Source: Actinomycetota bacterium (GTDB lineage Bacteria; Actinomycetota; Thermoleophilia; RBG-16-64-13). From it: a stretch of DNA of 64,000 nt. Below are positions 1-64,000 of this stretch, in pieces. The translations under genes were made by a program, and so were the position numbers. Within the stretch, counting starts at the first letter, position 1; each line of letters starts with the position of its first letter. Location of the stretch: assembly GCA_012514635.1 (NCBI GenBank), contig JAAYZX010000006.1, positions 1-64,000 on the forward strand, in the 5' to 3' direction. A model generated the notes under the pieces. The model was not told the DNA's origin. It searched no databases and saw only the letters and a list, made by a program, of their open reading frames with translations.

Positions 1-300
1 CTGTAGCTCCCTCCCCACGATTCTCTCTAGATCCTGCACCTTGCCCTCAAGCCGGCCGGTAGCTCCAGCCCGATCGTCGATGGTGATGTGCGTCAACACT
101 CTGGGCGCCTTCTCACGCATGTATCGGTGACAGTCCATGATGACGGCCAGGACATCGGCTTCGTCGCCTTCAATGGTGGTTTGCATGGCTCCCACCTTGT
201 AGGGCAGGCCGGACGCTTCTATCAGTGGCACCATCCCCGCCACCAGCCCGCTCACGCTTTCTCCAACTCCTAAAGGGACCACGGAAAAGGCGGCCAACAT
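1..300 (-). CDS. MTH1187/UPF0045-family thiamine-binding protein (3' part runs off the window)
   Basis: Reverse-strand reading gives MLAAFSVVPLGVGESVSGLVAGMVPLIEASGLPYKVGAMQTTIEGDEADVLAVIMDCHRYMREKAPRVLTHITIDDR, typical of this family; no stop before the window edge. Confidence 0.75.
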   Translation of the reverse strand, partial: MLAAFSVVPLGVGESVSGLVAGMVPLIEASGLPYKVGAMQTTIEGDEADVLAVIMDCHRYMREKAPRVLTHITIDDRAGATGRLEGKVQDLERIVGRELQ

Positions 301-468
301 GACGGACCTCCAGTCTCGCGCCGTACAACGGGCGAAGATCGAGTACGCAATCACACGACCTACTACACGGCCAAGCCTATCCGATCGAGAGCAGATGCTC
401 AATGGGTAGGCAGGCCACAGGCGCTTGGAGCTAAACGGAAACTAAGCAGTCGACGACCGGCATCAGCC

Positions 469-496
469 TTGACAACCGCCGATCGCATGCTATACT
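469..496 (+). promoter_or_regulatory. sigma70-like promoter upstream of ORF 609-893
   Basis: TTGACA - 16 nt - TATACT, followed by an AT-rich leader. Confidence 0.6.
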
Positions 497-608
497 ACGG
501 CCATGTCAGTTGGTAGCCTAATTAATATAATATAAAACAATTATATAAGACTGTTTAATTTATTACTTAATACATCTTCAAGATCTTCAGAATAAGGAGG
601 CAGCTGAT

Positions 609-893
609 ATGACCCTATTGGACCGACTTCAGCAACTAGAAGAATTCAGCTTCTACCGCCACAACCTCTCTATGACGAGTCATCGCCTCGAAGGACGAAA
701 CGACGACGTAGAAATGATCACCCTCATGGTGGCCGCATGCATAAGCCCCAACCTCTTCCGCGAGTTGCTGGAGGCGGCCGGCTATTGGAGCGAGGGCGCG
801 ACGAATCAGAACGCCGTTATATCCGGATTCATGATGGGATTTGCCCTCGGGAGGTCGAGCGGCCCCAACAAAGAGATGCAACTGAGCGACTAA
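609..893 (+). CDS. hypothetical 94-aa protein
   Basis: ORF preceded by AAGGAGG Shine-Dalgarno and a promoter-like sequence; no recognised family. Confidence 0.6.
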   Translation: MTLLDRLQQLEEFSFYRHNLSMTSHRLEGRNDDVEMITLMVAACISPNLFRELLEAAGYWSEGATNQNAVISGFMMGFALGRSSGPNKEMQLSD

Positions 894-926
894 GCACCCA
901 CTCCCGAAATCAGGCGCCCTGTGTTG

Positions 927-1580
927 CTAGCCTCCCATCTTCATGTAAGCGGCGGCCGCATCCGCTCCACCTTGAGGGTCGGCTATCCATCTGCCGTCGG
1001 AAACGGCTCGGAACGGCATGTCCACATTGATTGATTCCGACACCAGGGGCGCCTCCCGCCATGCCCGGTCGAGAATGGCGATGATGGTCTCGTCTTCGGT
1101 GTCATCGGTGATCTGCCCACCGATCGTTTCGAACTGAGTCTCGAGCGACGAGGACATATCGATACCCCTGATGGCCACGGTCACCGTGGCGCTTTCTCCG
1201 TCTACTTCCTCACCAACGACACTGAACTCCACTTTTGAGAGCCCGGCCAGCATGGCCTCAGTGAGCTGAGTCTCCTGCTCGGCGGTGGGACCGACCCCCC
1301 ATACCTCCAGCAGAGCTTGATTAGTGGACCCAAAAACCCCTTCCTCCGTGAGCTCAGTGTCCGGATTGTATTCTCTGAGTCCGGACACGTCCCCCCGCAT
1401 TGCCTCCAAGTAGAGCAGGGCGACATCTCCGGGGGGCAGTTCTTTGGAGCCCTCCTCAGTCGTGCCGGATTCGGTGACGACCGGCAGGCTCGAACTGGGG
1501 TTGGCATCTCCACAACCAGTGACGGCAACCGCCAGAATCAAGGCAATCATGAGGATGAATAGTTTGGCGACTCTCTGCAC
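927..1580 (-). CDS. putative lipoprotein
   Basis: Lipobox-type leader VAKLFILMIALILAVAVTGCG; start assumed at GTG 1580. Confidence 0.6.
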   Translation of the reverse strand: MQRVAKLFILMIALILAVAVTGCGDANPSSSLPVVTESGTTEEGSKELPPGDVALLYLEAMRGDVSGLREYNPDTELTEEGVFGSTNQALLEVWGVGPTAEQETQLTEAMLAGLSKVEFSVVGEEVDGESATVTVAIRGIDMSSSLETQFETIGGQITDDTEDETIIAILDRAWREAPLVSESINVDMPFRAVSDGRWIADPQGGADAAAAYMKMGG

Positions 1581-1916
1581 TACTGCCTCCCAAATCGTTT
1601 GGCACCAATTTTCATATTTGATGTCAATTCTCCCACTTCGAGGGCCGTCACGTCCAGTGCGGTGTGGGTGCAAGATGTATTAGATAACTTTATGGGTGGC
1701 GAAAAGTCGGTGCTCACGCCCCGCGGATACGCTGGTGTGCAGAGTCACGTCACATCGGTTGGGTCCTTTCCCGACCTACACCCCCCGACATCATCCGGCG
1801 GAGTCGGCAAAGGCACCCCTTTGTACCGGTTGGTGGCGTGCGGCCTTTCGTTAACGGCACCCCAGAATCCCGTGACCGAAGACATGGCTTTGAGCTCGTC
1901 TAAGGTGTAAATGACG

Positions 1917-1940
1917 CTGCGGGCTCTTCAGAGCCCGCAG
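1917..1940. terminator. hairpin downstream of the 1958-2491 gene
   Basis: CTGCGGGCTC-TTCA-GAGCCCGCAG perfect stem. Confidence 0.55.
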
Positions 1941-1957
1941 TTCTGGTCCATCGTGTA

Positions 1958-2491
1958 TTACTGGAAGTCCAGTGAGATGATGTCGCTCACCCACGCCTTG
2001 CCCGTCTGACCCGGCATCACCGCGTTCAACTTGCCGTCGTCGCTGATGGAGATCATCGAATCTGCATCGAGTTCCGAGATATCCACTTGGCCCATGAAGC
2101 CATCAGTAGCGCCCATGACGAGCGTCGTAGCATCAGACTGAGCCCCGACCGCCTCCATGATGTCCTTGACCAGCACACCGGTGTACTCGGTCGGGCCCAT
2201 CTTGGGATGTTCGGCTGTGATGGTGGCGACGTTCATCGCCTTGAGATCGTCCACCGTGAGCGTTTTGGGATCGTCCACCTTGCCTTTGACGACCATCGTG
2301 CCGCTCGTCGCGGCAGGCGCCTCTACGGTGGTCTCGGTCGCCCCTTCAGTGGTGGTGGGAGCCACAGCGGTAGTGGTCGGAGCCGCTGTAGTGGTGGTCT
2401 CGCCGTCGCCGCAGCCGACGACCAGAGCAGCCAGACCGAGCACCATGAGACACGCGGTCAACATGAGTATCGTACGAAGTCGCAGTTTCAT
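1958..2491 (-). CDS. lipoprotein with Thr-rich linker and sulfite-oxidase/molybdopterin-binding-like domain
   Basis: Lipobox LAALVVGCG, TTTTAAPTTT linker, KGKVDDPKTLTVDDLKAM...YTGVLVKDIME pattern. Confidence 0.6.
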   Translation of the reverse strand: MKLRLRTILMLTACLMVLGLAALVVGCGDGETTTTAAPTTTAVAPTTTEGATETTVEAPAATSGTMVVKGKVDDPKTLTVDDLKAMNVATITAEHPKMGPTEYTGVLVKDIMEAVGAQSDATTLVMGATDGFMGQVDISELDADSMISISDDGKLNAVMPGQTGKAWVSDIISLDFQ

Positions 2492-2665
2492 TGCCCGTTT
2501 CTCTCTTTCATTGCGGTTGATTTGTGGTTGTCCTCCCGCCCCAGTCTCTGTCGACGACCTGATCAGACCAAAGCGTAGTACTAAACAGAGTATCACGCCG
2601 CCCGATCCGATGGAGGGCCGGGCGGACACAGAGCGGGTGACTCATCGCGGTGAGGGAGTCCCCTC

Positions 2666-2708
2666 TTGACCTGCACGAGATTGTGTGCGATATACTTGCA
2701 ACAGTATA
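2666..2708 (+). promoter_or_regulatory. putative promoter/operator of the 2.8-7.0 kb operon
   Basis: TTGACC -35-like, TATACT -10-like (19-nt spacer), and inverted repeat TATACT-TGCAAC-AGTATA overlapping the -10. Confidence 0.4.
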
Positions 2709-2794
2709 ACGCTCAGACGCGCGGACTCCTCGGTATGCCGCACCAATAACACCGGCGGCGGCTCGGTCCTGCGCAGCAACCGTCAGGAGAAACG

Positions 2795-3982
2795 ATGAAC
2801 ATGCACTTGAAACAATCCTGGAGACAACCCCGCAGACCGTGGCGCGTGCGCGTGGGTCTGCTGTACATCGTTTTACTATCACTAGTAGTCGGGCTGCTGG
2901 GAGGCTGCACTTCCGAGACCTCTCCCTCATCCACGGGCGCCTCCGCCCCATCGACTGAGGCGCCCGCCACCACCCAACCTCCTACTACCGAAGCGACAAC
3001 CAGGGTCCTGACCGACATGGCAGGCAGAGAAGTGGTGGTCCCGGCGAAAGTGGAAAGAGTCTTCTCGGCGATACCCATCGGTACGGTACTGCTTTATACA
3101 TTGGATCCCGCCATACTGTGTGCGAAGAACTTCGATCTTTCTGATATGGAGCGCTTGTACACGGTCGATTCATATCAAGCTCTACCCGTCATGGGAACTT
3201 ACATCGTGGGTGACACCACGAACATCGAAGAGTTGCTCGAATTAAAGCCGGATGTGGTCCTATATGCCGGATTCATCAACGACCAATGGAAGACTCAAGT
3301 CTACGCCGCACAGAAGAGACTGGGGATCCCGGTCGTGATGGTGGACAGCGCTCTAGATAAAACGCCTGAAACCTACACTTTGATAGGGGAGCTCATAGGC
3401 CAAGAGACCCGAGCCAAGGAACTGAGCGACTACTGCAAGAACACCATCGATGAAGCCAAGCAGATCTCTGCGACGATAGACTCCGCCAGAAGCATTTATT
3501 ACGCCGCCGGTGAGGTGCTGTCCACGTATGCCAAGGGTTCGATCCACTCGGAGTTGATCGACTTTGTCGGCGGCGACAACGTCGTCGTCGTCGAATCTAA
3601 GAGCCCTTTCGCACGAGTCACAGTCGTCTGGGAACAACTGCTCAACTGGAACCCGGACATGATTATCACCAACAGTCCGCACACGCGAGGCGGCGCGGCG
3701 AGCGATGTGCGCACTGAACTGTTGACCAACAGCAAGTATTCAGATATGACGGCCGTCCAGAACTCTGAGGTCTTCACCATCCCCTGCGCCCCATTCAACT
3801 GGTTTGGAGAGCCACCCTCGGTAGCACGGATACTGGGAATCAAGTGGCTGGGTTCATTGATGTATCCGGACAAATATGACTATGACATGGTCGCGGAGAC
3901 GAAGGCGTTCTATTCCAAGTTCTATCACTTAGAACTAACGGATGCTCAGTTCGACCAGATCACCGAGAACTCCTTACGATAA
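2795..3982 (+). CDS. ABC-type cobalamin/iron-siderophore-like substrate-binding lipoprotein (BtuF/FecB/TroA fold)
   Basis: Lipobox LLGGCTS, TDMAGREVVVPAKVERVFSAIP, NIEELLELKPDVVLY. Confidence 0.8.
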   Translation: MNMHLKQSWRQPRRPWRVRVGLLYIVLLSLVVGLLGGCTSETSPSSTGASAPSTEAPATTQPPTTEATTRVLTDMAGREVVVPAKVERVFSAIPIGTVLLYTLDPAILCAKNFDLSDMERLYTVDSYQALPVMGTYIVGDTTNIEELLELKPDVVLYAGFINDQWKTQVYAAQKRLGIPVVMVDSALDKTPETYTLIGELIGQETRAKELSDYCKNTIDEAKQISATIDSARSIYYAAGEVLSTYAKGSIHSELIDFVGGDNVVVVESKSPFARVTVVWEQLLNWNPDMIITNSPHTRGGAASDVRTELLTNSKYSDMTAVQNSEVFTIPCAPFNWFGEPPSVARILGIKWLGSLMYPDKYDYDMVAETKAFYSKFYHLELTDAQFDQITENSLR

Positions 3983-3987
3983 TCAAA

Positions 3988-4029
3988 CGGGTTCCGGAGT
4001 GTACGAGAAGCCCCACACTCCGGAACCCG
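3988..4029 (+). other. intercistronic hairpin
   Basis: CGGGTTCCGGAGTGT - 12 nt - ACACTCCGGAACCCG, 15-bp perfect stem, no U tract. Confidence 0.7.
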
Positions 4030-4057
4030 CAACACTCAGACGGAGAAAAATCGAATC

Positions 4058-5275
4058 ATGGATATTTCAGCCACAGACAGAATTGGTGAGCTTCTTCACC
4101 AACATCCCCAACTACTTGATGTCTTCCGCGCCAAGGGCTTCAAGGCGGAGACGACATCAGAACTGATCGACAGCCTGGGAGAGGACACGATGCTCAAGAC
4201 CGTCTTGAGCGTCAAAGGCATCGACCCCGCCCTGTTCCTAGTCATGCTCAACGAGCGTCTCGGCACCGATATGGCGCTGCAGCAAATCGCCTATGACTTC
4301 TACGATCCGGACGCACCGGTGAACCTGTTGGTTAAGACCGCCTGCCCCATCAACGCGCTATTCAAGGACCAACTATACGAGCGAGTAGCCCAGAATGAGG
4401 CGGATACCGGCAGACGCGTCAACACGTATCTGGTAGACGGATGCAATGCGCCGCACGCTTTCGATCGCTTCTGGGAGCCCGATACCATCGATGGCCTCCC
4501 GGACATCATCATGTCCATGTCCTTTGACGAGATGTACGACGGGCGTTTCGTAGAGAAATACGTCACCAAGGGGCATTTCGAGAACGTGCTGAGGCCCATC
4601 CGCAGCGGATACGAATACCTGGATTGCGAAGACGACGCCTATACCCTCATAGCGGCTTTGGCGCTGGTGATAGTGGTGGACGAAGCAAAACTCGGAGACC
4701 TGCCGCTACCAAGACGATGGGAAGACCTGCTCGACCCGATGTACAGGGACAAGATCGTAGGCTTCGGCAACAACGGCCGCATCTTCGAGTACTCGATGTA
4801 CTACTTCTTCAAAGAGTTCGGCCCCGAGGGCGTGAAAAAGATCGCCGAGAACACCAAGGGGATCTTCCACGCGGCCAAGATGACCAAGCTCGTGGGGACG
4901 AACAACCGGGACGCTGAAGCCATCTACATCATGCCGTTGACCTTCGCAGAGATGTGCAGGAAGCAGAAGACCACCATCATCTATCCAGAAGACGGGGCAT
5001 GGATGATCCCGATGTCTTGTCTGGTGAAGAAAGAGAAGAAAGAAGAACTCGCGGGCATAATCGACTTCGTCGTCCACACATACGGGCAGATGTGCGCAGA
5101 CATGAGTGCCGTGGCCTTCAGCCCCAAGGCCGTCAACCGGGTCGGCCCGGAGATCAAGCTGAAATGGCTGGGGTGGGACCACATAAAAGGGACCGACATG
5201 TGGGGCCACGGCAAGGCCATCTGTGAGGATTTTCACGCCGTGTATGACAACAAGGCACCGGTGACCGAACCATGA
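4058..5275 (+). CDS. DUF1858/ScdA_N-like N-terminal domain fused to an ABC substrate-binding-protein fold, no signal peptide
   Basis: N-term DRIGELLHQHPQLLDVFRAKGF...GIDPALFLVMLNERL; C-terminal periplasmic-binding-like region; no hydrophobic leader. Confidence 0.65.
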   Translation: MDISATDRIGELLHQHPQLLDVFRAKGFKAETTSELIDSLGEDTMLKTVLSVKGIDPALFLVMLNERLGTDMALQQIAYDFYDPDAPVNLLVKTACPINALFKDQLYERVAQNEADTGRRVNTYLVDGCNAPHAFDRFWEPDTIDGLPDIIMSMSFDEMYDGRFVEKYVTKGHFENVLRPIRSGYEYLDCEDDAYTLIAALALVIVVDEAKLGDLPLPRRWEDLLDPMYRDKIVGFGNNGRIFEYSMYYFFKEFGPEGVKKIAENTKGIFHAAKMTKLVGTNNRDAEAIYIMPLTFAEMCRKQKTTIIYPEDGAWMIPMSCLVKKEKKEELAGIIDFVVHTYGQMCADMSAVAFSPKAVNRVGPEIKLKWLGWDHIKGTDMWGHGKAICEDFHAVYDNKAPVTEP

Positions 5276-5964
5276 GACCTCTCAGGCTGGTCACCGTGAC
5301 GGGCCCACCCTCAGCCGGCAAGACTTCCGTGATCATGAGAACCGTCGAGCACCTCAGAGACGACGGGCTCGAGATCGGCGTTGTGAAGTTCGATTGTCTC
5401 TCGACTCGCGACGATGCCCTATACGAGAAGCTCGGGATCAAGGTCCGCGTAGGGCTTTCGGGCAATCTGTGCCCCGACCACTACTACATGAGCAACATCG
5501 AGGACTGTGTACAGTGGGGGCGTAGAGAAGGGCTTGAGGTGTTGCTGATCGAGAGCGCCGGCCTGTGCAACCGATGCGCACCCCATGTGAAAGGTGTTCT
5601 TTCCGTCTGTGTGATCGACTGCCTATCTGGGGTCTTCACGCCTAAGAAGATCGGCCCGATGCTCAAGATGGCGGACATAGTGGCCATAACGAAAGGCGAC
5701 ATAGTCTCGCAGGCCGAGCGGGAGGTCTTCGTCTTTCAAGTCCAGCAGACCAACCCGCGCGCTTCGATATTCCTCATCAACGGCATCACCGGCCAGGGAG
5801 CCTATGATCTGAGCGCCTTCGTACGGGAAGCAGCAGAGGTCCACAGTCTGGTGGACGGACGACTGAGATTCACGATGCCGGCTGCGGTCTGCTCCTATTG
5901 CACCGGTGAGACCAGGATAGGGACGGACTATCAGGTGGGCAACATCAAAAAGATGCGGATCTAG
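5272..5964 (+). CDS. HypB/UreG-type (SIMIBI) GTPase, putative metallochaperone
   Basis: Walker A GPPSAGKTS; LCPDHYY, CNRCAPH and CSYC motifs; overlaps the previous gene by ATGA. Confidence 0.75.
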   Translation: MRPLRLVTVTGPPSAGKTSVIMRTVEHLRDDGLEIGVVKFDCLSTRDDALYEKLGIKVRVGLSGNLCPDHYYMSNIEDCVQWGRREGLEVLLIESAGLCNRCAPHVKGVLSVCVIDCLSGVFTPKKIGPMLKMADIVAITKGDIVSQAEREVFVFQVQQTNPRASIFLINGITGQGAYDLSAFVREAAEVHSLVDGRLRFTMPAAVCSYCTGETRIGTDYQVGNIKKMRI

Positions 5965-5982
5965 GGTCTGAAGGAAGGTAGC

Positions 5983-7005
5983 GTGGTCAACGATCTGGCT
6001 GCAGTTCGCATCAACGAACTGCTCGACAAATACTCATATGCCGGTGACTTCTTCGTCGCCAACGGCATCAACTTCTCGGACACCGACCAGACGATAGAGG
6101 CGTTGGTCTCTTCGCTGCGCGACGAAGAATTGGACGACATCGGACTCGACCAAGAGCGGATCATCAGCGACCTGGCCGACTTCCTTGAGCGGATGGAAAG
6201 ATTGAAGAGCGGCTCGGCTCCCGATGTGAGCTCCATCAGCATCCTTGGCGGCAGCGACAAAGCGGGAGAGCCCGAGTCGATCACCCTGGAGCTCAAGGTG
6301 GGAGAGGTCGTGGCCGTCGTGGGGCCGACAGGCTCCGGCAAGAGCAGGCTGTTGGCAGACATCGAGTGCCTGGCTCAACGGGATACACCCACGGGCAGGC
6401 AGATCCTCGTCAACGGCGCGGTGCCCGACAGAAGCAGAAGATTCGCCATCGAGAACAAACTGGTGGCGCAACTGTCACAGAACATGAACTTCGTGGTCGA
6501 CCTGTCGGTGGAAGAATTCGTAGGATTGCACGCCGAAAGCCGGATGCTGACCGATGTCGACGGAGCAATCGACGAGATCATCAGTTGCGCCAACGAATTG
6601 GCCGGAGAGGAATTCGCGCGATCGACGCCACTGACTCAGTTGAGTGGTGGCCAGTCCAGAGCGCTGATGATAGCCGACACGGCTCTCCTGAGCGTCTCGC
6701 CGATAGTCCTCATCGACGAGATAGAGAACGCCGGCATCGACAGAAGGAAGGCGGTCCAATTCCTGGTCAAGAAAGAGAAGTTGGTCCTGATATCAACCCA
6801 CGACCCCGTGCTTGCCTTGGCGGGCGACAAGAGGATAGTGATCAGGAATGGAGGTATCGGCGAGGTGATCGTTATGTCGGATGAAGAGAAGGCATTGATC
6901 GATGTCTTGGAGGACGTCGACAAGAGGATGGCAGACATCAGGAACCACATCAGGAAGGGTGGCATCGTAGAGAAGACGATGGTGGATTTCAGCAGCACTC
7001 GTTAG
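5983..7005 (+). CDS. ABC ATPase with DUF1858/ScdA_N-like N-terminal domain
   Basis: GTG start with SD; Walker A GPTGSGKS, signature LSGGQ, Walker B IVLIDEIENAG, H-loop STHD; N-term RINELLDKYSYAGDFFVANGINF. Confidence 0.8.
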   Translation: MVNDLAAVRINELLDKYSYAGDFFVANGINFSDTDQTIEALVSSLRDEELDDIGLDQERIISDLADFLERMERLKSGSAPDVSSISILGGSDKAGEPESITLELKVGEVVAVVGPTGSGKSRLLADIECLAQRDTPTGRQILVNGAVPDRSRRFAIENKLVAQLSQNMNFVVDLSVEEFVGLHAESRMLTDVDGAIDEIISCANELAGEEFARSTPLTQLSGGQSRALMIADTALLSVSPIVLIDEIENAGIDRRKAVQFLVKKEKLVLISTHDPVLALAGDKRIVIRNGGIGEVIVMSDEEKALIDVLEDVDKRMADIRNHIRKGGIVEKTMVDFSSTR

Positions 7006-7228
7006 ACGAATGCGTATTGTTGTGACACCGTCAGGTCGTCTTAACTGTGTCCGCTCAGGCCCGTACCTTTCGGGGGGCTGAAAGTGCACCAGTTGCGCGA
7101 GGGCCACCTCGCGCGCTTCGATCGCAGCCTCCTTTGGACCTCCACCGGGATCGACACCCGGCCTCCAGCCAACGGCAATCGCACCGGCTCCCGCTAGAGA
7201 GCGGCTGGATTGTTGCTGATTTGCTATT

Positions 7229-7328
7229 ACAAATCTATCTGTGATAGATTTGTATTGATTTCTTTGCAGAGTTGATTCAAATTGACTCTGTTGACAAAAG
7301 CATAGCGTAAATCTATCCCAGATAGATT
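7229..7328 (+). promoter_or_regulatory. AbiE operator region: two palindromes and a TTGACA element
   Basis: ACAAATCTATC-TGT-GATAGATTTGT (7229-7253) and AATCTATC-CCA-GATAGATT (7310-7328), just upstream of abiEi. Confidence 0.65.
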
Positions 7329-7340
7329 ATCGGAGAGGCA

Positions 7341-8144
7341 ATGGCAAGAGCCGACCTGACTACACGAGAGTTCCTCGAGCAATACGCGGTCTTCACAACA
7401 GCCGAGTTCCGTGCCGCGCTTGCTGCAGATGTGCCCTCCTCAACCGTGCTCAACCGGCTCCACCAGGCCCTCAAACGAGGCTACACTGAGAGGATTCGAC
7501 AGGGCGTATACGCGTCTCGTGTTGGAACATTCGCAAGATCGGTCCCCGATCCATTGATAGTCGCATCGAGACTCGCCACTGACTACGTCATCGCATACCA
7601 TACGGCGCTCGAAGCACATGGGATCGCGCACGCACCCTTCCGGCGCGTGACCATAGTGTCCACCCGCACTCCCTTCAGCTTAGAATACCGTGGCTACGAG
7701 TTCGTGGCCCGCCGCCCGCGAAAATCTCTCCTAGCCAATGATGCATGGAAGACCCTCGTCGTGCCGCTGCGAAGAGGCGACGAACTCGTGAACGTCACTT
7801 CTCGAGAACGCACTCTGGTCGATTGCCTTGCCAACTTGAAGTGGGCCGGCGGCATCGAGGAGGTGCTTCGGAGCGTCGGAAGCTTCCCATCGCTGAACGT
7901 AGAAAATCTGATCGCCTATGTCGATCTGCTCAATTCTCCAAGTATAGCCGCCAAGGTGGGGTGGGTGCTCTCTGCGGATCCCCAGCTCTGGAGACTGACA
8001 ACGGAGGACCTGGACGCGCTACGATCGCTACTCGGCAAAGGACCCTATTTCCTGGATACACGGGCCCAACCCTTGTTGTTGGTCAACGACTGGAGTCTCT
8101 ATATTCCTGCCGGTCTCGACCCTGTCGAGGAGCTGCGGAGGTGA
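7341..8144 (+). CDS. abiEi: AbiEi-family antitoxin (type IV TA)
   Basis: N-terminal wHTH, RQGVYAS...YHTALEAHGIAH motif, adjacent nucleotidyltransferase toxin. Confidence 0.8.
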   Translation: MARADLTTREFLEQYAVFTTAEFRAALAADVPSSTVLNRLHQALKRGYTERIRQGVYASRVGTFARSVPDPLIVASRLATDYVIAYHTALEAHGIAHAPFRRVTIVSTRTPFSLEYRGYEFVARRPRKSLLANDAWKTLVVPLRRGDELVNVTSRERTLVDCLANLKWAGGIEEVLRSVGSFPSLNVENLIAYVDLLNSPSIAAKVGWVLSADPQLWRLTTEDLDALRSLLGKGPYFLDTRAQPLLLVNDWSLYIPAGLDPVEELRR

Positions 8145-9085
8145 CCACGCCCATCCTCCAACCACCGGGCGACTTCGCACCACAGACCGTTGATAAAGTA
8201 GAACGCCTTCTCGGGCTCCTCGGCGAAATCAACGATCATCGCTACCTCGGCCCCCGGCTGGTCTTGCACGGGGGCACGGCCCTGAATGTTTTCCACCTCG
8301 ATATCCCAAGGCTATCCGTTGACATCGATGTACTGTATGTTGGAGCAGTATCGCGGGACACGATGCTGGCCGAACGACCGGAAATCTGCGGAGAGTTGGA
8401 GACTTTGGCCTACAAGTTAGGTTATCGGCACAATGCGCCCCCTGAGGAGTATGCAGGGGTCACCTACAAGTTCGTGTACCGGACCCGCTGGGGGGAAGAC
8501 ATGATCAAGGTCGACCTCAACTTCCTCAATAGGTCTCCCATTCTAGGTCACGAGATGACACCTTGCCGACATTGCATCCCAGAGGTGCAATTCAGAGTTG
8601 TTCCGTACGCGGAACTCATTGCAGGTAAGATCAAAGCATTGGTGGAGAGAAGAAGCGCAGCCACACGTGACCTCTACGATCTATACCGGGCTTCGCAGGT
8701 TGATTTCGATGATTGGGCATTGCTGCAATCCATCGTAGTCCACTACTGGACGCTGGCTGACACCTTCCCCCGATCTCTTGACGGGTCGATGGTGGAGAGA
8801 TTTCTCGGACAGGAGCGTGGACTAGAGTCAGATTTATTCCCGGTGCTTCTTCCGGCAGAGCGACCAAAGCTGGGAGAGATGGTCGAGGCCGTAGCCTTGT
8901 TTCTGGAGCGACTAGGCGCTCTTTCCCCAGAACAGAGAAAATATATGGACCTGATGGCGGAATCGGGAGAATATCGGCCCGAACTGGTCTTCAGTCCGTG
9001 GCCGGAGGTCCTGGAGAGAGCCAAATCAAGTCCAGCGGCAGCTTGGAAGGTGCATAACCTGCAAAAAAGGGGACATCGGCACTAA
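8141..9085 (+). CDS. abiEii: AbiEii-family nucleotidyltransferase toxin
   Basis: LHGGTALNVFHLDIPRLSVDIDV motif, YAELIAGKIKAL; GTGA overlap with abiEi. Confidence 0.85.
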   Translation: MTTPILQPPGDFAPQTVDKVERLLGLLGEINDHRYLGPRLVLHGGTALNVFHLDIPRLSVDIDVLYVGAVSRDTMLAERPEICGELETLAYKLGYRHNAPPEEYAGVTYKFVYRTRWGEDMIKVDLNFLNRSPILGHEMTPCRHCIPEVQFRVVPYAELIAGKIKALVERRSAATRDLYDLYRASQVDFDDWALLQSIVVHYWTLADTFPRSLDGSMVERFLGQERGLESDLFPVLLPAERPKLGEMVEAVALFLERLGALSPEQRKYMDLMAESGEYRPELVFSPWPEVLERAKSSPAAAWKVHNLQKRGHRH

Positions 9086-9336
9086 GCGGATCAAGACGTC
9101 AGAACGATAAGCAAAACCTTGCTGCTCTAGTTCGGAGGCGATATCCGCTGGGACGAGAAAGATCGTGCTGATGGATCCCAGACTGTTCTTGGCCCCCGTC
9201 GATAACTCATCTCGAGGCACCGAGCCGAGCCACTGGACTTCACGCACGTCGGCAGCGATGTGAAACTGACCCCATCCCATCACTTTGAAACGGACCCCCA
9301 CCAAAGGAAGTAGTAGGGTTTCCTCGGAAAGGATGC

Positions 9337-10349
9337 ATGCCGAGGGAGGGATCCGTGATCAGACTGGAGGAATGGGTGGACATCGTGGCTCTGCACCGAC
9401 AAGGTTATCTATCAAGGCCATCTCCCGACAGTTGGGCATCTCTCGCAATGCGGTGAGACGGGCCCTGCGCCGGGACGGACCGCCGGTGAGGGCGCCGCAG
9501 AAGCGTCCGCCCTCCAAGCTTGAGCCCTATAAGGACTATCTGCTCTCTCGTCTGGCGGAATTCCCCGAACTCTCCGCCGCCGCCCTTTTCGAGGAGATCC
9601 AGGCCCAGGGATACGAGGGTGGCCTCACCATCCTTCGCAACTTCACCCGACCCTATCGGGTGCGTCGGCGCGAGCCGGTGGTCCGCTTCGAGACCCCGCC
9701 CGGCCATCAAGCTCAGGTCGACTGGGCGCATCTTGGCACTCACCCGCTCTCGGGCCGGCCCACGCCGCTCTACCTCTTTGTCTTTGTTCTCGGCTTCTCC
9801 CGGGCCCTTTATGCAGAAGTGACCACCTCCACCGACCTATCCACGCTCATCAGTTGTCACCTGCACGCCTTCGCCGCCCTTGGGAGCATGCCTGAGGAGA
9901 TCCTTTATGACAACCAGAAACAGGTGGTTCTTTCGCGCACCGCAGACGGGCCCCGCTTCCACCCGGAGTTCCTTTTCTTCTGCGGCCAGTTCGGCTTCCG
10001 CCCCCGCCTTTGCCGCCCCTACCGGGCCCAGACCAAGGGCAAGGTGGAGCGCTCCATCGGTTATCTCAAAGACCGCTTCTTCTGCGGGCGCACCTTCACC
10101 GATCTCACCGACATGAACCTGAGCCTCGAACGCTGGGTCCGTGAGGTGGCGAACGAGCGGGAGCACGCCACCACCGGGGAAGCCCCCAACGTGCGGCTGG
10201 GGCGCGAGAACCTGCGGCCCTTGAGCGCCGCTCGGCCTTGGCATGGAGGTCTTCCTCCCTCTCTCGGCCCCAAGGCTCCGCTGTTCAAAGTGGTCCCGCC
10301 CGAGGTCGAGCAGCGGCCACTCTCGGTCTATGAGGAGGTGGCGGTGTGA
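9337..10349 (+). pseudogene. istA: IS21 transposase IstA, N-terminal frameshift near 9405
   Basis: MPREGSVIRLEEWVDIVALHRQG in frame 1, LSIKAISRQLGISRNAVRRALRR... in frame 3; the relic at 19.8 kb keeps the contiguous frame. Confidence 0.75.
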
Positions 10350-11126
10350 ACCTGGAGCTGGAACGGATCGCCGCTCATGCCACCCGCCTGAGGCTTCCCC
10401 ATATCGCCGAGAACCTGCCTCTGCTCGCCGAGGAGGCGGCCCGGAAGGAATGGAGCTATACCGAGCTGGTGGAGCGGGTGCTGGCCGAGGAAGTAGCGGC
10501 GAATCGACCGAAGGACGGTGGAGGTGCTCGCCAAGACGGCCACGCTGCCCTTCGGTCGCAGCCTGGAGGAGTTCGACTTCAGCTTCCAGCCCTCGGTCAA
10601 GGAGCGTCAACTCCGGGAACTCGCGAGCTGCGCTTTCATCGAACGCCGGGAGAACGTGATCTTCCTGGGGCCGCCGGGGGTGGGCAAGACGCACTTGGGC
10701 GTGGCTCTTGCCACGGAAGCTCTGCGCAGGCGCCTCAAGGTGAAGTTCACTACAGCAGCTGCTCTCGTCTCTTCACTCGCCGATGCCGAGCGCATCGGGA
10801 CGCTTCCCCGGCGTCTCGCCATCTTCACCGGCCCCAGTCTGCTCGTCATCGACGAGATCGGCTTCCTGCCGCTGGACGCTCATCAGGCCAACCTGCTTTT
10901 CCAGGTGGTCTCCCGGCGCTATGAACAGGGCTCGATCATTCTCACCAGCAACAAGAGCTACGGGGAGTGGGCTGAGGTGTTCGCCGGGGATGCCGTCATC
11001 GCCGCGGCCATCCTCGATCGGTTGCTTCATCACTCGACGACCATCAGCATCAAGGGTGATAGTTACCGTCTCAAAGACAAGAGACGGGCAGGGCTCCTGC
11101 GGAAGGAGGACGCCATAAGGGATTAG
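10346..11126 (+). pseudogene. istB: IS21 helper ATPase IstB, frameshift near 10505
   Basis: MNLELERIAAHATRLRLPHIAENL...VLAEEVAA in one frame, TVEVLAKTATLPFGRSLEEFDF...GVGKTHLGVAL in another. Confidence 0.75.
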
Positions 11127-11280
11127 AGGGGGTCCGTTTCAGACCGCTGGAGAGGGGTTCGTTTCAAACCGCTGTTGACATTTCCCTCAGCCGGACAGCG
11201 GCAGAAGACACGGCCTGCGCACTCCTCAAGTACGTCTTGCCTAGATACAGACGACATGGGCTGGGGCAACTCCAGCCCTA

Positions 11281-12000
11281 TTAGAGCCGACGCTCCAGAA
11301 ACTTCTGCTGATCGCCGCGGAAGACTTGCTCCGGCGGATTGTCCCAGCCGAATCGCTCGAAGAAATGCTGTGCGGCATCCAATGCCAACGTTTTGGGGTC
11401 GGCGAGCAGTTCGGATACTGCTATATTTGATTCCCATCGAATATTATCGTTGGGCGTGTGGTAAAAGTCCCATAGATCCCGCGACACATCCCAGGATGTC
11501 AACACCCGATTCTTCATTCCACGCATGCTTACTCGGAATTGGACAGAACCGTCAACAGGAAAAGGGGTGCGGGCGGCCACGTTGGAGGCGAAGAGCGCTA
11601 TTTCAGTAAGCGTCAGAATAGTGGATACGAAATCAATATACCCTGATGGTTCATAGTCTTCGGGGATTCTGCGGAAAGCTTTCGAAGCCTGACGCTCGAA
11701 CCTATCCTTGTACCAATTCTCTCTGAACGCCAGAAGATGGAAAAATTGCCCACTTTGGAAGAATCGCCAGTACTCACGGTGATGATGAAATTCGTCCCAG
11801 CACCCGATGTAATCGTTGCCCCGAATCAAATTCTGTGGGTTGAAGCTTGGGTAGTCCCATCCTCGCAGCGTGATCCGACTATCTTCAACAACTTTCTTAC
11901 ATTCACTGAGAGTCTTTATCAATGTAGGTTCAAAACTACTGGGACGAAATATTATCTCCCAATGAGCGTCTTCTCTGACTAGAACGGGAACATCTGTCAT
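11281..12000 (-). CDS. uncharacterised protein, coupled to AlbA_2 protein
   Basis: 239-aa ORF, TAATG overlap with upstream gene; no recognised family. Confidence 0.65.
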   Translation of the reverse strand: MTDVPVLVREDAHWEIIFRPSSFEPTLIKTLSECKKVVEDSRITLRGWDYPSFNPQNLIRGNDYIGCWDEFHHHREYWRFFQSGQFFHLLAFRENWYKDRFERQASKAFRRIPEDYEPSGYIDFVSTILTLTEIALFASNVAARTPFPVDGSVQFRVSMRGMKNRVLTSWDVSRDLWDFYHTPNDNIRWESNIAVSELLADPKTLALDAAQHFFERFGWDNPPEQVFRGDQQKFLERRL

Positions 12001-12632
12001 TAGTCTTTCTCCAGGAGCGAACCGAGTTGTTGATCGAACCTGTCAGAGTCAGTCGGTGCTGGATCAAGCGATGTTGGCGCCAACACACCTACCGCGCGCA
12101 TCTCCTCGATGAAACGTCTGGTGCTTTTTTGTGTAGACAGGTTCAGTAGTTCCCGCAGTTCATAAGCGTCTCTCGGTGGTCGGGTCTCGGCCTTTCCCAT
12201 GGGACGAATATATACCGTTCCAGCCGTGAGATCCCTGCCATCTCGGGAACAAATGACCGGGATATCGGTGAATTCGGGGACTTCAATAGCGAGGAAAAGT
12301 TGCTCATCGCATTTAAACCTAACTAGATTGAGATTTAGGCTCGGATCAGCGTAGGTGTTGACAAACGTGCGGATATCATCCTCCGAGTAGGTCTGCGCCT
12401 CCACCTCCGACATACCTGTGGGGGTGAAGATATCGTCGGCTTCCTGCTTTACGCCGATAATGATGACCCCGCCATATCGGGTATTCGCCATCCCGATACA
12501 GGTCTTGGCTATCTTATACTTGAGCTGGTTCCATGACGCAGATTGCTTGTAATCGTGACCACGCTCCTCGCGAAGGAGGGCCACGAGGGAGCACAAATGG
12601 TCCGTCATCTGCTCTGATGCGACTGTAGTCAC
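12000..12632 (-). CDS. Schlafen/AlbA_2-domain putative DNA/RNA-binding protein
   Basis: KIAKTCIGMANTRYGGVIIIGV...TAGTVYIRPMGKAETR pattern of AlbA_2. Confidence 0.75.
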   Translation of the reverse strand: MTTVASEQMTDHLCSLVALLREERGHDYKQSASWNQLKYKIAKTCIGMANTRYGGVIIIGVKQEADDIFTPTGMSEVEAQTYSEDDIRTFVNTYADPSLNLNLVRFKCDEQLFLAIEVPEFTDIPVICSRDGRDLTAGTVYIRPMGKAETRPPRDAYELRELLNLSTQKSTRRFIEEMRAVGVLAPTSLDPAPTDSDRFDQQLGSLLEKD

Positions 12633-12664
12633 ACTCCGTCAACTCCTCGACTCAGCGCCGACAG

Positions 12665-16057
<3,393 letters not shown>

Positions 16058-16059
16058 CC

Positions 16060-17652
16060 TCAGACCTCCTCAGTAGCGTCAGCGCTGTCCCCCACTTCTG
16101 CGCCGTCTGTTGTGTCAGCGCCGACCGGCTCTGCCCCACGCAAATCGGGGGAGATCTTGGTCAAGACATCCCCGACCACGACCTCCATGCGACCGACCTC
16201 GTCGTCGGTGAGCTCCGCGAAGCTCTTGCGCTTGTTCCGTGACAACCGGCCGTTGCCCTGTAGAGCCAAGCGGATGAACAGATCCATCCGTGCATCAGGC
16301 ATGTCCACGATACTTGCCAGCCGGCCGCGGGCTTGGTCGAATGCAGCAAGGTACTCCAATTCGGCGGTGAACTCCCGGTCCACCGTCTCCCTGACGAAGC
16401 CGAACAGCTCCTCCGTCACCCTCGTCAGGTCCGGATAGCGATAGTGCAGCCCGGTGTCGTTCAGCACGCTCAGTTCGCCGGCCTCGTTCATCGTGTACTC
16501 CACGCGCTGCATGACGTCCCGGGAATACCACTCGAGCGCCGCATCGTACCGAGCTCTGTCGCGCAGCATGACGGCCGATACGGGGAAGATGACCCCTTCA
16601 GGCGTGAATCCACCAGCCGCCAGAGCGTGGTGGATGAGGAAGCGATGCAGACGGCCGTTACCATCTTCGAAGGGGTGGATTAACACGAATCCGAACCCCA
16701 CTACCGCCGCAGCCACCACCGGATGCACTTGGTGAGAAGACACGAGACGTGAGCAGGCCTCCCACCCTCGCATCAAGGGCCGCACGTCTTCAGGCTTGGG
16801 CGGGACATAGTGCACCAGTTCCCGTCCCGGCCCCAGACTCCGGCCCACGTAGTTCTGGCACTCCCGGAATCCGGTGGCCGCGTACCGCTCATCGACGATC
16901 AGCCGTTGCAGAGCAGTGAGCTCCACCTCCGACCCGCAGGGCAGGTTGCCCGCCTGTCGCAGAAGCTCCACGAAGCGGGCCGTGCGCCGCTGATCGGGCG
17001 CCAATTGCTCGATCCGATACGACGACTTCGTCTCCTTGATGAACAAGTACTGCGCAGCCCGAGCCGCTATTTCAGCCGGATAACGGTTGAGCACCCGACG
17101 CACCCGCTCATCGAGCCGCTCGTCGATACAGGCCTCCAGGATGGAGGTTCGCCGTACCGTCGGGCAGTAGTCGGGAGTGCCGGGCAGATTATCGACGACT
17201 CTCTGTCGCCGCACGCGTCGCGGTTGTGTCGGCGCGTCTACGAACAAGTACTTGCTCGGGTCCATGACAGGGAAGTAGTTGCCTTGCTCCAGGTCGGGCA
17301 GCGGGAGTCTCTCTCCGGTCAGCCACTCGAACAAGAACCACGCAAGGCGTGTATACCGGCCCGTAGGCAGGCTGCGCACGAAGGCCGTCAGCTCGTCGCG
17401 TGGAACGACCGCAAAGAGGGCGGCCAGCACCTCGAGGTTCAAACCTTCCCGCTTCAGGCCGAATGCCAGGTGATCAGTCCAGGCCTGCCCCGGATCGGCC
17501 CGCGCAGGGTAGTACTCGGTCCGACGGCTGCCATCAATGACTGAACGTCGATGCCCGGCGTCGAGTAGATAGGAGCAGACCTCTAGCGTGAGCGTTTCCA
17601 GGCCAAAATACTCAACCAGCGCCAGATACCCAATCGCTTTCAAGAGCGCCAT
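16060..17652 (-). CDS. Fic-family protein
   Basis: HPFEDGNGR Fic motif. Confidence 0.9.
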   Translation of the reverse strand: MALLKAIGYLALVEYFGLETLTLEVCSYLLDAGHRRSVIDGSRRTEYYPARADPGQAWTDHLAFGLKREGLNLEVLAALFAVVPRDELTAFVRSLPTGRYTRLAWFLFEWLTGERLPLPDLEQGNYFPVMDPSKYLFVDAPTQPRRVRRQRVVDNLPGTPDYCPTVRRTSILEACIDERLDERVRRVLNRYPAEIAARAAQYLFIKETKSSYRIEQLAPDQRRTARFVELLRQAGNLPCGSEVELTALQRLIVDERYAATGFRECQNYVGRSLGPGRELVHYVPPKPEDVRPLMRGWEACSRLVSSHQVHPVVAAAVVGFGFVLIHPFEDGNGRLHRFLIHHALAAGGFTPEGVIFPVSAVMLRDRARYDAALEWYSRDVMQRVEYTMNEAGELSVLNDTGLHYRYPDLTRVTEELFGFVRETVDREFTAELEYLAAFDQARGRLASIVDMPDARMDLFIRLALQGNGRLSRNKRKSFAELTDDEVGRMEVVVGDVLTKISPDLRGAEPVGADTTDGAEVGDSADATEEV

Positions 17653-17867
17653 CCCCCGCGCAGAACGATTACGAAACGGGCAAAACGATTAGAACAGAGC
17701 CATCATCGCGCATTTTGATTGTGAATGGTAGTACGAGGCAGCGGCATCACATCCTTCAGTCGGGTCGATACAGCCTCGAGTCCTGGAAGAAGCCTCAGCC
17801 CACTGCATCGACAGAATATGGCAGCCATGCTTCGCCGAGCTACGCTTGCGTCGGCCGCAAGCGCCTG

Positions 17868-18182
17868 TCACGCAACGCGCAGGGGCTTGATGTACCGTAT
17901 CTTGTCCTTGAGAGCCGCCTGGGCCTCCCAAAGGTCAACTGCGCGCTGCAGATTCAGCCAGAACTCCGGCGAGTTGCCGAACAGGCTCGACAGACGCAGC
18001 GCCATCTCCGGCGACAGTGAACGGCGCTCGCGCAGAAGCTCGTTCACGGTCTGGCGTGAAACACCGAGGGAATCAGCAAGAACGCTAACCGTGAGACCGT
18101 AGTCGGGCATGAAATCCTCGCGCAGGACTTCACCAGGATGGGTCGGCCGGCGTTTCAGCGGAGTGTCGTTTGGGATGCTCAT
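17868..18182 (-). CDS. higA: HigA-family antitoxin
   Basis: THPGEVLREDFMPDYGLTVSVLADSLGVSRQTVNELLRERRSLSPEMALRLSSLFGNSPEFWLNLQ. Confidence 0.9.
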   Translation of the reverse strand: MSIPNDTPLKRRPTHPGEVLREDFMPDYGLTVSVLADSLGVSRQTVNELLRERRSLSPEMALRLSSLFGNSPEFWLNLQRAVDLWEAQAALKDKIRYIKPLRVA

Positions 18183-18194
18183 CAGTCCTCGTCT

Positions 18195-18476
18195 TCAGTG
18201 GTAGTCACAGAACTCGACCTCGTAGGCGTCACCGTCTTCAAAGCGAAAGCAGATGCGCCATTGGTCATTGACCCAGATCGAGTGCTGCCCTCGACGGTCG
18301 CCTTCGAGCGGATGCAGCCGATTGCCGGGCGGGACCTTCAGGTCCTCGATCCGCACGGCGGCGTTCACCAGCTCCAGCTTGCGCGCAGCACGTGAGGCCA
18401 CATCGGGCGGTACGCGTCGCGCTCTGCCACTCAGGTACAACTCCTGCGTCTGCGCATCGGCGAACGTCTTGATCAT
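18195..18476 (-). CDS. higB: HigB-family toxin (RelE superfamily)
   Basis: MIKTFADAQTQELYLSGRARRVPPDV...PPGNRLHPLEGDRRGQHSIWVNDQWRICF. Confidence 0.9.
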   Translation of the reverse strand: MIKTFADAQTQELYLSGRARRVPPDVASRAARKLELVNAAVRIEDLKVPPGNRLHPLEGDRRGQHSIWVNDQWRICFRFEDGDAYEVEFCDYH

Positions 18477-18491
18477 CGCCCCTAGCATAAC

Positions 18492-18505
18492 GCGTCACGT
18501 GACGC
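18492..18505. promoter_or_regulatory. putative HigBA operator
   Basis: Perfect palindrome GCGTCACGTGACGC 16 nt upstream of higB. Confidence 0.5.
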
Positions 18506-18524
18506 ACGTCAACTTCGGTAGCCG

Positions 18525-18942
18525 GCACCCGGACGCCGCGACTAGAGCAGCCTATCAGGCTCCCCGGACGCGGCCGGGCGTGCCTGTGCCGGCCCGGCCG
18601 CACGATCTCGGGCCGGCTCTGAACGAGGGAGTTATAGGAGAGGGCCTCGGCCGCCCGCTTCTTGCGCTCGCATAGAGTGTAGAGGCGGTAGCAGAGTTCG
18701 CATGCGGTCACGGCCTGGGAAACCAGAATGCCCGCTTGGGCCATGCCGGCTACGCTGGTGTTCTTAGCGGTGGACAGCGTCTCTGCCACACCGAACCCCC
18801 CCTCGGCGAAGCCGTGCTGCTCGAACCAGGCGAGCGCCCAGAGGCTGTCGGCATCGAAGTCGCCCTCCTGTTCGGCCGGCGCCTCGTCCAGAGTCTGGTT
18901 GATGAGAGCCAGAGCGTCACGCACCGTGAGCGGCGAGTCCTG
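18525..18942 (-). pseudogene. relic of the 3' end of a DUF1156 methyltransferase gene (copy 1, internally deleted)
   Basis: [34 protein letters not shown]...[19 protein letters not shown] matches the C-terminus of the 21533-24415 product. Confidence 0.8.
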
Positions 18943-18952
18943 GTGCGAACAA

Positions 18953-19246
18953 CTAGCGACGGGAGAACCAGTAGAATGGACGACGACGTTCATGAGCAAC
19001 TGCGAGCACTCGAATCGAGTCGTCTACAAGTGAGTAGAATACCGAAAAAGGGAATCGCTCCACATGCATCCACCGGACTCTGCCACGAATCACCGGTGCG
19101 GATTCCGGATGGCGCTGTGCACGTTGCGTGGCACTTTCAACAGCCGCGACAAAGGCCTCACCCAGCGACACGCGTTCGGCTGTGTAGAAAGCTAAAGCCT
19201 CATCGAACTCGGCACGAGCTTCCTCGCAGAAGCTGACGCGACGTAT
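18953..19246 (-). CDS. ParE/RelE-like toxin; apparent ATA start codon
   Basis: Reading (I)RRVSFCEEARAEFDEALAFYTAERVSLGEAFVAAVESA...HERRRPFYWFSRR follows the antitoxin directly. Confidence 0.65.
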   Translation of the reverse strand: MRRVSFCEEARAEFDEALAFYTAERVSLGEAFVAAVESATQRAQRHPESAPVIRGRVRWMHVERFPFSVFYSLVDDSIRVLAVAHERRRPFYWFSRR

Positions 19247-19470
19247 TACCGGAGACGCGCGCGGGCAGCCGCAAACACCTCATCGGCCGGAATGGTGCGG
19301 GCCAAGCCGGCATCTAGTTCGGCGTCGCGGCGAAGTGCCTCCTCGACCCAAAGGCGATCGACCTCATTTTCGGAGAGATCGTCGAGACTCCGCAGGAGCT
19401 CCCGGGCAAGGTCTGCGCGCCCGGAGGGGTCCAACCGAAGTGCCTCGCGCTTGAGTTCGTCGATAGTCAT
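19246..19470 (-). CDS. addiction-module antidote component family antitoxin
   Basis: MTIDELKREALRLDPSGRADLARELLRSLDDLSENEVDRLWVEEALRRDAELDAG. Confidence 0.8.
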   Translation of the reverse strand: MTIDELKREALRLDPSGRADLARELLRSLDDLSENEVDRLWVEEALRRDAELDAGLARTIPADEVFAAARARLR

Positions 19471-19587
19471 GACATCTCACCTCGCAACAAAACCAACTGC
19501 CAGCATTATTATACCGCCGATGGTCAGCATCGAGCCTACAACGGCGTGGCAGCCGCACCACGGCAGCTCTCTACCCTCGTAGCCAGC

Positions 19588-19765
19588 ATCCGGACGCCGC
19601 GATTCAGAACAGCTTGTCCGTCTCCACGGACGAGACAGGCCCCTGCTGCGCCAGCCGCACTATCTCGGGCCGGCTCTGGACGAGGGAGTTATAGGCGAGG
19701 GCCTCGGCCGCCCGCTTCTTGCGCTCGCACAGGGTGTAGAGGCCGGCCTTCAGCGTCGAGCACCT
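19588..19765 (-). pseudogene. second relic of the 3' end of a DUF1156 methyltransferase gene (copy 2)
   Basis: Near-identical to 21590-21670 (CTCGGGCCGGCTCTGGACGAGGGAGTTATAG...), then jumps to GCGTCGAGCACCT of the 22.1 kb region. Confidence 0.75.
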
Positions 19766-19771
19766 TCTCAT

Positions 19772-20000
19772 TGTCGGCAGCAGTGTGAAACTGACCCCAT
19801 TCCATCACTTTGAAACGGACCCCCTGGTGAGCAAAGCAGGTAGGGTTCCCTCCGGAAGGACGCATGCCGAGGGAGGGGTTCGTGATCAGACTGGAGTAGT
19901 GGACGGACATTATCGCCATACACAGGCAGGGATTTTCTATCAACGCCATCGCCTGACACTGGGGCAACAGCCGGCAGGTTGTGCGCGAAACAGTGGTATG
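19772..20000 (+). mobile_element. truncated IS21-family left end plus istA 5' fragment
   Basis: TGTCGGCAGCAGTGTGAAACTGACCCCATTCCATCACTTTGAAACGGACCCCC matches 9248 onward; MPREGFVIRLE*WTDIIAIHRQGFSINAIA* with stops. Confidence 0.8.
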
Positions 20001-20140
20001 TCGAGTACGTCACGCGGTTGGGCTTCGTCCCAGGAGCGCAGCCGACAGTCCCACTCTTGCAGCTTGTGAGTTAGTTCCCTCCGCAGATATTGAACTCGGA
20101 TTCTCGACTACGCCTCGGTCTGGGTCGGCCTTGCGTCCCT

Positions 20141-20614
20141 TTACCGGTTCCGAGCGGTAGAGTGATTGGCTTGGTGTCCCTGCGCCTGTACCCAGTCGGC
20201 CAGACACTGCGTGAGGTTGACCGTGGGCAATAGCATCGATCCGGCGGCTCCGAGCGCAGTGATATGAGCCACTTCTGCGCGCAACAGACCGAAGAGGATT
20301 GAAGCTCCGTTGAAGATCAGCATCTGGAAGCGTTGCTCTTCTGGCAGGTCAGGGTCGGGGAAGGAGAAGAAACCTCGTCCGGTCACATCGATGGAATAGG
20401 GCAGTCCCCCTTCGCTGTCGGGCTTGGGCACATATCGCACGCGCAGAACGAGTTGGCGAACGCCATCGTCGGTTTTTCTCATAAGGATCTCGGGTTCTAC
20501 AGAAATGTGCCCCTCATATTCGTCCACCGTCGGGTCGAACTGCGGGTTGGTCTCCATGGAGATGTTCTCGATGAAGTAGGCTTCAAGCCGCAAAGGTGCT
20601 TTGTCCGGTTCCAT
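20141..20614 (-). CDS. SecB-like chaperone of a TAC module
   Basis: MEPDKAPLRLEAYFIENISMETNPQFDP...RVRYVPKPDSEGGLPYSIDVTGRGFFSF resembles SecB; third gene after toxin and antitoxin. Confidence 0.7.
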   Translation of the reverse strand: MEPDKAPLRLEAYFIENISMETNPQFDPTVDEYEGHISVEPEILMRKTDDGVRQLVLRVRYVPKPDSEGGLPYSIDVTGRGFFSFPDPDLPEEQRFQMLIFNGASILFGLLRAEVAHITALGAAGSMLLPTVNLTQCLADWVQAQGHQANHSTARNR

Positions 20615-21041
20615 CAGTCACCTCCCCGCTGGTCGCAGGTGCGGCAGACCAATCGCCACCCACAAGACGCCGTCGTTGTTGCACTGCCACGGGGACTCCC
20701 GGCGGCTCGGTGATACGGGCGAACGCTCGGGCAGTACTCTCAATAGGAGCGGACGTCATCAACCACTGTATGCCGAGGGCGACTCCCGCCTTGGCGAGAG
20801 TCTCGAGGGTCCAGTTGTGATAGCCGCGCAGGATCTTGGTCACAAAAGCGGGGCTGGTATGCATGCGCCGCGCCAGCTCAGCCTGACTGATGCCCAGCCG
20901 CTCGAGCTGTGCGACAACTAGATCGGCGACATCCAGCTTTAGCTTCTCGCTCCAGTATTCAGGGTGCTGCCGAGCCCATTCGATATCGCTCTGGAAGTCT
21001 TCGTCGTCTTCCAGCACTGTCTCATACACAATTTCGCTCAT
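20583..21041 (-). CDS. HTH antitoxin with C-terminal extension (TAC-type)
   Basis: LDVADLVVAQLERLGISQAELARRMHTSPAFVTKILRGYHNWTLETLAKAG; extended C-tail; TAATG overlap with toxin. Confidence 0.8.
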   Translation of the reverse strand: MSEIVYETVLEDDEDFQSDIEWARQHPEYWSEKLKLDVADLVVAQLERLGISQAELARRMHTSPAFVTKILRGYHNWTLETLAKAGVALGIQWLMTSAPIESTARAFARITEPPGVPVAVQQRRRLVGGDWSAAPATSGEVTDGTGQSTFAA

Positions 21042-21472
21042 TAGAATTCCCTCAATGGTCTTATGCCCCTCTGCACAACCACCCTCAGTCCTTCGGAATC
21101 CGACTCACACGCCCTGAGGAATGCCTCGCGTCTCGATTTTGCACGTTCTATGGCTCCCTTGGGAGTCTTTCTCTGCGCCTTGACGAAACACGAGTCGATG
21201 ATGAAGAAGCAACTCTCGTGCTGAAAGAACGTGACGCGCAACCCTCCCCGCGTTTTCGCCTCCCAGATACCATCCTCCAGATGATTGAAGTTCTGCTTCT
21301 TGGAAGAGACTCCGGTATCCGCCAAACGCTCCAGCCGCTGAATCATGGTCGCCATCTCTCCGCGGCGGTCCTTCATTTGTTGCGTCCGGAACGCTCGGTA
21401 ATCATGCTCGTCGCCCAGCTCCAACGCATACAGCGAGTACCTGCCTCCGTCGAGTACGAAGCGGATCTTCAC
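21041..21472 (-). CDS. HigB/Gp49-like toxin of TAC module
   Basis: MIQRLERLADTGVSSKKQNFNHLEDGIWEAKTRGGLRVTFFQHESCFFIIDSCFVKAQRKTPKGAIERAKSRREAF. Confidence 0.8.
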   Translation of the reverse strand: MKIRFVLDGGRYSLYALELGDEHDYRAFRTQQMKDRRGEMATMIQRLERLADTGVSSKKQNFNHLEDGIWEAKTRGGLRVTFFQHESCFFIIDSCFVKAQRKTPKGAIERAKSRREAFLRACESDSEGLRVVVQRGIRPLREF

Positions 21473-21532
21473 GGCAGCATTAACTTATATGATAATGGTC
21501 GAAACATCAAGGGCCAGTTCTTACCCTTTCAA

Positions 21533-24415
21533 CTAGAAGAGGGTCCCGGGCTCTCCGGCGGCAGTAGAACGTTCACTCGCCAGCCGCACGATCTCAGGCC
21601 AGCTCTGGACGAGGGAATTATAGGAGAGGGCCTCGGCCGCCCGCTTCTTGCGCTCGCACAGGGTGTAGAGGCGGTAGCAGAGTTCGCGCGCCGTCTCGGC
21701 CTGTGAGCCCAGCTTGGCCACCAGCTCGGCGGCGGCAGCCTCTCCGCCTTCGTTCAGCACGCGGATCAGATGATGCACAGTCTCCCAGTTGGTGAGACGC
21801 TTGTCGATGGCCGGGTCCCAGTCCGCCAGCAACTCCTCAGGACGAAGGAGGCGCACCTTGCCGGCTCCGGAGACCAGGATGCCTGCTTCGGCCATCCCGG
21901 AGACACTGGTGTTCTTAGCGGTGGATAGCGTCTCTGCTACGCCGAACTCCCCCTCTTCGAAGCCGTGCTGCTCGAACCAGGCGAGCGCCCAGCGGCTGTC
22001 GGCATCGAAGTCGCCCTCCTGCTCCGCCAATGCCTCGTCCAAAGTCTGGTTGATAAGTGCCAGAGCGTCACGCACCGTGAGCGGCGAGCCTTGGGCGTCG
22101 AGCACCTGCGAGTAGCGGGTGAAGACGGCCATGCCCGGACCTATGGCCGCCTGAGCCAGGTCGACCGGGGCGATGTTGCCGCGCTGGAGATGGGCCAGAG
22201 CCTGTGGGAGCTCAGCCCTGAGGGCGGCGATAAACTCACGGCGGGTGGTGGGTTGCGCGGCCGGGTCACGGGGGCGACAGACCAGGACGATGCTGGAAGC
22301 AAGGGCGTTGGTGTCGTTCCCGATCATGCGGCCTTGTCTTTCTGTGCGCATCGGCCAAGTGCCGCTTACAGAAAAGCCGGCACGGATCACCGCGTCGAGG
22401 AATGTCTCCCAGCCGGTACTCGCTGTGCCACCGTCACTCTCGGTCTCGGACTGTTTGAAAGCGTAGTAAATCGTGGTGGGAAAGGCTGGGTGAGACTGCT
22501 CAACCAGCCGGCTCATCGCTTGTGTCATGCCCTCAAGAAAGAAATGCTCGGCCTTCTCTCTACTTCCGTGTCGATAGGGTGTGGCCACCAGTTCCTCCGC
22601 TTTGGGCACCGCGAGCGTTGCGAAGAGATCGGGGAACATCCCTTTCAGGGATCGCCGAAGCCAGACGTAGAAGTAGTCCGACAGGTCAGCGTAACCGATG
22701 TTGTCGTAGTAGGGTGGATCCGTGGAGACGAGCTTGTCGGCCGATAGCAGGCTGCTCACGGCATCGCCCTGTCCAGCATACCCCGGCGCAGAGTCGACCA
22801 GGTAATCGATACCCATTGCCACGTAGCTTAGGCACTTCGCGAAGTTTCCACCGGAATCGCTGAACGGGTTTGCCTCGGCATGGTCCCACGCCATGGGAAT
22901 GGCTTGGCGCCCGAAGAGGTGCGTCACTAGTTCGTTCTTCGGCTGGTTGGCCCAGATACAGAGGTTCGACCAGAAGTCTGCCGACCGACTGATGCCGCAC
23001 CCCAAATACACCCCCACCGCCTCCGCATACGCCCCCGCCCCGGTCCCTCCATCGCGCAGCGGCACCCCATCATCCGGCAGCCCCGCGGCCGCGGTGTCGC
23101 TCTTGACCCGCTCCATGGCTTCGCCGACAAGATCCGAGAAGGTGGTCAGCGCCACCAGCTGGCGAGGAGTGAAGAGGTCGCCGAACGTGGTCAGGCCGTA
23201 GTTGGGCGTCTTGAAGTCGCGCGGGTTATCGGGCAGCACCATCTCCGGTTTCCACTCCGGCTTCGCCTCCCGTGCTACCGTCTCGTGCTCCGGGGTTGGC
23301 GTCAGATACACCCGCCCCCGGTCACCCTCAGCCACGATGGCCATCAGCCGCGCCCCCATGTGCCCGGCCTGGCCCTCGGCCCTGATGTGGTCGTACGTGA
23401 CCGGCACACCCGACATCAGACATCGGAAGGCGGCGCGCTTGCCTGCCGTGGTACCAAGCTTCGCCGCCTCCACATCCTCCGCCTTCCCCCCCTTCACCGT
23501 GAAACGGTAACCGCCTTCCTCGATGACGGGCTCCACATAGGCCTCCTTGCCCTTCTTGGTGGAGAGCATGAAGGTAGAGATGAGCGGCACCTCCACGTCG
23601 GCAAACGCCGGGTTGGGGCTCCTCACGGTGCGGGCCCACAACCAGGCGATGACGGTGAGGCTGCGGCCCACGTAGGGTTCGAGGTCGGGGCGCTCCTTGA
23701 CCATCTCGGCTGTGATCTCGATCTTGGGATAGAGATGCCCGATGCGCTTCTCGGCCTCGTCGCGCATCCACCTGCCGTAGTAGCGAACGTCTTCGGCGAG
23801 GCCCTGGGCTCCCTTCCACTCCCGGGCGATGAGCGCCTTCTCAGTGCGGGCCTCGGGGTTCACCGGCGCTCGACCGGCGAACTTGGGCGGGATCTCGATC
23901 ATGGCCTTGTTGATGAGCACCGCCACCGGGTTAAGATCGCTCGCGTAGGCTTCCAGCCCCAGGCGCTGGGCTTCTAACGGTAGGGCTCCTCCGCCGGCGA
24001 AGGGGTCGTGAAAGGCGGGCAGCTTGTCGCGGTCGAAGAGCTCACTAGCCCGGGGATGGTCGGCGTTCTCGGCACAGGCGCGCCGCCAACTCTGCCAGAT
24101 CTCGTCGCGGGCCGCTTGGAGCACGGTCTCGTTGGTGGTGTTCTCCCACAGCACCAGGTCTTCGATAATCTTGAAGAGGCGCTGCCGCTCTTTCTCCTGC
24201 GCCTTCTCAGTGGGGAAGAGGTCGGAATAGCTCGAAGGATCGTCCACCATCTGGGCGAAGATGACCGCCCGGGCCGCCGCCAGCGGACGGCGTGCCCACC
24301 ACAGATGCAGGGTGCTCGGATGACCGTGACGGATGGACTTCTCCCGGGCTGCCGCCTTGTTGATGGCATCCAGCGGGAGGGCTACTTCGATGAGTTTCTT
24401 CTTGGTGACGGTCAT
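21533..24415 (-). CDS. DUF1156-domain DNA methyltransferase
   Basis: [98 protein letters not shown]. Confidence 0.9.
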
Positions 24416-24611
24416 CGGTTACCTGCTTGGAGCCGGCGATTGGGTCGTGATCGGGTGTTGTCACGACTCCTCGTCTTCACAATCAGCCGCCTGGGTTTGA
24501 CGATTACTTGACGATTCCCGGCGTTCTCGGAAGCGATAGCGAGTGAGTCTCCCCAACACTGCGGCGTGTCAGCCACATTCCCGTCCGATGTCTCGATTAC
24601 CTTGGTCGGCA

Positions 24612-24959
24612 CTACCCCGCGCCTCTTCCCGCTCCCTGTCGAGTTGTCTCTCGGCCAGCAGGCGCATACTGCACCTCAGCCGCCCGCAGGACGTCATCGC
24701 GGAAGTAACGGGAGAGATCTTGTGCCGTGCGCAGGTCAACAGGCCGTCCGCCCAAGAGAGCGGAGAGTTCCGCCTCCATGCCCTCTAGGGCGATCAAGCC
24801 GGGGGCACGGCCGGGCTCGAACTCCACCAGTAGGTCCACGTCGCTGTCCGGGCGTTCCCTACCGGTGAGATGGGAGCCGAACAGCGAGAGGCGGCAGATG
24901 TGATGCCGCCGGCAGAAACGCGCCAGCGTCATTTTGTCAATTATCAGGTGTGTGGCCAT
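24612..24959 (-). CDS. MNT-type nucleotidyltransferase (MntA-like), no HEPN partner visible
   Basis: LSLFGSHLTGRERPDSDVDLLVEF (GSx10DxD). Confidence 0.85.
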   Translation of the reverse strand: MATHLIIDKMTLARFCRRHHICRLSLFGSHLTGRERPDSDVDLLVEFEPGRAPGLIALEGMEAELSALLGGRPVDLRTAQDLSRYFRDDVLRAAEVQYAPAGRETTRQGAGRGAG

Positions 24960-25029
24960 TGGCGCCTCCCCCCCAGAGTCTCGGGACAGCCCTGGACAAC
25001 CTCATTGTACGTCACGCGCAGCCGCTCGT

Positions 25030-28000
25030 TCACTGCGGCGCCTCCGCCCGCGCCAGCAACTCGGCCAAGTCGTAGTTCATGCTCGTCACTCCGAAATCGG
25101 GCTCTCTGCGGAACGGTCGCCGGACGTGATAGGCGTCGTGGGTCCCATCCTCGTTGAAGAGGACGATGGCCAGGATGTAGTCGTCGGGCTTGTTCAACGA
25201 GTAGAGCACCTCGTTCTTGGTCACGGTGATGGTGTCGGCTTCCGCAACCCGGCCCTTCACCTCGATGAAGCGCAGCCGTCCGGTGCCGGATATGCGGCTC
25301 TCGATGTCGTAGCCGAGTCTCTCGAACTCCCGGTCGACGGGTTCGAAACCCAAGTCGCGCTCCAAATCCATGATGATGGCGCGGGCGCGGGCGGCGACCT
25401 CTTGCGTATCGATACGCACGCCGCCCAATGCAGATACCTCGGCGATTTCGGGTGCGGGCGATTCGCCCTTCATGGCTGCGATGAGTCCCATCGGCATGAT
25501 CAGGACTCCTCCCAACACCACCGGTGGAAGCGGTGAGATCTGCGCCTCGCGTTTGAGTTCGTCCAGGCGTTTGTACATGCGGGCCTGCAGATCGTCCGCC
25601 CGCTTGCGCGCCTCGCCGGAGTTGAGCTTCGCGTTGGGTTTACCGGCCTCCTCCTGGGCCTTGAGAACGGCGGCACGGTGGTCCCAGTAGGTGATCTCCT
25701 TAGTAAGTCGGGCCTTAACGGCGGCTTCGGTCTTTTCAATCAGGGCCACCCTCTCTTCTTTGATCTCTGCCAGGTGATCGGGTACCACGTGTTCGATCGC
25801 ATAGCCTTGGACCTTCTGTTCCAAAGCCCCGCAGATCCAGGCGCACTCCGGACGTTCGAGCAGTGCATCGATGTCGATCTCACCATCCGCCACCGGCCGA
25901 TAGTCCAGATAGGGAGCGTAATGGATGTGGCGCGTCACCCCATCGGCCCCCATCTCCACGTAAAGGAGGCGCTTGGATATCGTCCGCCGGTCGCCCGATC
26001 GGGTGGTGCTTGCGTCTTGCAGGGCGTGCTCCAAATAGAAGAGCAGGCGAGGTTCAGTGCCGGGGTTGTTCTCGTCGACCAGCACGGCTCCACGCTTAAG
26101 AAGGTCGCGATGCCGCTCAAGTGTCAGATCGATGACCGAGTCGAGCAACGGATGACCCGGGCAGATGAAGGCTGCCAAAGGTTGACCTACGGGGGCGACT
26201 AGGTCTTTCTCGAAAGCAATGCGTTCATAACGTGGAAGGACCGGTTCCCCCATGCCGATGATGCGGTCGCGTGCCCGCACCGGAGCCGGCACGCGGGTGA
26301 TCTGGTAGCGTCGCGGCTCCCGTTGTTTAGCGCTGCCCCCCAAGCGCCGGAAGGCCTCCAAGAAGAACGACTCAACATAATTAGGCTGGAGCCGACGGGC
26401 CTCAGCCCTCTCCATCTTTTCGCGCACACGTTGGACACGACTGATATCCATGGAATCGCGGGCCAGAGCGTGATCGGCCAGAAGGGTCTGCAGATGACCG
26501 CGGTCGAAGGCGTTCTCCACCGCCTGGGTCAAGCGTAACCTCACGTCTTCGCGCTCGCCGTAACGGATGGCCTCGATGAGAAGATCCCGCAGAGTGCGCC
26601 CCTCGAACTGGAGCTTGCCCATCACGTCGAAGACCTGACCGCCCAGCGCCTCGCGCGCTTGGGCCAACTTATCGAGAAGGCGTTGGTAGACATCGCCCTC
26701 GCGGGTCTCCTCGGCCACCAGGTTCCACAAGTGACATACTTCAGTCTGGCCGATACGATGGATGCGACCGAAGCGCTGCTCGATGCGGTTGGGGTTCCAG
26801 GGCAAATCGTAGTTGACCATGAGATGGGCCCGCTGGAGGTTGATACCCTCACCTGCGGCATCCGTGGCAAGAAGAACCTGCACCTCGGGATCGAACTTGA
26901 AGGCCTCCTGGGCCTTGAGACGATTTTCGCGACCCATGCCGCCGTGGATAACCACCACCGCCTCCGGCCGGCCAAGAAGAGTGCTTATGCGATCCTGCAG
27001 ATACGAGAGTGTATCCCTGTGCTCGGTGAAGATGACCAGTTTCTGATGCGGAGAGGCCACGGGCCGCGGCACCGCTTCAGACTCAGGCGGTACGAACGAA
27101 CTCTCAGTGAGACCTCGCGTCGGCACCAGATCGGGTCCGGGCGCCTCGTCCGCTCCTGCCGCGCCTTCCCTGATGATGCCGAAGCCTGAAGCCGCACCTT
27201 GATCAGTGACGGGGTTGACCGCGAACACCTCCCCCAGGAGGTTGGCCAGCTCGCGCCACTTGGTGTCAGAGCCACTTCGCCGCACGACAAGAGCCAAGGA
27301 CTCCAGGCGCTTCAGAGCGTCGATCTCGGCTTTGAGTTCGGTGATGGTGCGGGCCGCCGTCGCCTGGTCGAGGACTTTTCCTTCAGTCTCTTCCACTTCG
27401 CCTTCTGGGGCTTCCTCGAGATCTTCGAGGTAGTCGGCATCCACCAAGGGAGTCTCCTTGAGCCACCCGACCATCCCCCCTCTCTTCAGCACTTCGAGCT
27501 CACGCAGACGGCCCTCGAGCCTCTCTCGGCGACGGCGCAGCGACTGATAGATGGCCTCGGGCGACGAAGCCAGGCGCCGCTGCAGGATGGTGAGGGCGAA
27601 ACCGACCGTACGCACACGCCCATCGTTTTCCAAAGCCTCGGCACGATTGAACTCCTCACGCACGTAGTCGGTGACGGCTTTGTAGAGGTGGGCCTCGTCA
27701 TCGGACAGCCGGAAGGGCACGGTGTAGGCCATCCGTTCGGGGAAGAGCGGGGTGCCGTCGAATCTCAAGAGCCCCTCTTTGACCACCCGACGCATGAGGT
27801 CGGAGACGTCACTGACATGAACCCCATCACGGAAACGACCCTCGAAACGATCGCCATCAAGCAGCGACATAAACAGTTGGAAGTCTTCTTCCTTGCCGTT
27901 ATGCGGCGTGGCGGTCATCAAGAGGAAGTGCCGCGTGAGTCCGCCCAGGAGCCGACCCAGTTTATGACGCTTGGTGTATTTGACCTCTCCTCCGAAGAAG

Positions 28001-28725
28001 CCCGCCGACATCTTGTGGGCCTCGTCACAGACGACCAGATCCCAACCGCAGTCGGGGGCCTGGAGTTTCTGCTGCACTTCTTCGTTGCGGGAGAGCATAT
28101 CCAGACGAGCGATGGCCAGATTGGTCTCGAGGAACCAATTGCCCGTACCGGCCGCCTCCAGATTGTCTTTGGTCATTATCTGAAAGCGCAGCTGGAATCG
28201 CCGCAGGAGTTCGTCCTGCCACTGCTCCACCAGGCCGCCGGGGCAGACCACGAGACACCGCCTAAGATCGCCTCGAGCCATGAGCTCTTTGATGAGCAGC
28301 CCGGCCATGATGGTCTTACCTGCGCCGGGGTCATCGGCCAGCAAGAAGCGCAGGGGTTGACGCGGGAGCATGGATTCGTACACCGCGGTGATCTGGTGCG
28401 GCAACGGATCGACCATCGACGTATGGACCGCCAACACCGGGTCAAACAGGTGGGCCAGGTGGATGCGCTGCGCCTCCGACACCAGCCTGAAGAGTGCCCC
28501 GTCACCATCGAAGCTCCAGGGCCGCCCCACCTCGACCACCTCGAAGCGGGGCTCGTCGTGGCGGTAAAGGATCTCGTTGGCCACCTTACCGGTGGCAGTC
28601 TTATAGGTGAGCTCGAGTGCGTCGGAGCCGTACCATTGGACGCCGACCACGGTGATCAGGCCATCGGGCACGATGCCCCGCACGGCGCAGTTGGGCAACA
28701 GCTCTTCAAGACGGCTCAATGACAT
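25030..28725 (-). CDS. SNF2/SWI-family helicase with C-terminal DUF3883 (DrmD-like)
   Basis: LADDPGAGKTIMAGLLIKEL, CDEAHKMSA, LLMTATPHNG, FIEVKGRVAEADTITVTKNEVLYSLNKPDDY. Confidence 0.9.
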   Translation of the reverse strand: MSLSRLEELLPNCAVRGIVPDGLITVVGVQWYGSDALELTYKTATGKVANEILYRHDEPRFEVVEVGRPWSFDGDGALFRLVSEAQRIHLAHLFDPVLAVHTSMVDPLPHQITAVYESMLPRQPLRFLLADDPGAGKTIMAGLLIKELMARGDLRRCLVVCPGGLVEQWQDELLRRFQLRFQIMTKDNLEAAGTGNWFLETNLAIARLDMLSRNEEVQQKLQAPDCGWDLVVCDEAHKMSAGFFGGEVKYTKRHKLGRLLGGLTRHFLLMTATPHNGKEEDFQLFMSLLDGDRFEGRFRDGVHVSDVSDLMRRVVKEGLLRFDGTPLFPERMAYTVPFRLSDDEAHLYKAVTDYVREEFNRAEALENDGRVRTVGFALTILQRRLASSPEAIYQSLRRRRERLEGRLRELEVLKRGGMVGWLKETPLVDADYLEDLEEAPEGEVEETEGKVLDQATAARTITELKAEIDALKRLESLALVVRRSGSDTKWRELANLLGEVFAVNPVTDQGAASGFGIIREGAAGADEAPGPDLVPTRGLTESSFVPPESEAVPRPVASPHQKLVIFTEHRDTLSYLQDRISTLLGRPEAVVVIHGGMGRENRLKAQEAFKFDPEVQVLLATDAAGEGINLQRAHLMVNYDLPWNPNRIEQRFGRIHRIGQTEVCHLWNLVAEETREGDVYQRLLDKLAQAREALGGQVFDVMGKLQFEGRTLRDLLIEAIRYGEREDVRLRLTQAVENAFDRGHLQTLLADHALARDSMDISRVQRVREKMERAEARRLQPNYVESFFLEAFRRLGGSAKQREPRRYQITRVPAPVRARDRIIGMGEPVLPRYERIAFEKDLVAPVGQPLAAFICPGHPLLDSVIDLTLERHRDLLKRGAVLVDENNPGTEPRLLFYLEHALQDASTTRSGDRRTISKRLLYVEMGADGVTRHIHYAPYLDYRPVADGEIDIDALLERPECAWICGALEQKVQGYAIEHVVPDHLAEIKEERVALIEKTEAAVKARLTKEITYWDHRAAVLKAQEEAGKPNAKLNSGEARKRADDLQARMYKRLDELKREAQISPLPPVVLGGVLIMPMGLIAAMKGESPAPEIAEVSALGGVRIDTQEVAARARAIIMDLERDLGFEPVDREFERLGYDIESRISGTGRLRFIEVKGRVAEADTITVTKNEVLYSLNKPDDYILAIVLFNEDGTHDAYHVRRPFRREPDFGVTSMNYDLAELLARAEAPQ

Positions 28726-29033
28726 CCTCCCCTGTTCACCTAACCGGCACGGGCACCCGGCAGCTCAGGCACCCGGCGGCACGGGCAGCCGGAGCCCGGC
28801 CTCAACCTGCGCTCCATATTACAACCTAGGTCGGATAGACAATATACTTTATGGATGGGAACTTTCGCCACTGCGGCGGATTCAGACACGTCGGCGCCGT
28901 CTCCGGTCGCCGGAATGATTGCCCGGCATCGCTCTCCCCCAGGCAACCTATGACTCTTTCTCTTCCCCAGCGGGTATCTACCGAGAAGCAGACTCCACCG
29001 AAAAGGATGCCCACATCTAAGAAGGGAGCAATC

Positions 29034-29204
29034 ATGGCCGGAGAAATCGACGATATCAAAGGGCGCGTCAAGAAGGCCGTCGGCGAACTGACGGACGACG
29101 ATAAATTGAAGCAGGAGGGCACGGTCGACAAGGTGGCCGGCAAGGTCAAAGATGTTGTCGATAAGGCCGCCGACAAAGCCAAGGATGTGCTGAAGAAGGA
29201 TTAA
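29034..29204 (+). CDS. CsbD-family small stress protein
   Basis: MAGEIDDIKGRVKKAVGELTDDDKLKQEGTVDKVAGKVKDVVDKAADKAKDVLKKD. Confidence 0.9.
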   Translation: MAGEIDDIKGRVKKAVGELTDDDKLKQEGTVDKVAGKVKDVVDKAADKAKDVLKKD

Positions 29205-29493
29205 GAGCATCGAATATCCGGGCCGGCGGCAACTCTGTGCAGTGTAGTTCCGCCGACCCGGGCGCAACTCCTCCCCCGTCTGGAACAGCGTCTTGCACAA
29301 GACAGAACCGGACCAGACACTGGTGACCCAGATCGGTGACCATCCTGGCTCAGGCCATCGTAAACCCGTTTGCCCAATCAATTCCAGCGCTTGACACCCA
29401 CTCAGGAGTCGGTTTCAATGCTTGAAGGCGCAACATGAGCTTCACACCGTTGCCCGCCTGACCCAGAGCAGATGAAGCCACGGAGGCAAGATC

Positions 29494-31230
29494 ATGATGA
29501 GGCCCCAATACGGCCGCAGATCCCCGTTCGTCATCCTAGTGCTGGCAGCGACCTTCGCGCTGGCGTTTACAGGGGCGCTACTCGCGACCGCGGATGAGGC
29601 CGGCGCCGACCTTCCGCAGCTGGCCCCGTTCAGAGCCGTCGACGTCTTCCCGGTCATAGGTGAGACCGACGCACCCCTCGTCCCGCTCGTGAAGGTGAAT
29701 TTCAACATCCCCTTCAAGCCCGGCACCATCACCGGCGACAGTTTCTACATCGAGAAACCGGGGGGAGCCAAGGCCAAGGGGCACTTCGCGTTCGATACGG
29801 CCGACACCCGGGCCCTCCTCATGACCGACGAGGTCCTGCAACCGGGCACCACCTACAAGGTCGTGCTCACAAGCGCGATCAAGAGCAAGGGCTTGCTGTC
29901 TTATTCCCTGCTCTCGACGACCTGGACCTTCAGGACCACCACTCCGCCCAAAGTGGTCAGTACTACGCCGGCGGCCTCCGCCACGAGCGTCGCGGTCGAC
30001 CAAGCCGTGCGGGTGACCTTCGACAGAGACATCGACCCGGCCACGGTGAAACACGCCACCTTCTATCTCAAGGAGCACGCGGGGTTCTTCGCGCTCGATT
30101 CCCAGATCTTCTGCGAGGCCAACAAGCGCGACATCATGCTGGTCCCCGCGGCCCAGCTCAAGAAGAACACGACCTACGAGGTGATCCTCACCACAGGGAT
30201 GAAGGGAGCGAACGGCCTTCCTCTGGAGAAACAGGTGAGCTGGCTCTTCACCACGGTCGCTCCGGCGCTGCCGCCGCCGCCTCCCCCGGTTTCTCTCGAG
30301 GTGGTGGAGAAGACTCCGGCACCTGAGGCCAAGGACGTTCACCCCGGCTCGCACGTGCAGGTCACATTCAACACAGTGATCGACCCGGCCACGGTGAATG
30401 CCTCCACGTTCTCCCTCTACGAGCTCCATACGGGCCCGGTGCCGGCGGCGACCCTCTTCAGTCTCGACGGTCGTACGATCACGCTCAGACCGAATGACCC
30501 GCTCAATTGGAACAAGACCTACCGGACGACTCTGACCACCGGCGTGAAGGCGCTGAACGGCCCGGCGCTGCCGAGGGCGGTCACCTGGATCTTCACCACG
30601 GCCGCGGCTCCTCCACTGCCGCCCCCGCCGCCTACCGTTGCGTTCACCGACGTCAAGCCGAACCATCCCTACTACGACGCCATCATGGAGCTGGCCTCCA
30701 GGGGGATCGTCAGCGGATACGGGGACGGTAGATTCGGCCCTGCGGATCCGGTGAGGCGGGCGCAGTTCGCCAAGATGATCGTGGGTGTGCTTGGTCTACC
30801 GGTTACCGAAGACGACTTTCCTCATCCGGACATCGCCTTCACCGACCTGGGGCAGGACAACCCCACCGATCTGTACCCTCACGAGTACGTGTCGGTGTGC
30901 TTCCGTAACGGGATCACCCTGGGGAAAGACGCCACCCACTTCGCTCCCTACGACTTCATCACGCGCTATCAGGTGATAACCATGGTGGTGCGGGCGGTGG
31001 ACAAGCTCCGACCCGGATACCTCACCACCCCGCCGCCCGGTTTCGGCGCCTGGAGAGGCGACCCCGACCACGGAGCCAACGCCGCCCGGGCGGAGTACAG
31101 CGGACTACTCGAGGGGCTGGGCCACTCGGGTGGGCTGCAGTCTCTCGACCCTTACGACGACATGACCCGGGGTGAGGTGGCCCAGGTGCTGTACACGTTG
31201 CTCCTGCTGAGAACTCCTGTAGTTACGTAG
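29494..31230 (+). CDS. secreted protein with repeated Ig-like (Big_5) domains and C-terminal SLH domains
   Basis: Repeats PATV...TFYL...[49 protein letters not shown]. Confidence 0.85.
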
Positions 31231-31272
31231 CCGTCGGAGCGGCATCTGGGTCGAAATCCACGCATTCAATAA

Positions 31273-31354
31273 TGCCGGAGGCGGGACTCGAACCCGCACG
31301 GGCATAGCCCTACGGTGTTTAAGACCGTTGCGTCTGCCATTCCGCCACTCCGGC
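31273..31354 (-). tRNA. tRNA-Leu(TAA)
   Basis: GCCGGAGTGGCGGAATGGCAGACGCAACGGTCTTAAACACCG...GGTTCGAGTCCCGCCTCCGGCA; CCA not encoded. Confidence 0.9.
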
Positions 31355-31396
31355 GCGTTGCACCTGATACTTTAGCACCGGACGGACTTTGCGCAA

Positions 31397-32935
31397 TCAA
31401 CCACCGGCGGCCACCGTCCCGTCGAGCAGATCGCGCTCCGATACAAGAACCAGACCGTATCCTAAGTTCTCCATGATACGCAGGAGAATCTCGGCTCCGG
31501 CTACGATCACATCGGCGCGCCCGGGTTGCATGCTTGGAAGCGCAGCTCGATCGGCAGCACTCAGGGCAATCAATCTATCGATTTCTCTCCTGATCTGCTC
31601 ACGGCTGAGCATGGTGTGATGCACGGCATCCGGGTTGTATCGTTGAAGTCCTAAATTGAGCGCCGCCAACGTAGTGGCAGTCCCACCCCCGGCCACAAGT
31701 GTATCCGCTCCCGAGAACACTTCGACCAAAGCCGCCAACACTGAATCCACGTGTTCACGAAGTCGGCGCAGCTGATCCGACGAAGGTGGATCGGTATGTA
31801 GAAAGCGCTCAGTATGACGAACACAACCCAGATTTAGACTATGCGACACCAGATCGTCATCGTTGCCCCATCTCACCAGTTCCGTACTTCCTCCGCCTAC
31901 ATCCACGAATGTGATATCCCCGGGTACGTCCATGGTGGCACCGAAAAACGCCAGCCTCGCCTCAGTCTCTCCCGTGACTACCCCTGCAACGACACCCAAC
32001 CGTTCACCAAGTCTTTTCACGAATTCCGAACCGTCGACTGCAGTGCGCGTAGCGCTGGTACCCACAATGATCACAACCGACGCGCCAAGCGCACGTGCCT
32101 CTTTCACATACTGCTCAACGGCGGCTTCCGTCCGTGCCATCGCAGCGGCCGTCAAATGGTTGTCGCGGACCAAGCCCTCACCCAGCCGTGTCACCCGCGC
32201 CCGTCGCACCACGGGGATCGGCGACGTCGAATATTCCGGCGACATTAATGCCGTCGTCGTTGCAGTATCCGCCACCAGAAGGCGCACCGAGTTGGTGCCC
32301 ACATCGATGGCGGCCCGGCGCCGCAGGCGCGGGCCGCCCTCTAGACAACGGGCATCGTGGCACCATATATCGCCGTATCGCTCCAGGAGTTGCACCCATT
32401 GCGCCCGCACCGGCTCGGAAGCGTCCAACGTGTTCGCCAGCGCGGCAACCAACGCAGCGGCATAGGCATGAAGACAGGTAGCCGACGTTGCATCGACCGG
32501 CCCCCCTATACCGGCCTCCAGGACGGCTCCGTCATCGCAATGAGGGCCGGCGGGCGCGAGCCGTCGCCGCTCGGCCCTATACCACTCGCGCAGCCATTCC
32601 AGCGCACCGGACAGCTCCACATCTTGTGCCGCCTCTGTGCGCAGTCGCCCTACCCCACCGGCGGCCTCCAGCTCCGCAGCCGCACTCTTGGCCGAAGGAC
32701 ACGTTAGGTAGAAGGTGGTGGGGAAAGGCTCGCCATCCTCCAAGTAGGGCCGGGTCCGCACCACGGCCGGCGCCCCATGAGGACACCACACTGCGATATC
32801 GGCCACGCCCCGCGCGGGGCGCCCCAGCTGGTGCTGAATAATATTTGCTACATCGTCGCCGGCAGGAGCACCGGAACCACCGCCATTGCCCCCACCGTTC
32901 CCTCTGCCTACTCCCGACCGATACTCCCGACTCAT
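31397..32935 (-). CDS. DUF501 domain fused to Ppx/GppA exopolyphosphatase
   Basis: N-term NIIQHQLGRPARGVADIAVWCPHGAPAVVRTRPYLEDGEPFPTTFYLTCP; C-term AAIDVGTNSVRLLV...FVDVGGGSTEL. Confidence 0.85.
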   Translation of the reverse strand: MSREYRSGVGRGNGGGNGGGSGAPAGDDVANIIQHQLGRPARGVADIAVWCPHGAPAVVRTRPYLEDGEPFPTTFYLTCPSAKSAAAELEAAGGVGRLRTEAAQDVELSGALEWLREWYRAERRRLAPAGPHCDDGAVLEAGIGGPVDATSATCLHAYAAALVAALANTLDASEPVRAQWVQLLERYGDIWCHDARCLEGGPRLRRRAAIDVGTNSVRLLVADTATTTALMSPEYSTSPIPVVRRARVTRLGEGLVRDNHLTAAAMARTEAAVEQYVKEARALGASVVIIVGTSATRTAVDGSEFVKRLGERLGVVAGVVTGETEARLAFFGATMDVPGDITFVDVGGGSTELVRWGNDDDLVSHSLNLGCVRHTERFLHTDPPSSDQLRRLREHVDSVLAALVEVFSGADTLVAGGGTATTLAALNLGLQRYNPDAVHHTMLSREQIRREIDRLIALSAADRAALPSMQPGRADVIVAGAEILLRIMENLGYGLVLVSERDLLDGTVAAGG

Positions 32936-33450
32936 TCCACCGTCCGCGCGAATACACCCCGAATACTATTGACGATCCGCTCCAATAGACCCTGCGGTTC
33001 TTCAGTTGCATCAGGCCGGTCGCCCTCAACCGCCGAGGAGGATGACTGTAAGTGGTCGCCTCCCTGCACAATGAACATCTCCTCACCCGGCCGCACGTAT
33101 CCCAGGTTTTCCCGCGCTTTCACCTCCATGCGACTGGGAGAGGCGAGGCTATCCACTTCCGCACGGGCCGCCTCCACATCCTCTCTGGCTGCCGCCAGCG
33201 CTTCCGCCTTCTGAGTCCAAGTCGCTTTGGCGTGCATGAGATCGAAGACAGGCTCCCGATTGACTGCTACAGCCGCAGCTACCAGTAGCAACAGCATCAC
33301 AAGATACACAACGCGACGCGTGCGCGGGCGCCGGTCGGTCGGAGTCGACCGCGAAGAGCCGGAGCGCGATGTCGCCTTAGAAGCCCGTTTCGAGGGCACA
33401 CTTGTCGGCCTACCTGTCGGTCTTTGAGCCATATTGCCTTTGTTCGTCAC
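32932..33450 (-). CDS. FtsB/DivIC-family septum formation initiator
   Basis: Single TM plus coiled coil, ENLGYVRPGEEMFIV. Confidence 0.8.
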   Translation of the reverse strand: MTNKGNMAQRPTGRPTSVPSKRASKATSRSGSSRSTPTDRRPRTRRVVYLVMLLLLVAAAVAVNREPVFDLMHAKATWTQKAEALAAAREDVEAARAEVDSLASPSRMEVKARENLGYVRPGEEMFIVQGGDHLQSSSSAVEGDRPDATEEPQGLLERIVNSIRGVFARTVE

Positions 33451-33473
33451 TACAGGGAGCGCCTCCTGCCGGA

Positions 33474-34919
33474 TCAGGCGCGCTCGACCTTGATGAGGTT
33501 GGTGGTGCCCGGAGAATTCACCCGCGCGCCACAGGTCACAACCAAGACATCACCCGAAACCGCCACGCCTTGCGCCATAGCCGCCTCCACCGCCAGGCCG
33601 ATGGTTCCATCGGTGTCTTCCGCTTGGTGAACGAAGGCGGGCGTCACACCGTACGTAAGGGCCAGATGCCGCCAGACATCGCGACTGGGGGTGGCGGCCA
33701 GCACGTGGATCCAAGGACGATACCTGGCCACCTGACGCGCCGTAGCACCGGTCTGAGTGGGGCTAACTATGGCCGCCGCCTCCAGGCCGGCGGCCAGCTC
33801 GCACGCCGCACGAGCAATCGCCTGCGATACCGCCGCCGGAGAGCCCGTGCCGCCCTCACGCACCGGCAGGTTCTGCCCCTTCCACGCGGCCAGTCCTTCG
33901 GGGCGATCCTTTTCGGCCGCTTCTACGATGCGATTCATGGTAGTAACCGATTGCACAGGATAGGAACCGCTCGCCGTCTCCCCGGACAGCATCACTGCCG
34001 AAGTTCCATCCCATACCGCGTTGGCCACATCTGAGGCCTCCGCCCGCGTGGGGACAGGGTTGCTGACCATGCTCTCCAACATCTGAGTTGCCGTGATGAC
34101 TTCTTTACCGGCCGCGACCGTCTTACGGATTATCTCCTTTTGACGAGAAGGCACCAGCTCCGGCGGTATCTCCACGCCTAGATCGCCCCGGGCAACCATC
34201 ACGGCGTCGGCCTGCGCGATGATGTCGTCAATATGATCAAGAGCCTCATGCTTCTCGATCTTAGCCACTATCCGCGCCGCCCCACCCAGCTGCGCGAGGT
34301 GATAACGAAGGAGATCGATATCGCCCGCTGAGCGCACAAAAGACAGCCCAACAAAGTCCACCCCGTGCCTAACTCCGAACGCCAAGTCATCCAAATCCTT
34401 GGCTCCCAAGGGGGGCAGATCCAGCGATACGTCGGGCAGATTGATTCCCTTACGATCCGTAACCACACCGCCCTCTTCCACCACACATAACGCGCCTTCC
34501 GGCACCATGGCGGTGACCTGCAGCCGCAATCGGCCATCGTCGATCAGGACGCGTGTCTCGGGTTCCAGGTATCGCGATAGATTGAATAACGATACAGGGA
34601 TACGTGAGGCACTTCCCGGCGTACCATCGTCCGACACCAGTGTTACCTCAGTGCCGGTGACGAGCGACACTCCCCCGGGCGCAAATGTCCCCAGCCGGAT
34701 CTTAGGTCCCGCCAAATCTTGAAGAATGGCTATGGGACGCGATAGACGGGTCTCGGCTCTACGCACCGCTGCGATACGCAGCGCATGCTCTTCCTGCAGG
34801 CCGTGGCTCATGTTGAGCCGCGCCACATCCACGCCGGCAGCGAGCACCTGTTCGATTGCTTCAGCCGAAGGCGTGGCAGGTCCAAGCGTAGCTACGATCT
34901 TGGTGAAGCGCTTTCCCAT
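33474..34919 (-). CDS. pyk: pyruvate kinase
   Basis: TKIVATLGPATPSAEAI, ILQDLAGPKIRLG, MVARGDLGVEIP. Confidence 0.95.
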   Translation of the reverse strand: MGKRFTKIVATLGPATPSAEAIEQVLAAGVDVARLNMSHGLQEEHALRIAAVRRAETRLSRPIAILQDLAGPKIRLGTFAPGGVSLVTGTEVTLVSDDGTPGSASRIPVSLFNLSRYLEPETRVLIDDGRLRLQVTAMVPEGALCVVEEGGVVTDRKGINLPDVSLDLPPLGAKDLDDLAFGVRHGVDFVGLSFVRSAGDIDLLRYHLAQLGGAARIVAKIEKHEALDHIDDIIAQADAVMVARGDLGVEIPPELVPSRQKEIIRKTVAAGKEVITATQMLESMVSNPVPTRAEASDVANAVWDGTSAVMLSGETASGSYPVQSVTTMNRIVEAAEKDRPEGLAAWKGQNLPVREGGTGSPAAVSQAIARAACELAAGLEAAAIVSPTQTGATARQVARYRPWIHVLAATPSRDVWRHLALTYGVTPAFVHQAEDTDGTIGLAVEAAMAQGVAVSGDVLVVTCGARVNSPGTTNLIKVERA

Positions 34920-34961
34920 ACGGCTAGTCTACCGCGTTTGCGAAAGCGGATCCGCATATGG

Positions 34962-35041
34962 GAGGCGGGCCCGCCAGAGTTTGCTCTGGCGGGCCCGCCT
35001 CACCGGCGCTGGGGGCCGGGCTGTGCCCGGCCCCCAGCGCC
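34962..35041. repeat. tandem perfect GC-rich hairpins in the eno-pyk gap
   Basis: GAGGCGGGCCCGCCAGAG-TTTG-CTCTGGCGGGCCCGCCTC (18 bp) then GGCGCTGGGGGCCGGGC-TGT-GCCCGGCCCCCAGCGCC (17 bp). Confidence 0.9.
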
Positions 35042-35078
35042 TATCCATATCGCGTTTCCGGACTTACCGGCTCTGCTA

Positions 35079-36461
<1,383 letters not shown>

Positions 36462-36484
36462 TCAGTGCACAATGCCGTCTGCAC

Positions 36485-37702
36485 TCATATACGCTTGGTT
36501 TCACCGCACGACGCGAGATCGGCCTTGGCACGTTGGTAATACTCTTCCTGTCGATTCAGATCCAAGGATGACCAAACGTGGCCTTCAGCTTCCGCCAACT
36601 CAGCGGCCACTTCCACCCGCACACGGAACTTTTTCGACGCGGTGCGGAGGGCCAGTTCTGGATCCACCTTCAGCTTGCGTGCCACGTTCACTACGGCAAA
36701 CAGGAGGTCCCCTAGTTCCGCTGCTACGCGTTCGTCCCCCATTCCTGGAGCCGGACTTTCCGGGCTCTGCTCAAGCTCCAAGCGTAACTCTTGCAACTCC
36801 TCGTCCACTTTGAGCAAAGGTCCCCGAGCGTCCGGCCAGTCGAAACCCACCTCGGCGGCTCTGCTCTGTAGCTTCTGGGCCAGTAGAGGGGAGGACAAGG
36901 CCTCGGGCACCTCGTGGAATATCCCCTCCCGACCCTCGGTGTGGCGCTTGATCTGGTCCCAGTTTCGCCTCACGTCATCCGCCGTGGGGGCGTCGATATC
37001 AGCAAAAACATGAGGGTGACGGCGCACAAGCTTGTCACGGATGCCGGCGGCCACTTCGCCTAGATCGTAGCGCTGCTCCTCCTGCGCCACCACTGCAAGG
37101 AAATACACCTGGAACAAGAGGTCGCCGAGCTCACCCATGACATCCGTATCGGCCGTAGATTCAGAGCCGCCTTCGGCCTCCTGATATTGGTTGACTGCGT
37201 CTACCAACTCATACGTTTCCTCGAGCGTATAACGCACAATACTTGCCTGCGTTTGCGCTCTATCCCAAGGACACTCCGCGCGCAGAACGGCCATGAGATC
37301 GTAGAGTAGGGCCAGTTCGTGCACAACCGCTTCCCGCGTGAGATCGATACCGGCCGGCACCAAACCAATATTGTTGCCCTCGTCCGCCCCCAACAGCGCG
37401 GCGGCGGCCCGTGCCCGATTCACATCGCAGAGCACTGGGACCGCACCCGCGGATGCGGATAGTGTCTGCAACGGAACCATCCGGACGGCATCACCTACAG
37501 CAGCTTTCACCGCCGCCAGCGTGGCTTTGGGAAGGTCCCAGGTGGCTACAACAGCAGGCCCTCCCGCCAAATGCTGCAGATATGCAATTGCCGCCCACGG
37601 CACCCCGGTCCCACCCTGCCCACCTACATAGACAACCGTTGATACTCGATCCGGGTGGGGAAGGTCGCTGAACTGCGCCTCAGGCACCAACTCCGAGTAC
37701 AA
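36485..37702 (-). CDS. mazG: MazG-family nucleoside triphosphate pyrophosphohydrolase
   Basis: LMAVLRAECPWDRAQTQASIVRYTLEETYELVDAV. Confidence 0.9.
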   Translation of the reverse strand: MYSELVPEAQFSDLPHPDRVSTVVYVGGQGGTGVPWAAIAYLQHLAGGPAVVATWDLPKATLAAVKAAVGDAVRMVPLQTLSASAGAVPVLCDVNRARAAAALLGADEGNNIGLVPAGIDLTREAVVHELALLYDLMAVLRAECPWDRAQTQASIVRYTLEETYELVDAVNQYQEAEGGSESTADTDVMGELGDLLFQVYFLAVVAQEEQRYDLGEVAAGIRDKLVRRHPHVFADIDAPTADDVRRNWDQIKRHTEGREGIFHEVPEALSSPLLAQKLQSRAAEVGFDWPDARGPLLKVDEELQELRLELEQSPESPAPGMGDERVAAELGDLLFAVVNVARKLKVDPELALRTASKKFRVRVEVAAELAEAEGHVWSSLDLNRQEEYYQRAKADLASCGETKRI

Positions 37703-37709
37703 GTCCCAT

Positions 37710-38813
37710 CTATTCCTTGGTGGTGGAGGTAGTCTCGGGATCAGTTACGAGGGTCGTAACCGTGGTGGTGGTCACCAGTTCAAACCCCGGCTTGTACTGT
37801 ACCCCGAGTTCTTCTTTGGTTTTAACCAGCCAAGCATCCCACATCTTTTTCTGCTCCTGCTGCAGGACTATCTCAGTTATATGATCCTCCACCTCATCCA
37901 GCGTCACCACTTGAGAATCTGTAATATCGGTCACTTGAATCAAATGGTATCCGAACTGCGTCTTGATCGGCTCGGAGATGTCGAACTTCTTGAGGGTGAA
38001 GGTGGCCTCTTCAAACTCGGCGACCATGGTGCCTTTCTGCACTTCACCCAGATCGCCTCCCAGGTCTTTGGAGCCCGGGTCATCCGAATGCTGCTTGGCC
38101 TTTTCAGCGAAGTCCGCCCCTTCCACAATCTCCTTACGCACCTTTTCGGCCAATGAGAGCGCAGTGGCCCAATCGGCATCCGTGGCTACGCCACCAGAAT
38201 CATCAGCGTTCTTGGGCATGAAGAGAATGTGTCGTGTCAAACGGGACTCAGGAACAGTGAAATCTTCCTGGTGTTCGTGATAATAATTCTCTACCTGTTC
38301 AGGGGTCACGACGGCTTCTTCGGTGACCGCATCAAAAACCTTCCGCGTCAACTCCTGTTCCCGAAGCGCTTTCTTCAGTGAATCCAGCGTCAAGTTCTGA
38401 TCTTTCAGAGCCGTCTCAAAAGCAGCATCATCGTCCATGTACATCTGCTTGATGCCGTCGATCTGAGATTGGATCTCATCATCGGTCACTGTTATGTCCA
38501 TCTTAGCCGCACTCTGCGCCACAACATCCACTTCCACCATGTAGTTGAGCACCATAGTCTGGAACTCTTTGTACATGGCTTCGTCACCATCCTTGGTGGG
38601 CACCTGGCCTCCGTACTGCTTCTCAATCTCGGCCATACGGGTGTCAAACTGAGCCTGCGTAATGATGTTCTGGCCGATCATGGCCACGGCGTCTTTAGGG
38701 AGTTCGCCGGCCTTGGTGCATCCTGCCAACCCTGCCACAAGAACGCCAAACAATAGAAAAGTAATGAGAATGCCGGGCACAGCGCGCTTTCTGGTCACAC
38801 TAACCTCGCTCAA
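37710..38813 (-). CDS. SurA/PrsA-like peptidylprolyl isomerase lipoprotein
   Basis: Lipobox GLAGCTK; SDDPGSKDLGGDLGEVQKGTMVAEFEEA parvulin motif. Confidence 0.9.
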   Translation of the reverse strand: MSEVSVTRKRAVPGILITFLLFGVLVAGLAGCTKAGELPKDAVAMIGQNIITQAQFDTRMAEIEKQYGGQVPTKDGDEAMYKEFQTMVLNYMVEVDVVAQSAAKMDITVTDDEIQSQIDGIKQMYMDDDAAFETALKDQNLTLDSLKKALREQELTRKVFDAVTEEAVVTPEQVENYYHEHQEDFTVPESRLTRHILFMPKNADDSGGVATDADWATALSLAEKVRKEIVEGADFAEKAKQHSDDPGSKDLGGDLGEVQKGTMVAEFEEATFTLKKFDISEPIKTQFGYHLIQVTDITDSQVVTLDEVEDHITEIVLQQEQKKMWDAWLVKTKEELGVQYKPGFELVTTTTVTTLVTDPETTSTTKE

Positions 38814-38828
38814 CGTAGGGAGTAACGC

Positions 38829-41800
38829 TTACGTCGCCTCGGAAGGGGCCTGCCCCAGATACCGTCCATCTTGAGGACCGCCGGGCAAGACGCTGAGTAT
38901 ATCATTGACAACCAACTCAACCAGCTTCCGTGGCCCCCAATCTTCGCCGCGGTGAGTGTAAGTGAGCATCCCCGAAGTCGAGACATACGAATACAGACGA
39001 TCGCCGACCCGCACCTGTTCCCGTGACACACGAAGCAGTTCCTGGACTTCTTTCGATGGATGAAAACCACTCACCGTGATCTTGTTTCCCCTTACTGCCA
39101 ACCCGTCGACCGCCGCCTGTTGGAGCCCCAGCCGCACTTCCCCCAGAAATATAAGGTTGTCCACCGGCTCTGGTACCAATCCAAACCGATCCTGCAATTC
39201 GTCCCGCAGTTCGCCCAGCTCATGAAGGTTTTCCGCCCCTGCTACCCGCCGGTGCAGATCCACCTTGGCGGCCTCGTAGCCGATGAAATCGGAGGGAACG
39301 TAGGCGCTGATACCCATATCGATACGCGGGACCTTCTCCACCACATGCTCTTTACCCTGCAACATTTCCACAGTCTCACGCAGCATGGAGAGATACATCT
39401 CAAAACCCACCGCAGCGATATGGCCCGACTGCTCATCTCCCAACAGATTGCCGGCACCGCGGATTTCCAGGTCGCGCAGGGCGATCTTGAACCCTGAACC
39501 CAGCTCAGTGTAATCGGAGAGAGTGGACAGGCGGGCGACGGCCTCACCCGTCAGCTGCGCCTCGTCGGGGTGGAAGAGAAAAGCGTGGGCCACACGGCTG
39601 GAGCGCCCGATGCGTCCCCGGATCTGATAGAGCTGCGCCAAACCCAACAGATCCGCCCGCTCCACGATCAGCGTATTGACATTGGGCATGTCCAGACCGC
39701 TCTCGATGATGGTGGTGGTTACCAGGACATCAACGTTGCCCCGCAGAAACTCGAGCATGGCACCCTCCAGTACCTGCTCTTTCATCCGGCCGTGCGCCAC
39801 CCCGAAGCGGATGTGCGGCATCAGTTCGGCCAGTTGCGCGGCCGCCCGCTTAATGGTTTCCACGCGGTTGTGCAGATAGAACACCTGGCCGCCACGCTTC
39901 ACCTCATGATCTATGGCCCGCTTGACTATCTCGGAATCGTACATGCCCACGTAGGTTTGAATGGGATGGCGGTCGCGGGGCGGGGTCTCTATCACCGTGA
40001 TGTCGCGCACCCCTGCCAACGACATCTGCAGCGTCCGCGGAATGGGTGTGGCCGACAGCGTAAGCACGTCCACCTTCAGCTTGAGCCGCCTAAGCGTCTC
40101 TTTCTGCGCCACGCCGAAACGCTGTTCCTCGTCCACTATCACCAGACCCAAGTTCTTGGGCTTCACGTCCTGCGACAGCAGTCGATGCGTACCGATCACC
40201 ACATCCAGGCGCCCGGCCTCGAATTCCTTCAGCACCTTCTTCTGCTCAGCGGAACTCCGAAAGCGCGACAGCATGTCCACCTCAACCGGGAAGTCGGCAA
40301 AGCGCTCGCGAAACGTACCGTAGTGCTGCTGCGCCAGAATGGTGGTAGGAACCAGCATCATTACCTGCCGCCCGTCCATAACGGCCTTGAAAGCGGCGCG
40401 AAGCGCCACCTCCGTCTTGCCGTAACCCACATCGCCGCAGATCAGGCGATCCATGGGGTGAGCGGACTCCATGTCATCTTTGACGACGTCAATAGCCGTC
40501 AACTGATCGGGAGTTTCCTGATAGGGAAATGCACTTTCGAAACGGCGTTGCCAGTCACCATCCTCAGCGAAGACATAGCCTACCGCCGTCTGCCGAAGTG
40601 CATAGAGATGCAGCAACTCTCCCGCCAATTCGCGTACGGCTCGGCGGGCGCGGTTCTTCAGCTGATCCCAGGCCTTGCCCCCCAGCTTCGACAGTGTCGG
40701 AGCCGCACCCGTGGCTCCCACATAGCGGCTGACTTTGCCGATCTGGTCGTGGGGAATGTACAGCATGTCCTGATCGCGGAAGGCCAGATCCAGATAATCG
40801 CGGGTGATACCTGCCACCGTACGCGTGGAGATACCTTCGAACCGCCCGACTCCGTGATCTTCGTGGACGATATGGTCACCTCGGCGCAGATCGCGGAACG
40901 ACGACAACTCCGCACCCACTACCAGACGTCGCTCGGCGGTGGCCTTGCGGCGTTTGGGAAAAATCTGGTTGTCGGTAAGGAGGGCCAGCTTGAGATCCGG
41001 CAGCAGAAAGTGGCGCCGCAGGGCCACCGGCATGTACGTCAGCCCCGGTTTTTCCGATATCTCCAGGCCCTCGCCCAGCCTGCCCCCGGCCCGCACCAGG
41101 ATATATTCGGCCCGCTCAGCCTCCGCACGCAACTCAAAGGCTACAGCCACTCTAAAGCCATCGGCCACCAAGCGGCGTACGGCTTCCTCGGCTTCGGGCA
41201 AATTGGTGACGGGAAGATCGCCCGTCGTGCCGCGCAGAGTGAAGGGCGCCTCGCCTCCGCCCTGCAGCAATGTCCTGCTGTGATCGACCAACGCCTCCCG
41301 CACCCCGTCCCACGTCAGGTACAGGGCCCGTCGCGGATCGTCGGTGTCGTACACATCGTCCAGACCGGCCGTGAAGGCGGCCGCCGCCACACCGGACCGT
41401 TGTGGCTCCGCAATGATCAGATGCGTCCCCTGAGGAAGCAGTGACGGCAGCCCCCGCGGCTCTGCCTCCGCATCCTCTTGGGCCGCCCATATGTCCACCT
41501 CATTACGCGATCCCAAAGAGCGCTGAGTGTAGACGGAGAAACTGCGTATGCTCTCGATCTCGTCGCCCCAGAATTCTACACGAACCGGTGTGGCTTCCGT
41601 GCTGGGAAAGATATCGATAAGACCTCCGCGCACCGCAAAATCACCCGGATCCTCAACCTGATCCTCACGCTTATACCCCAGCTCAACCAGGGCATACAGC
41701 AGACTTTCAATGTCACGTGTCGATCCGGTCTCCAGACTGAAAGGGGTCCCGGCTCCAGGGCGCGCGGCCTCAAGCAAAGCGGGGGTCCCCGCAACCACTA

Positions 41801-42173
41801 CCGGTACACAACCCGCTTGAACACCGTTGCCGAAGACACGGCCCAGGGCTGCTAGAGTCCGCGCCCGCCTACCTACCACCCGCGGCGCCACCTCCGCCTG
41901 TGGTCCGTACCAAACATCGCGAGACGGCAGACGCAGAATCGATCTTTTGGGCAGATACAGAGACAATTCACGGGCCAGATCCTCGGCCCCCTGCTCCGAC
42001 GGCGTCACCACCAGCACCGATTTCCCCCGGTAGGCCGAATCGGCCAAGAGTCCGGCAATCAGAAATGGGTGAAGGAAACTGGGCGAGGAAAGCACTCCGC
42101 GACCCGCCCGTGACTGTTCCACAAGCTCCCGGAAAGCCTCCAGCTCATCCAGCAAATCAGTCAGCCAAGGCAT
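38829..42173 (-). CDS. mfd: transcription-repair coupling factor
   Basis: DRLICGDVGYGKTEVALRAAFKA, GVRDITVIETPPRDR. Confidence 0.95.
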   Translation of the reverse strand: MPWLTDLLDELEAFRELVEQSRAGRGVLSSPSFLHPFLIAGLLADSAYRGKSVLVVTPSEQGAEDLARELSLYLPKRSILRLPSRDVWYGPQAEVAPRVVGRRARTLAALGRVFGNGVQAGCVPVVVAGTPALLEAARPGAGTPFSLETGSTRDIESLLYALVELGYKREDQVEDPGDFAVRGGLIDIFPSTEATPVRVEFWGDEIESIRSFSVYTQRSLGSRNEVDIWAAQEDAEAEPRGLPSLLPQGTHLIIAEPQRSGVAAAAFTAGLDDVYDTDDPRRALYLTWDGVREALVDHSRTLLQGGGEAPFTLRGTTGDLPVTNLPEAEEAVRRLVADGFRVAVAFELRAEAERAEYILVRAGGRLGEGLEISEKPGLTYMPVALRRHFLLPDLKLALLTDNQIFPKRRKATAERRLVVGAELSSFRDLRRGDHIVHEDHGVGRFEGISTRTVAGITRDYLDLAFRDQDMLYIPHDQIGKVSRYVGATGAAPTLSKLGGKAWDQLKNRARRAVRELAGELLHLYALRQTAVGYVFAEDGDWQRRFESAFPYQETPDQLTAIDVVKDDMESAHPMDRLICGDVGYGKTEVALRAAFKAVMDGRQVMMLVPTTILAQQHYGTFRERFADFPVEVDMLSRFRSSAEQKKVLKEFEAGRLDVVIGTHRLLSQDVKPKNLGLVIVDEEQRFGVAQKETLRRLKLKVDVLTLSATPIPRTLQMSLAGVRDITVIETPPRDRHPIQTYVGMYDSEIVKRAIDHEVKRGGQVFYLHNRVETIKRAAAQLAELMPHIRFGVAHGRMKEQVLEGAMLEFLRGNVDVLVTTTIIESGLDMPNVNTLIVERADLLGLAQLYQIRGRIGRSSRVAHAFLFHPDEAQLTGEAVARLSTLSDYTELGSGFKIALRDLEIRGAGNLLGDEQSGHIAAVGFEMYLSMLRETVEMLQGKEHVVEKVPRIDMGISAYVPSDFIGYEAAKVDLHRRVAGAENLHELGELRDELQDRFGLVPEPVDNLIFLGEVRLGLQQAAVDGLAVRGNKITVSGFHPSKEVQELLRVSREQVRVGDRLYSYVSTSGMLTYTHRGEDWGPRKLVELVVNDILSVLPGGPQDGRYLGQAPSEAT

Positions 42174-42174
42174 G

Positions 42175-42780
42175 TCACGATGAAGGGTTGGAGGTTGCCG
42201 ATGAGGGCGACCCGTTGATTGACAGAGAGACGCCGTCGCCGGCGAGATCCATGATCCACTGCTCGGTCAGATCCGCCGCACCGTTCACCGCCGCCTCCAC
42301 CAGGTTCGACGGCTCGGTGAAGGGGCTGAGAACAAAATCTGCCAGATCCATAGCGGGATGAGGCGGTCGCCCTACTCCCACCCTCACCCTCCAGAACTCT
42401 CGCGAACCCAGGGCCTTCTCCAGACTGCGCAGCCCGTTATGCCCTCCAAGCCCTCCACCCTGCTTGAGCCGAATGGTACCGAAAGGAAGTTCCACCTCGT
42501 CATGGATGGCTATGATGTCGTCCACAGCGATCTTGTGGAATCGAGCGGCTTTGGCCACGGAGTTTCCCGACAGGTTCATATAAGTCTGCGGAAGAAGCAG
42601 CATTACAGGGACCCCCTCCAGCCTGCCTTCCGCCGTGAGACCGGAGAACCTGTTGCGCAATGGCCCCCAACCATGCCGACGGGTCAGCTCTTCAGCCACC
42701 ATGAACCCAACACTGTGCCTGTGAGTACGGTATCGAGCCCCGGGATTACCCAAGGCTGCAATTAGCCGGAGACGATTCAT
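42175..42780 (-). CDS. pth: peptidyl-tRNA hydrolase
   Basis: AALGNPGARYRTHRHSVGFMV, QTYMNLSG, HDEVELPFG. Confidence 0.95.
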   Translation of the reverse strand: MNRLRLIAALGNPGARYRTHRHSVGFMVAEELTRRHGWGPLRNRFSGLTAEGRLEGVPVMLLLPQTYMNLSGNSVAKAARFHKIAVDDIIAIHDEVELPFGTIRLKQGGGLGGHNGLRSLEKALGSREFWRVRVGVGRPPHPAMDLADFVLSPFTEPSNLVEAAVNGAADLTEQWIMDLAGDGVSLSINGSPSSATSNPSS

Positions 42781-42842
42781 ATGTTCTCGTAAACCTGGCG
42801 TCTCGTTAGCGAAAGCGCCGTGCGCGACGGCCGTCTCATCGT

Positions 42843-43829
42843 CTAGAACAGTTGGTTTTCTCCCTGAAACAGGTCGCTCACCGACTCATGGAGATACACA
42901 TTTTTGATGGTGTCGGCCAAGATCTGGGCTGTGGAGAGAACCACGATCTTGGTGTGATCTTTGCCCGACCGCAGCGGGATGGTGTCTGTTACAACCAACT
43001 CCTTGATCGGGGATTCCGCCACACGTTCGTAGGCCGGGTCCGACAGAACAGGGTGTGTAGCCGCCGCGTAGACCTCCTTGGCCCCGTTCTCCATGAGCAC
43101 CTCCGCCCCGTTGCAGAGCGTGCCGGCAGTATCGATGATGTCGTCTACCATAATGGCAGTCTTACCTTCAACCTCACCTATCACACCCAATACCCGGGAG
43201 ACGTTGTGCGCCGGCCGTAGCTTGCTGAGGATGGCAAGAGATGCGCCCAGGCGATCGGCGCAACGCTTGGCCGTCTTCACCCCTCCGGCGTCCGGGGCCA
43301 CCATCACAATGTCCTCGGCGCCCTTGAAGCAAAAGTAGTCGGCCAACATGGGTACCGCAGTCATATGATCGCAGGGTACGTTGAAGAAACCCTGCAACTG
43401 GCCGGCATGCAAATCCATGGTGAGCACTCGGTCCACGCCGGCAGTGGCGAGCAGATCAGCCACAAGCTTGGCCGTTATGGGCTCGCGGGGCTGGCTCTTT
43501 TTGTCTTGACGCGAGTACCCATACCAGGGCACCACCGCGGTGATACGCCGTGCCGAGGCCAACCGAGCGGCCTGCGTCATAATCAGCAGCTCCATGAGGT
43601 TCTCGTTCACCGGACGACAGGTGGGCTGCACAATGAAGACATCGGAGCCTCGGATGCTGTCCTCATAATTGCAGTAGATCTCGCCGTCGGCGAAGGTCTG
43701 GATGTTCACCCCACCCAAGGGAAGGCCCAGGTGATCCGCAATCTTTGCACTGAGTTCGGGATTTCCCCGTCCGGAGAAAACCATCAAGGGTGATTCACTC
43801 GGTTGCGTGGTGATCATTCCAACCTGCAT
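42843..43829 (-). CDS. prs: ribose-phosphate pyrophosphokinase
   Basis: SGRGNPELSAKIADHLGLPLG, AIMVDDIIDTAGTLCNGAEVL. Confidence 0.95.
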   Translation of the reverse strand: MQVGMITTQPSESPLMVFSGRGNPELSAKIADHLGLPLGGVNIQTFADGEIYCNYEDSIRGSDVFIVQPTCRPVNENLMELLIMTQAARLASARRITAVVPWYGYSRQDKKSQPREPITAKLVADLLATAGVDRVLTMDLHAGQLQGFFNVPCDHMTAVPMLADYFCFKGAEDIVMVAPDAGGVKTAKRCADRLGASLAILSKLRPAHNVSRVLGVIGEVEGKTAIMVDDIIDTAGTLCNGAEVLMENGAKEVYAAATHPVLSDPAYERVAESPIKELVVTDTIPLRSGKDHTKIVVLSTAQILADTIKNVYLHESVSDLFQGENQLF

Positions 43830-43920
43830 ACCAACTCCTCTTTTGGACCGACTCCGCCTTCTTTCCCGACGACGAAGCCCCGGTTGTTACGCATCCGTCC
43901 TTGGCTCAACGGTCAATGTC

Positions 43921-44982
43921 TCACAAACCGCCCGCCCAACCGCAGCGCTCGGCTCTACTAACGGTGAAGGGCGCAAGTTCCACGGCATCACCGGTGGTGG
44001 CTCCCTCCAGGTAGCAGTGCGGCACACGGCAATCCCGCCCCACGATGGTATCAATCAGCGTACTGCAGGGGCCCAACGTTGTGCCCCGACCTATAGTCGT
44101 CCGCCCCTGTAGGCTGCAGAACGGCTTCAATACCACATCCGGCTCTATTTGCACATCCACGTGAATCTGTGTGCATTCAGGCCGCTCTATGGTTACCCCG
44201 GCCAGCATCCACTTCTGACATATGCGACGGTTCATGATGGTCTCGGCCTCAGCCAGTTCCACCCGCGTATTGACGCCAAGCACGGCTTCCGGATTAGCCG
44301 CCTTCACCGCCGACACCAAGGCTCCCTCAGTCACCAAACTCTCCACGACATCGGTGAGGTAAATCTCGCCCTGAGAATTCGCAGTCCCCACCCGGGTCAA
44401 AACATCCAACGTTCGTCCTCCCGGCATTATGTACATGCCGGAATTGACCTCTTTCACTGCCAACTCGGCCGGCGCCGCATCTCGATGTTCCACTATTCTC
44501 AACACCTCTCCCGCGGCACCACGTATCACCCGACCATAGCCGCTGGGATCAGCTAATTCCATGGTCAGCACGGTGGCGTCGGCGCCGCTCTGACGATACC
44601 CCTCAGCGAGGGCCAGCAACACCCCCGAGGTGAGCAGAGGAGTATCGCCGGGCAACACCAGCACCGCTTCCTCCGGCAGCATCGCGGCAGCCGAGAGGAG
44701 GGCGTGTCCTGTGCCCAACGGTGAACGCTGAATGGCAACCGTACAGCCCTCCGGCAGATAAGGTTCCACCTGTTCATGACCATGGCCGAGCACGACCACG
44801 GTCTGAGGCGCGCCCATGGCTTCCGTAGCTCGGAGCACGTGTCGTAGAAGAGGAAGACCACAGACAGGGTGGAGCACCTTGGGAAGGCCGGGCTTCATCC
44901 TGGTTCCGAGACCGGCAGCCAGCACCACCACGGCCGCGACGGTCGGGCTTGCTGCAGTGTTGGTGAGGGAGGAGGATGTCAC
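43921..44982 (-). CDS. glmU: GlmU-like N-acetylglucosamine-1-phosphate uridylyltransferase lacking most of the C-terminal acetyltransferase domain
   Basis: VVLAAGLGTRMKPGLPKVLHPVCG; left-handed helix ends at VELAPF; about 353 aa. Confidence 0.8.
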   Translation of the reverse strand: MTSSSLTNTAASPTVAAVVVLAAGLGTRMKPGLPKVLHPVCGLPLLRHVLRATEAMGAPQTVVVLGHGHEQVEPYLPEGCTVAIQRSPLGTGHALLSAAAMLPEEAVLVLPGDTPLLTSGVLLALAEGYRQSGADATVLTMELADPSGYGRVIRGAAGEVLRIVEHRDAAPAELAVKEVNSGMYIMPGGRTLDVLTRVGTANSQGEIYLTDVVESLVTEGALVSAVKAANPEAVLGVNTRVELAEAETIMNRRICQKWMLAGVTIERPECTQIHVDVQIEPDVVLKPFCSLQGRTTIGRGTTLGPCSTLIDTIVGRDCRVPHCYLEGATTGDAVELAPFTVSRAERCGWAGGL

Positions 44983-45007
44983 ATGCGTCCGGAGTTGGTG
45001 GAGGAAG

Positions 45008-45079
45008 CTGGGGCGGAAGGATTCGAACCTCCGCATGACGGGACCAAAACCCGTTGCCTTACCGCTTGGCGACGCCCCA
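45008..45079 (-). tRNA. tRNA-Gln(TTG)
   Basis: TGGGGCGTCGCCAAGCGGTAAGGCAACGGGTTTTGGTCCCGTCATGCGGAGGTTCGAATCCTTCCGCCCCAG. Confidence 0.9.
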
Positions 45080-45142
45080 GCGTTGCGTCGCGCCGAATCG
45101 GGTTCGGCGCCCAAACGAGTATAGGCTGAGGGCTGGAGGCCG

Positions 45143-46135
45143 TCAAGGCAGCGCAACCGTTGGGTTGGCGGAAAGCGCTCTCGTCCTGGTAACAACCGCT
45201 CTGTGCCCGCGCGCAATGAGCTCTGCGGCAGCCTGCGCCGCCGCCGCGTGATTTGGAAAGATACCAAATATAGTGGGACCCGAGCCGCTCATCAAAGTCG
45301 CAAGAGCTCCCGCATCCTCCAAGTCCTTGCGTCGCCGGCCCATCGCGGGAACCATCCGAACCGCCGCCTGCTCCAGATCATTCGCCGCCAGTGCGGCCAC
45401 CCGCAGCAACAGGTCTTCCTCGCCCAGGTTGCCTTCAATCCACTCGGTTTGAACACGATGCCATGCAACACGGGCGCCTTCCGCCCGAGCGACAAACTCT
45501 GCGCCCGATTCAATCTCGACCATCTCGTCATACTCGGAATACACGGCTCCCGTACTCAGCAGCTCTTTGGGCAACACCAGCACCAACGACAGGGGGGGTA
45601 GAGGAAACGATTCCAACTGCTCGCCGCGTCCGCAGGCCATCTGCGACCCACACGTCAGGAAGAATGGAACGTCCGCTCCCAGCTTGAACCCCAATTCCGC
45701 GAGCCTGTGCAGTTCCAACACAGGACCTCCGGCGGTCTCCAATGCTGCGGCCCCTGCCCTCAACGCCGTCGCGGCATCCGAACTGCCCCCACCCAACCCC
45801 GCGGCTACAGGTATGCGCTTGTGGATCGCAACTGAACCCTCCAAACGCCAACCCGATTCCTCCTCCAGCAGGCCGAGCGCCCTATCCACCAAATTCTCTC
45901 CATCCGCTACACCCGCACAGGTCACGCTGACCCCGACTGCCCGCTCCCCTCTCCTGCCGATCTCCGCCCCCCGGCCTCTCCCCGTTGGTAGGACGACAAG
46001 TTCCACTTCGAGTTCGTCTCCCAGCTCCAGAGGGACCATGACCGACATGATGGGGTGATAGCCATCCGGCTGCAGAGGGCCCACCAACAAAGCCAGATTG
46101 ACCTTGGCCGGCGCTATGAGTCGCCGGATATTCAT
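45143..46135 (-). CDS. ispE: 4-diphosphocytidyl-2-C-methyl-D-erythritol kinase
   Basis: APAKVNLALLVG, VAAGLGGGSSDAATAL. Confidence 0.95.
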   Translation of the reverse strand: MNIRRLIAPAKVNLALLVGPLQPDGYHPIMSVMVPLELGDELEVELVVLPTGRGRGAEIGRRGERAVGVSVTCAGVADGENLVDRALGLLEEESGWRLEGSVAIHKRIPVAAGLGGGSSDAATALRAGAAALETAGGPVLELHRLAELGFKLGADVPFFLTCGSQMACGRGEQLESFPLPPLSLVLVLPKELLSTGAVYSEYDEMVEIESGAEFVARAEGARVAWHRVQTEWIEGNLGEEDLLLRVAALAANDLEQAAVRMVPAMGRRRKDLEDAGALATLMSGSGPTIFGIFPNHAAAAQAAAELIARGHRAVVTRTRALSANPTVALP

Positions 46136-47085
46136 CTTGCCCTCTTTGGTGAGGGACGATATGCGGTGGAACGCGCAGCAGCAGACTGCCACCCCCTGTC
46201 CAGAAACGCGCGAGAGAGGGCCAGGTATTGCTGCGGCTCGAGCTGTTCGGCGCGGAGGCAGGGCGCCAGCCCTGCCTCCGCGCCCGCCGCCGCCACCGCC
46301 TCCTTGGGGAGGCCGGTGGCGGCGGCCACTGCGTTCACCCACGTCTTCCTACGACTACTGAAGGCCATATCAATCACCGACCGCACCAGCTGCGGCTCCC
46401 TCTCAACCAGCTCGTCCTCTACACGACGGTCCAGTGTCAGTAGAGTGGAATCTACTCGTGGTATGGGTCGGAAGATGGTTCTCGATAGAGGCCTCGTCTC
46501 TACAACCCGAGTGTGCAGACGCATCCACACTGAGATGGACCCATAGGTTTTGCCACCGGAACGTGCAACCAGCCGTTCCGCCACTTCACGTTGTGACATA
46601 ACGACGTAACGACGAACACTCGGAAGGTGACACACTGCTTCCGCCAGGAAGGGAGCAGCAATGGAGTACGGCAGATTACTGGCACACAGTGTGGGCGGCG
46701 GCTCCAGCGTTCCCATGTCGGCATTCAACACATCCTCCATGTGCAACGTCAGGTTGGCCGGCATGCCCTGCGGACCCTCCAGGGAGGCCCGCAATGGGTC
46801 CAGAAGTTTGTCGTCGATCTCGAAGGCGTGCACGTGGCCGGCCACCGCCACCAATGCTTTGGTGAGCACCCCCATACCAGCTCCCACTTCTATCACCACA
46901 TCATCCTTCTCGCACCCCAACCTTGCCAGAATGACCCGGATGACGTTATCGTCCACAAGGAAGTTCTGACCCAGACTGCGTCGCGGTACATGGCCGAATT
47001 CGGCCAGCCGCGCAACGGATATCTGTCTGGGATCCCGGCCTCCGGATCGACCGGACGACCCGGGATGCACGGCGCCGTCCATCAA
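46132..47085 (-). CDS. rsmA: 16S rRNA dimethyltransferase
   Basis: RRSLGQNFLVDDNVIRVI, VIEVGAGMGVLT. Confidence 0.95.
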   Translation of the reverse strand: MMDGAVHPGSSGRSGGRDPRQISVARLAEFGHVPRRSLGQNFLVDDNVIRVILARLGCEKDDVVIEVGAGMGVLTKALVAVAGHVHAFEIDDKLLDPLRASLEGPQGMPANLTLHMEDVLNADMGTLEPPPTLCASNLPYSIAAPFLAEAVCHLPSVRRYVVMSQREVAERLVARSGGKTYGSISVWMRLHTRVVETRPLSRTIFRPIPRVDSTLLTLDRRVEDELVEREPQLVRSVIDMAFSSRRKTWVNAVAAATGLPKEAVAAAGAEAGLAPCLRAEQLEPQQYLALSRAFLDRGWQSAAARSTAYRPSPKRAR

Positions 47086-47852
47086 ATCGCGTCAACCTGC
47101 AGGCGGGGAAACGCTGTGGCGGCGTTATCCAATACCAGCTCGGCCAACTTCACCACCGTAGTATGACGCAGCTCTGCCAGAAAGCGATAAGTGTGGACAA
47201 CATAGGCCGACGTATTAGGCCGCCCACGCAAAGGCACGGGAGTGAGATAGGGAGCATCGGTCTCCACCAGTATAAGTTCAGCAGGCACCTGACGTGCAGC
47301 TTCCTGCAACTCAACAGACTTCTTGTAGGTGACGTTACCGGCAAAGCTCATATACCAACCCAACTCCGCGAATTCTTCCACCCTATCCGGCATTGAGAAA
47401 CAGTGCAGTATGACATTGAGCCCCGCGGCGTGCTCCCGAAGTAGAGGAACACTGCGTGCATCGGCATCACGCGTGTGAATTACCAAGGGTAGATCCAGCT
47501 GACGGGCCAATTCGATCTGTGCCAAAAAGACCCGCTCTTGGTCGGCCCACGGGGAGCGATTGCGATAGAAATCTAAACCCGTCTCTCCCACGCCCACCAC
47601 TTTTGGATTGCGGGCCAAATCGCGCAGTCCTGCAATGTCCTGAGAAGTGGTTGCGGCTGCATTGTGCGGATGAATGCCTACGGTGGCAAACACGCCTGGA
47701 TACACCTCGGCCATGGACACGGCCGTACGCGAGCTCTTCAGATCCGTCCCGGACTGCACCATCAGACGCACATCGCAGGCCTCCGCTTCGGCCAGTTGCG
47801 CATCCACCAACTGCCTGCTGCGATCGAGATGGGTGTGGGTGTCGATCAGCAT
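47082..47852 (-). CDS. TatD-family DNase
   Basis: LIDTHTHLD, GVGETGLDFYRN, LVETDAPYLTPVPLRGRPNTSAYV. Confidence 0.95.
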   Translation of the reverse strand: MLIDTHTHLDRSRQLVDAQLAEAEACDVRLMVQSGTDLKSSRTAVSMAEVYPGVFATVGIHPHNAAATTSQDIAGLRDLARNPKVVGVGETGLDFYRNRSPWADQERVFLAQIELARQLDLPLVIHTRDADARSVPLLREHAAGLNVILHCFSMPDRVEEFAELGWYMSFAGNVTYKKSVELQEAARQVPAELILVETDAPYLTPVPLRGRPNTSAYVVHTYRFLAELRHTTVVKLAELVLDNAATAFPRLQVDAI

Positions 47853-47889
47853 AGCCGGTTACTTCCGCCCACCCCGTGGATCACGTCCA

Positions 47890-49410
47890 TCACACCTCGA
47901 TCCGCGGAAAGAGCGGCGGGCCTACCATCAGTACGGTTCCGGGCTCGAGCAGGCCCCATCTGGCTTGGTCCCACTTCACCGTCGTCGTGCCCGATTCAAT
48001 AGAGAGGCGCTCCAGAATGGCCTCGCTGGTGGAGGGCATATACGCGTGCAGCAGCACAGCCAGAAGACGCAGACCCTCGGCCAAGTTCCACAGCGTATCG
48101 TTCAGCGCCACATTTTCCCCAGCCTTGGCCTGCTTCCATGGCGCCCGCTCCTCCACGAAGCGGTTCAGGCGACGCACGAAGGTCCAGATTCCTTCGAGTC
48201 CGCCGCTCAGATTGAAGTCCTGCAACGAAGCGTACGCCACATCAATTGCCGCCGCGGCCTCGGCCGCCAGCGGCGAGGCCTCCGCAGGCCCCGACGGGGC
48301 CGGCACGGCAGCGTCACGATACTTACTCACCATGGACACCGTGCGCGAAAGCAGATTTCCCAGCTCGTTGGCCAGTTCAGCATTGTAGCGGCTCTTGAAG
48401 CCATCCTCGCCCACCACTCCATCCTGACCGAAGCTCACCTCGCGCAGACAGTAGAAACGGAATGGGTCCGCCCCATATTGTTCAATGAGCGGGAATGGAT
48501 CCATGACGTTACCGCGGGTCTTGGATATCTTCTCGCCACCCAGCTTGAGGTAACCGTGGATGAACAGGTGCTCCGGCAACTCATAACCCGCCGACATCAG
48601 CAGCGCCGGCCAAATAATCCCATGGAACTTGAGAATGTCTTGCGCCATGAGATGGCAACTGGGCGGCCAAAATCGCGATGTCAGATCTTCATCCCGAGCA
48701 TAGGAGAGGGCGCTGGGGTAATTAATCAGAGCGTCCACCCAAACGTACACCACCTGGGACTCATCCCACGGCACAGGGATGCCCCATTTCAGGGTGGCGC
48801 GGCTGATGGAAATGTCCGCAAGCCCCTGCTCGATGAACGAGAGTGCTTCGTTATAACGATGTCTCGGCTGTATGAAATCCGGATGCTCCTTGTAGTGCCG
48901 GGCCAGCCGGTCCTGATACGCAGACAGCTTGAAGAAGTAGTTCTTTTCCTCCATATGAACCGGAGGAGTACCGTGATCGGGACACAGCCCGTCCACGAGA
49001 TTATCTTCCGTATAGTAGGCCTCGCAGGCAGAGCAGTAGAGCCCCGTGTACGTGTTTTCGTAGATATCGCCGCGATCATAGACCTTCTGCAGAAAAGCCT
49101 GAACATATGCTTCATGTTGAGGGTCTGTGGTTCTAATGAAGAAGTCATTGGTGGCATTGACCTTCTCTGCCACCTCCTTGAACTTCACAACCATCTCATC
49201 GGCGTGCTGCCACGGAGTGAGACCGCGCTCCACTGCAGCCTGCTCCACTTTGTTGCCGTGTTCGTCAGTACCGGTCAGGAAGAATACGTCATCCCCCAGC
49301 TGACGATGAAAGCGGGCCAAGACATCGGCCGCTGCCGTGGTGTACGCGTGCCCGATATGCGGCACATCGTTGACATAATAGATAGGAGTAGTGATGAAGA
49401 ACTTACCCAT
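47890..49410 (-). CDS. metG: methionyl-tRNA synthetase
   Basis: ITTPIYYVNDVPHIGHAYT, GGEKISKTRGN. Confidence 0.95.
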   Translation of the reverse strand: MGKFFITTPIYYVNDVPHIGHAYTTAAADVLARFHRQLGDDVFFLTGTDEHGNKVEQAAVERGLTPWQHADEMVVKFKEVAEKVNATNDFFIRTTDPQHEAYVQAFLQKVYDRGDIYENTYTGLYCSACEAYYTEDNLVDGLCPDHGTPPVHMEEKNYFFKLSAYQDRLARHYKEHPDFIQPRHRYNEALSFIEQGLADISISRATLKWGIPVPWDESQVVYVWVDALINYPSALSYARDEDLTSRFWPPSCHLMAQDILKFHGIIWPALLMSAGYELPEHLFIHGYLKLGGEKISKTRGNVMDPFPLIEQYGADPFRFYCLREVSFGQDGVVGEDGFKSRYNAELANELGNLLSRTVSMVSKYRDAAVPAPSGPAEASPLAAEAAAAIDVAYASLQDFNLSGGLEGIWTFVRRLNRFVEERAPWKQAKAGENVALNDTLWNLAEGLRLLAVLLHAYMPSTSEAILERLSIESGTTTVKWDQARWGLLEPGTVLMVGPPLFPRIEV

Positions 49411-49521
49411 GGGCGACACCCGAAATCGCGCATTTTACCGGTTAAAACCTCGGCTATTCTAGCAGATGAGATCTCCGCGACCGCAGCACACTGTATCCCC
49501 AGTGCATACCTCGATACGGGA

Positions 49522-50391
49522 TCAGTCTTTGATCTTGTTGGTTACCCGCGTCGTGCCCGCCCATTTCTTGCGGATCTCCAGCACGCGTCTGTAGGCCGCA
49601 CTCCTGGAACATCCCAACCGCTCGGCCAAACGTTGTGCAATATCTTTTGTATGTAGCTGATCACGCAATAAGTCATGCACATAGGATTCCTCATCCGCCG
49701 GGTCCTGTGGCAAGGGAAGGAGCGCCTCCTTGAGCACTCTCACAACCAGCACGATCTCTCCACGCACCCGCTCCGGCATACGTGCCGCCACTTCTCCGGG
49801 TGAACCAACGATCACCTCTTCGTGCACCTTAGTCAGTTCGCGACACATAGCAACCTCCACCTCGCACGCAGACTCGGCGAGCACCCCCAAAGTGCCCCGC
49901 ACCCGCCTAGGTGACTCAAAAGCCACGAGCGTCGCCTGCACACGTGATGCATCATCCAACAACTCCTCCAGCTGATCATGGCGCCGGGGCAGAAAGCCTG
50001 TGAAGAGCACGCGATCCACCGGCAGCCCCGATAGAACCAGAGCAACCACCGCTGCGGACGCACCGGGTATGGCCGTGACCGCAATCCCCTCCTTCCGGCA
50101 CGCACGGATAAGCTCATAGCCGGGATCGGAGATCAGCGGTGTACCTGCGTCGGAGACCAGAGCAATATCTGCTCCCTCGCGCAGGAGGGGGAGTAGCTCC
50201 TCGACCCTCTGTGTCTCGTTGTGCTCGTGGAGACTAATGAGGCGGGGGCCCTTGATTGCGTAGTGCGTGAGTAGCTTCAGCGTATGCCGTGTGTCTTCGC
50301 AGGCAATGTACTGAACGGTCGCCAACGTGTCCAGCAAACGGCGGCTCACGTCCCCCAGGTTACCGATGGGTGTGGCGCACACAAAGAGCAT
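49522..50391 (-). CDS. rsmI: 16S rRNA 2'-O-methyltransferase RsmI
   Basis: MLFVCATPIGNLGDVSRRLLDTL, CEDTRHTLKLL, ALVSDAGTPLISDPG. Confidence 0.95.
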   Translation of the reverse strand: MLFVCATPIGNLGDVSRRLLDTLATVQYIACEDTRHTLKLLTHYAIKGPRLISLHEHNETQRVEELLPLLREGADIALVSDAGTPLISDPGYELIRACRKEGIAVTAIPGASAAVVALVLSGLPVDRVLFTGFLPRRHDQLEELLDDASRVQATLVAFESPRRVRGTLGVLAESACEVEVAMCRELTKVHEEVIVGSPGEVAARMPERVRGEIVLVVRVLKEALLPLPQDPADEESYVHDLLRDQLHTKDIAQRLAERLGCSRSAAYRRVLEIRKKWAGTTRVTNKIKD

Positions 50392-50489
50392 GCATCCAGC
50401 ATAACATCGAGCCCAGCGCCACAGTCGCACGCGACACGGCCCGGATCAGGCACCCAGCCGCACTTCGCCGACTCAAACTTAAGCCAAAC

Positions 50490-51434
50490 TTAGACCAATC
50501 CGGAGGCGCCGGCGTCCCAGACCAGCAAGGCAGCGCCCACCACGCCGGCGGCAGGTCCCAGTTCAGCCTGCACAATACGAACGAGATCTCTGCCCGGTCT
50601 CAGCGCGTACTCGCGGACCGTCTTTCTGGCCGGTTCCAGGAGTAGATCGCCCAATTGACTGAGACCGCCTCCTACTATAACCACTTCCGGATTGAGAATG
50701 TTGGTGAGATTGGAAATGCCCACGCCCAGCCAAGAACCGATCTCATCGAGCGCCTGCTTTGCGGCCGCACTTCCCTCCACCGCGAGCCTGCCGATCAGCT
50801 CGCCCGTGAAGGCACCCCGCTCAAACAGACCCACCGTCCTAAAACCTATGCGTTCAAACGCCGGAGCCGCCACGTAGGCCTCCAGGCACCCCCGTAGACC
50901 GCAGCGGCAGCTCTCGCCGTACTGGTCCACGATGATATGCCCTACTTCTCCCGCCGCACCCTGAGCGCCCCTGTACAAACGGCCGTCCAGCAGCAATGCA
51001 CCCCCGAGCCCTGTACCCAGAGTCAGCATCAACGCGTGTTCCACACCGCGAGCCGCCCCTAGTTTCCTCTCGGCCCAAAGTGCAGCGTTGACGTCGTTCT
51101 CTAGTGTGGTCGGCAAACCGAACTCGTTTTCGACAAACGCCCGGAGTTTTGTGTCCACCAAGGGCAGGTTGGGTGACTGCACCACAACGCCGGCGCCCTG
51201 GTTTACCGTACCTGCACACGCCACTCCTATGGCTTTAACCGGCTGTGCATCACCGTTTTTGGAGCGCCCCAGCATCCTACCGATACGAGCACGCAGAACA
51301 GCCAGTAGCTCATCTTCATGTCGCACACCGTGATCGTATGAGTGCACCTCTCCTAGGATGCGCCCGTCCCGATTGACCCGGCCCAGAGCCACTTTGGTGC
51401 CTCCAATATCTACTCCCAACACCGTGGCCGTCAT
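50490..51434 (-). CDS. ROK-family glucokinase
   Basis: VLGVDIGGTKVALG, CRCGLRGCLEAYVA. Confidence 0.9.
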   Translation of the reverse strand: MTATVLGVDIGGTKVALGRVNRDGRILGEVHSYDHGVRHEDELLAVLRARIGRMLGRSKNGDAQPVKAIGVACAGTVNQGAGVVVQSPNLPLVDTKLRAFVENEFGLPTTLENDVNAALWAERKLGAARGVEHALMLTLGTGLGGALLLDGRLYRGAQGAAGEVGHIIVDQYGESCRCGLRGCLEAYVAAPAFERIGFRTVGLFERGAFTGELIGRLAVEGSAAAKQALDEIGSWLGVGISNLTNILNPEVVIVGGGLSQLGDLLLEPARKTVREYALRPGRDLVRIVQAELGPAAGVVGAALLVWDAGASGLV

Positions 51435-52978
51435 CGGACTATGTCCACCGGAGTGCCGATGTGTACCAACTCAAACAGCTCCTCTACGTCGGAAATGTAC
51501 ATGCGAATACAACCATGAGATGCCCATCTACCGATGGACCAGCTCTCGTAGGTGCCGTGGATACCCACATACGGTGCGGTCAAACCCATCCACCGCGTCC
51601 CCAGCGGGTTACCCACTCCCGGGGGCACGGGTTCCAGCTTCTCCGCCCAAGGCGAAGGCGGTGGAGACCAAGTGGGATGGTAGATCTTGTTTATGATCTG
51701 GAAGCTACCAAGCGGCGTGGGGTAAGCCGCCATGCCCACTGCGCAACTGTAATTCTTGACCACACCCTTCTCATCGTACAGGGTCAGCGTGCAATCCGAG
51801 CGATCGATCACAATACGCCCAACCAAAGCCCGCAGCATGTCCATATCCACGCCGGCGGCGTCTGGGAGCCCGCGCTCCAATCGATAGGCTCTGACCGCCG
51901 CTACCGTGGCGCCGTCGAAGTAGCCGTTGATCTCATCTTTGTAGAAACCTTGGTCCTTAAGCAGTCTCTGGAGCTGACGCACATCCTCGCCGATGGCACC
52001 GTGTCTCATGGACCTGGCCCCAAAGAGTCCGGTGGAGTCCACTGTGAACATCTTGGAGTATGTAGCGGTGTGATCACCCCAGTCTTTGGCGGTAATAATG
52101 AGTGTATGCAGACCTTCGGATATTTCGCCCGTATCCACCCTGTAGCTTCGCGCCGCAGCTTCACTCAGACCTTCCGCGAGTGCAACGTCTTGAATAGGAA
52201 GAGGTGTCTCGTCGAGGGTTGCAAAGACCGAGAGACCCCTGGGGATGTTGTCGTGAACCGTGAACTCGACGACGACGGATGTATCTTTGACCCTATCCGC
52301 CGGTTCCCCGTGCATCTCCATACGCGGCGGTTGATAATCGGCAAAGCATTTCCATTCCATATCGCTCGAGTTGCCGACTCCGTCGACGGCCTGCACGCGC
52401 ATGTCGTGCATGCCCTCAGCAAGGGCAAGGGAGGTGAACGCCGAATTCTCGCCCTGTGTCAGTGGCACATCCACCCCATCCACCGTGAGCGTCACCAGCG
52501 CCGGCTCGTCGAGCTCTACTCGGAACGGTGAGGGGTTCATCGAAAAACGCTGGTGCGGCGACGGCTCCACCACGCTGATCACGGGGGGTGTGGTATCAAC
52601 AATAAATGCCCAACGGCACACCAGTCGGCTGGAAAAAGCATTGGTGGAGCTGTAATGGATGCTCGCCACATGACGACCATCCGCCAGCTCAGCCGAGGTG
52701 GAAACCAAGTCCGGCGCCAATCGTAGCAGGCTCGGGTCCACCGGCTCCCCATCCAGTAGCAACTCCAACTGCGCGTCTCCCGGCACGAATCCGGGCAGAC
52801 CCACCGCAATCTCCACATCCGAGTGCGCCACAACGGCTCCGTCGGCCGGAGTCAGCTCGCCTACAGAGGCCGCGGTTGCGTACTGCACGACAAGGAAGAC
52901 TCCGCATACCAGCACTACGACACCCAGGGCAATCATGCCCCACCAGAACCACCCCAGTTTGCGAAGTATCGCCGACAC
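51431..52978 (-). CDS. L,D-transpeptidase (YkuD) with peptidoglycan-binding domain
   Basis: DVRQLQRLLKDQGFYKDEINGYFDGAT; GIHGTYESWSIGRWASHGCIRMYISDVEELF. Confidence 0.9.
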   Translation of the reverse strand: MSAILRKLGWFWWGMIALGVVVLVCGVFLVVQYATAASVGELTPADGAVVAHSDVEIAVGLPGFVPGDAQLELLLDGEPVDPSLLRLAPDLVSTSAELADGRHVASIHYSSTNAFSSRLVCRWAFIVDTTPPVISVVEPSPHQRFSMNPSPFRVELDEPALVTLTVDGVDVPLTQGENSAFTSLALAEGMHDMRVQAVDGVGNSSDMEWKCFADYQPPRMEMHGEPADRVKDTSVVVEFTVHDNIPRGLSVFATLDETPLPIQDVALAEGLSEAAARSYRVDTGEISEGLHTLIITAKDWGDHTATYSKMFTVDSTGLFGARSMRHGAIGEDVRQLQRLLKDQGFYKDEINGYFDGATVAAVRAYRLERGLPDAAGVDMDMLRALVGRIVIDRSDCTLTLYDEKGVVKNYSCAVGMAAYPTPLGSFQIINKIYHPTWSPPPSPWAEKLEPVPPGVGNPLGTRWMGLTAPYVGIHGTYESWSIGRWASHGCIRMYISDVEELFELVHIGTPVDIVR

Positions 52979-53094
52979 TAAACTCCTTTACACATCTACC
53001 GCAAGATCATATATCCATGATCCCCAGCGCCGCATATCCTCTTTGGCCACCATGCCCGCTATTTCCTGCTCAGGCTCTCCGCCAGACTTCATGC

Positions 53095-53649
53095 CTACAG
53101 ACCCAGCTCGGGAGCAATACGCTGCATCGCCGCCAAACCAATACTTAAGAACTCCTCCAAAGAGAGACCAAATTGCTCACAGGTGGCAATCCCTTCCCTG
53201 TTGGCTCCTCTTGCAAAAGCCGGCTCCCTGAAACGCTTCTTAAGACTTTTCAACGACACCAGTTCCAGCTTCTTCTCCGGACGTATCAACGCAGCCGCCG
53301 TTATCAAACCCGACAGCGGATCCGCCGCGACAATCACCTGATCAAGCAGACATCCGGCTACTGTGCCGTTTTCGGGATTGTGAGCGCGGACGGCCTGAAG
53401 AACCTCGGTATCCTGAAACCCGGCTTCCTGCAACCACTCCACACTCCGCAGCCCATGCACATCCATGCGGTCCGCCGTCTCCTCCACGTCCAGGTCATGA
53501 AGGAGGCCGGCCATAGCCCATGTGTCACGATTCCCACCCAGACGATCCGCCAGGTCGGCCATGATTGCTTCAGTAGCAAGCATGTGCCGCACCAGATTTT
53601 CATTTTGCACTCTTTCTTTGACCAGTGTCACAGCTTCTTCGCGGGTCAC
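53095..53649 (-). CDS. HD-domain hydrolase
   Basis: NLVRHMLATEAIM...WAMAGLLHDLDVEE. Confidence 0.85.
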   Translation of the reverse strand: MTREEAVTLVKERVQNENLVRHMLATEAIMADLADRLGGNRDTWAMAGLLHDLDVEETADRMDVHGLRSVEWLQEAGFQDTEVLQAVRAHNPENGTVAGCLLDQVIVAADPLSGLITAAALIRPEKKLELVSLKSLKKRFREPAFARGANREGIATCEQFGLSLEEFLSIGLAAMQRIAPELGL

Positions 53650-54158
53650 GTGACTCCTCCTTCATCCACAAGCTTCCACAAACGCAGGGCCAGAGTCGTA
53701 GATCTCACGATATCGTTCCTGCGCCAGGGAGTTCCTCCCTGCACAGAGCATGCCAGCCACTCTTCCGTTGACATCCAGCGCCAATCCACAGCCTCCGCTG
53801 GGTCGAGTATGGGTGAGATTTCCGCGGTGCCCGGCACGCGACAAGCCATGGTCACCGCCAACAGCCTCTCGCCTTTGTGGATTGTGAGATATGCGTGGCA
53901 AGGACCGGCCGTCTCCACCTCCAGCGCCAATTCCTCCCTCATCTCCCGCACGAGAGCGCCTTCCAGCGTCTCATCGCCCTCCAGCCTGCCGCCCGGCGGC
54001 GCCCAAACGCCGCCGGGCGGAGCCTCCCCTCCCATGTAGGCCGAGACCAGCTCGTCGGGCACACGTACCAACAACCACCGGCACCCGCGCTCGATAAGTG
54101 CCACCGCCGCCAGGCGCACGTACGGCGAACCGCTGTTGAGCACGCGTTGCACGTTCAC
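53646..54158 (-). CDS. NUDIX hydrolase
   Basis: GGRLEGDETLEGALVREMREELALEV Nudix box. Confidence 0.9.
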   Translation of the reverse strand: MNVQRVLNSGSPYVRLAAVALIERGCRWLLVRVPDELVSAYMGGEAPPGGVWAPPGGRLEGDETLEGALVREMREELALEVETAGPCHAYLTIHKGERLLAVTMACRVPGTAEISPILDPAEAVDWRWMSTEEWLACSVQGGTPWRRNDIVRSTTLALRLWKLVDEGGVT

Positions 54159-54712
54159 CAGCCCTTATACCTCTCACTTTTGTGACGATACTCTATCGGC
54201 TCGATGCCTACCGCACGCACCAGATACGCAATCCGCGCCGAAGCCTCGAACGCACTGGTCCACTGATACGCCTCCTCCAGCATATGCCCCGTAGCGAACA
54301 ATCCGTGTCCGCGAAGCATGCACAGCTTATAACGCGTGAGGGCGGCACTCAGCAACTCCGCCATTTCCTTCGACCCGATGGTCTTTTCGGCCGCCACCAC
54401 CGGCACACGGTGAAGAAGATAGGAGCCCTCCGAGTCCACCGGAACAATCTCGTCCTGCTCCAGTGAAAGCACGATCCCGTAGGGTGGGTGGGTATGCAAA
54501 ACGGCCTGAGCCGACGTGGCAGCGTAGATCGCCCGGTGGACCACAATCTCGCTTGAGGCCAGCGCAATTCCCGAATCGTCTCGAAACAGACCGGTCTCGA
54601 CCAAGTCGCCTGGGCGCAGACGACCAAGCATGGACCCCCGCCGTGTGATGACTAAGCGATCACCTATTCGTACCGACATGTTGCCGGCATGAGAGCTAAC
54701 CAGTCCGGCCAC
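54155..54712 (-). CDS. class II aldolase/adducin-family protein
   Basis: GNMSVRIGDRLVITRRGSMLGRL, VLHTHPPYGIVLS, LRGHGLFATG. Confidence 0.9.
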   Translation of the reverse strand: MAGLVSSHAGNMSVRIGDRLVITRRGSMLGRLRPGDLVETGLFRDDSGIALASSEIVVHRAIYAATSAQAVLHTHPPYGIVLSLEQDEIVPVDSEGSYLLHRVPVVAAEKTIGSKEMAELLSAALTRYKLCMLRGHGLFATGHMLEEAYQWTSAFEASARIAYLVRAVGIEPIEYRHKSERYKGW

Positions 54713-54734
54713 AAAACAATCTCGACCTATCTGT

Positions 54735-56720
54735 TCAAATTGCTCGTAGATGTCGCCTCCTCTTTCTACCCGAACCAGGAGTGGGATCCGATGTGCCTCT
54801 CTTCGGCGTCTCGGCGTCCGTCACCCCCGACGCAGTGCCATCATCGGTAGGCGACCCGTGCAATAGACGTCGCGCCGACTCCGTCAATCCCAGAGCGTCT
54901 ATCTTGGCCGTAGACGGACGACCCTCGGTGTCCCAGTCACGTGCACGGTAATACTCGTCGAGCATGGGCTCCAAATCCACCACGCGGCCGGCCGAAGGGC
55001 CCGTCTCCACAGGCTCGTTCAGCAACCGGGAGGGAAGCCTGTCATCCGCTCGTCCAAATCCTGCGGCCACATTCCACAGTCGCTCCAGGTTCCACACACG
55101 TTCACCGGCAAGAAGCACGTCCTGGATACTGATCTCGGTGCCCCACACCGCAGACAGAAGGCGCGCCATCACTTCCTCGCCGAAGCCGAACCCCGCAAAC
55201 TTGCACACGCCTACAGAGTCGAACACGGCCGCCATGTGTTGAAGGCCGATCAGAAGACCACCTTTGCCGCGGGTGGCGTAGCGATCCACCAGCTTTGGTA
55301 TGCCCAGGATTTCGGGACCCAGCATGTTGCCACGCAGGTGGCACGCACCGCGATTTGACGTTGCGTATCCCAGCCCCTGCCCCACCATGCCACGCGGATC
55401 GTAAGCAGGCATTTCGAGCTTCTTCACCTGCATAGCCAGTTCCGGGTAACCCCACTCTTCGGCAAAGCGGGCAGATCCCTGCGCCAAATCGGCTCCAAAT
55501 CCCTCCATTCGGCCCATCTGTCCGAGTAAATCCAACAGACGCGCGCCGTCTCCAAAGGAGATGGCGCGCCCCAGAATCCCCTTCTCCGACATCTCCATGG
55601 CGCAGGCCACAGTGGCGCCCGCCGATATGGTGTCCAGCCCTAACTCGTCGCAGAGACTATTGGCCTGCTGAATAACCGCAAGATCATCGATACCGCAATC
55701 GGGACCGAAGGCCCACACGGTCTCGTATTCGGGACCTGACGACGCAGCCAGGCCTACACCCACCCGGCCCATGCAGCGCACCCGGCACCCGAAACATCCA
55801 CTCCGTCTCTCTACCATATGCTCGCGCAGAGCCTCGCCCGAGACCGCCTCCGCCCCATCCCAGTGAGAGTCCTGAAAGTTGCGAACCGGGAGAGCGCCCG
55901 CCTGATTGACCAATTTCACAAAAACGGCCGTCCCGAACAGAGGCAGAGCCCGCATCAGCACCGGGTTGGACTCCATCAGCTTGCGAGCTTCGTACGTGAT
56001 GAAAGAAAAATCTTCGGGATTTGCGGGGTTCAGGTCAACATCTCCGGCAACGGCCACAGCCAATACGCGCTTGGCCGCAAGTGCCGCTCCCAAACCACCA
56101 CGCCCCAAATTGTGATGGTCGTCGGTGCGTATCGAGCCAAGGAGAGAGCCATTCCGACCCGCCACTCCCGGAAACAGAAAGCTGAACTGCGGGCCTAATC
56201 GCGCCCGCAGGCCGGCTTTGAGCCTGGAGGCCGTCAAATCCACATCCTCAGGGTCCACTTCCGGCCATAAGGACCGGAGCGCCACCATGCGCATATTGGG
56301 AACCTCGGCTACGCCGGCGGCTTTGCGACCATCCACAACCACAACGCTCCATTGGGCCGCGCGCCCCGTGAGAACCACCGCGTCCACTCCCGCCCGACGC
56401 AACCGGACCCCAAATCGGCCGCCCCCATTGCCATCGAATATGGTCCCCGTCAGGGGAGAGATTCCCACTGCCGCAAAACGCCCTGAGCTCGGAGCCGTGG
56501 TGCCGGTCAGCGGACCGGCCGCCAACACGAAGGGTTGACGTGTATCCAAAGGGGGAAGTTGGGGAGAGCCATGCTCAGCAACCAGTTGAACACCCAAGCC
56601 CCGGCCGCCTAGGAAACGGATCCGCGACTCATTGAGCCCCGCCGTAAACGCTCTCTGCTGCTCGAGATCTATGAACAGACAAACGGCCGACAAACCGTCA
56701 TTGGAGCAATCTGGTGCCAA
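54735..56720 (-). CDS. aldehyde ferredoxin oxidoreductase family protein
   Basis: FLGGRGLGVQLV, GPLTGTTAPSSGRFAAVG, CFGCRVRC, NRGACHLRG. Confidence 0.9.
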   Translation of the reverse strand: MAPDCSNDGLSAVCLFIDLEQQRAFTAGLNESRIRFLGGRGLGVQLVAEHGSPQLPPLDTRQPFVLAAGPLTGTTAPSSGRFAAVGISPLTGTIFDGNGGGRFGVRLRRAGVDAVVLTGRAAQWSVVVVDGRKAAGVAEVPNMRMVALRSLWPEVDPEDVDLTASRLKAGLRARLGPQFSFLFPGVAGRNGSLLGSIRTDDHHNLGRGGLGAALAAKRVLAVAVAGDVDLNPANPEDFSFITYEARKLMESNPVLMRALPLFGTAVFVKLVNQAGALPVRNFQDSHWDGAEAVSGEALREHMVERRSGCFGCRVRCMGRVGVGLAASSGPEYETVWAFGPDCGIDDLAVIQQANSLCDELGLDTISAGATVACAMEMSEKGILGRAISFGDGARLLDLLGQMGRMEGFGADLAQGSARFAEEWGYPELAMQVKKLEMPAYDPRGMVGQGLGYATSNRGACHLRGNMLGPEILGIPKLVDRYATRGKGGLLIGLQHMAAVFDSVGVCKFAGFGFGEEVMARLLSAVWGTEISIQDVLLAGERVWNLERLWNVAAGFGRADDRLPSRLLNEPVETGPSAGRVVDLEPMLDEYYRARDWDTEGRPSTAKIDALGLTESARRLLHGSPTDDGTASGVTDAETPKRGTSDPTPGSGRKRRRHLRAI

Positions 56721-56870
56721 TTGGCCCTCCGGATAAGATTGTAAGCAAATAGTAACAGAGCGTTACCCCAGCAGGCCTGCTGGGAAAATTCTGATACTTT
56801 ACAGGGAAGCACAATCCCGTGGAGACGTAACGGCATAGGACAACGCTGCAAGGGAGATGGGCACGAAACC

Positions 56871-57689
56871 ATGGCACCTGAACGAGGCATCAAGTGCGTT
56901 GAATGCGGTGCGCGAAACCGCCAGGATCGACTTTTCTGCTCCGTATGTGGTGCGTATCTGGGAGGCGGAGAGGGCGGGTCTCCGGTGGGAGCCAATGCCA
57001 AACATGGAGCCATTGCGCCGTATGCCGGAAAACGGCGGAGCAACCACGTCTTGGGTGTACTGCTGCTTATCCTGTTCCTGATCGCCGTCGCTTTTGCCGC
57101 ACTCCTGATTCACAGAGAGTACAAGGACCTGCAGGCCACTGGAACCAGTAGCGCCACCCTCCCTACCACCTCGTCCACTATGCCCACCACCACATCAGCG
57201 GCAGGCACGAGCACCACCAGCACAACGACAGGCGAAGAGATACGCATATTCCCAAGCGGTGCAAAAGCCTCCTCGTCTCTGCCGTCTACAAATGAGTTCA
57301 GCTACGGCCCCGCAAACTTGAGTGACAACGACCTCGCAACCGCCTGGAACGAAGGAGCCTCCGGCGACGGAGTGGGTGAATGGCTCAGTTTTTCCTTCAA
57401 CCAGCCCCTATACCTCAGCCGCATCGACATTGCCAACGGATACCAACGCGACCATAAGCGTTTTGTGGGCAACGGACGCGTGCGCGCTCTGCAGATAGAG
57501 TACTCGAACGGCGCCACGCAGGAGGTACAGCTCTACGATGACATGGGATACCAGCAGATTGAGCCGGTGGTGTCTCGCGAAGAGGGTATCTCATCCATAC
57601 GCCTCACCATTATCTCCGTATATCCCGGCGGCTCCTGGGACGATGCCGCCCTCTCCGAAATTCGTTTTATGGGGACGCGGTGGCAATAA
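56871..57689 (+). CDS. zinc-ribbon, single-TM, Thr/Ser-rich linker, discoidin/NADase-type glycan-binding domain protein
   Basis: IKCVECGARNRQDRLFCSVCGAYL; TM VLLLILFLIAVAFAAL; C-term LSDNDLATAWNEGASGDGVGEWLSFSF. Confidence 0.7.
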   Translation: MAPERGIKCVECGARNRQDRLFCSVCGAYLGGGEGGSPVGANAKHGAIAPYAGKRRSNHVLGVLLLILFLIAVAFAALLIHREYKDLQATGTSSATLPTTSSTMPTTTSAAGTSTTSTTTGEEIRIFPSGAKASSSLPSTNEFSYGPANLSDNDLATAWNEGASGDGVGEWLSFSFNQPLYLSRIDIANGYQRDHKRFVGNGRVRALQIEYSNGATQEVQLYDDMGYQQIEPVVSREEGISSIRLTIISVYPGGSWDDAALSEIRFMGTRWQ

Positions 57690-57756
57690 TTTTGCGTCTT
57701 GACGCTCCTGCTGAGCCGCCTACCGCGGCCGCATACAAGCACTGTATCCGCGAACA

Positions 57757-59001
57757 TCATCTGCGGCCGGCCGTCAAGCCGCGCTTCACCGCCTCCCGGC
57801 CGTACTTCTCGCGAATAGCGTCCAGCTTGAGGTCCAATTCCCTAAGGAGAGGGATCCGTTGGTCAAACAAGTCGTCCTGCCAAGCACGGGGGGTTAGATT
57901 ACCCACCCCCACCCCCAGCAAACGAACGCGATAACGGCGGGTGCGTCCCCGTCTGAACAGGGAGATCACTTCCTGAAAGAAGACTTCATCGACATCCCGC
58001 GGCTGCGTCAGAGTCCGTGAGCAGGTATGGGTCACGAAATCCGCATACCTGATCTTCACCGTAACCGTGCGGGCTTCCAGGTGCCGGCGGCGCAGCCGCC
58101 GGCACACATCTTCAGTGAGCGCAATGAGGGTGGATTCCAGCACTTCCGGATCACCGACATCGTCTGGGAAGGTGGTCTCTCGAGAAATAGATTTCACCAT
58201 CTCCCGCGACTCTACTCGGCGATGATCTTCACCACGAGCCGCATGCGCCAATGTACAGCCCCATTCCCCAAACGATAGTCTCAGGAGACGTTCCGGCACC
58301 CGAGCCAGATCACCCACCGTCCTGACACCCCGATCTCGTAACTTCCTGAGGAGAGCCGGCCCCACTCCCGGCAGGCGCTCCACCGGCAAAGACGCCAGAA
58401 AAGCCGCCTCTGTGCCGTGGGGCACAACGGTGAACCCATGCGGCTTTTCCATATCCGACGCCACCTTAGCTACCAGCTTGTTGCCGGCAAGACCCACGGA
58501 GATACTCAGCGCCAGTTCTTCCTGCACACGCTGCTGTATAGCCCGAGCGGTATGCGTCACAGGACCAAATAAGCGCTCTGTACCGGTAAGGTCCACGTAA
58601 GCCTCATCCAGACTCACCTGTTCCACCAGCGGCGAGTATTCTCCCAGAATATTCATGAGCCTACGTGAATAATCTCTGTATAGGCGGTGATTACCGGCCA
58701 CGAACACCCCATGCGGGCAAAGACGATGCGCCGTGACAAGCGGCATGGCCGAATGAACCCCGTAGCGCCGAGCGATATAGTTGGCGGTGGCCACCACCCC
58801 CCGCTTCCCCCCGCCCACAATGACCGGTTTGCCCCGCAGAGTAGGATCCAAGTTCTCCTCTACAGCTGCAAAAAAGGCGTCCAAATCCAAGTGGGCCACC
58901 ACTCGGCGCATGATGCGTGGCTGCAAAGAGGCATCACGTGACCCCGCAAAGGACTCTGCACCACTATTCGACACTGAGGCTGTCTGAGGCTTTACCTCCA
59001 C
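57757..59001 (-). CDS. dinB: DNA polymerase IV
   Basis: VAHLDLDAFFAAVEENLDPTLRGKPVIVGG, YSPLVEQVSLDEAYVDLT. Confidence 0.95.
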   Translation of the reverse strand: MEVKPQTASVSNSGAESFAGSRDASLQPRIMRRVVAHLDLDAFFAAVEENLDPTLRGKPVIVGGGKRGVVATANYIARRYGVHSAMPLVTAHRLCPHGVFVAGNHRLYRDYSRRLMNILGEYSPLVEQVSLDEAYVDLTGTERLFGPVTHTARAIQQRVQEELALSISVGLAGNKLVAKVASDMEKPHGFTVVPHGTEAAFLASLPVERLPGVGPALLRKLRDRGVRTVGDLARVPERLLRLSFGEWGCTLAHAARGEDHRRVESREMVKSISRETTFPDDVGDPEVLESTLIALTEDVCRRLRRRHLEARTVTVKIRYADFVTHTCSRTLTQPRDVDEVFFQEVISLFRRGRTRRYRVRLLGVGVGNLTPRAWQDDLFDQRIPLLRELDLKLDAIREKYGREAVKRGLTAGRR

Positions 59002-59010
59002 AGCTCAAGT

Positions 59011-59034
59011 GTATACGAACAAATGTTCGTATAC
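59011..59034. promoter_or_regulatory. LexA/SOS box upstream of dinB
   Basis: GTATACGAAC-AAAT-GTTCGTATAC perfect palindrome containing CGAACN4GTTCG. Confidence 0.8.
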
Positions 59035-59054
59035 AAGCCCCCCGCCGGCCCCCG

Positions 59055-60533
59055 TCAATCACCCAGAATTCCCACCCGCCGGTTGAAATCCACGATCAAC
59101 TCATCTATACGCGGCACGAGTTCCTGAATATCAGTCCAGTAGTGTCGGTTGTACCACTGCGCACGACACTCCTCCTCGCTCTTGCCTTGCTGCTCCACCC
59201 ATATGAAATACTTGAGATTGTGCACCCTGTGTCGCTCCGGGTAGGTCAGCTCCAGCAGGCCGTCTCCGGTCTGACCCAATAGCCACCGATGAAAGTCCAC
59301 TGCAGCCTGCCGGTCCGAGTACGGCCCTTCTGTCACCGTCATCTCCTCGAGACGACTTCCGTACAGCCACATAGAATCCGTCAGCACGGTCACCAGGACA
59401 TCGTTATGGTCTAACTCAAAATAGCGGGCCACCTTAACCGCCGACAGAAGATTGGCGATCCCCGAGAAGCCCACGAGGCCCAGGTTTTCAACGGTGGAAG
59501 AAGGCACACCCTGCTCCGTTAAGTACGCCCTTCCTGCAGGTTCGTTGAACAGCCGTCCCAGTGCCGTAACCGCTCGATCGTCGATAGCCGTGATCACGTC
59601 AGTATTCTTGACGTTGTGAATCCAAGGTACGCTCCGATCACCGATCCCCTCGATGTGGTGTGTCCCGAATCCATTCTGAAGCATGGTAGGACACTGCAGG
59701 GCCTCAACCGCCGTCACCTTCGCCGCCGGGAACAGTTGCTTGAGATAGTCACCGGCGCCTACGGTCCCCGCCGATCCCGTGGCTGCGCAGAAGCCACGAA
59801 ACTCGTCCTTGGGCCCCATGACTTGACTCAACACGTCGCCAATGGCACCTCCCGTGACATAGTAGTGCCATAGGTAGTTGGCGAATTCGTCGAACTGATT
59901 GAAAACGACGTAATGGTCCCCTGCGCCACGCAACTCGGTGCACTGATCCAGCAATTGCTTGACGTTGGATTCGCTGCCGGGAATACGCAACACCTGACAG
60001 CCGAGGCGCTCCATAGCCTGGAAGCGCTCACGACTCATGCCATCCGGCACCACGGCCACAGCGTCGCACCCCAGAAGCATCGAGTCATAAGCACCACCCC
60101 GGCAGTAGTTTCCGGTAGAAGGCCACACCGCCTTCTGCCTACCCGGATCGAACTGTCCCGCAACCAGGCGCGGCACCAGACACGCAAACGCCGCTCCCAC
60201 CTTATGGGCACCGATGGGAAACCACTTCCCAACCATGGCAATTATGCGGGCGTCCACTCCCGTCAGGCTCGAAGGCAACTCGATGTAGTTGGGCTCTCCA
60301 AAGCCGCCGCCGCTCTCCACCGGTTCGTTGTGCCAAGTGATACGAAAGAGATTACGCGGATGCGGGTCGTGCAATCCGATGTGCCGAAGCTCTTCCTTGA
60401 TCTCGCCACGACACAGGCTGGGATCGCGCATCTCCGTAAAAGTGGGGATAACCACGTTGCGCGCACGAGCGTGTTGCACTGCGCGCTCTACGCCTGTCTG
60501 ATTGATGGTGAGATCGATGCTTCCCACGAGCAA
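59055..60533 (-). CDS. PLP-dependent cysteine synthase/threonine deaminase-like enzyme
   Basis: KWFPIGAHKVGAAFACL, STGNYCRGGAYDSMLLGC, GSAGTVGAGDYLKQ. Confidence 0.8.
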   Translation of the reverse strand: MLVGSIDLTINQTGVERAVQHARARNVVIPTFTEMRDPSLCRGEIKEELRHIGLHDPHPRNLFRITWHNEPVESGGGFGEPNYIELPSSLTGVDARIIAMVGKWFPIGAHKVGAAFACLVPRLVAGQFDPGRQKAVWPSTGNYCRGGAYDSMLLGCDAVAVVPDGMSRERFQAMERLGCQVLRIPGSESNVKQLLDQCTELRGAGDHYVVFNQFDEFANYLWHYYVTGGAIGDVLSQVMGPKDEFRGFCAATGSAGTVGAGDYLKQLFPAAKVTAVEALQCPTMLQNGFGTHHIEGIGDRSVPWIHNVKNTDVITAIDDRAVTALGRLFNEPAGRAYLTEQGVPSSTVENLGLVGFSGIANLLSAVKVARYFELDHNDVLVTVLTDSMWLYGSRLEEMTVTEGPYSDRQAAVDFHRWLLGQTGDGLLELTYPERHRVHNLKYFIWVEQQGKSEEECRAQWYNRHYWTDIQELVPRIDELIVDFNRRVGILGD

Positions 60534-60626
60534 CTCCTGAATAGACTGATGCGCCTGGCGCCTGTACGAGACACATGCGTCCCTTGCCGCAAATGCTTAC
60601 GGGCGAACGCTCCCTACGAGTGAATC

Positions 60627-61085
60627 TTACCAATTCTCCGAAGCGGTGCCGTCCTCCCGGCCGCCTCTCGGAGGGCCCTCGGCAACAGCGTCCACAACAC
60701 CTTCTCTTTCCTCCGCAACATCACCGAAATGTTGAGCAAACAGCCGACCCACCGCCTCCTGCGCATCATGCTCAAAGGCAGCGTACTTGACCAGCAACTC
60801 TCTAGCCCGCTCCGTCAGACACGAACCGCCGCCCGCATGTCCTCCTACGGTCCGCTCCAAGAGCTCGTATCCCAACTTGCCCTCAAGCGCCCTTACCATA
60901 CGCCATGCTTTGTTATACGACATCCTCAGATCAGCAGCTGCCTGCCGCAAAGACCCCGAACGCTCCACTCCTTCAAGAAGACGGCACGGGCCCTCACCGA
61001 AAGCCTTCCCGTCGCGATCCAACCACACTTTGAGCACAGGTCTGAGAGGAGGAAGCTGCGGATCCGGATGTGAGTCAGCGGCCAT
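60627..61085 (-). CDS. ModE-like winged-helix regulator (no MOP domain)
   Basis: LLEGVERSGSLRQAAADLRMSYNKAWRMVRALEGKLGYELLERTVGGHAGGGSCLTERAREL. Confidence 0.85.
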   Translation of the reverse strand: MAADSHPDPQLPPLRPVLKVWLDRDGKAFGEGPCRLLEGVERSGSLRQAAADLRMSYNKAWRMVRALEGKLGYELLERTVGGHAGGGSCLTERARELLVKYAAFEHDAQEAVGRLFAQHFGDVAEEREGVVDAVAEGPPRGGREDGTASENW

Positions 61086-61093
61086 CGATCCGT

Positions 61094-62512
61094 CTACCCT
61101 TCGATCTCACGAGCCAGGTCCTCATATCCGCGACGGCCCATGAGTGCGTATGTGGCCTTCTTGCCCAGCTCCACACCCGGCTGATTGAAGGCATCGATGT
61201 TGAACAGTTCGCCGGCCAACGCCGTGGCATACTCCAACATGAAGATCAACTCGCCCACGTGGTACGCGTCCACACGCGGCACGTCGATCCTCACCGAGGG
61301 GCGCCCTCTTCGTGCCAGCGCCCAAGCCGTCGCCTTCTGTTCTGCGTTGAGCAAAGATCCCAGATCAGCTCCTCCCAGATAAGCCAGCGAGTCCTTCTCG
61401 GCATGCAGGCGGGGTATTTCTGCCTCGCGATCGAAGCAACCAACCCGCAGGAAACATACTATTTTGTCATCGGGCCCTTCAGCGTAGAGCTGAATCTGTG
61501 AATGTTGATCCGTAGCACCCAGCGCCTTGATCGGGGTGGGGCCAATGTGCAGTTGGCGGCCACTCCGATCCACGGCCTTACCTAAGCTCTCCGCCCACAG
61601 TTGGCGGTACCAATCAGAGAGATCTCGTAGGCGCGCGGAGTACGGCATCATCACGCTGATATGCCGACCATGGTTCATGTATTCTAGGAACTGGATCAGG
61701 GCGTATGCGCCGGCGGGATTATCCGCGCCCGCTTCATTCCGGATACGCTCATCCATGGCCTGCGCCCCACTCAACAGGGACGATATATCCATACCGCACA
61801 AGGCCGCCGGAAGTAGGCCCACAGCGCACAGAACCGAGAACCTTCCCCCCACCCCGGGAGGAACATCGAACATGGTGATGTCCTCATCACGGCCTATCTC
61901 GCGAAGAACCCCTGTCTCTGGGTCGGTAGTGAAGATCAGATGTCGATGGAGGACATCCCCACCTGATCTCTGCAAACCCAACTTCTCCTGAAGCACTCCC
62001 CGCGCCATGAGGTAGGCGGCCGCCGTCTCCGCCGTGCTTCCGGACTTTGACACAACGTTGACCATGGTCCGTTCCCAGTTGAGCATACCGAATAGAGCGG
62101 ACGTCTGATCCGGATCCACATTGTCAAGCACAAACAATCGCGGTCTTCCTTCCCGAGCAGAAGCAGGAAGTGCGTTGTAATAGGGATGAAGAAGAGCGGT
62201 TCCCAAAGCACTGGTACCCAGGGCTGATCCACCGATCCCAAGCACCAACAGGTTGTCCAATTGTCCCCGCCACTGAGAGGCAAACTCTAAGTACGGAGAT
62301 GGATCCAGCCGCGGCAGGTCCATCCATGGCAGAGCACCCTCCGCCCGCCGCACTTCGATTGCCTGCTGAGCTTTGCGCACCGGCTCGCGGCCACCCGCGA
62401 ACTCAAAGGACGAGATACCCCCGTACCCTATGGCCTCCTCCAGCGCCAACCTCACGTCCAGCGATATCCCCACCGGCCGTGCCCCGTCCTCTACTGCTTC
62501 ATCCTTGGGCAT
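61094..62512 (-). CDS. pgi: glucose-6-phosphate isomerase
   Basis: LVLGIGGSALGTSAL, VVSKSGSTAETAA, NQPGVELGKKATYALMG. Confidence 0.9.
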   Translation of the reverse strand: MPKDEAVEDGARPVGISLDVRLALEEAIGYGGISSFEFAGGREPVRKAQQAIEVRRAEGALPWMDLPRLDPSPYLEFASQWRGQLDNLLVLGIGGSALGTSALGTALLHPYYNALPASAREGRPRLFVLDNVDPDQTSALFGMLNWERTMVNVVSKSGSTAETAAAYLMARGVLQEKLGLQRSGGDVLHRHLIFTTDPETGVLREIGRDEDITMFDVPPGVGGRFSVLCAVGLLPAALCGMDISSLLSGAQAMDERIRNEAGADNPAGAYALIQFLEYMNHGRHISVMMPYSARLRDLSDWYRQLWAESLGKAVDRSGRQLHIGPTPIKALGATDQHSQIQLYAEGPDDKIVCFLRVGCFDREAEIPRLHAEKDSLAYLGGADLGSLLNAEQKATAWALARRGRPSVRIDVPRVDAYHVGELIFMLEYATALAGELFNIDAFNQPGVELGKKATYALMGRRGYEDLAREIEG

Positions 62513-63752
62513 CGACCCGCCCTCCTTTGCCACCGGCCTTTTCCCACAGCCGCCAGATCTCGTCATCGTAGCGCGAAACGATAGCACCCCAATCAAAGCG
62601 GGCCACCCATGTCCGCTGCCAATCCAGAGACCATTCCCGCCCTCTGCGCACCGCAGCCCGCAGAGCCGGAATCAGATCTCCCTCTTCATACAACACTGCA
62701 TCTCGTGCCTCCGGGGGAATCAGTTCCGGGTAGCTGAGACGTCGAGGAAGCACAGGTCTACACCCACAGTATATGGCCTCCACAGCGGCCTGCCCAAAAA
62801 ACTCGTGCAGTGCGGCCGACACCACGATGTCCGCCTCCCACAGCAGGCGCGCATAGTCGGCGAAGGCCTCTACCTCTCCGAACTGCACCAACCTTCCCCC
62901 CAACACCTCGCGCAGCAATTGAAAGCCGGGCGGTGTGGGACCGTGGCTCTTTCCGGCCAGAGCCACACGAAAACGCAGGCCTTCCTTAGCTAAAGTCAGC
63001 AAAGCCTCGGCGATGTCTCCGGGTGCCTTATCGTATTCCCAGCGCTGGTTCCACAGGATCAAAGGCCCTTCGTCGGGTGCCGGACTACTCTCAACGGCCG
63101 GACGAAAGCTGTCAAAACGTCGCAGGTCGACGCCCAGAGGCAGGACCACGCTCTTGGTCGCAATGCTCTGGAGCAACCCCTCCGGTACACAATCGGGGAG
63201 CCGTTTCAGGAACGACGTGGCCGCCGTCATGAATTCGTCTCTGTGATATCGGCTGTTGAACGCAACACGGTCCGCGCTTAATGCCGTGGTCAAGTTCTTC
63301 CAAGCGTAGCCCAGATCTCGTCGTGCACCTTCAGGAAGAGGGTAGGTCAACTGATTCTCGTGGAAGTAAACGAGCGCCGGCCGGCGGCCTACGGGTGCGG
63401 CCGCCAGAGCGCGGTAAAGAGGAAGATCCAGCATGGAGCTCGCAAACAGGACGGCCGGAGCGGGTCCGTCCTCATCGGCGTCGGCATTGGCCAGGGGCAC
63501 GGCCCCACCATGCATTCGCCATGCCCAGTACCGCCCCGGAAGGGTGTGCAGGCGAAAATCGTGCACCGAGTGAGTAGCCAAGCCCTCCAGGAAGTACCGG
63601 TGCGACCCTCCAAAGAAGGGTTCCAGACCCCAGACCGACAAACCGAACCGCACACCTGCTGGGCCTGCACTACGTAGCCAGGGGAAGCGACCGGCCCAGG
63701 CATTCACGAACGCGCTAGAGAGTGGAGGACGCCTGTGCTTCTCCGGGTTCAA
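62499..63752 (-). CDS. DUF3524-containing glycosyltransferase, tRNA-queuosine alpha-mannosyltransferase (QTMAN)-like
   Basis: GLEPFFGGSHRYFLEGLATHSVHDFRLHTLPGRYWAWRMHGGA, YFHENQLTYPL. Confidence 0.8.
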   Translation of the reverse strand: MNPEKHRRPPLSSAFVNAWAGRFPWLRSAGPAGVRFGLSVWGLEPFFGGSHRYFLEGLATHSVHDFRLHTLPGRYWAWRMHGGAVPLANADADEDGPAPAVLFASSMLDLPLYRALAAAPVGRRPALVYFHENQLTYPLPEGARRDLGYAWKNLTTALSADRVAFNSRYHRDEFMTAATSFLKRLPDCVPEGLLQSIATKSVVLPLGVDLRRFDSFRPAVESSPAPDEGPLILWNQRWEYDKAPGDIAEALLTLAKEGLRFRVALAGKSHGPTPPGFQLLREVLGGRLVQFGEVEAFADYARLLWEADIVVSAALHEFFGQAAVEAIYCGCRPVLPRRLSYPELIPPEARDAVLYEEGDLIPALRAAVRRGREWSLDWQRTWVARFDWGAIVSRYDDEIWRLWEKAGGKGGRVDAQG

Positions 63753-63999
63753 CCAGGGGAACCACTACGTCGATCATCTCGACGCGGATCAACATGAAAG
63801 GCCGGCGGTCTATGACCCGCCCCGTGGCCGCATCGAGCTGCTCTACTTCGAGCAGAGGGAGAAATCGGCGCTCCGGCTCATTCAGTACATCACTGACCCG
63901 GTTCCGAAAGTCTGCTCCGGGAAGATGGATATCGCCTACATAGATGCGCTCTCCCGCCTCGCAACGCACCCGGGCCGGCTCGGGTGTTTTTCCCCGCAC
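63715..63999 (-). CDS. small conserved hypothetical protein (reaches window edge)
   Basis: Coherent ORF starting GTG at 63999 and overlapping the upstream end of the glycosyltransferase gene. Confidence 0.5.
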   Translation of the reverse strand: MRGKTPEPARVRCEAGERIYVGDIHLPGADFRNRVSDVLNEPERRFLPLLEVEQLDAATGRVIDRRPFMLIRVEMIDVVVPLVEPGEAQASSTL

Positions 64000-64000
64000 T

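Follow-up and report, generated by a model that had tools for sequence, protein, structure and literature searches.

A solute-binding-fold protein without an export signal, encoded together with a HypB/UreG-like GTPase and a soluble ABC ATPase: a candidate cytosolic metal-handling trio

The window, a stretch of 64,000 nucleotides from an Actinomycetota bacterium, carries on its forward strand at 4058–5275 (ATG at 4058, stop codon ending at 5275) a gene for a protein of 405 residues with the N-terminus MDISATDRIGELLHQ. The Pfam search placed DUF1858 at residues 3–60 (E 3.7e-9, 37 bits against the curated cut-off of 32.2) and SBP_bac_6 at residues 146–377 (E 1.5e-57, 195.3 bits against the cut-off of 24.6). 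A preliminary description of this DNA had proposed a DUF1858-like N-terminal domain joined to a solute-binding protein (SBP), and these matches bear out both proposals, a lack of SBP homology by HMM being excluded. ScdA_N, a separate Pfam model suggested in the same description, did not appear in the Pfam search with the SBP. The type II SBP domain spans residues ~88–400 and is connected to DUF1858 by a linker. Among the 39 SBP relatives, all matched SBP_bac_6 and 32 matched DUF1858, which was not found in the other seven.

An AlphaFold2 model of the SBP was built from 39 family members. The model was confident (mean pLDDT 90.7) and showed a helical N-terminal domain, with helices within residues 9–78, followed by a two-lobed SBP domain; the confidence was low at residues 74–78. 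The Foldseek search with this model returned P5PA, AfuA, FbpA, FutA, and SfuA, each with a probability of 1.00. The profile search agreed with Foldseek, and the DUF1858 part also matched the solved protein 2fi0.

The SBP gene opens a cassette of three genes in the order SBP, GTPase, and ABC ATPase. The GTPase gene (5272–5964, forward strand, product of 230 residues) starts within the stop of the SBP gene (ATGA), and the ATPase gene (5983–7005, forward strand) starts with GTG. Upstream of the SBP gene, at a distance of 76 bp, lies a gene on the same strand (2795–3982) for an exported FecB/BtuF-type lipoprotein (Peripla_BP_2), which is probably the outside partner of an importer. The gap between these two genes contains a strong forward-strand hairpin at 3988–4029 with a stem of ~15 bp and no T-run (z = −5.6), possibly a terminator-like or mRNA-processing element.

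SBP_bac_6 is a normally exported family. The open frame upstream of the SBP start codon spans 25 codons (3983–4057, SNGFRSVREAPHSGTRNTQTEKNRI) and is closed off by the stop codon of the gene before it; over this entire length it contains neither a hydrophobic run nor a possible start (ATG, GTG, or TTG). An upstream start encoding a signal peptide is thus excluded at this locus. The strongest 15-residue hydropathy within the first 60 residues did not exceed 1.73 in any of the 66 SBP relatives. Meanwhile, 12 of the 13 FecB-type lipoproteins encoded at the same loci reached at least 2.36, and the remaining one had an over-extended start. As all 66 relatives are leaderless by this measure, the leaderless N-terminus is a property of the SBP family, and the earlier claim that the protein has no export signal holds. 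A cytoplasmic location of the SBP is well supported by the leaderless N-termini here and in the relatives, by the tight linkage with a gene for a cytosolic GTPase, and by the lack of a permease. The preliminary description had read the protein as a cytoplasmic ligand-binding component. Its location is borne out as far as sequence can tell, but this reading was incomplete, as it had overlooked the three-gene system with a GTPase and an ABC ATPase.

The product of the second gene is a HypB/UreG-like SIMIBI GTPase of the metallochaperone type. Both sequence and structure searches with this protein returned UreG and HypB first. In spite of this, it scored far below the NCBIfam equivalog cut-offs for HypB (52.9 against 121.2) and UreG (28.5 against 204.2), and its relatives matched both models likewise without standing out. 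The residues Cys42, Cys67-Pro-Asp-His70, Cys99, Cys102, Cys113, Cys207, and Cys210 are invariant, although the structural model has low confidence in the C-terminal region holding Cys207 and Cys210. The CPDH motif sits where UreG has CPH and HypB has Cys-His. In the profile alignments, Cys67 and His70 fell on Cys95 and His96 of Methanocaldococcus jannaschii HypB, and Cys67-Pro68 fell on the Cys-Pro of UreG. The HypB of M. jannaschii binds zinc through Cys95, His96, and Cys127, and nickel binding by the HypB of Helicobacter pylori requires Cys106 and His107 (PMC7055735). The GTPase of the window therefore appears to match the Cys-His metal site of the HypB-type G domain, and we regard the motif as a putative metal site.

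The third protein is a soluble ABC ATPase, whose Q-loop (AQLSQNMNF) is unusually invariant. Ahead of the ABC fold, some 70 residues make up an N-terminal domain, in which a DUF1858-type domain can be placed at residues ~6–69. Pfam did not call DUF1858 in this protein. In hhalign, the DUF1858 of the SBP aligned with the N-terminal domain of the ATPase over 64 columns with a probability of 96%, as against 0.2–0.3% for four control pairings made from other segments. The profile comparison thus argues that the two N-terminal domains are homologous and of the DUF1858 type. The presence of the same domain type on two of the three proteins suggests docking between them. Such a contact is not essential everywhere, since seven of the 39 SBPs and the ATPases of Fusobacterium and Cetobacterium lack the domain.

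To follow the cassette across genomes, the GTPase alignment was scanned against the GTDB species genomes, which gave at least 411 relatives; the best 80 of the 411 were kept, so that the frequencies given here describe the 80 loci nearest to the query. Among the 73 GTPase loci with enough flanking sequence, which come from many phyla, the SBP gene lay just upstream in 64 and the ABC ATPase gene just downstream in 72. After the removal of the over-sampled Marinifilaceae, the counts were 47 and 55 out of 56. Fusobacterium vincentii has the trio in the same arrangement, with identities of 59% for the GTPase, 58% for the ATPase, and 27% for the SBP. When the SBP was scanned as a single protein against genome contigs, no relative was recovered. 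Nine GTPases have no SBP gene immediately upstream; they are spread over eight loci, each with parts of a FecBCD/DUF364/methyltransferase-type gene set, and four of the genomes they come from show no SBP whatever. Of the parts of an ABC importer, the trio has the SBP and the nucleotide-binding protein, and the transmembrane subunit is absent from it. No gene with multiple transmembrane segments and no permease directly adjoined any trio (0 of 55 scored), and in many cases the trio forms an operon by itself, with no transport genes.

The trio occurs mainly in anaerobes, and its cultured carriers include Sporomusa malonica, Pelosinus propionicus, and Acetobacterium paludosum. Searches of 60 genomes from its own family or class found no relative of the copy in the window, and nothing beyond two weak partial matches was found among 199 genomes of the phylum. 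In the GTPase tree this copy sits on a long branch and groups with Anaerobacterium (Bacillota) and the Deferribacterota (98/90 support). The simplest reading is that the trio was gained horizontally in this genome. In four phyla, a gene for a small CxxC...CxxC protein with a weak match to the HypA zinc ribbon lies just 3' of the ATPase gene (L065 11719–12042, L050 11762–12073, L072 4524–4817, and at L058), and its product is a possible fourth partner.

The residues that may form the ligand site of the SBP were sought in the family alignment. Cys96 was present in all 65 sequences having that column and His271 in 64 of 66. In the secondary structure of the model, Cys96 is at the start of the first helix following the first strand of the SBP domain; the matching region in FbpA is the neighbourhood of its iron ligand His9. 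Both residues may thus be placed at the cleft, as judged from homology and secondary structure. In the profile alignment to SfuA, the family motif IMPYFF fell on HYYP, and the SBP of the window has IMPLTF there (Met292-Pro293). The adjacent Tyr-Tyr iron ligands of FbpA are absent from the family, and since these tyrosines are replaced, the protein does not count as a typical ferric-binding SBP. Given its fold and the conserved Cys and His, ligand binding is plausible, and the partnership with the GTPase and the ABC ATPase points to a metal or a metal chelate as the likely ligand.

The surroundings of the trio were examined for genes of metal uptake. The genome of the window has one FecCD permease, encoded on another contig (L088 4933–9360, reverse strand) and adjoining a FecB paralogue that is 37% identical. 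Its neighbours are a paralogue of the Oxidored_molyb-fold lipoprotein encoded in the window at 1958–2629, an ABC ATPase, and a further NTPase. Genes for FecBCD, DUF364/DUF4213, methyltransferases, or TonB/ExbBD were found at twelve loci (L006, L007, L014, L024, L025, L042, L057, L063, L070, L076, L078, and L080). DUF364 has been tied to the transport and chelation of Fe, W, V, and Mo (PMC2954201). The cluster of A. paludosum (L024 9009–19458) combines two GTPase–ATPase pairs, an SBP, FecBCD, DUF364/DUF4213, methyltransferases, and NTPase_1, and is a candidate metallophore system. In two Bacteroidota, a TrmO-type gene lies between the GTPase–ATPase pair and the FecCD permease (L007 11704–12231 and L076 4046–4531).

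Taken singly, the three proteins have folds of known families; their combination, to our knowledge, matches no known system. The nickel metallochaperone GTPases HypB and UreG (SIMIBI, G3E) share with the GTPase of the trio the fold, the P-loop, and the Cys/His site, and are its best PDB matches. However, the latter has the extra invariant residues C42, C99, C102, C113, C207, and C210 and has an SBP and an ABC ATPase as its partners. The SBP has the type II fold in common with ferric-binding proteins of the FbpA/FutA type and with P5PA (SBP_bac_6), but it lacks a signal peptide, the Tyr pair, and a cognate permease, and possesses instead the N-terminal DUF1858, the invariant Cys96, and the near-invariant His271. 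SufC and AtwA, the latter acting in methyl-CoM reductase activation, are ABC ATPases that have no membrane partner and are linked to work on metal cofactors. In its independence of the membrane the ATPase of the trio resembles them, whereas its N-terminal DUF1858-type domain and its partners, an SBP-fold protein and a metallochaperone-type GTPase, set it apart. The FecBCD/BtuFCD-type importers with DUF364/DUF4213 (putative heavy-metal chelation) cluster with the GTPase–ATPase pair in several genomes; these importers are genuine membrane systems, whereas the trio lacks a permease and is found in their absence as well. Our literature search, which covered the field in part, found neither the pairing of DUF1858 with a solute-binding domain nor the trio, and an earlier description elsewhere is possible.

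We consider it an even call that the SBP serves in the cytosol as the ligand-binding component of an NTP-driven metal-handling machine, made up of three proteins and free of the membrane. What speaks for this in the sequences is the missing export signal, the SBP fold, the two DUF1858-type domains, the UreG/HypB-type motif, and the conserved gene order of the trio. In this reading, the SBP acts in the cytosol. There it would bind a metal ion or a metal chelate in a cleft lined by Cys96 and His271. The substrate probably enters through a FecBCD-type importer in the organism of the window and in a subset of the relatives. The paired DUF1858 domains may bring the SBP and the ABC ATPase together, and ATP-driven dimerisation of the ATPase would then open or unload the SBP, as the nucleotide-binding domains of importers do via the permease. 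The metal would then be handed to the GTPase at its Cys/CPDH site, and the GTPase in turn could deliver it to a client or free it from a chelator in a GTP-gated manner. The broader proposal, that the binding protein and the motor of an importer were recruited to the cytosol, joined by DUF1858, and coupled to a HypB/UreG-like GTPase, giving a new kind of machine for membrane-free metal delivery, is put forward tentatively.

Metal delivery in anaerobes is understood for few clients, namely hydrogenase, urease, CODH, nitrogenase, and B12. If the proposal is true, it adds a route of metal trafficking in which an SBP and an ATPase work off the membrane. The trio is directly testable because it is present in cultured species, including the three named above. 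Three proteins were considered as dedicated clients and rejected: of the 33 trio genomes, 15 had a NiFe hydrogenase over the cut-off and 18 did not, nine had a CODH over it, and 17 a NifH (nitrogenase). None of the three was over the cut-off in the genome of the window or in F. vincentii.

It is rather unlikely, though worth weighing, that the SBP is instead a cytosolic enzyme with a periplasmic-binding fold that acts on a metallophore or a cofactor, in the manner of MqnA, HMP-P synthase (THI5), or porphobilinogen deaminase. Cys96 and His271 would then be catalytic, which is consistent with the full invariance of the Cys and the near-invariance of the His. That related clusters encode methyltransferases and DUF364 hints at chemistry on small molecules, and a PLP-binding protein is among the top structural neighbours of the SBP. 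However, neither MqnA nor THI5 nor porphobilinogen deaminase was among the first 50 Foldseek matches, nearly all of which were transport-type SBPs, and the strict pairing with a GTPase and an ABC ATPase is unusual for an enzyme.

We also find it improbable that the trio repairs or assembles iron–sulfur or other metal centres sensitive to oxygen or NO, with the ATPase acting like SufC. The prevalence of the trio in anaerobes, the presence of hcp nearby in several loci, and the Crp/Fnr-type regulators in some of them are in line with such a function. DUF1858 has been found fused to SufT (PMC4982691) and in a nitrate-respiration protein (PMC6282519). Hcp, which was likewise tried and rejected as a dedicated client, was present in 33 of 38 trio genomes, yet most genomes of the same family that lack the trio have it as well. 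As it is common in these relatives too, it shows no dependence on the trio. Suf and Isc genes were not among the regular neighbours of the trio.

An SBP fold in the cytosol, with DUF1858-type domains as possible docking modules, could also serve a sensor that reads the level of a metabolite or a metal and gates the ATPase and the GTPase without carrying cargo. This is quite improbable, as the trio has no DNA-binding, kinase, or cyclase output domain and its GTPase bears a metal-handling motif. It is more doubtful still that the protein is an ordinary importer SBP, as would be usual for SBP_bac_6, whose leader was lost, was mis-annotated, or was replaced by non-classical export: the frame upstream of the start offers no signal peptide, the N-terminus is leaderless across phyla, no permease is near, and the gene is coupled to that of a cytosolic GTPase. 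The directly 3' lying AbiEi/AbiEii-type toxin–antitoxin pair (7341–9085) and the ABC protein, whose ATPase domain weakly matched models of defence systems, might hint at an anti-phage defence island including the trio, but this is scarcely credible, as neither the SBP nor the GTPase matched any PADLOC model and AbiE was not seen as a recurring neighbour family in the relatives. Further downstream, an IS21-type istA/istB-like pair was recognised by eye at 9285–11126, which places the trio near mobile elements.
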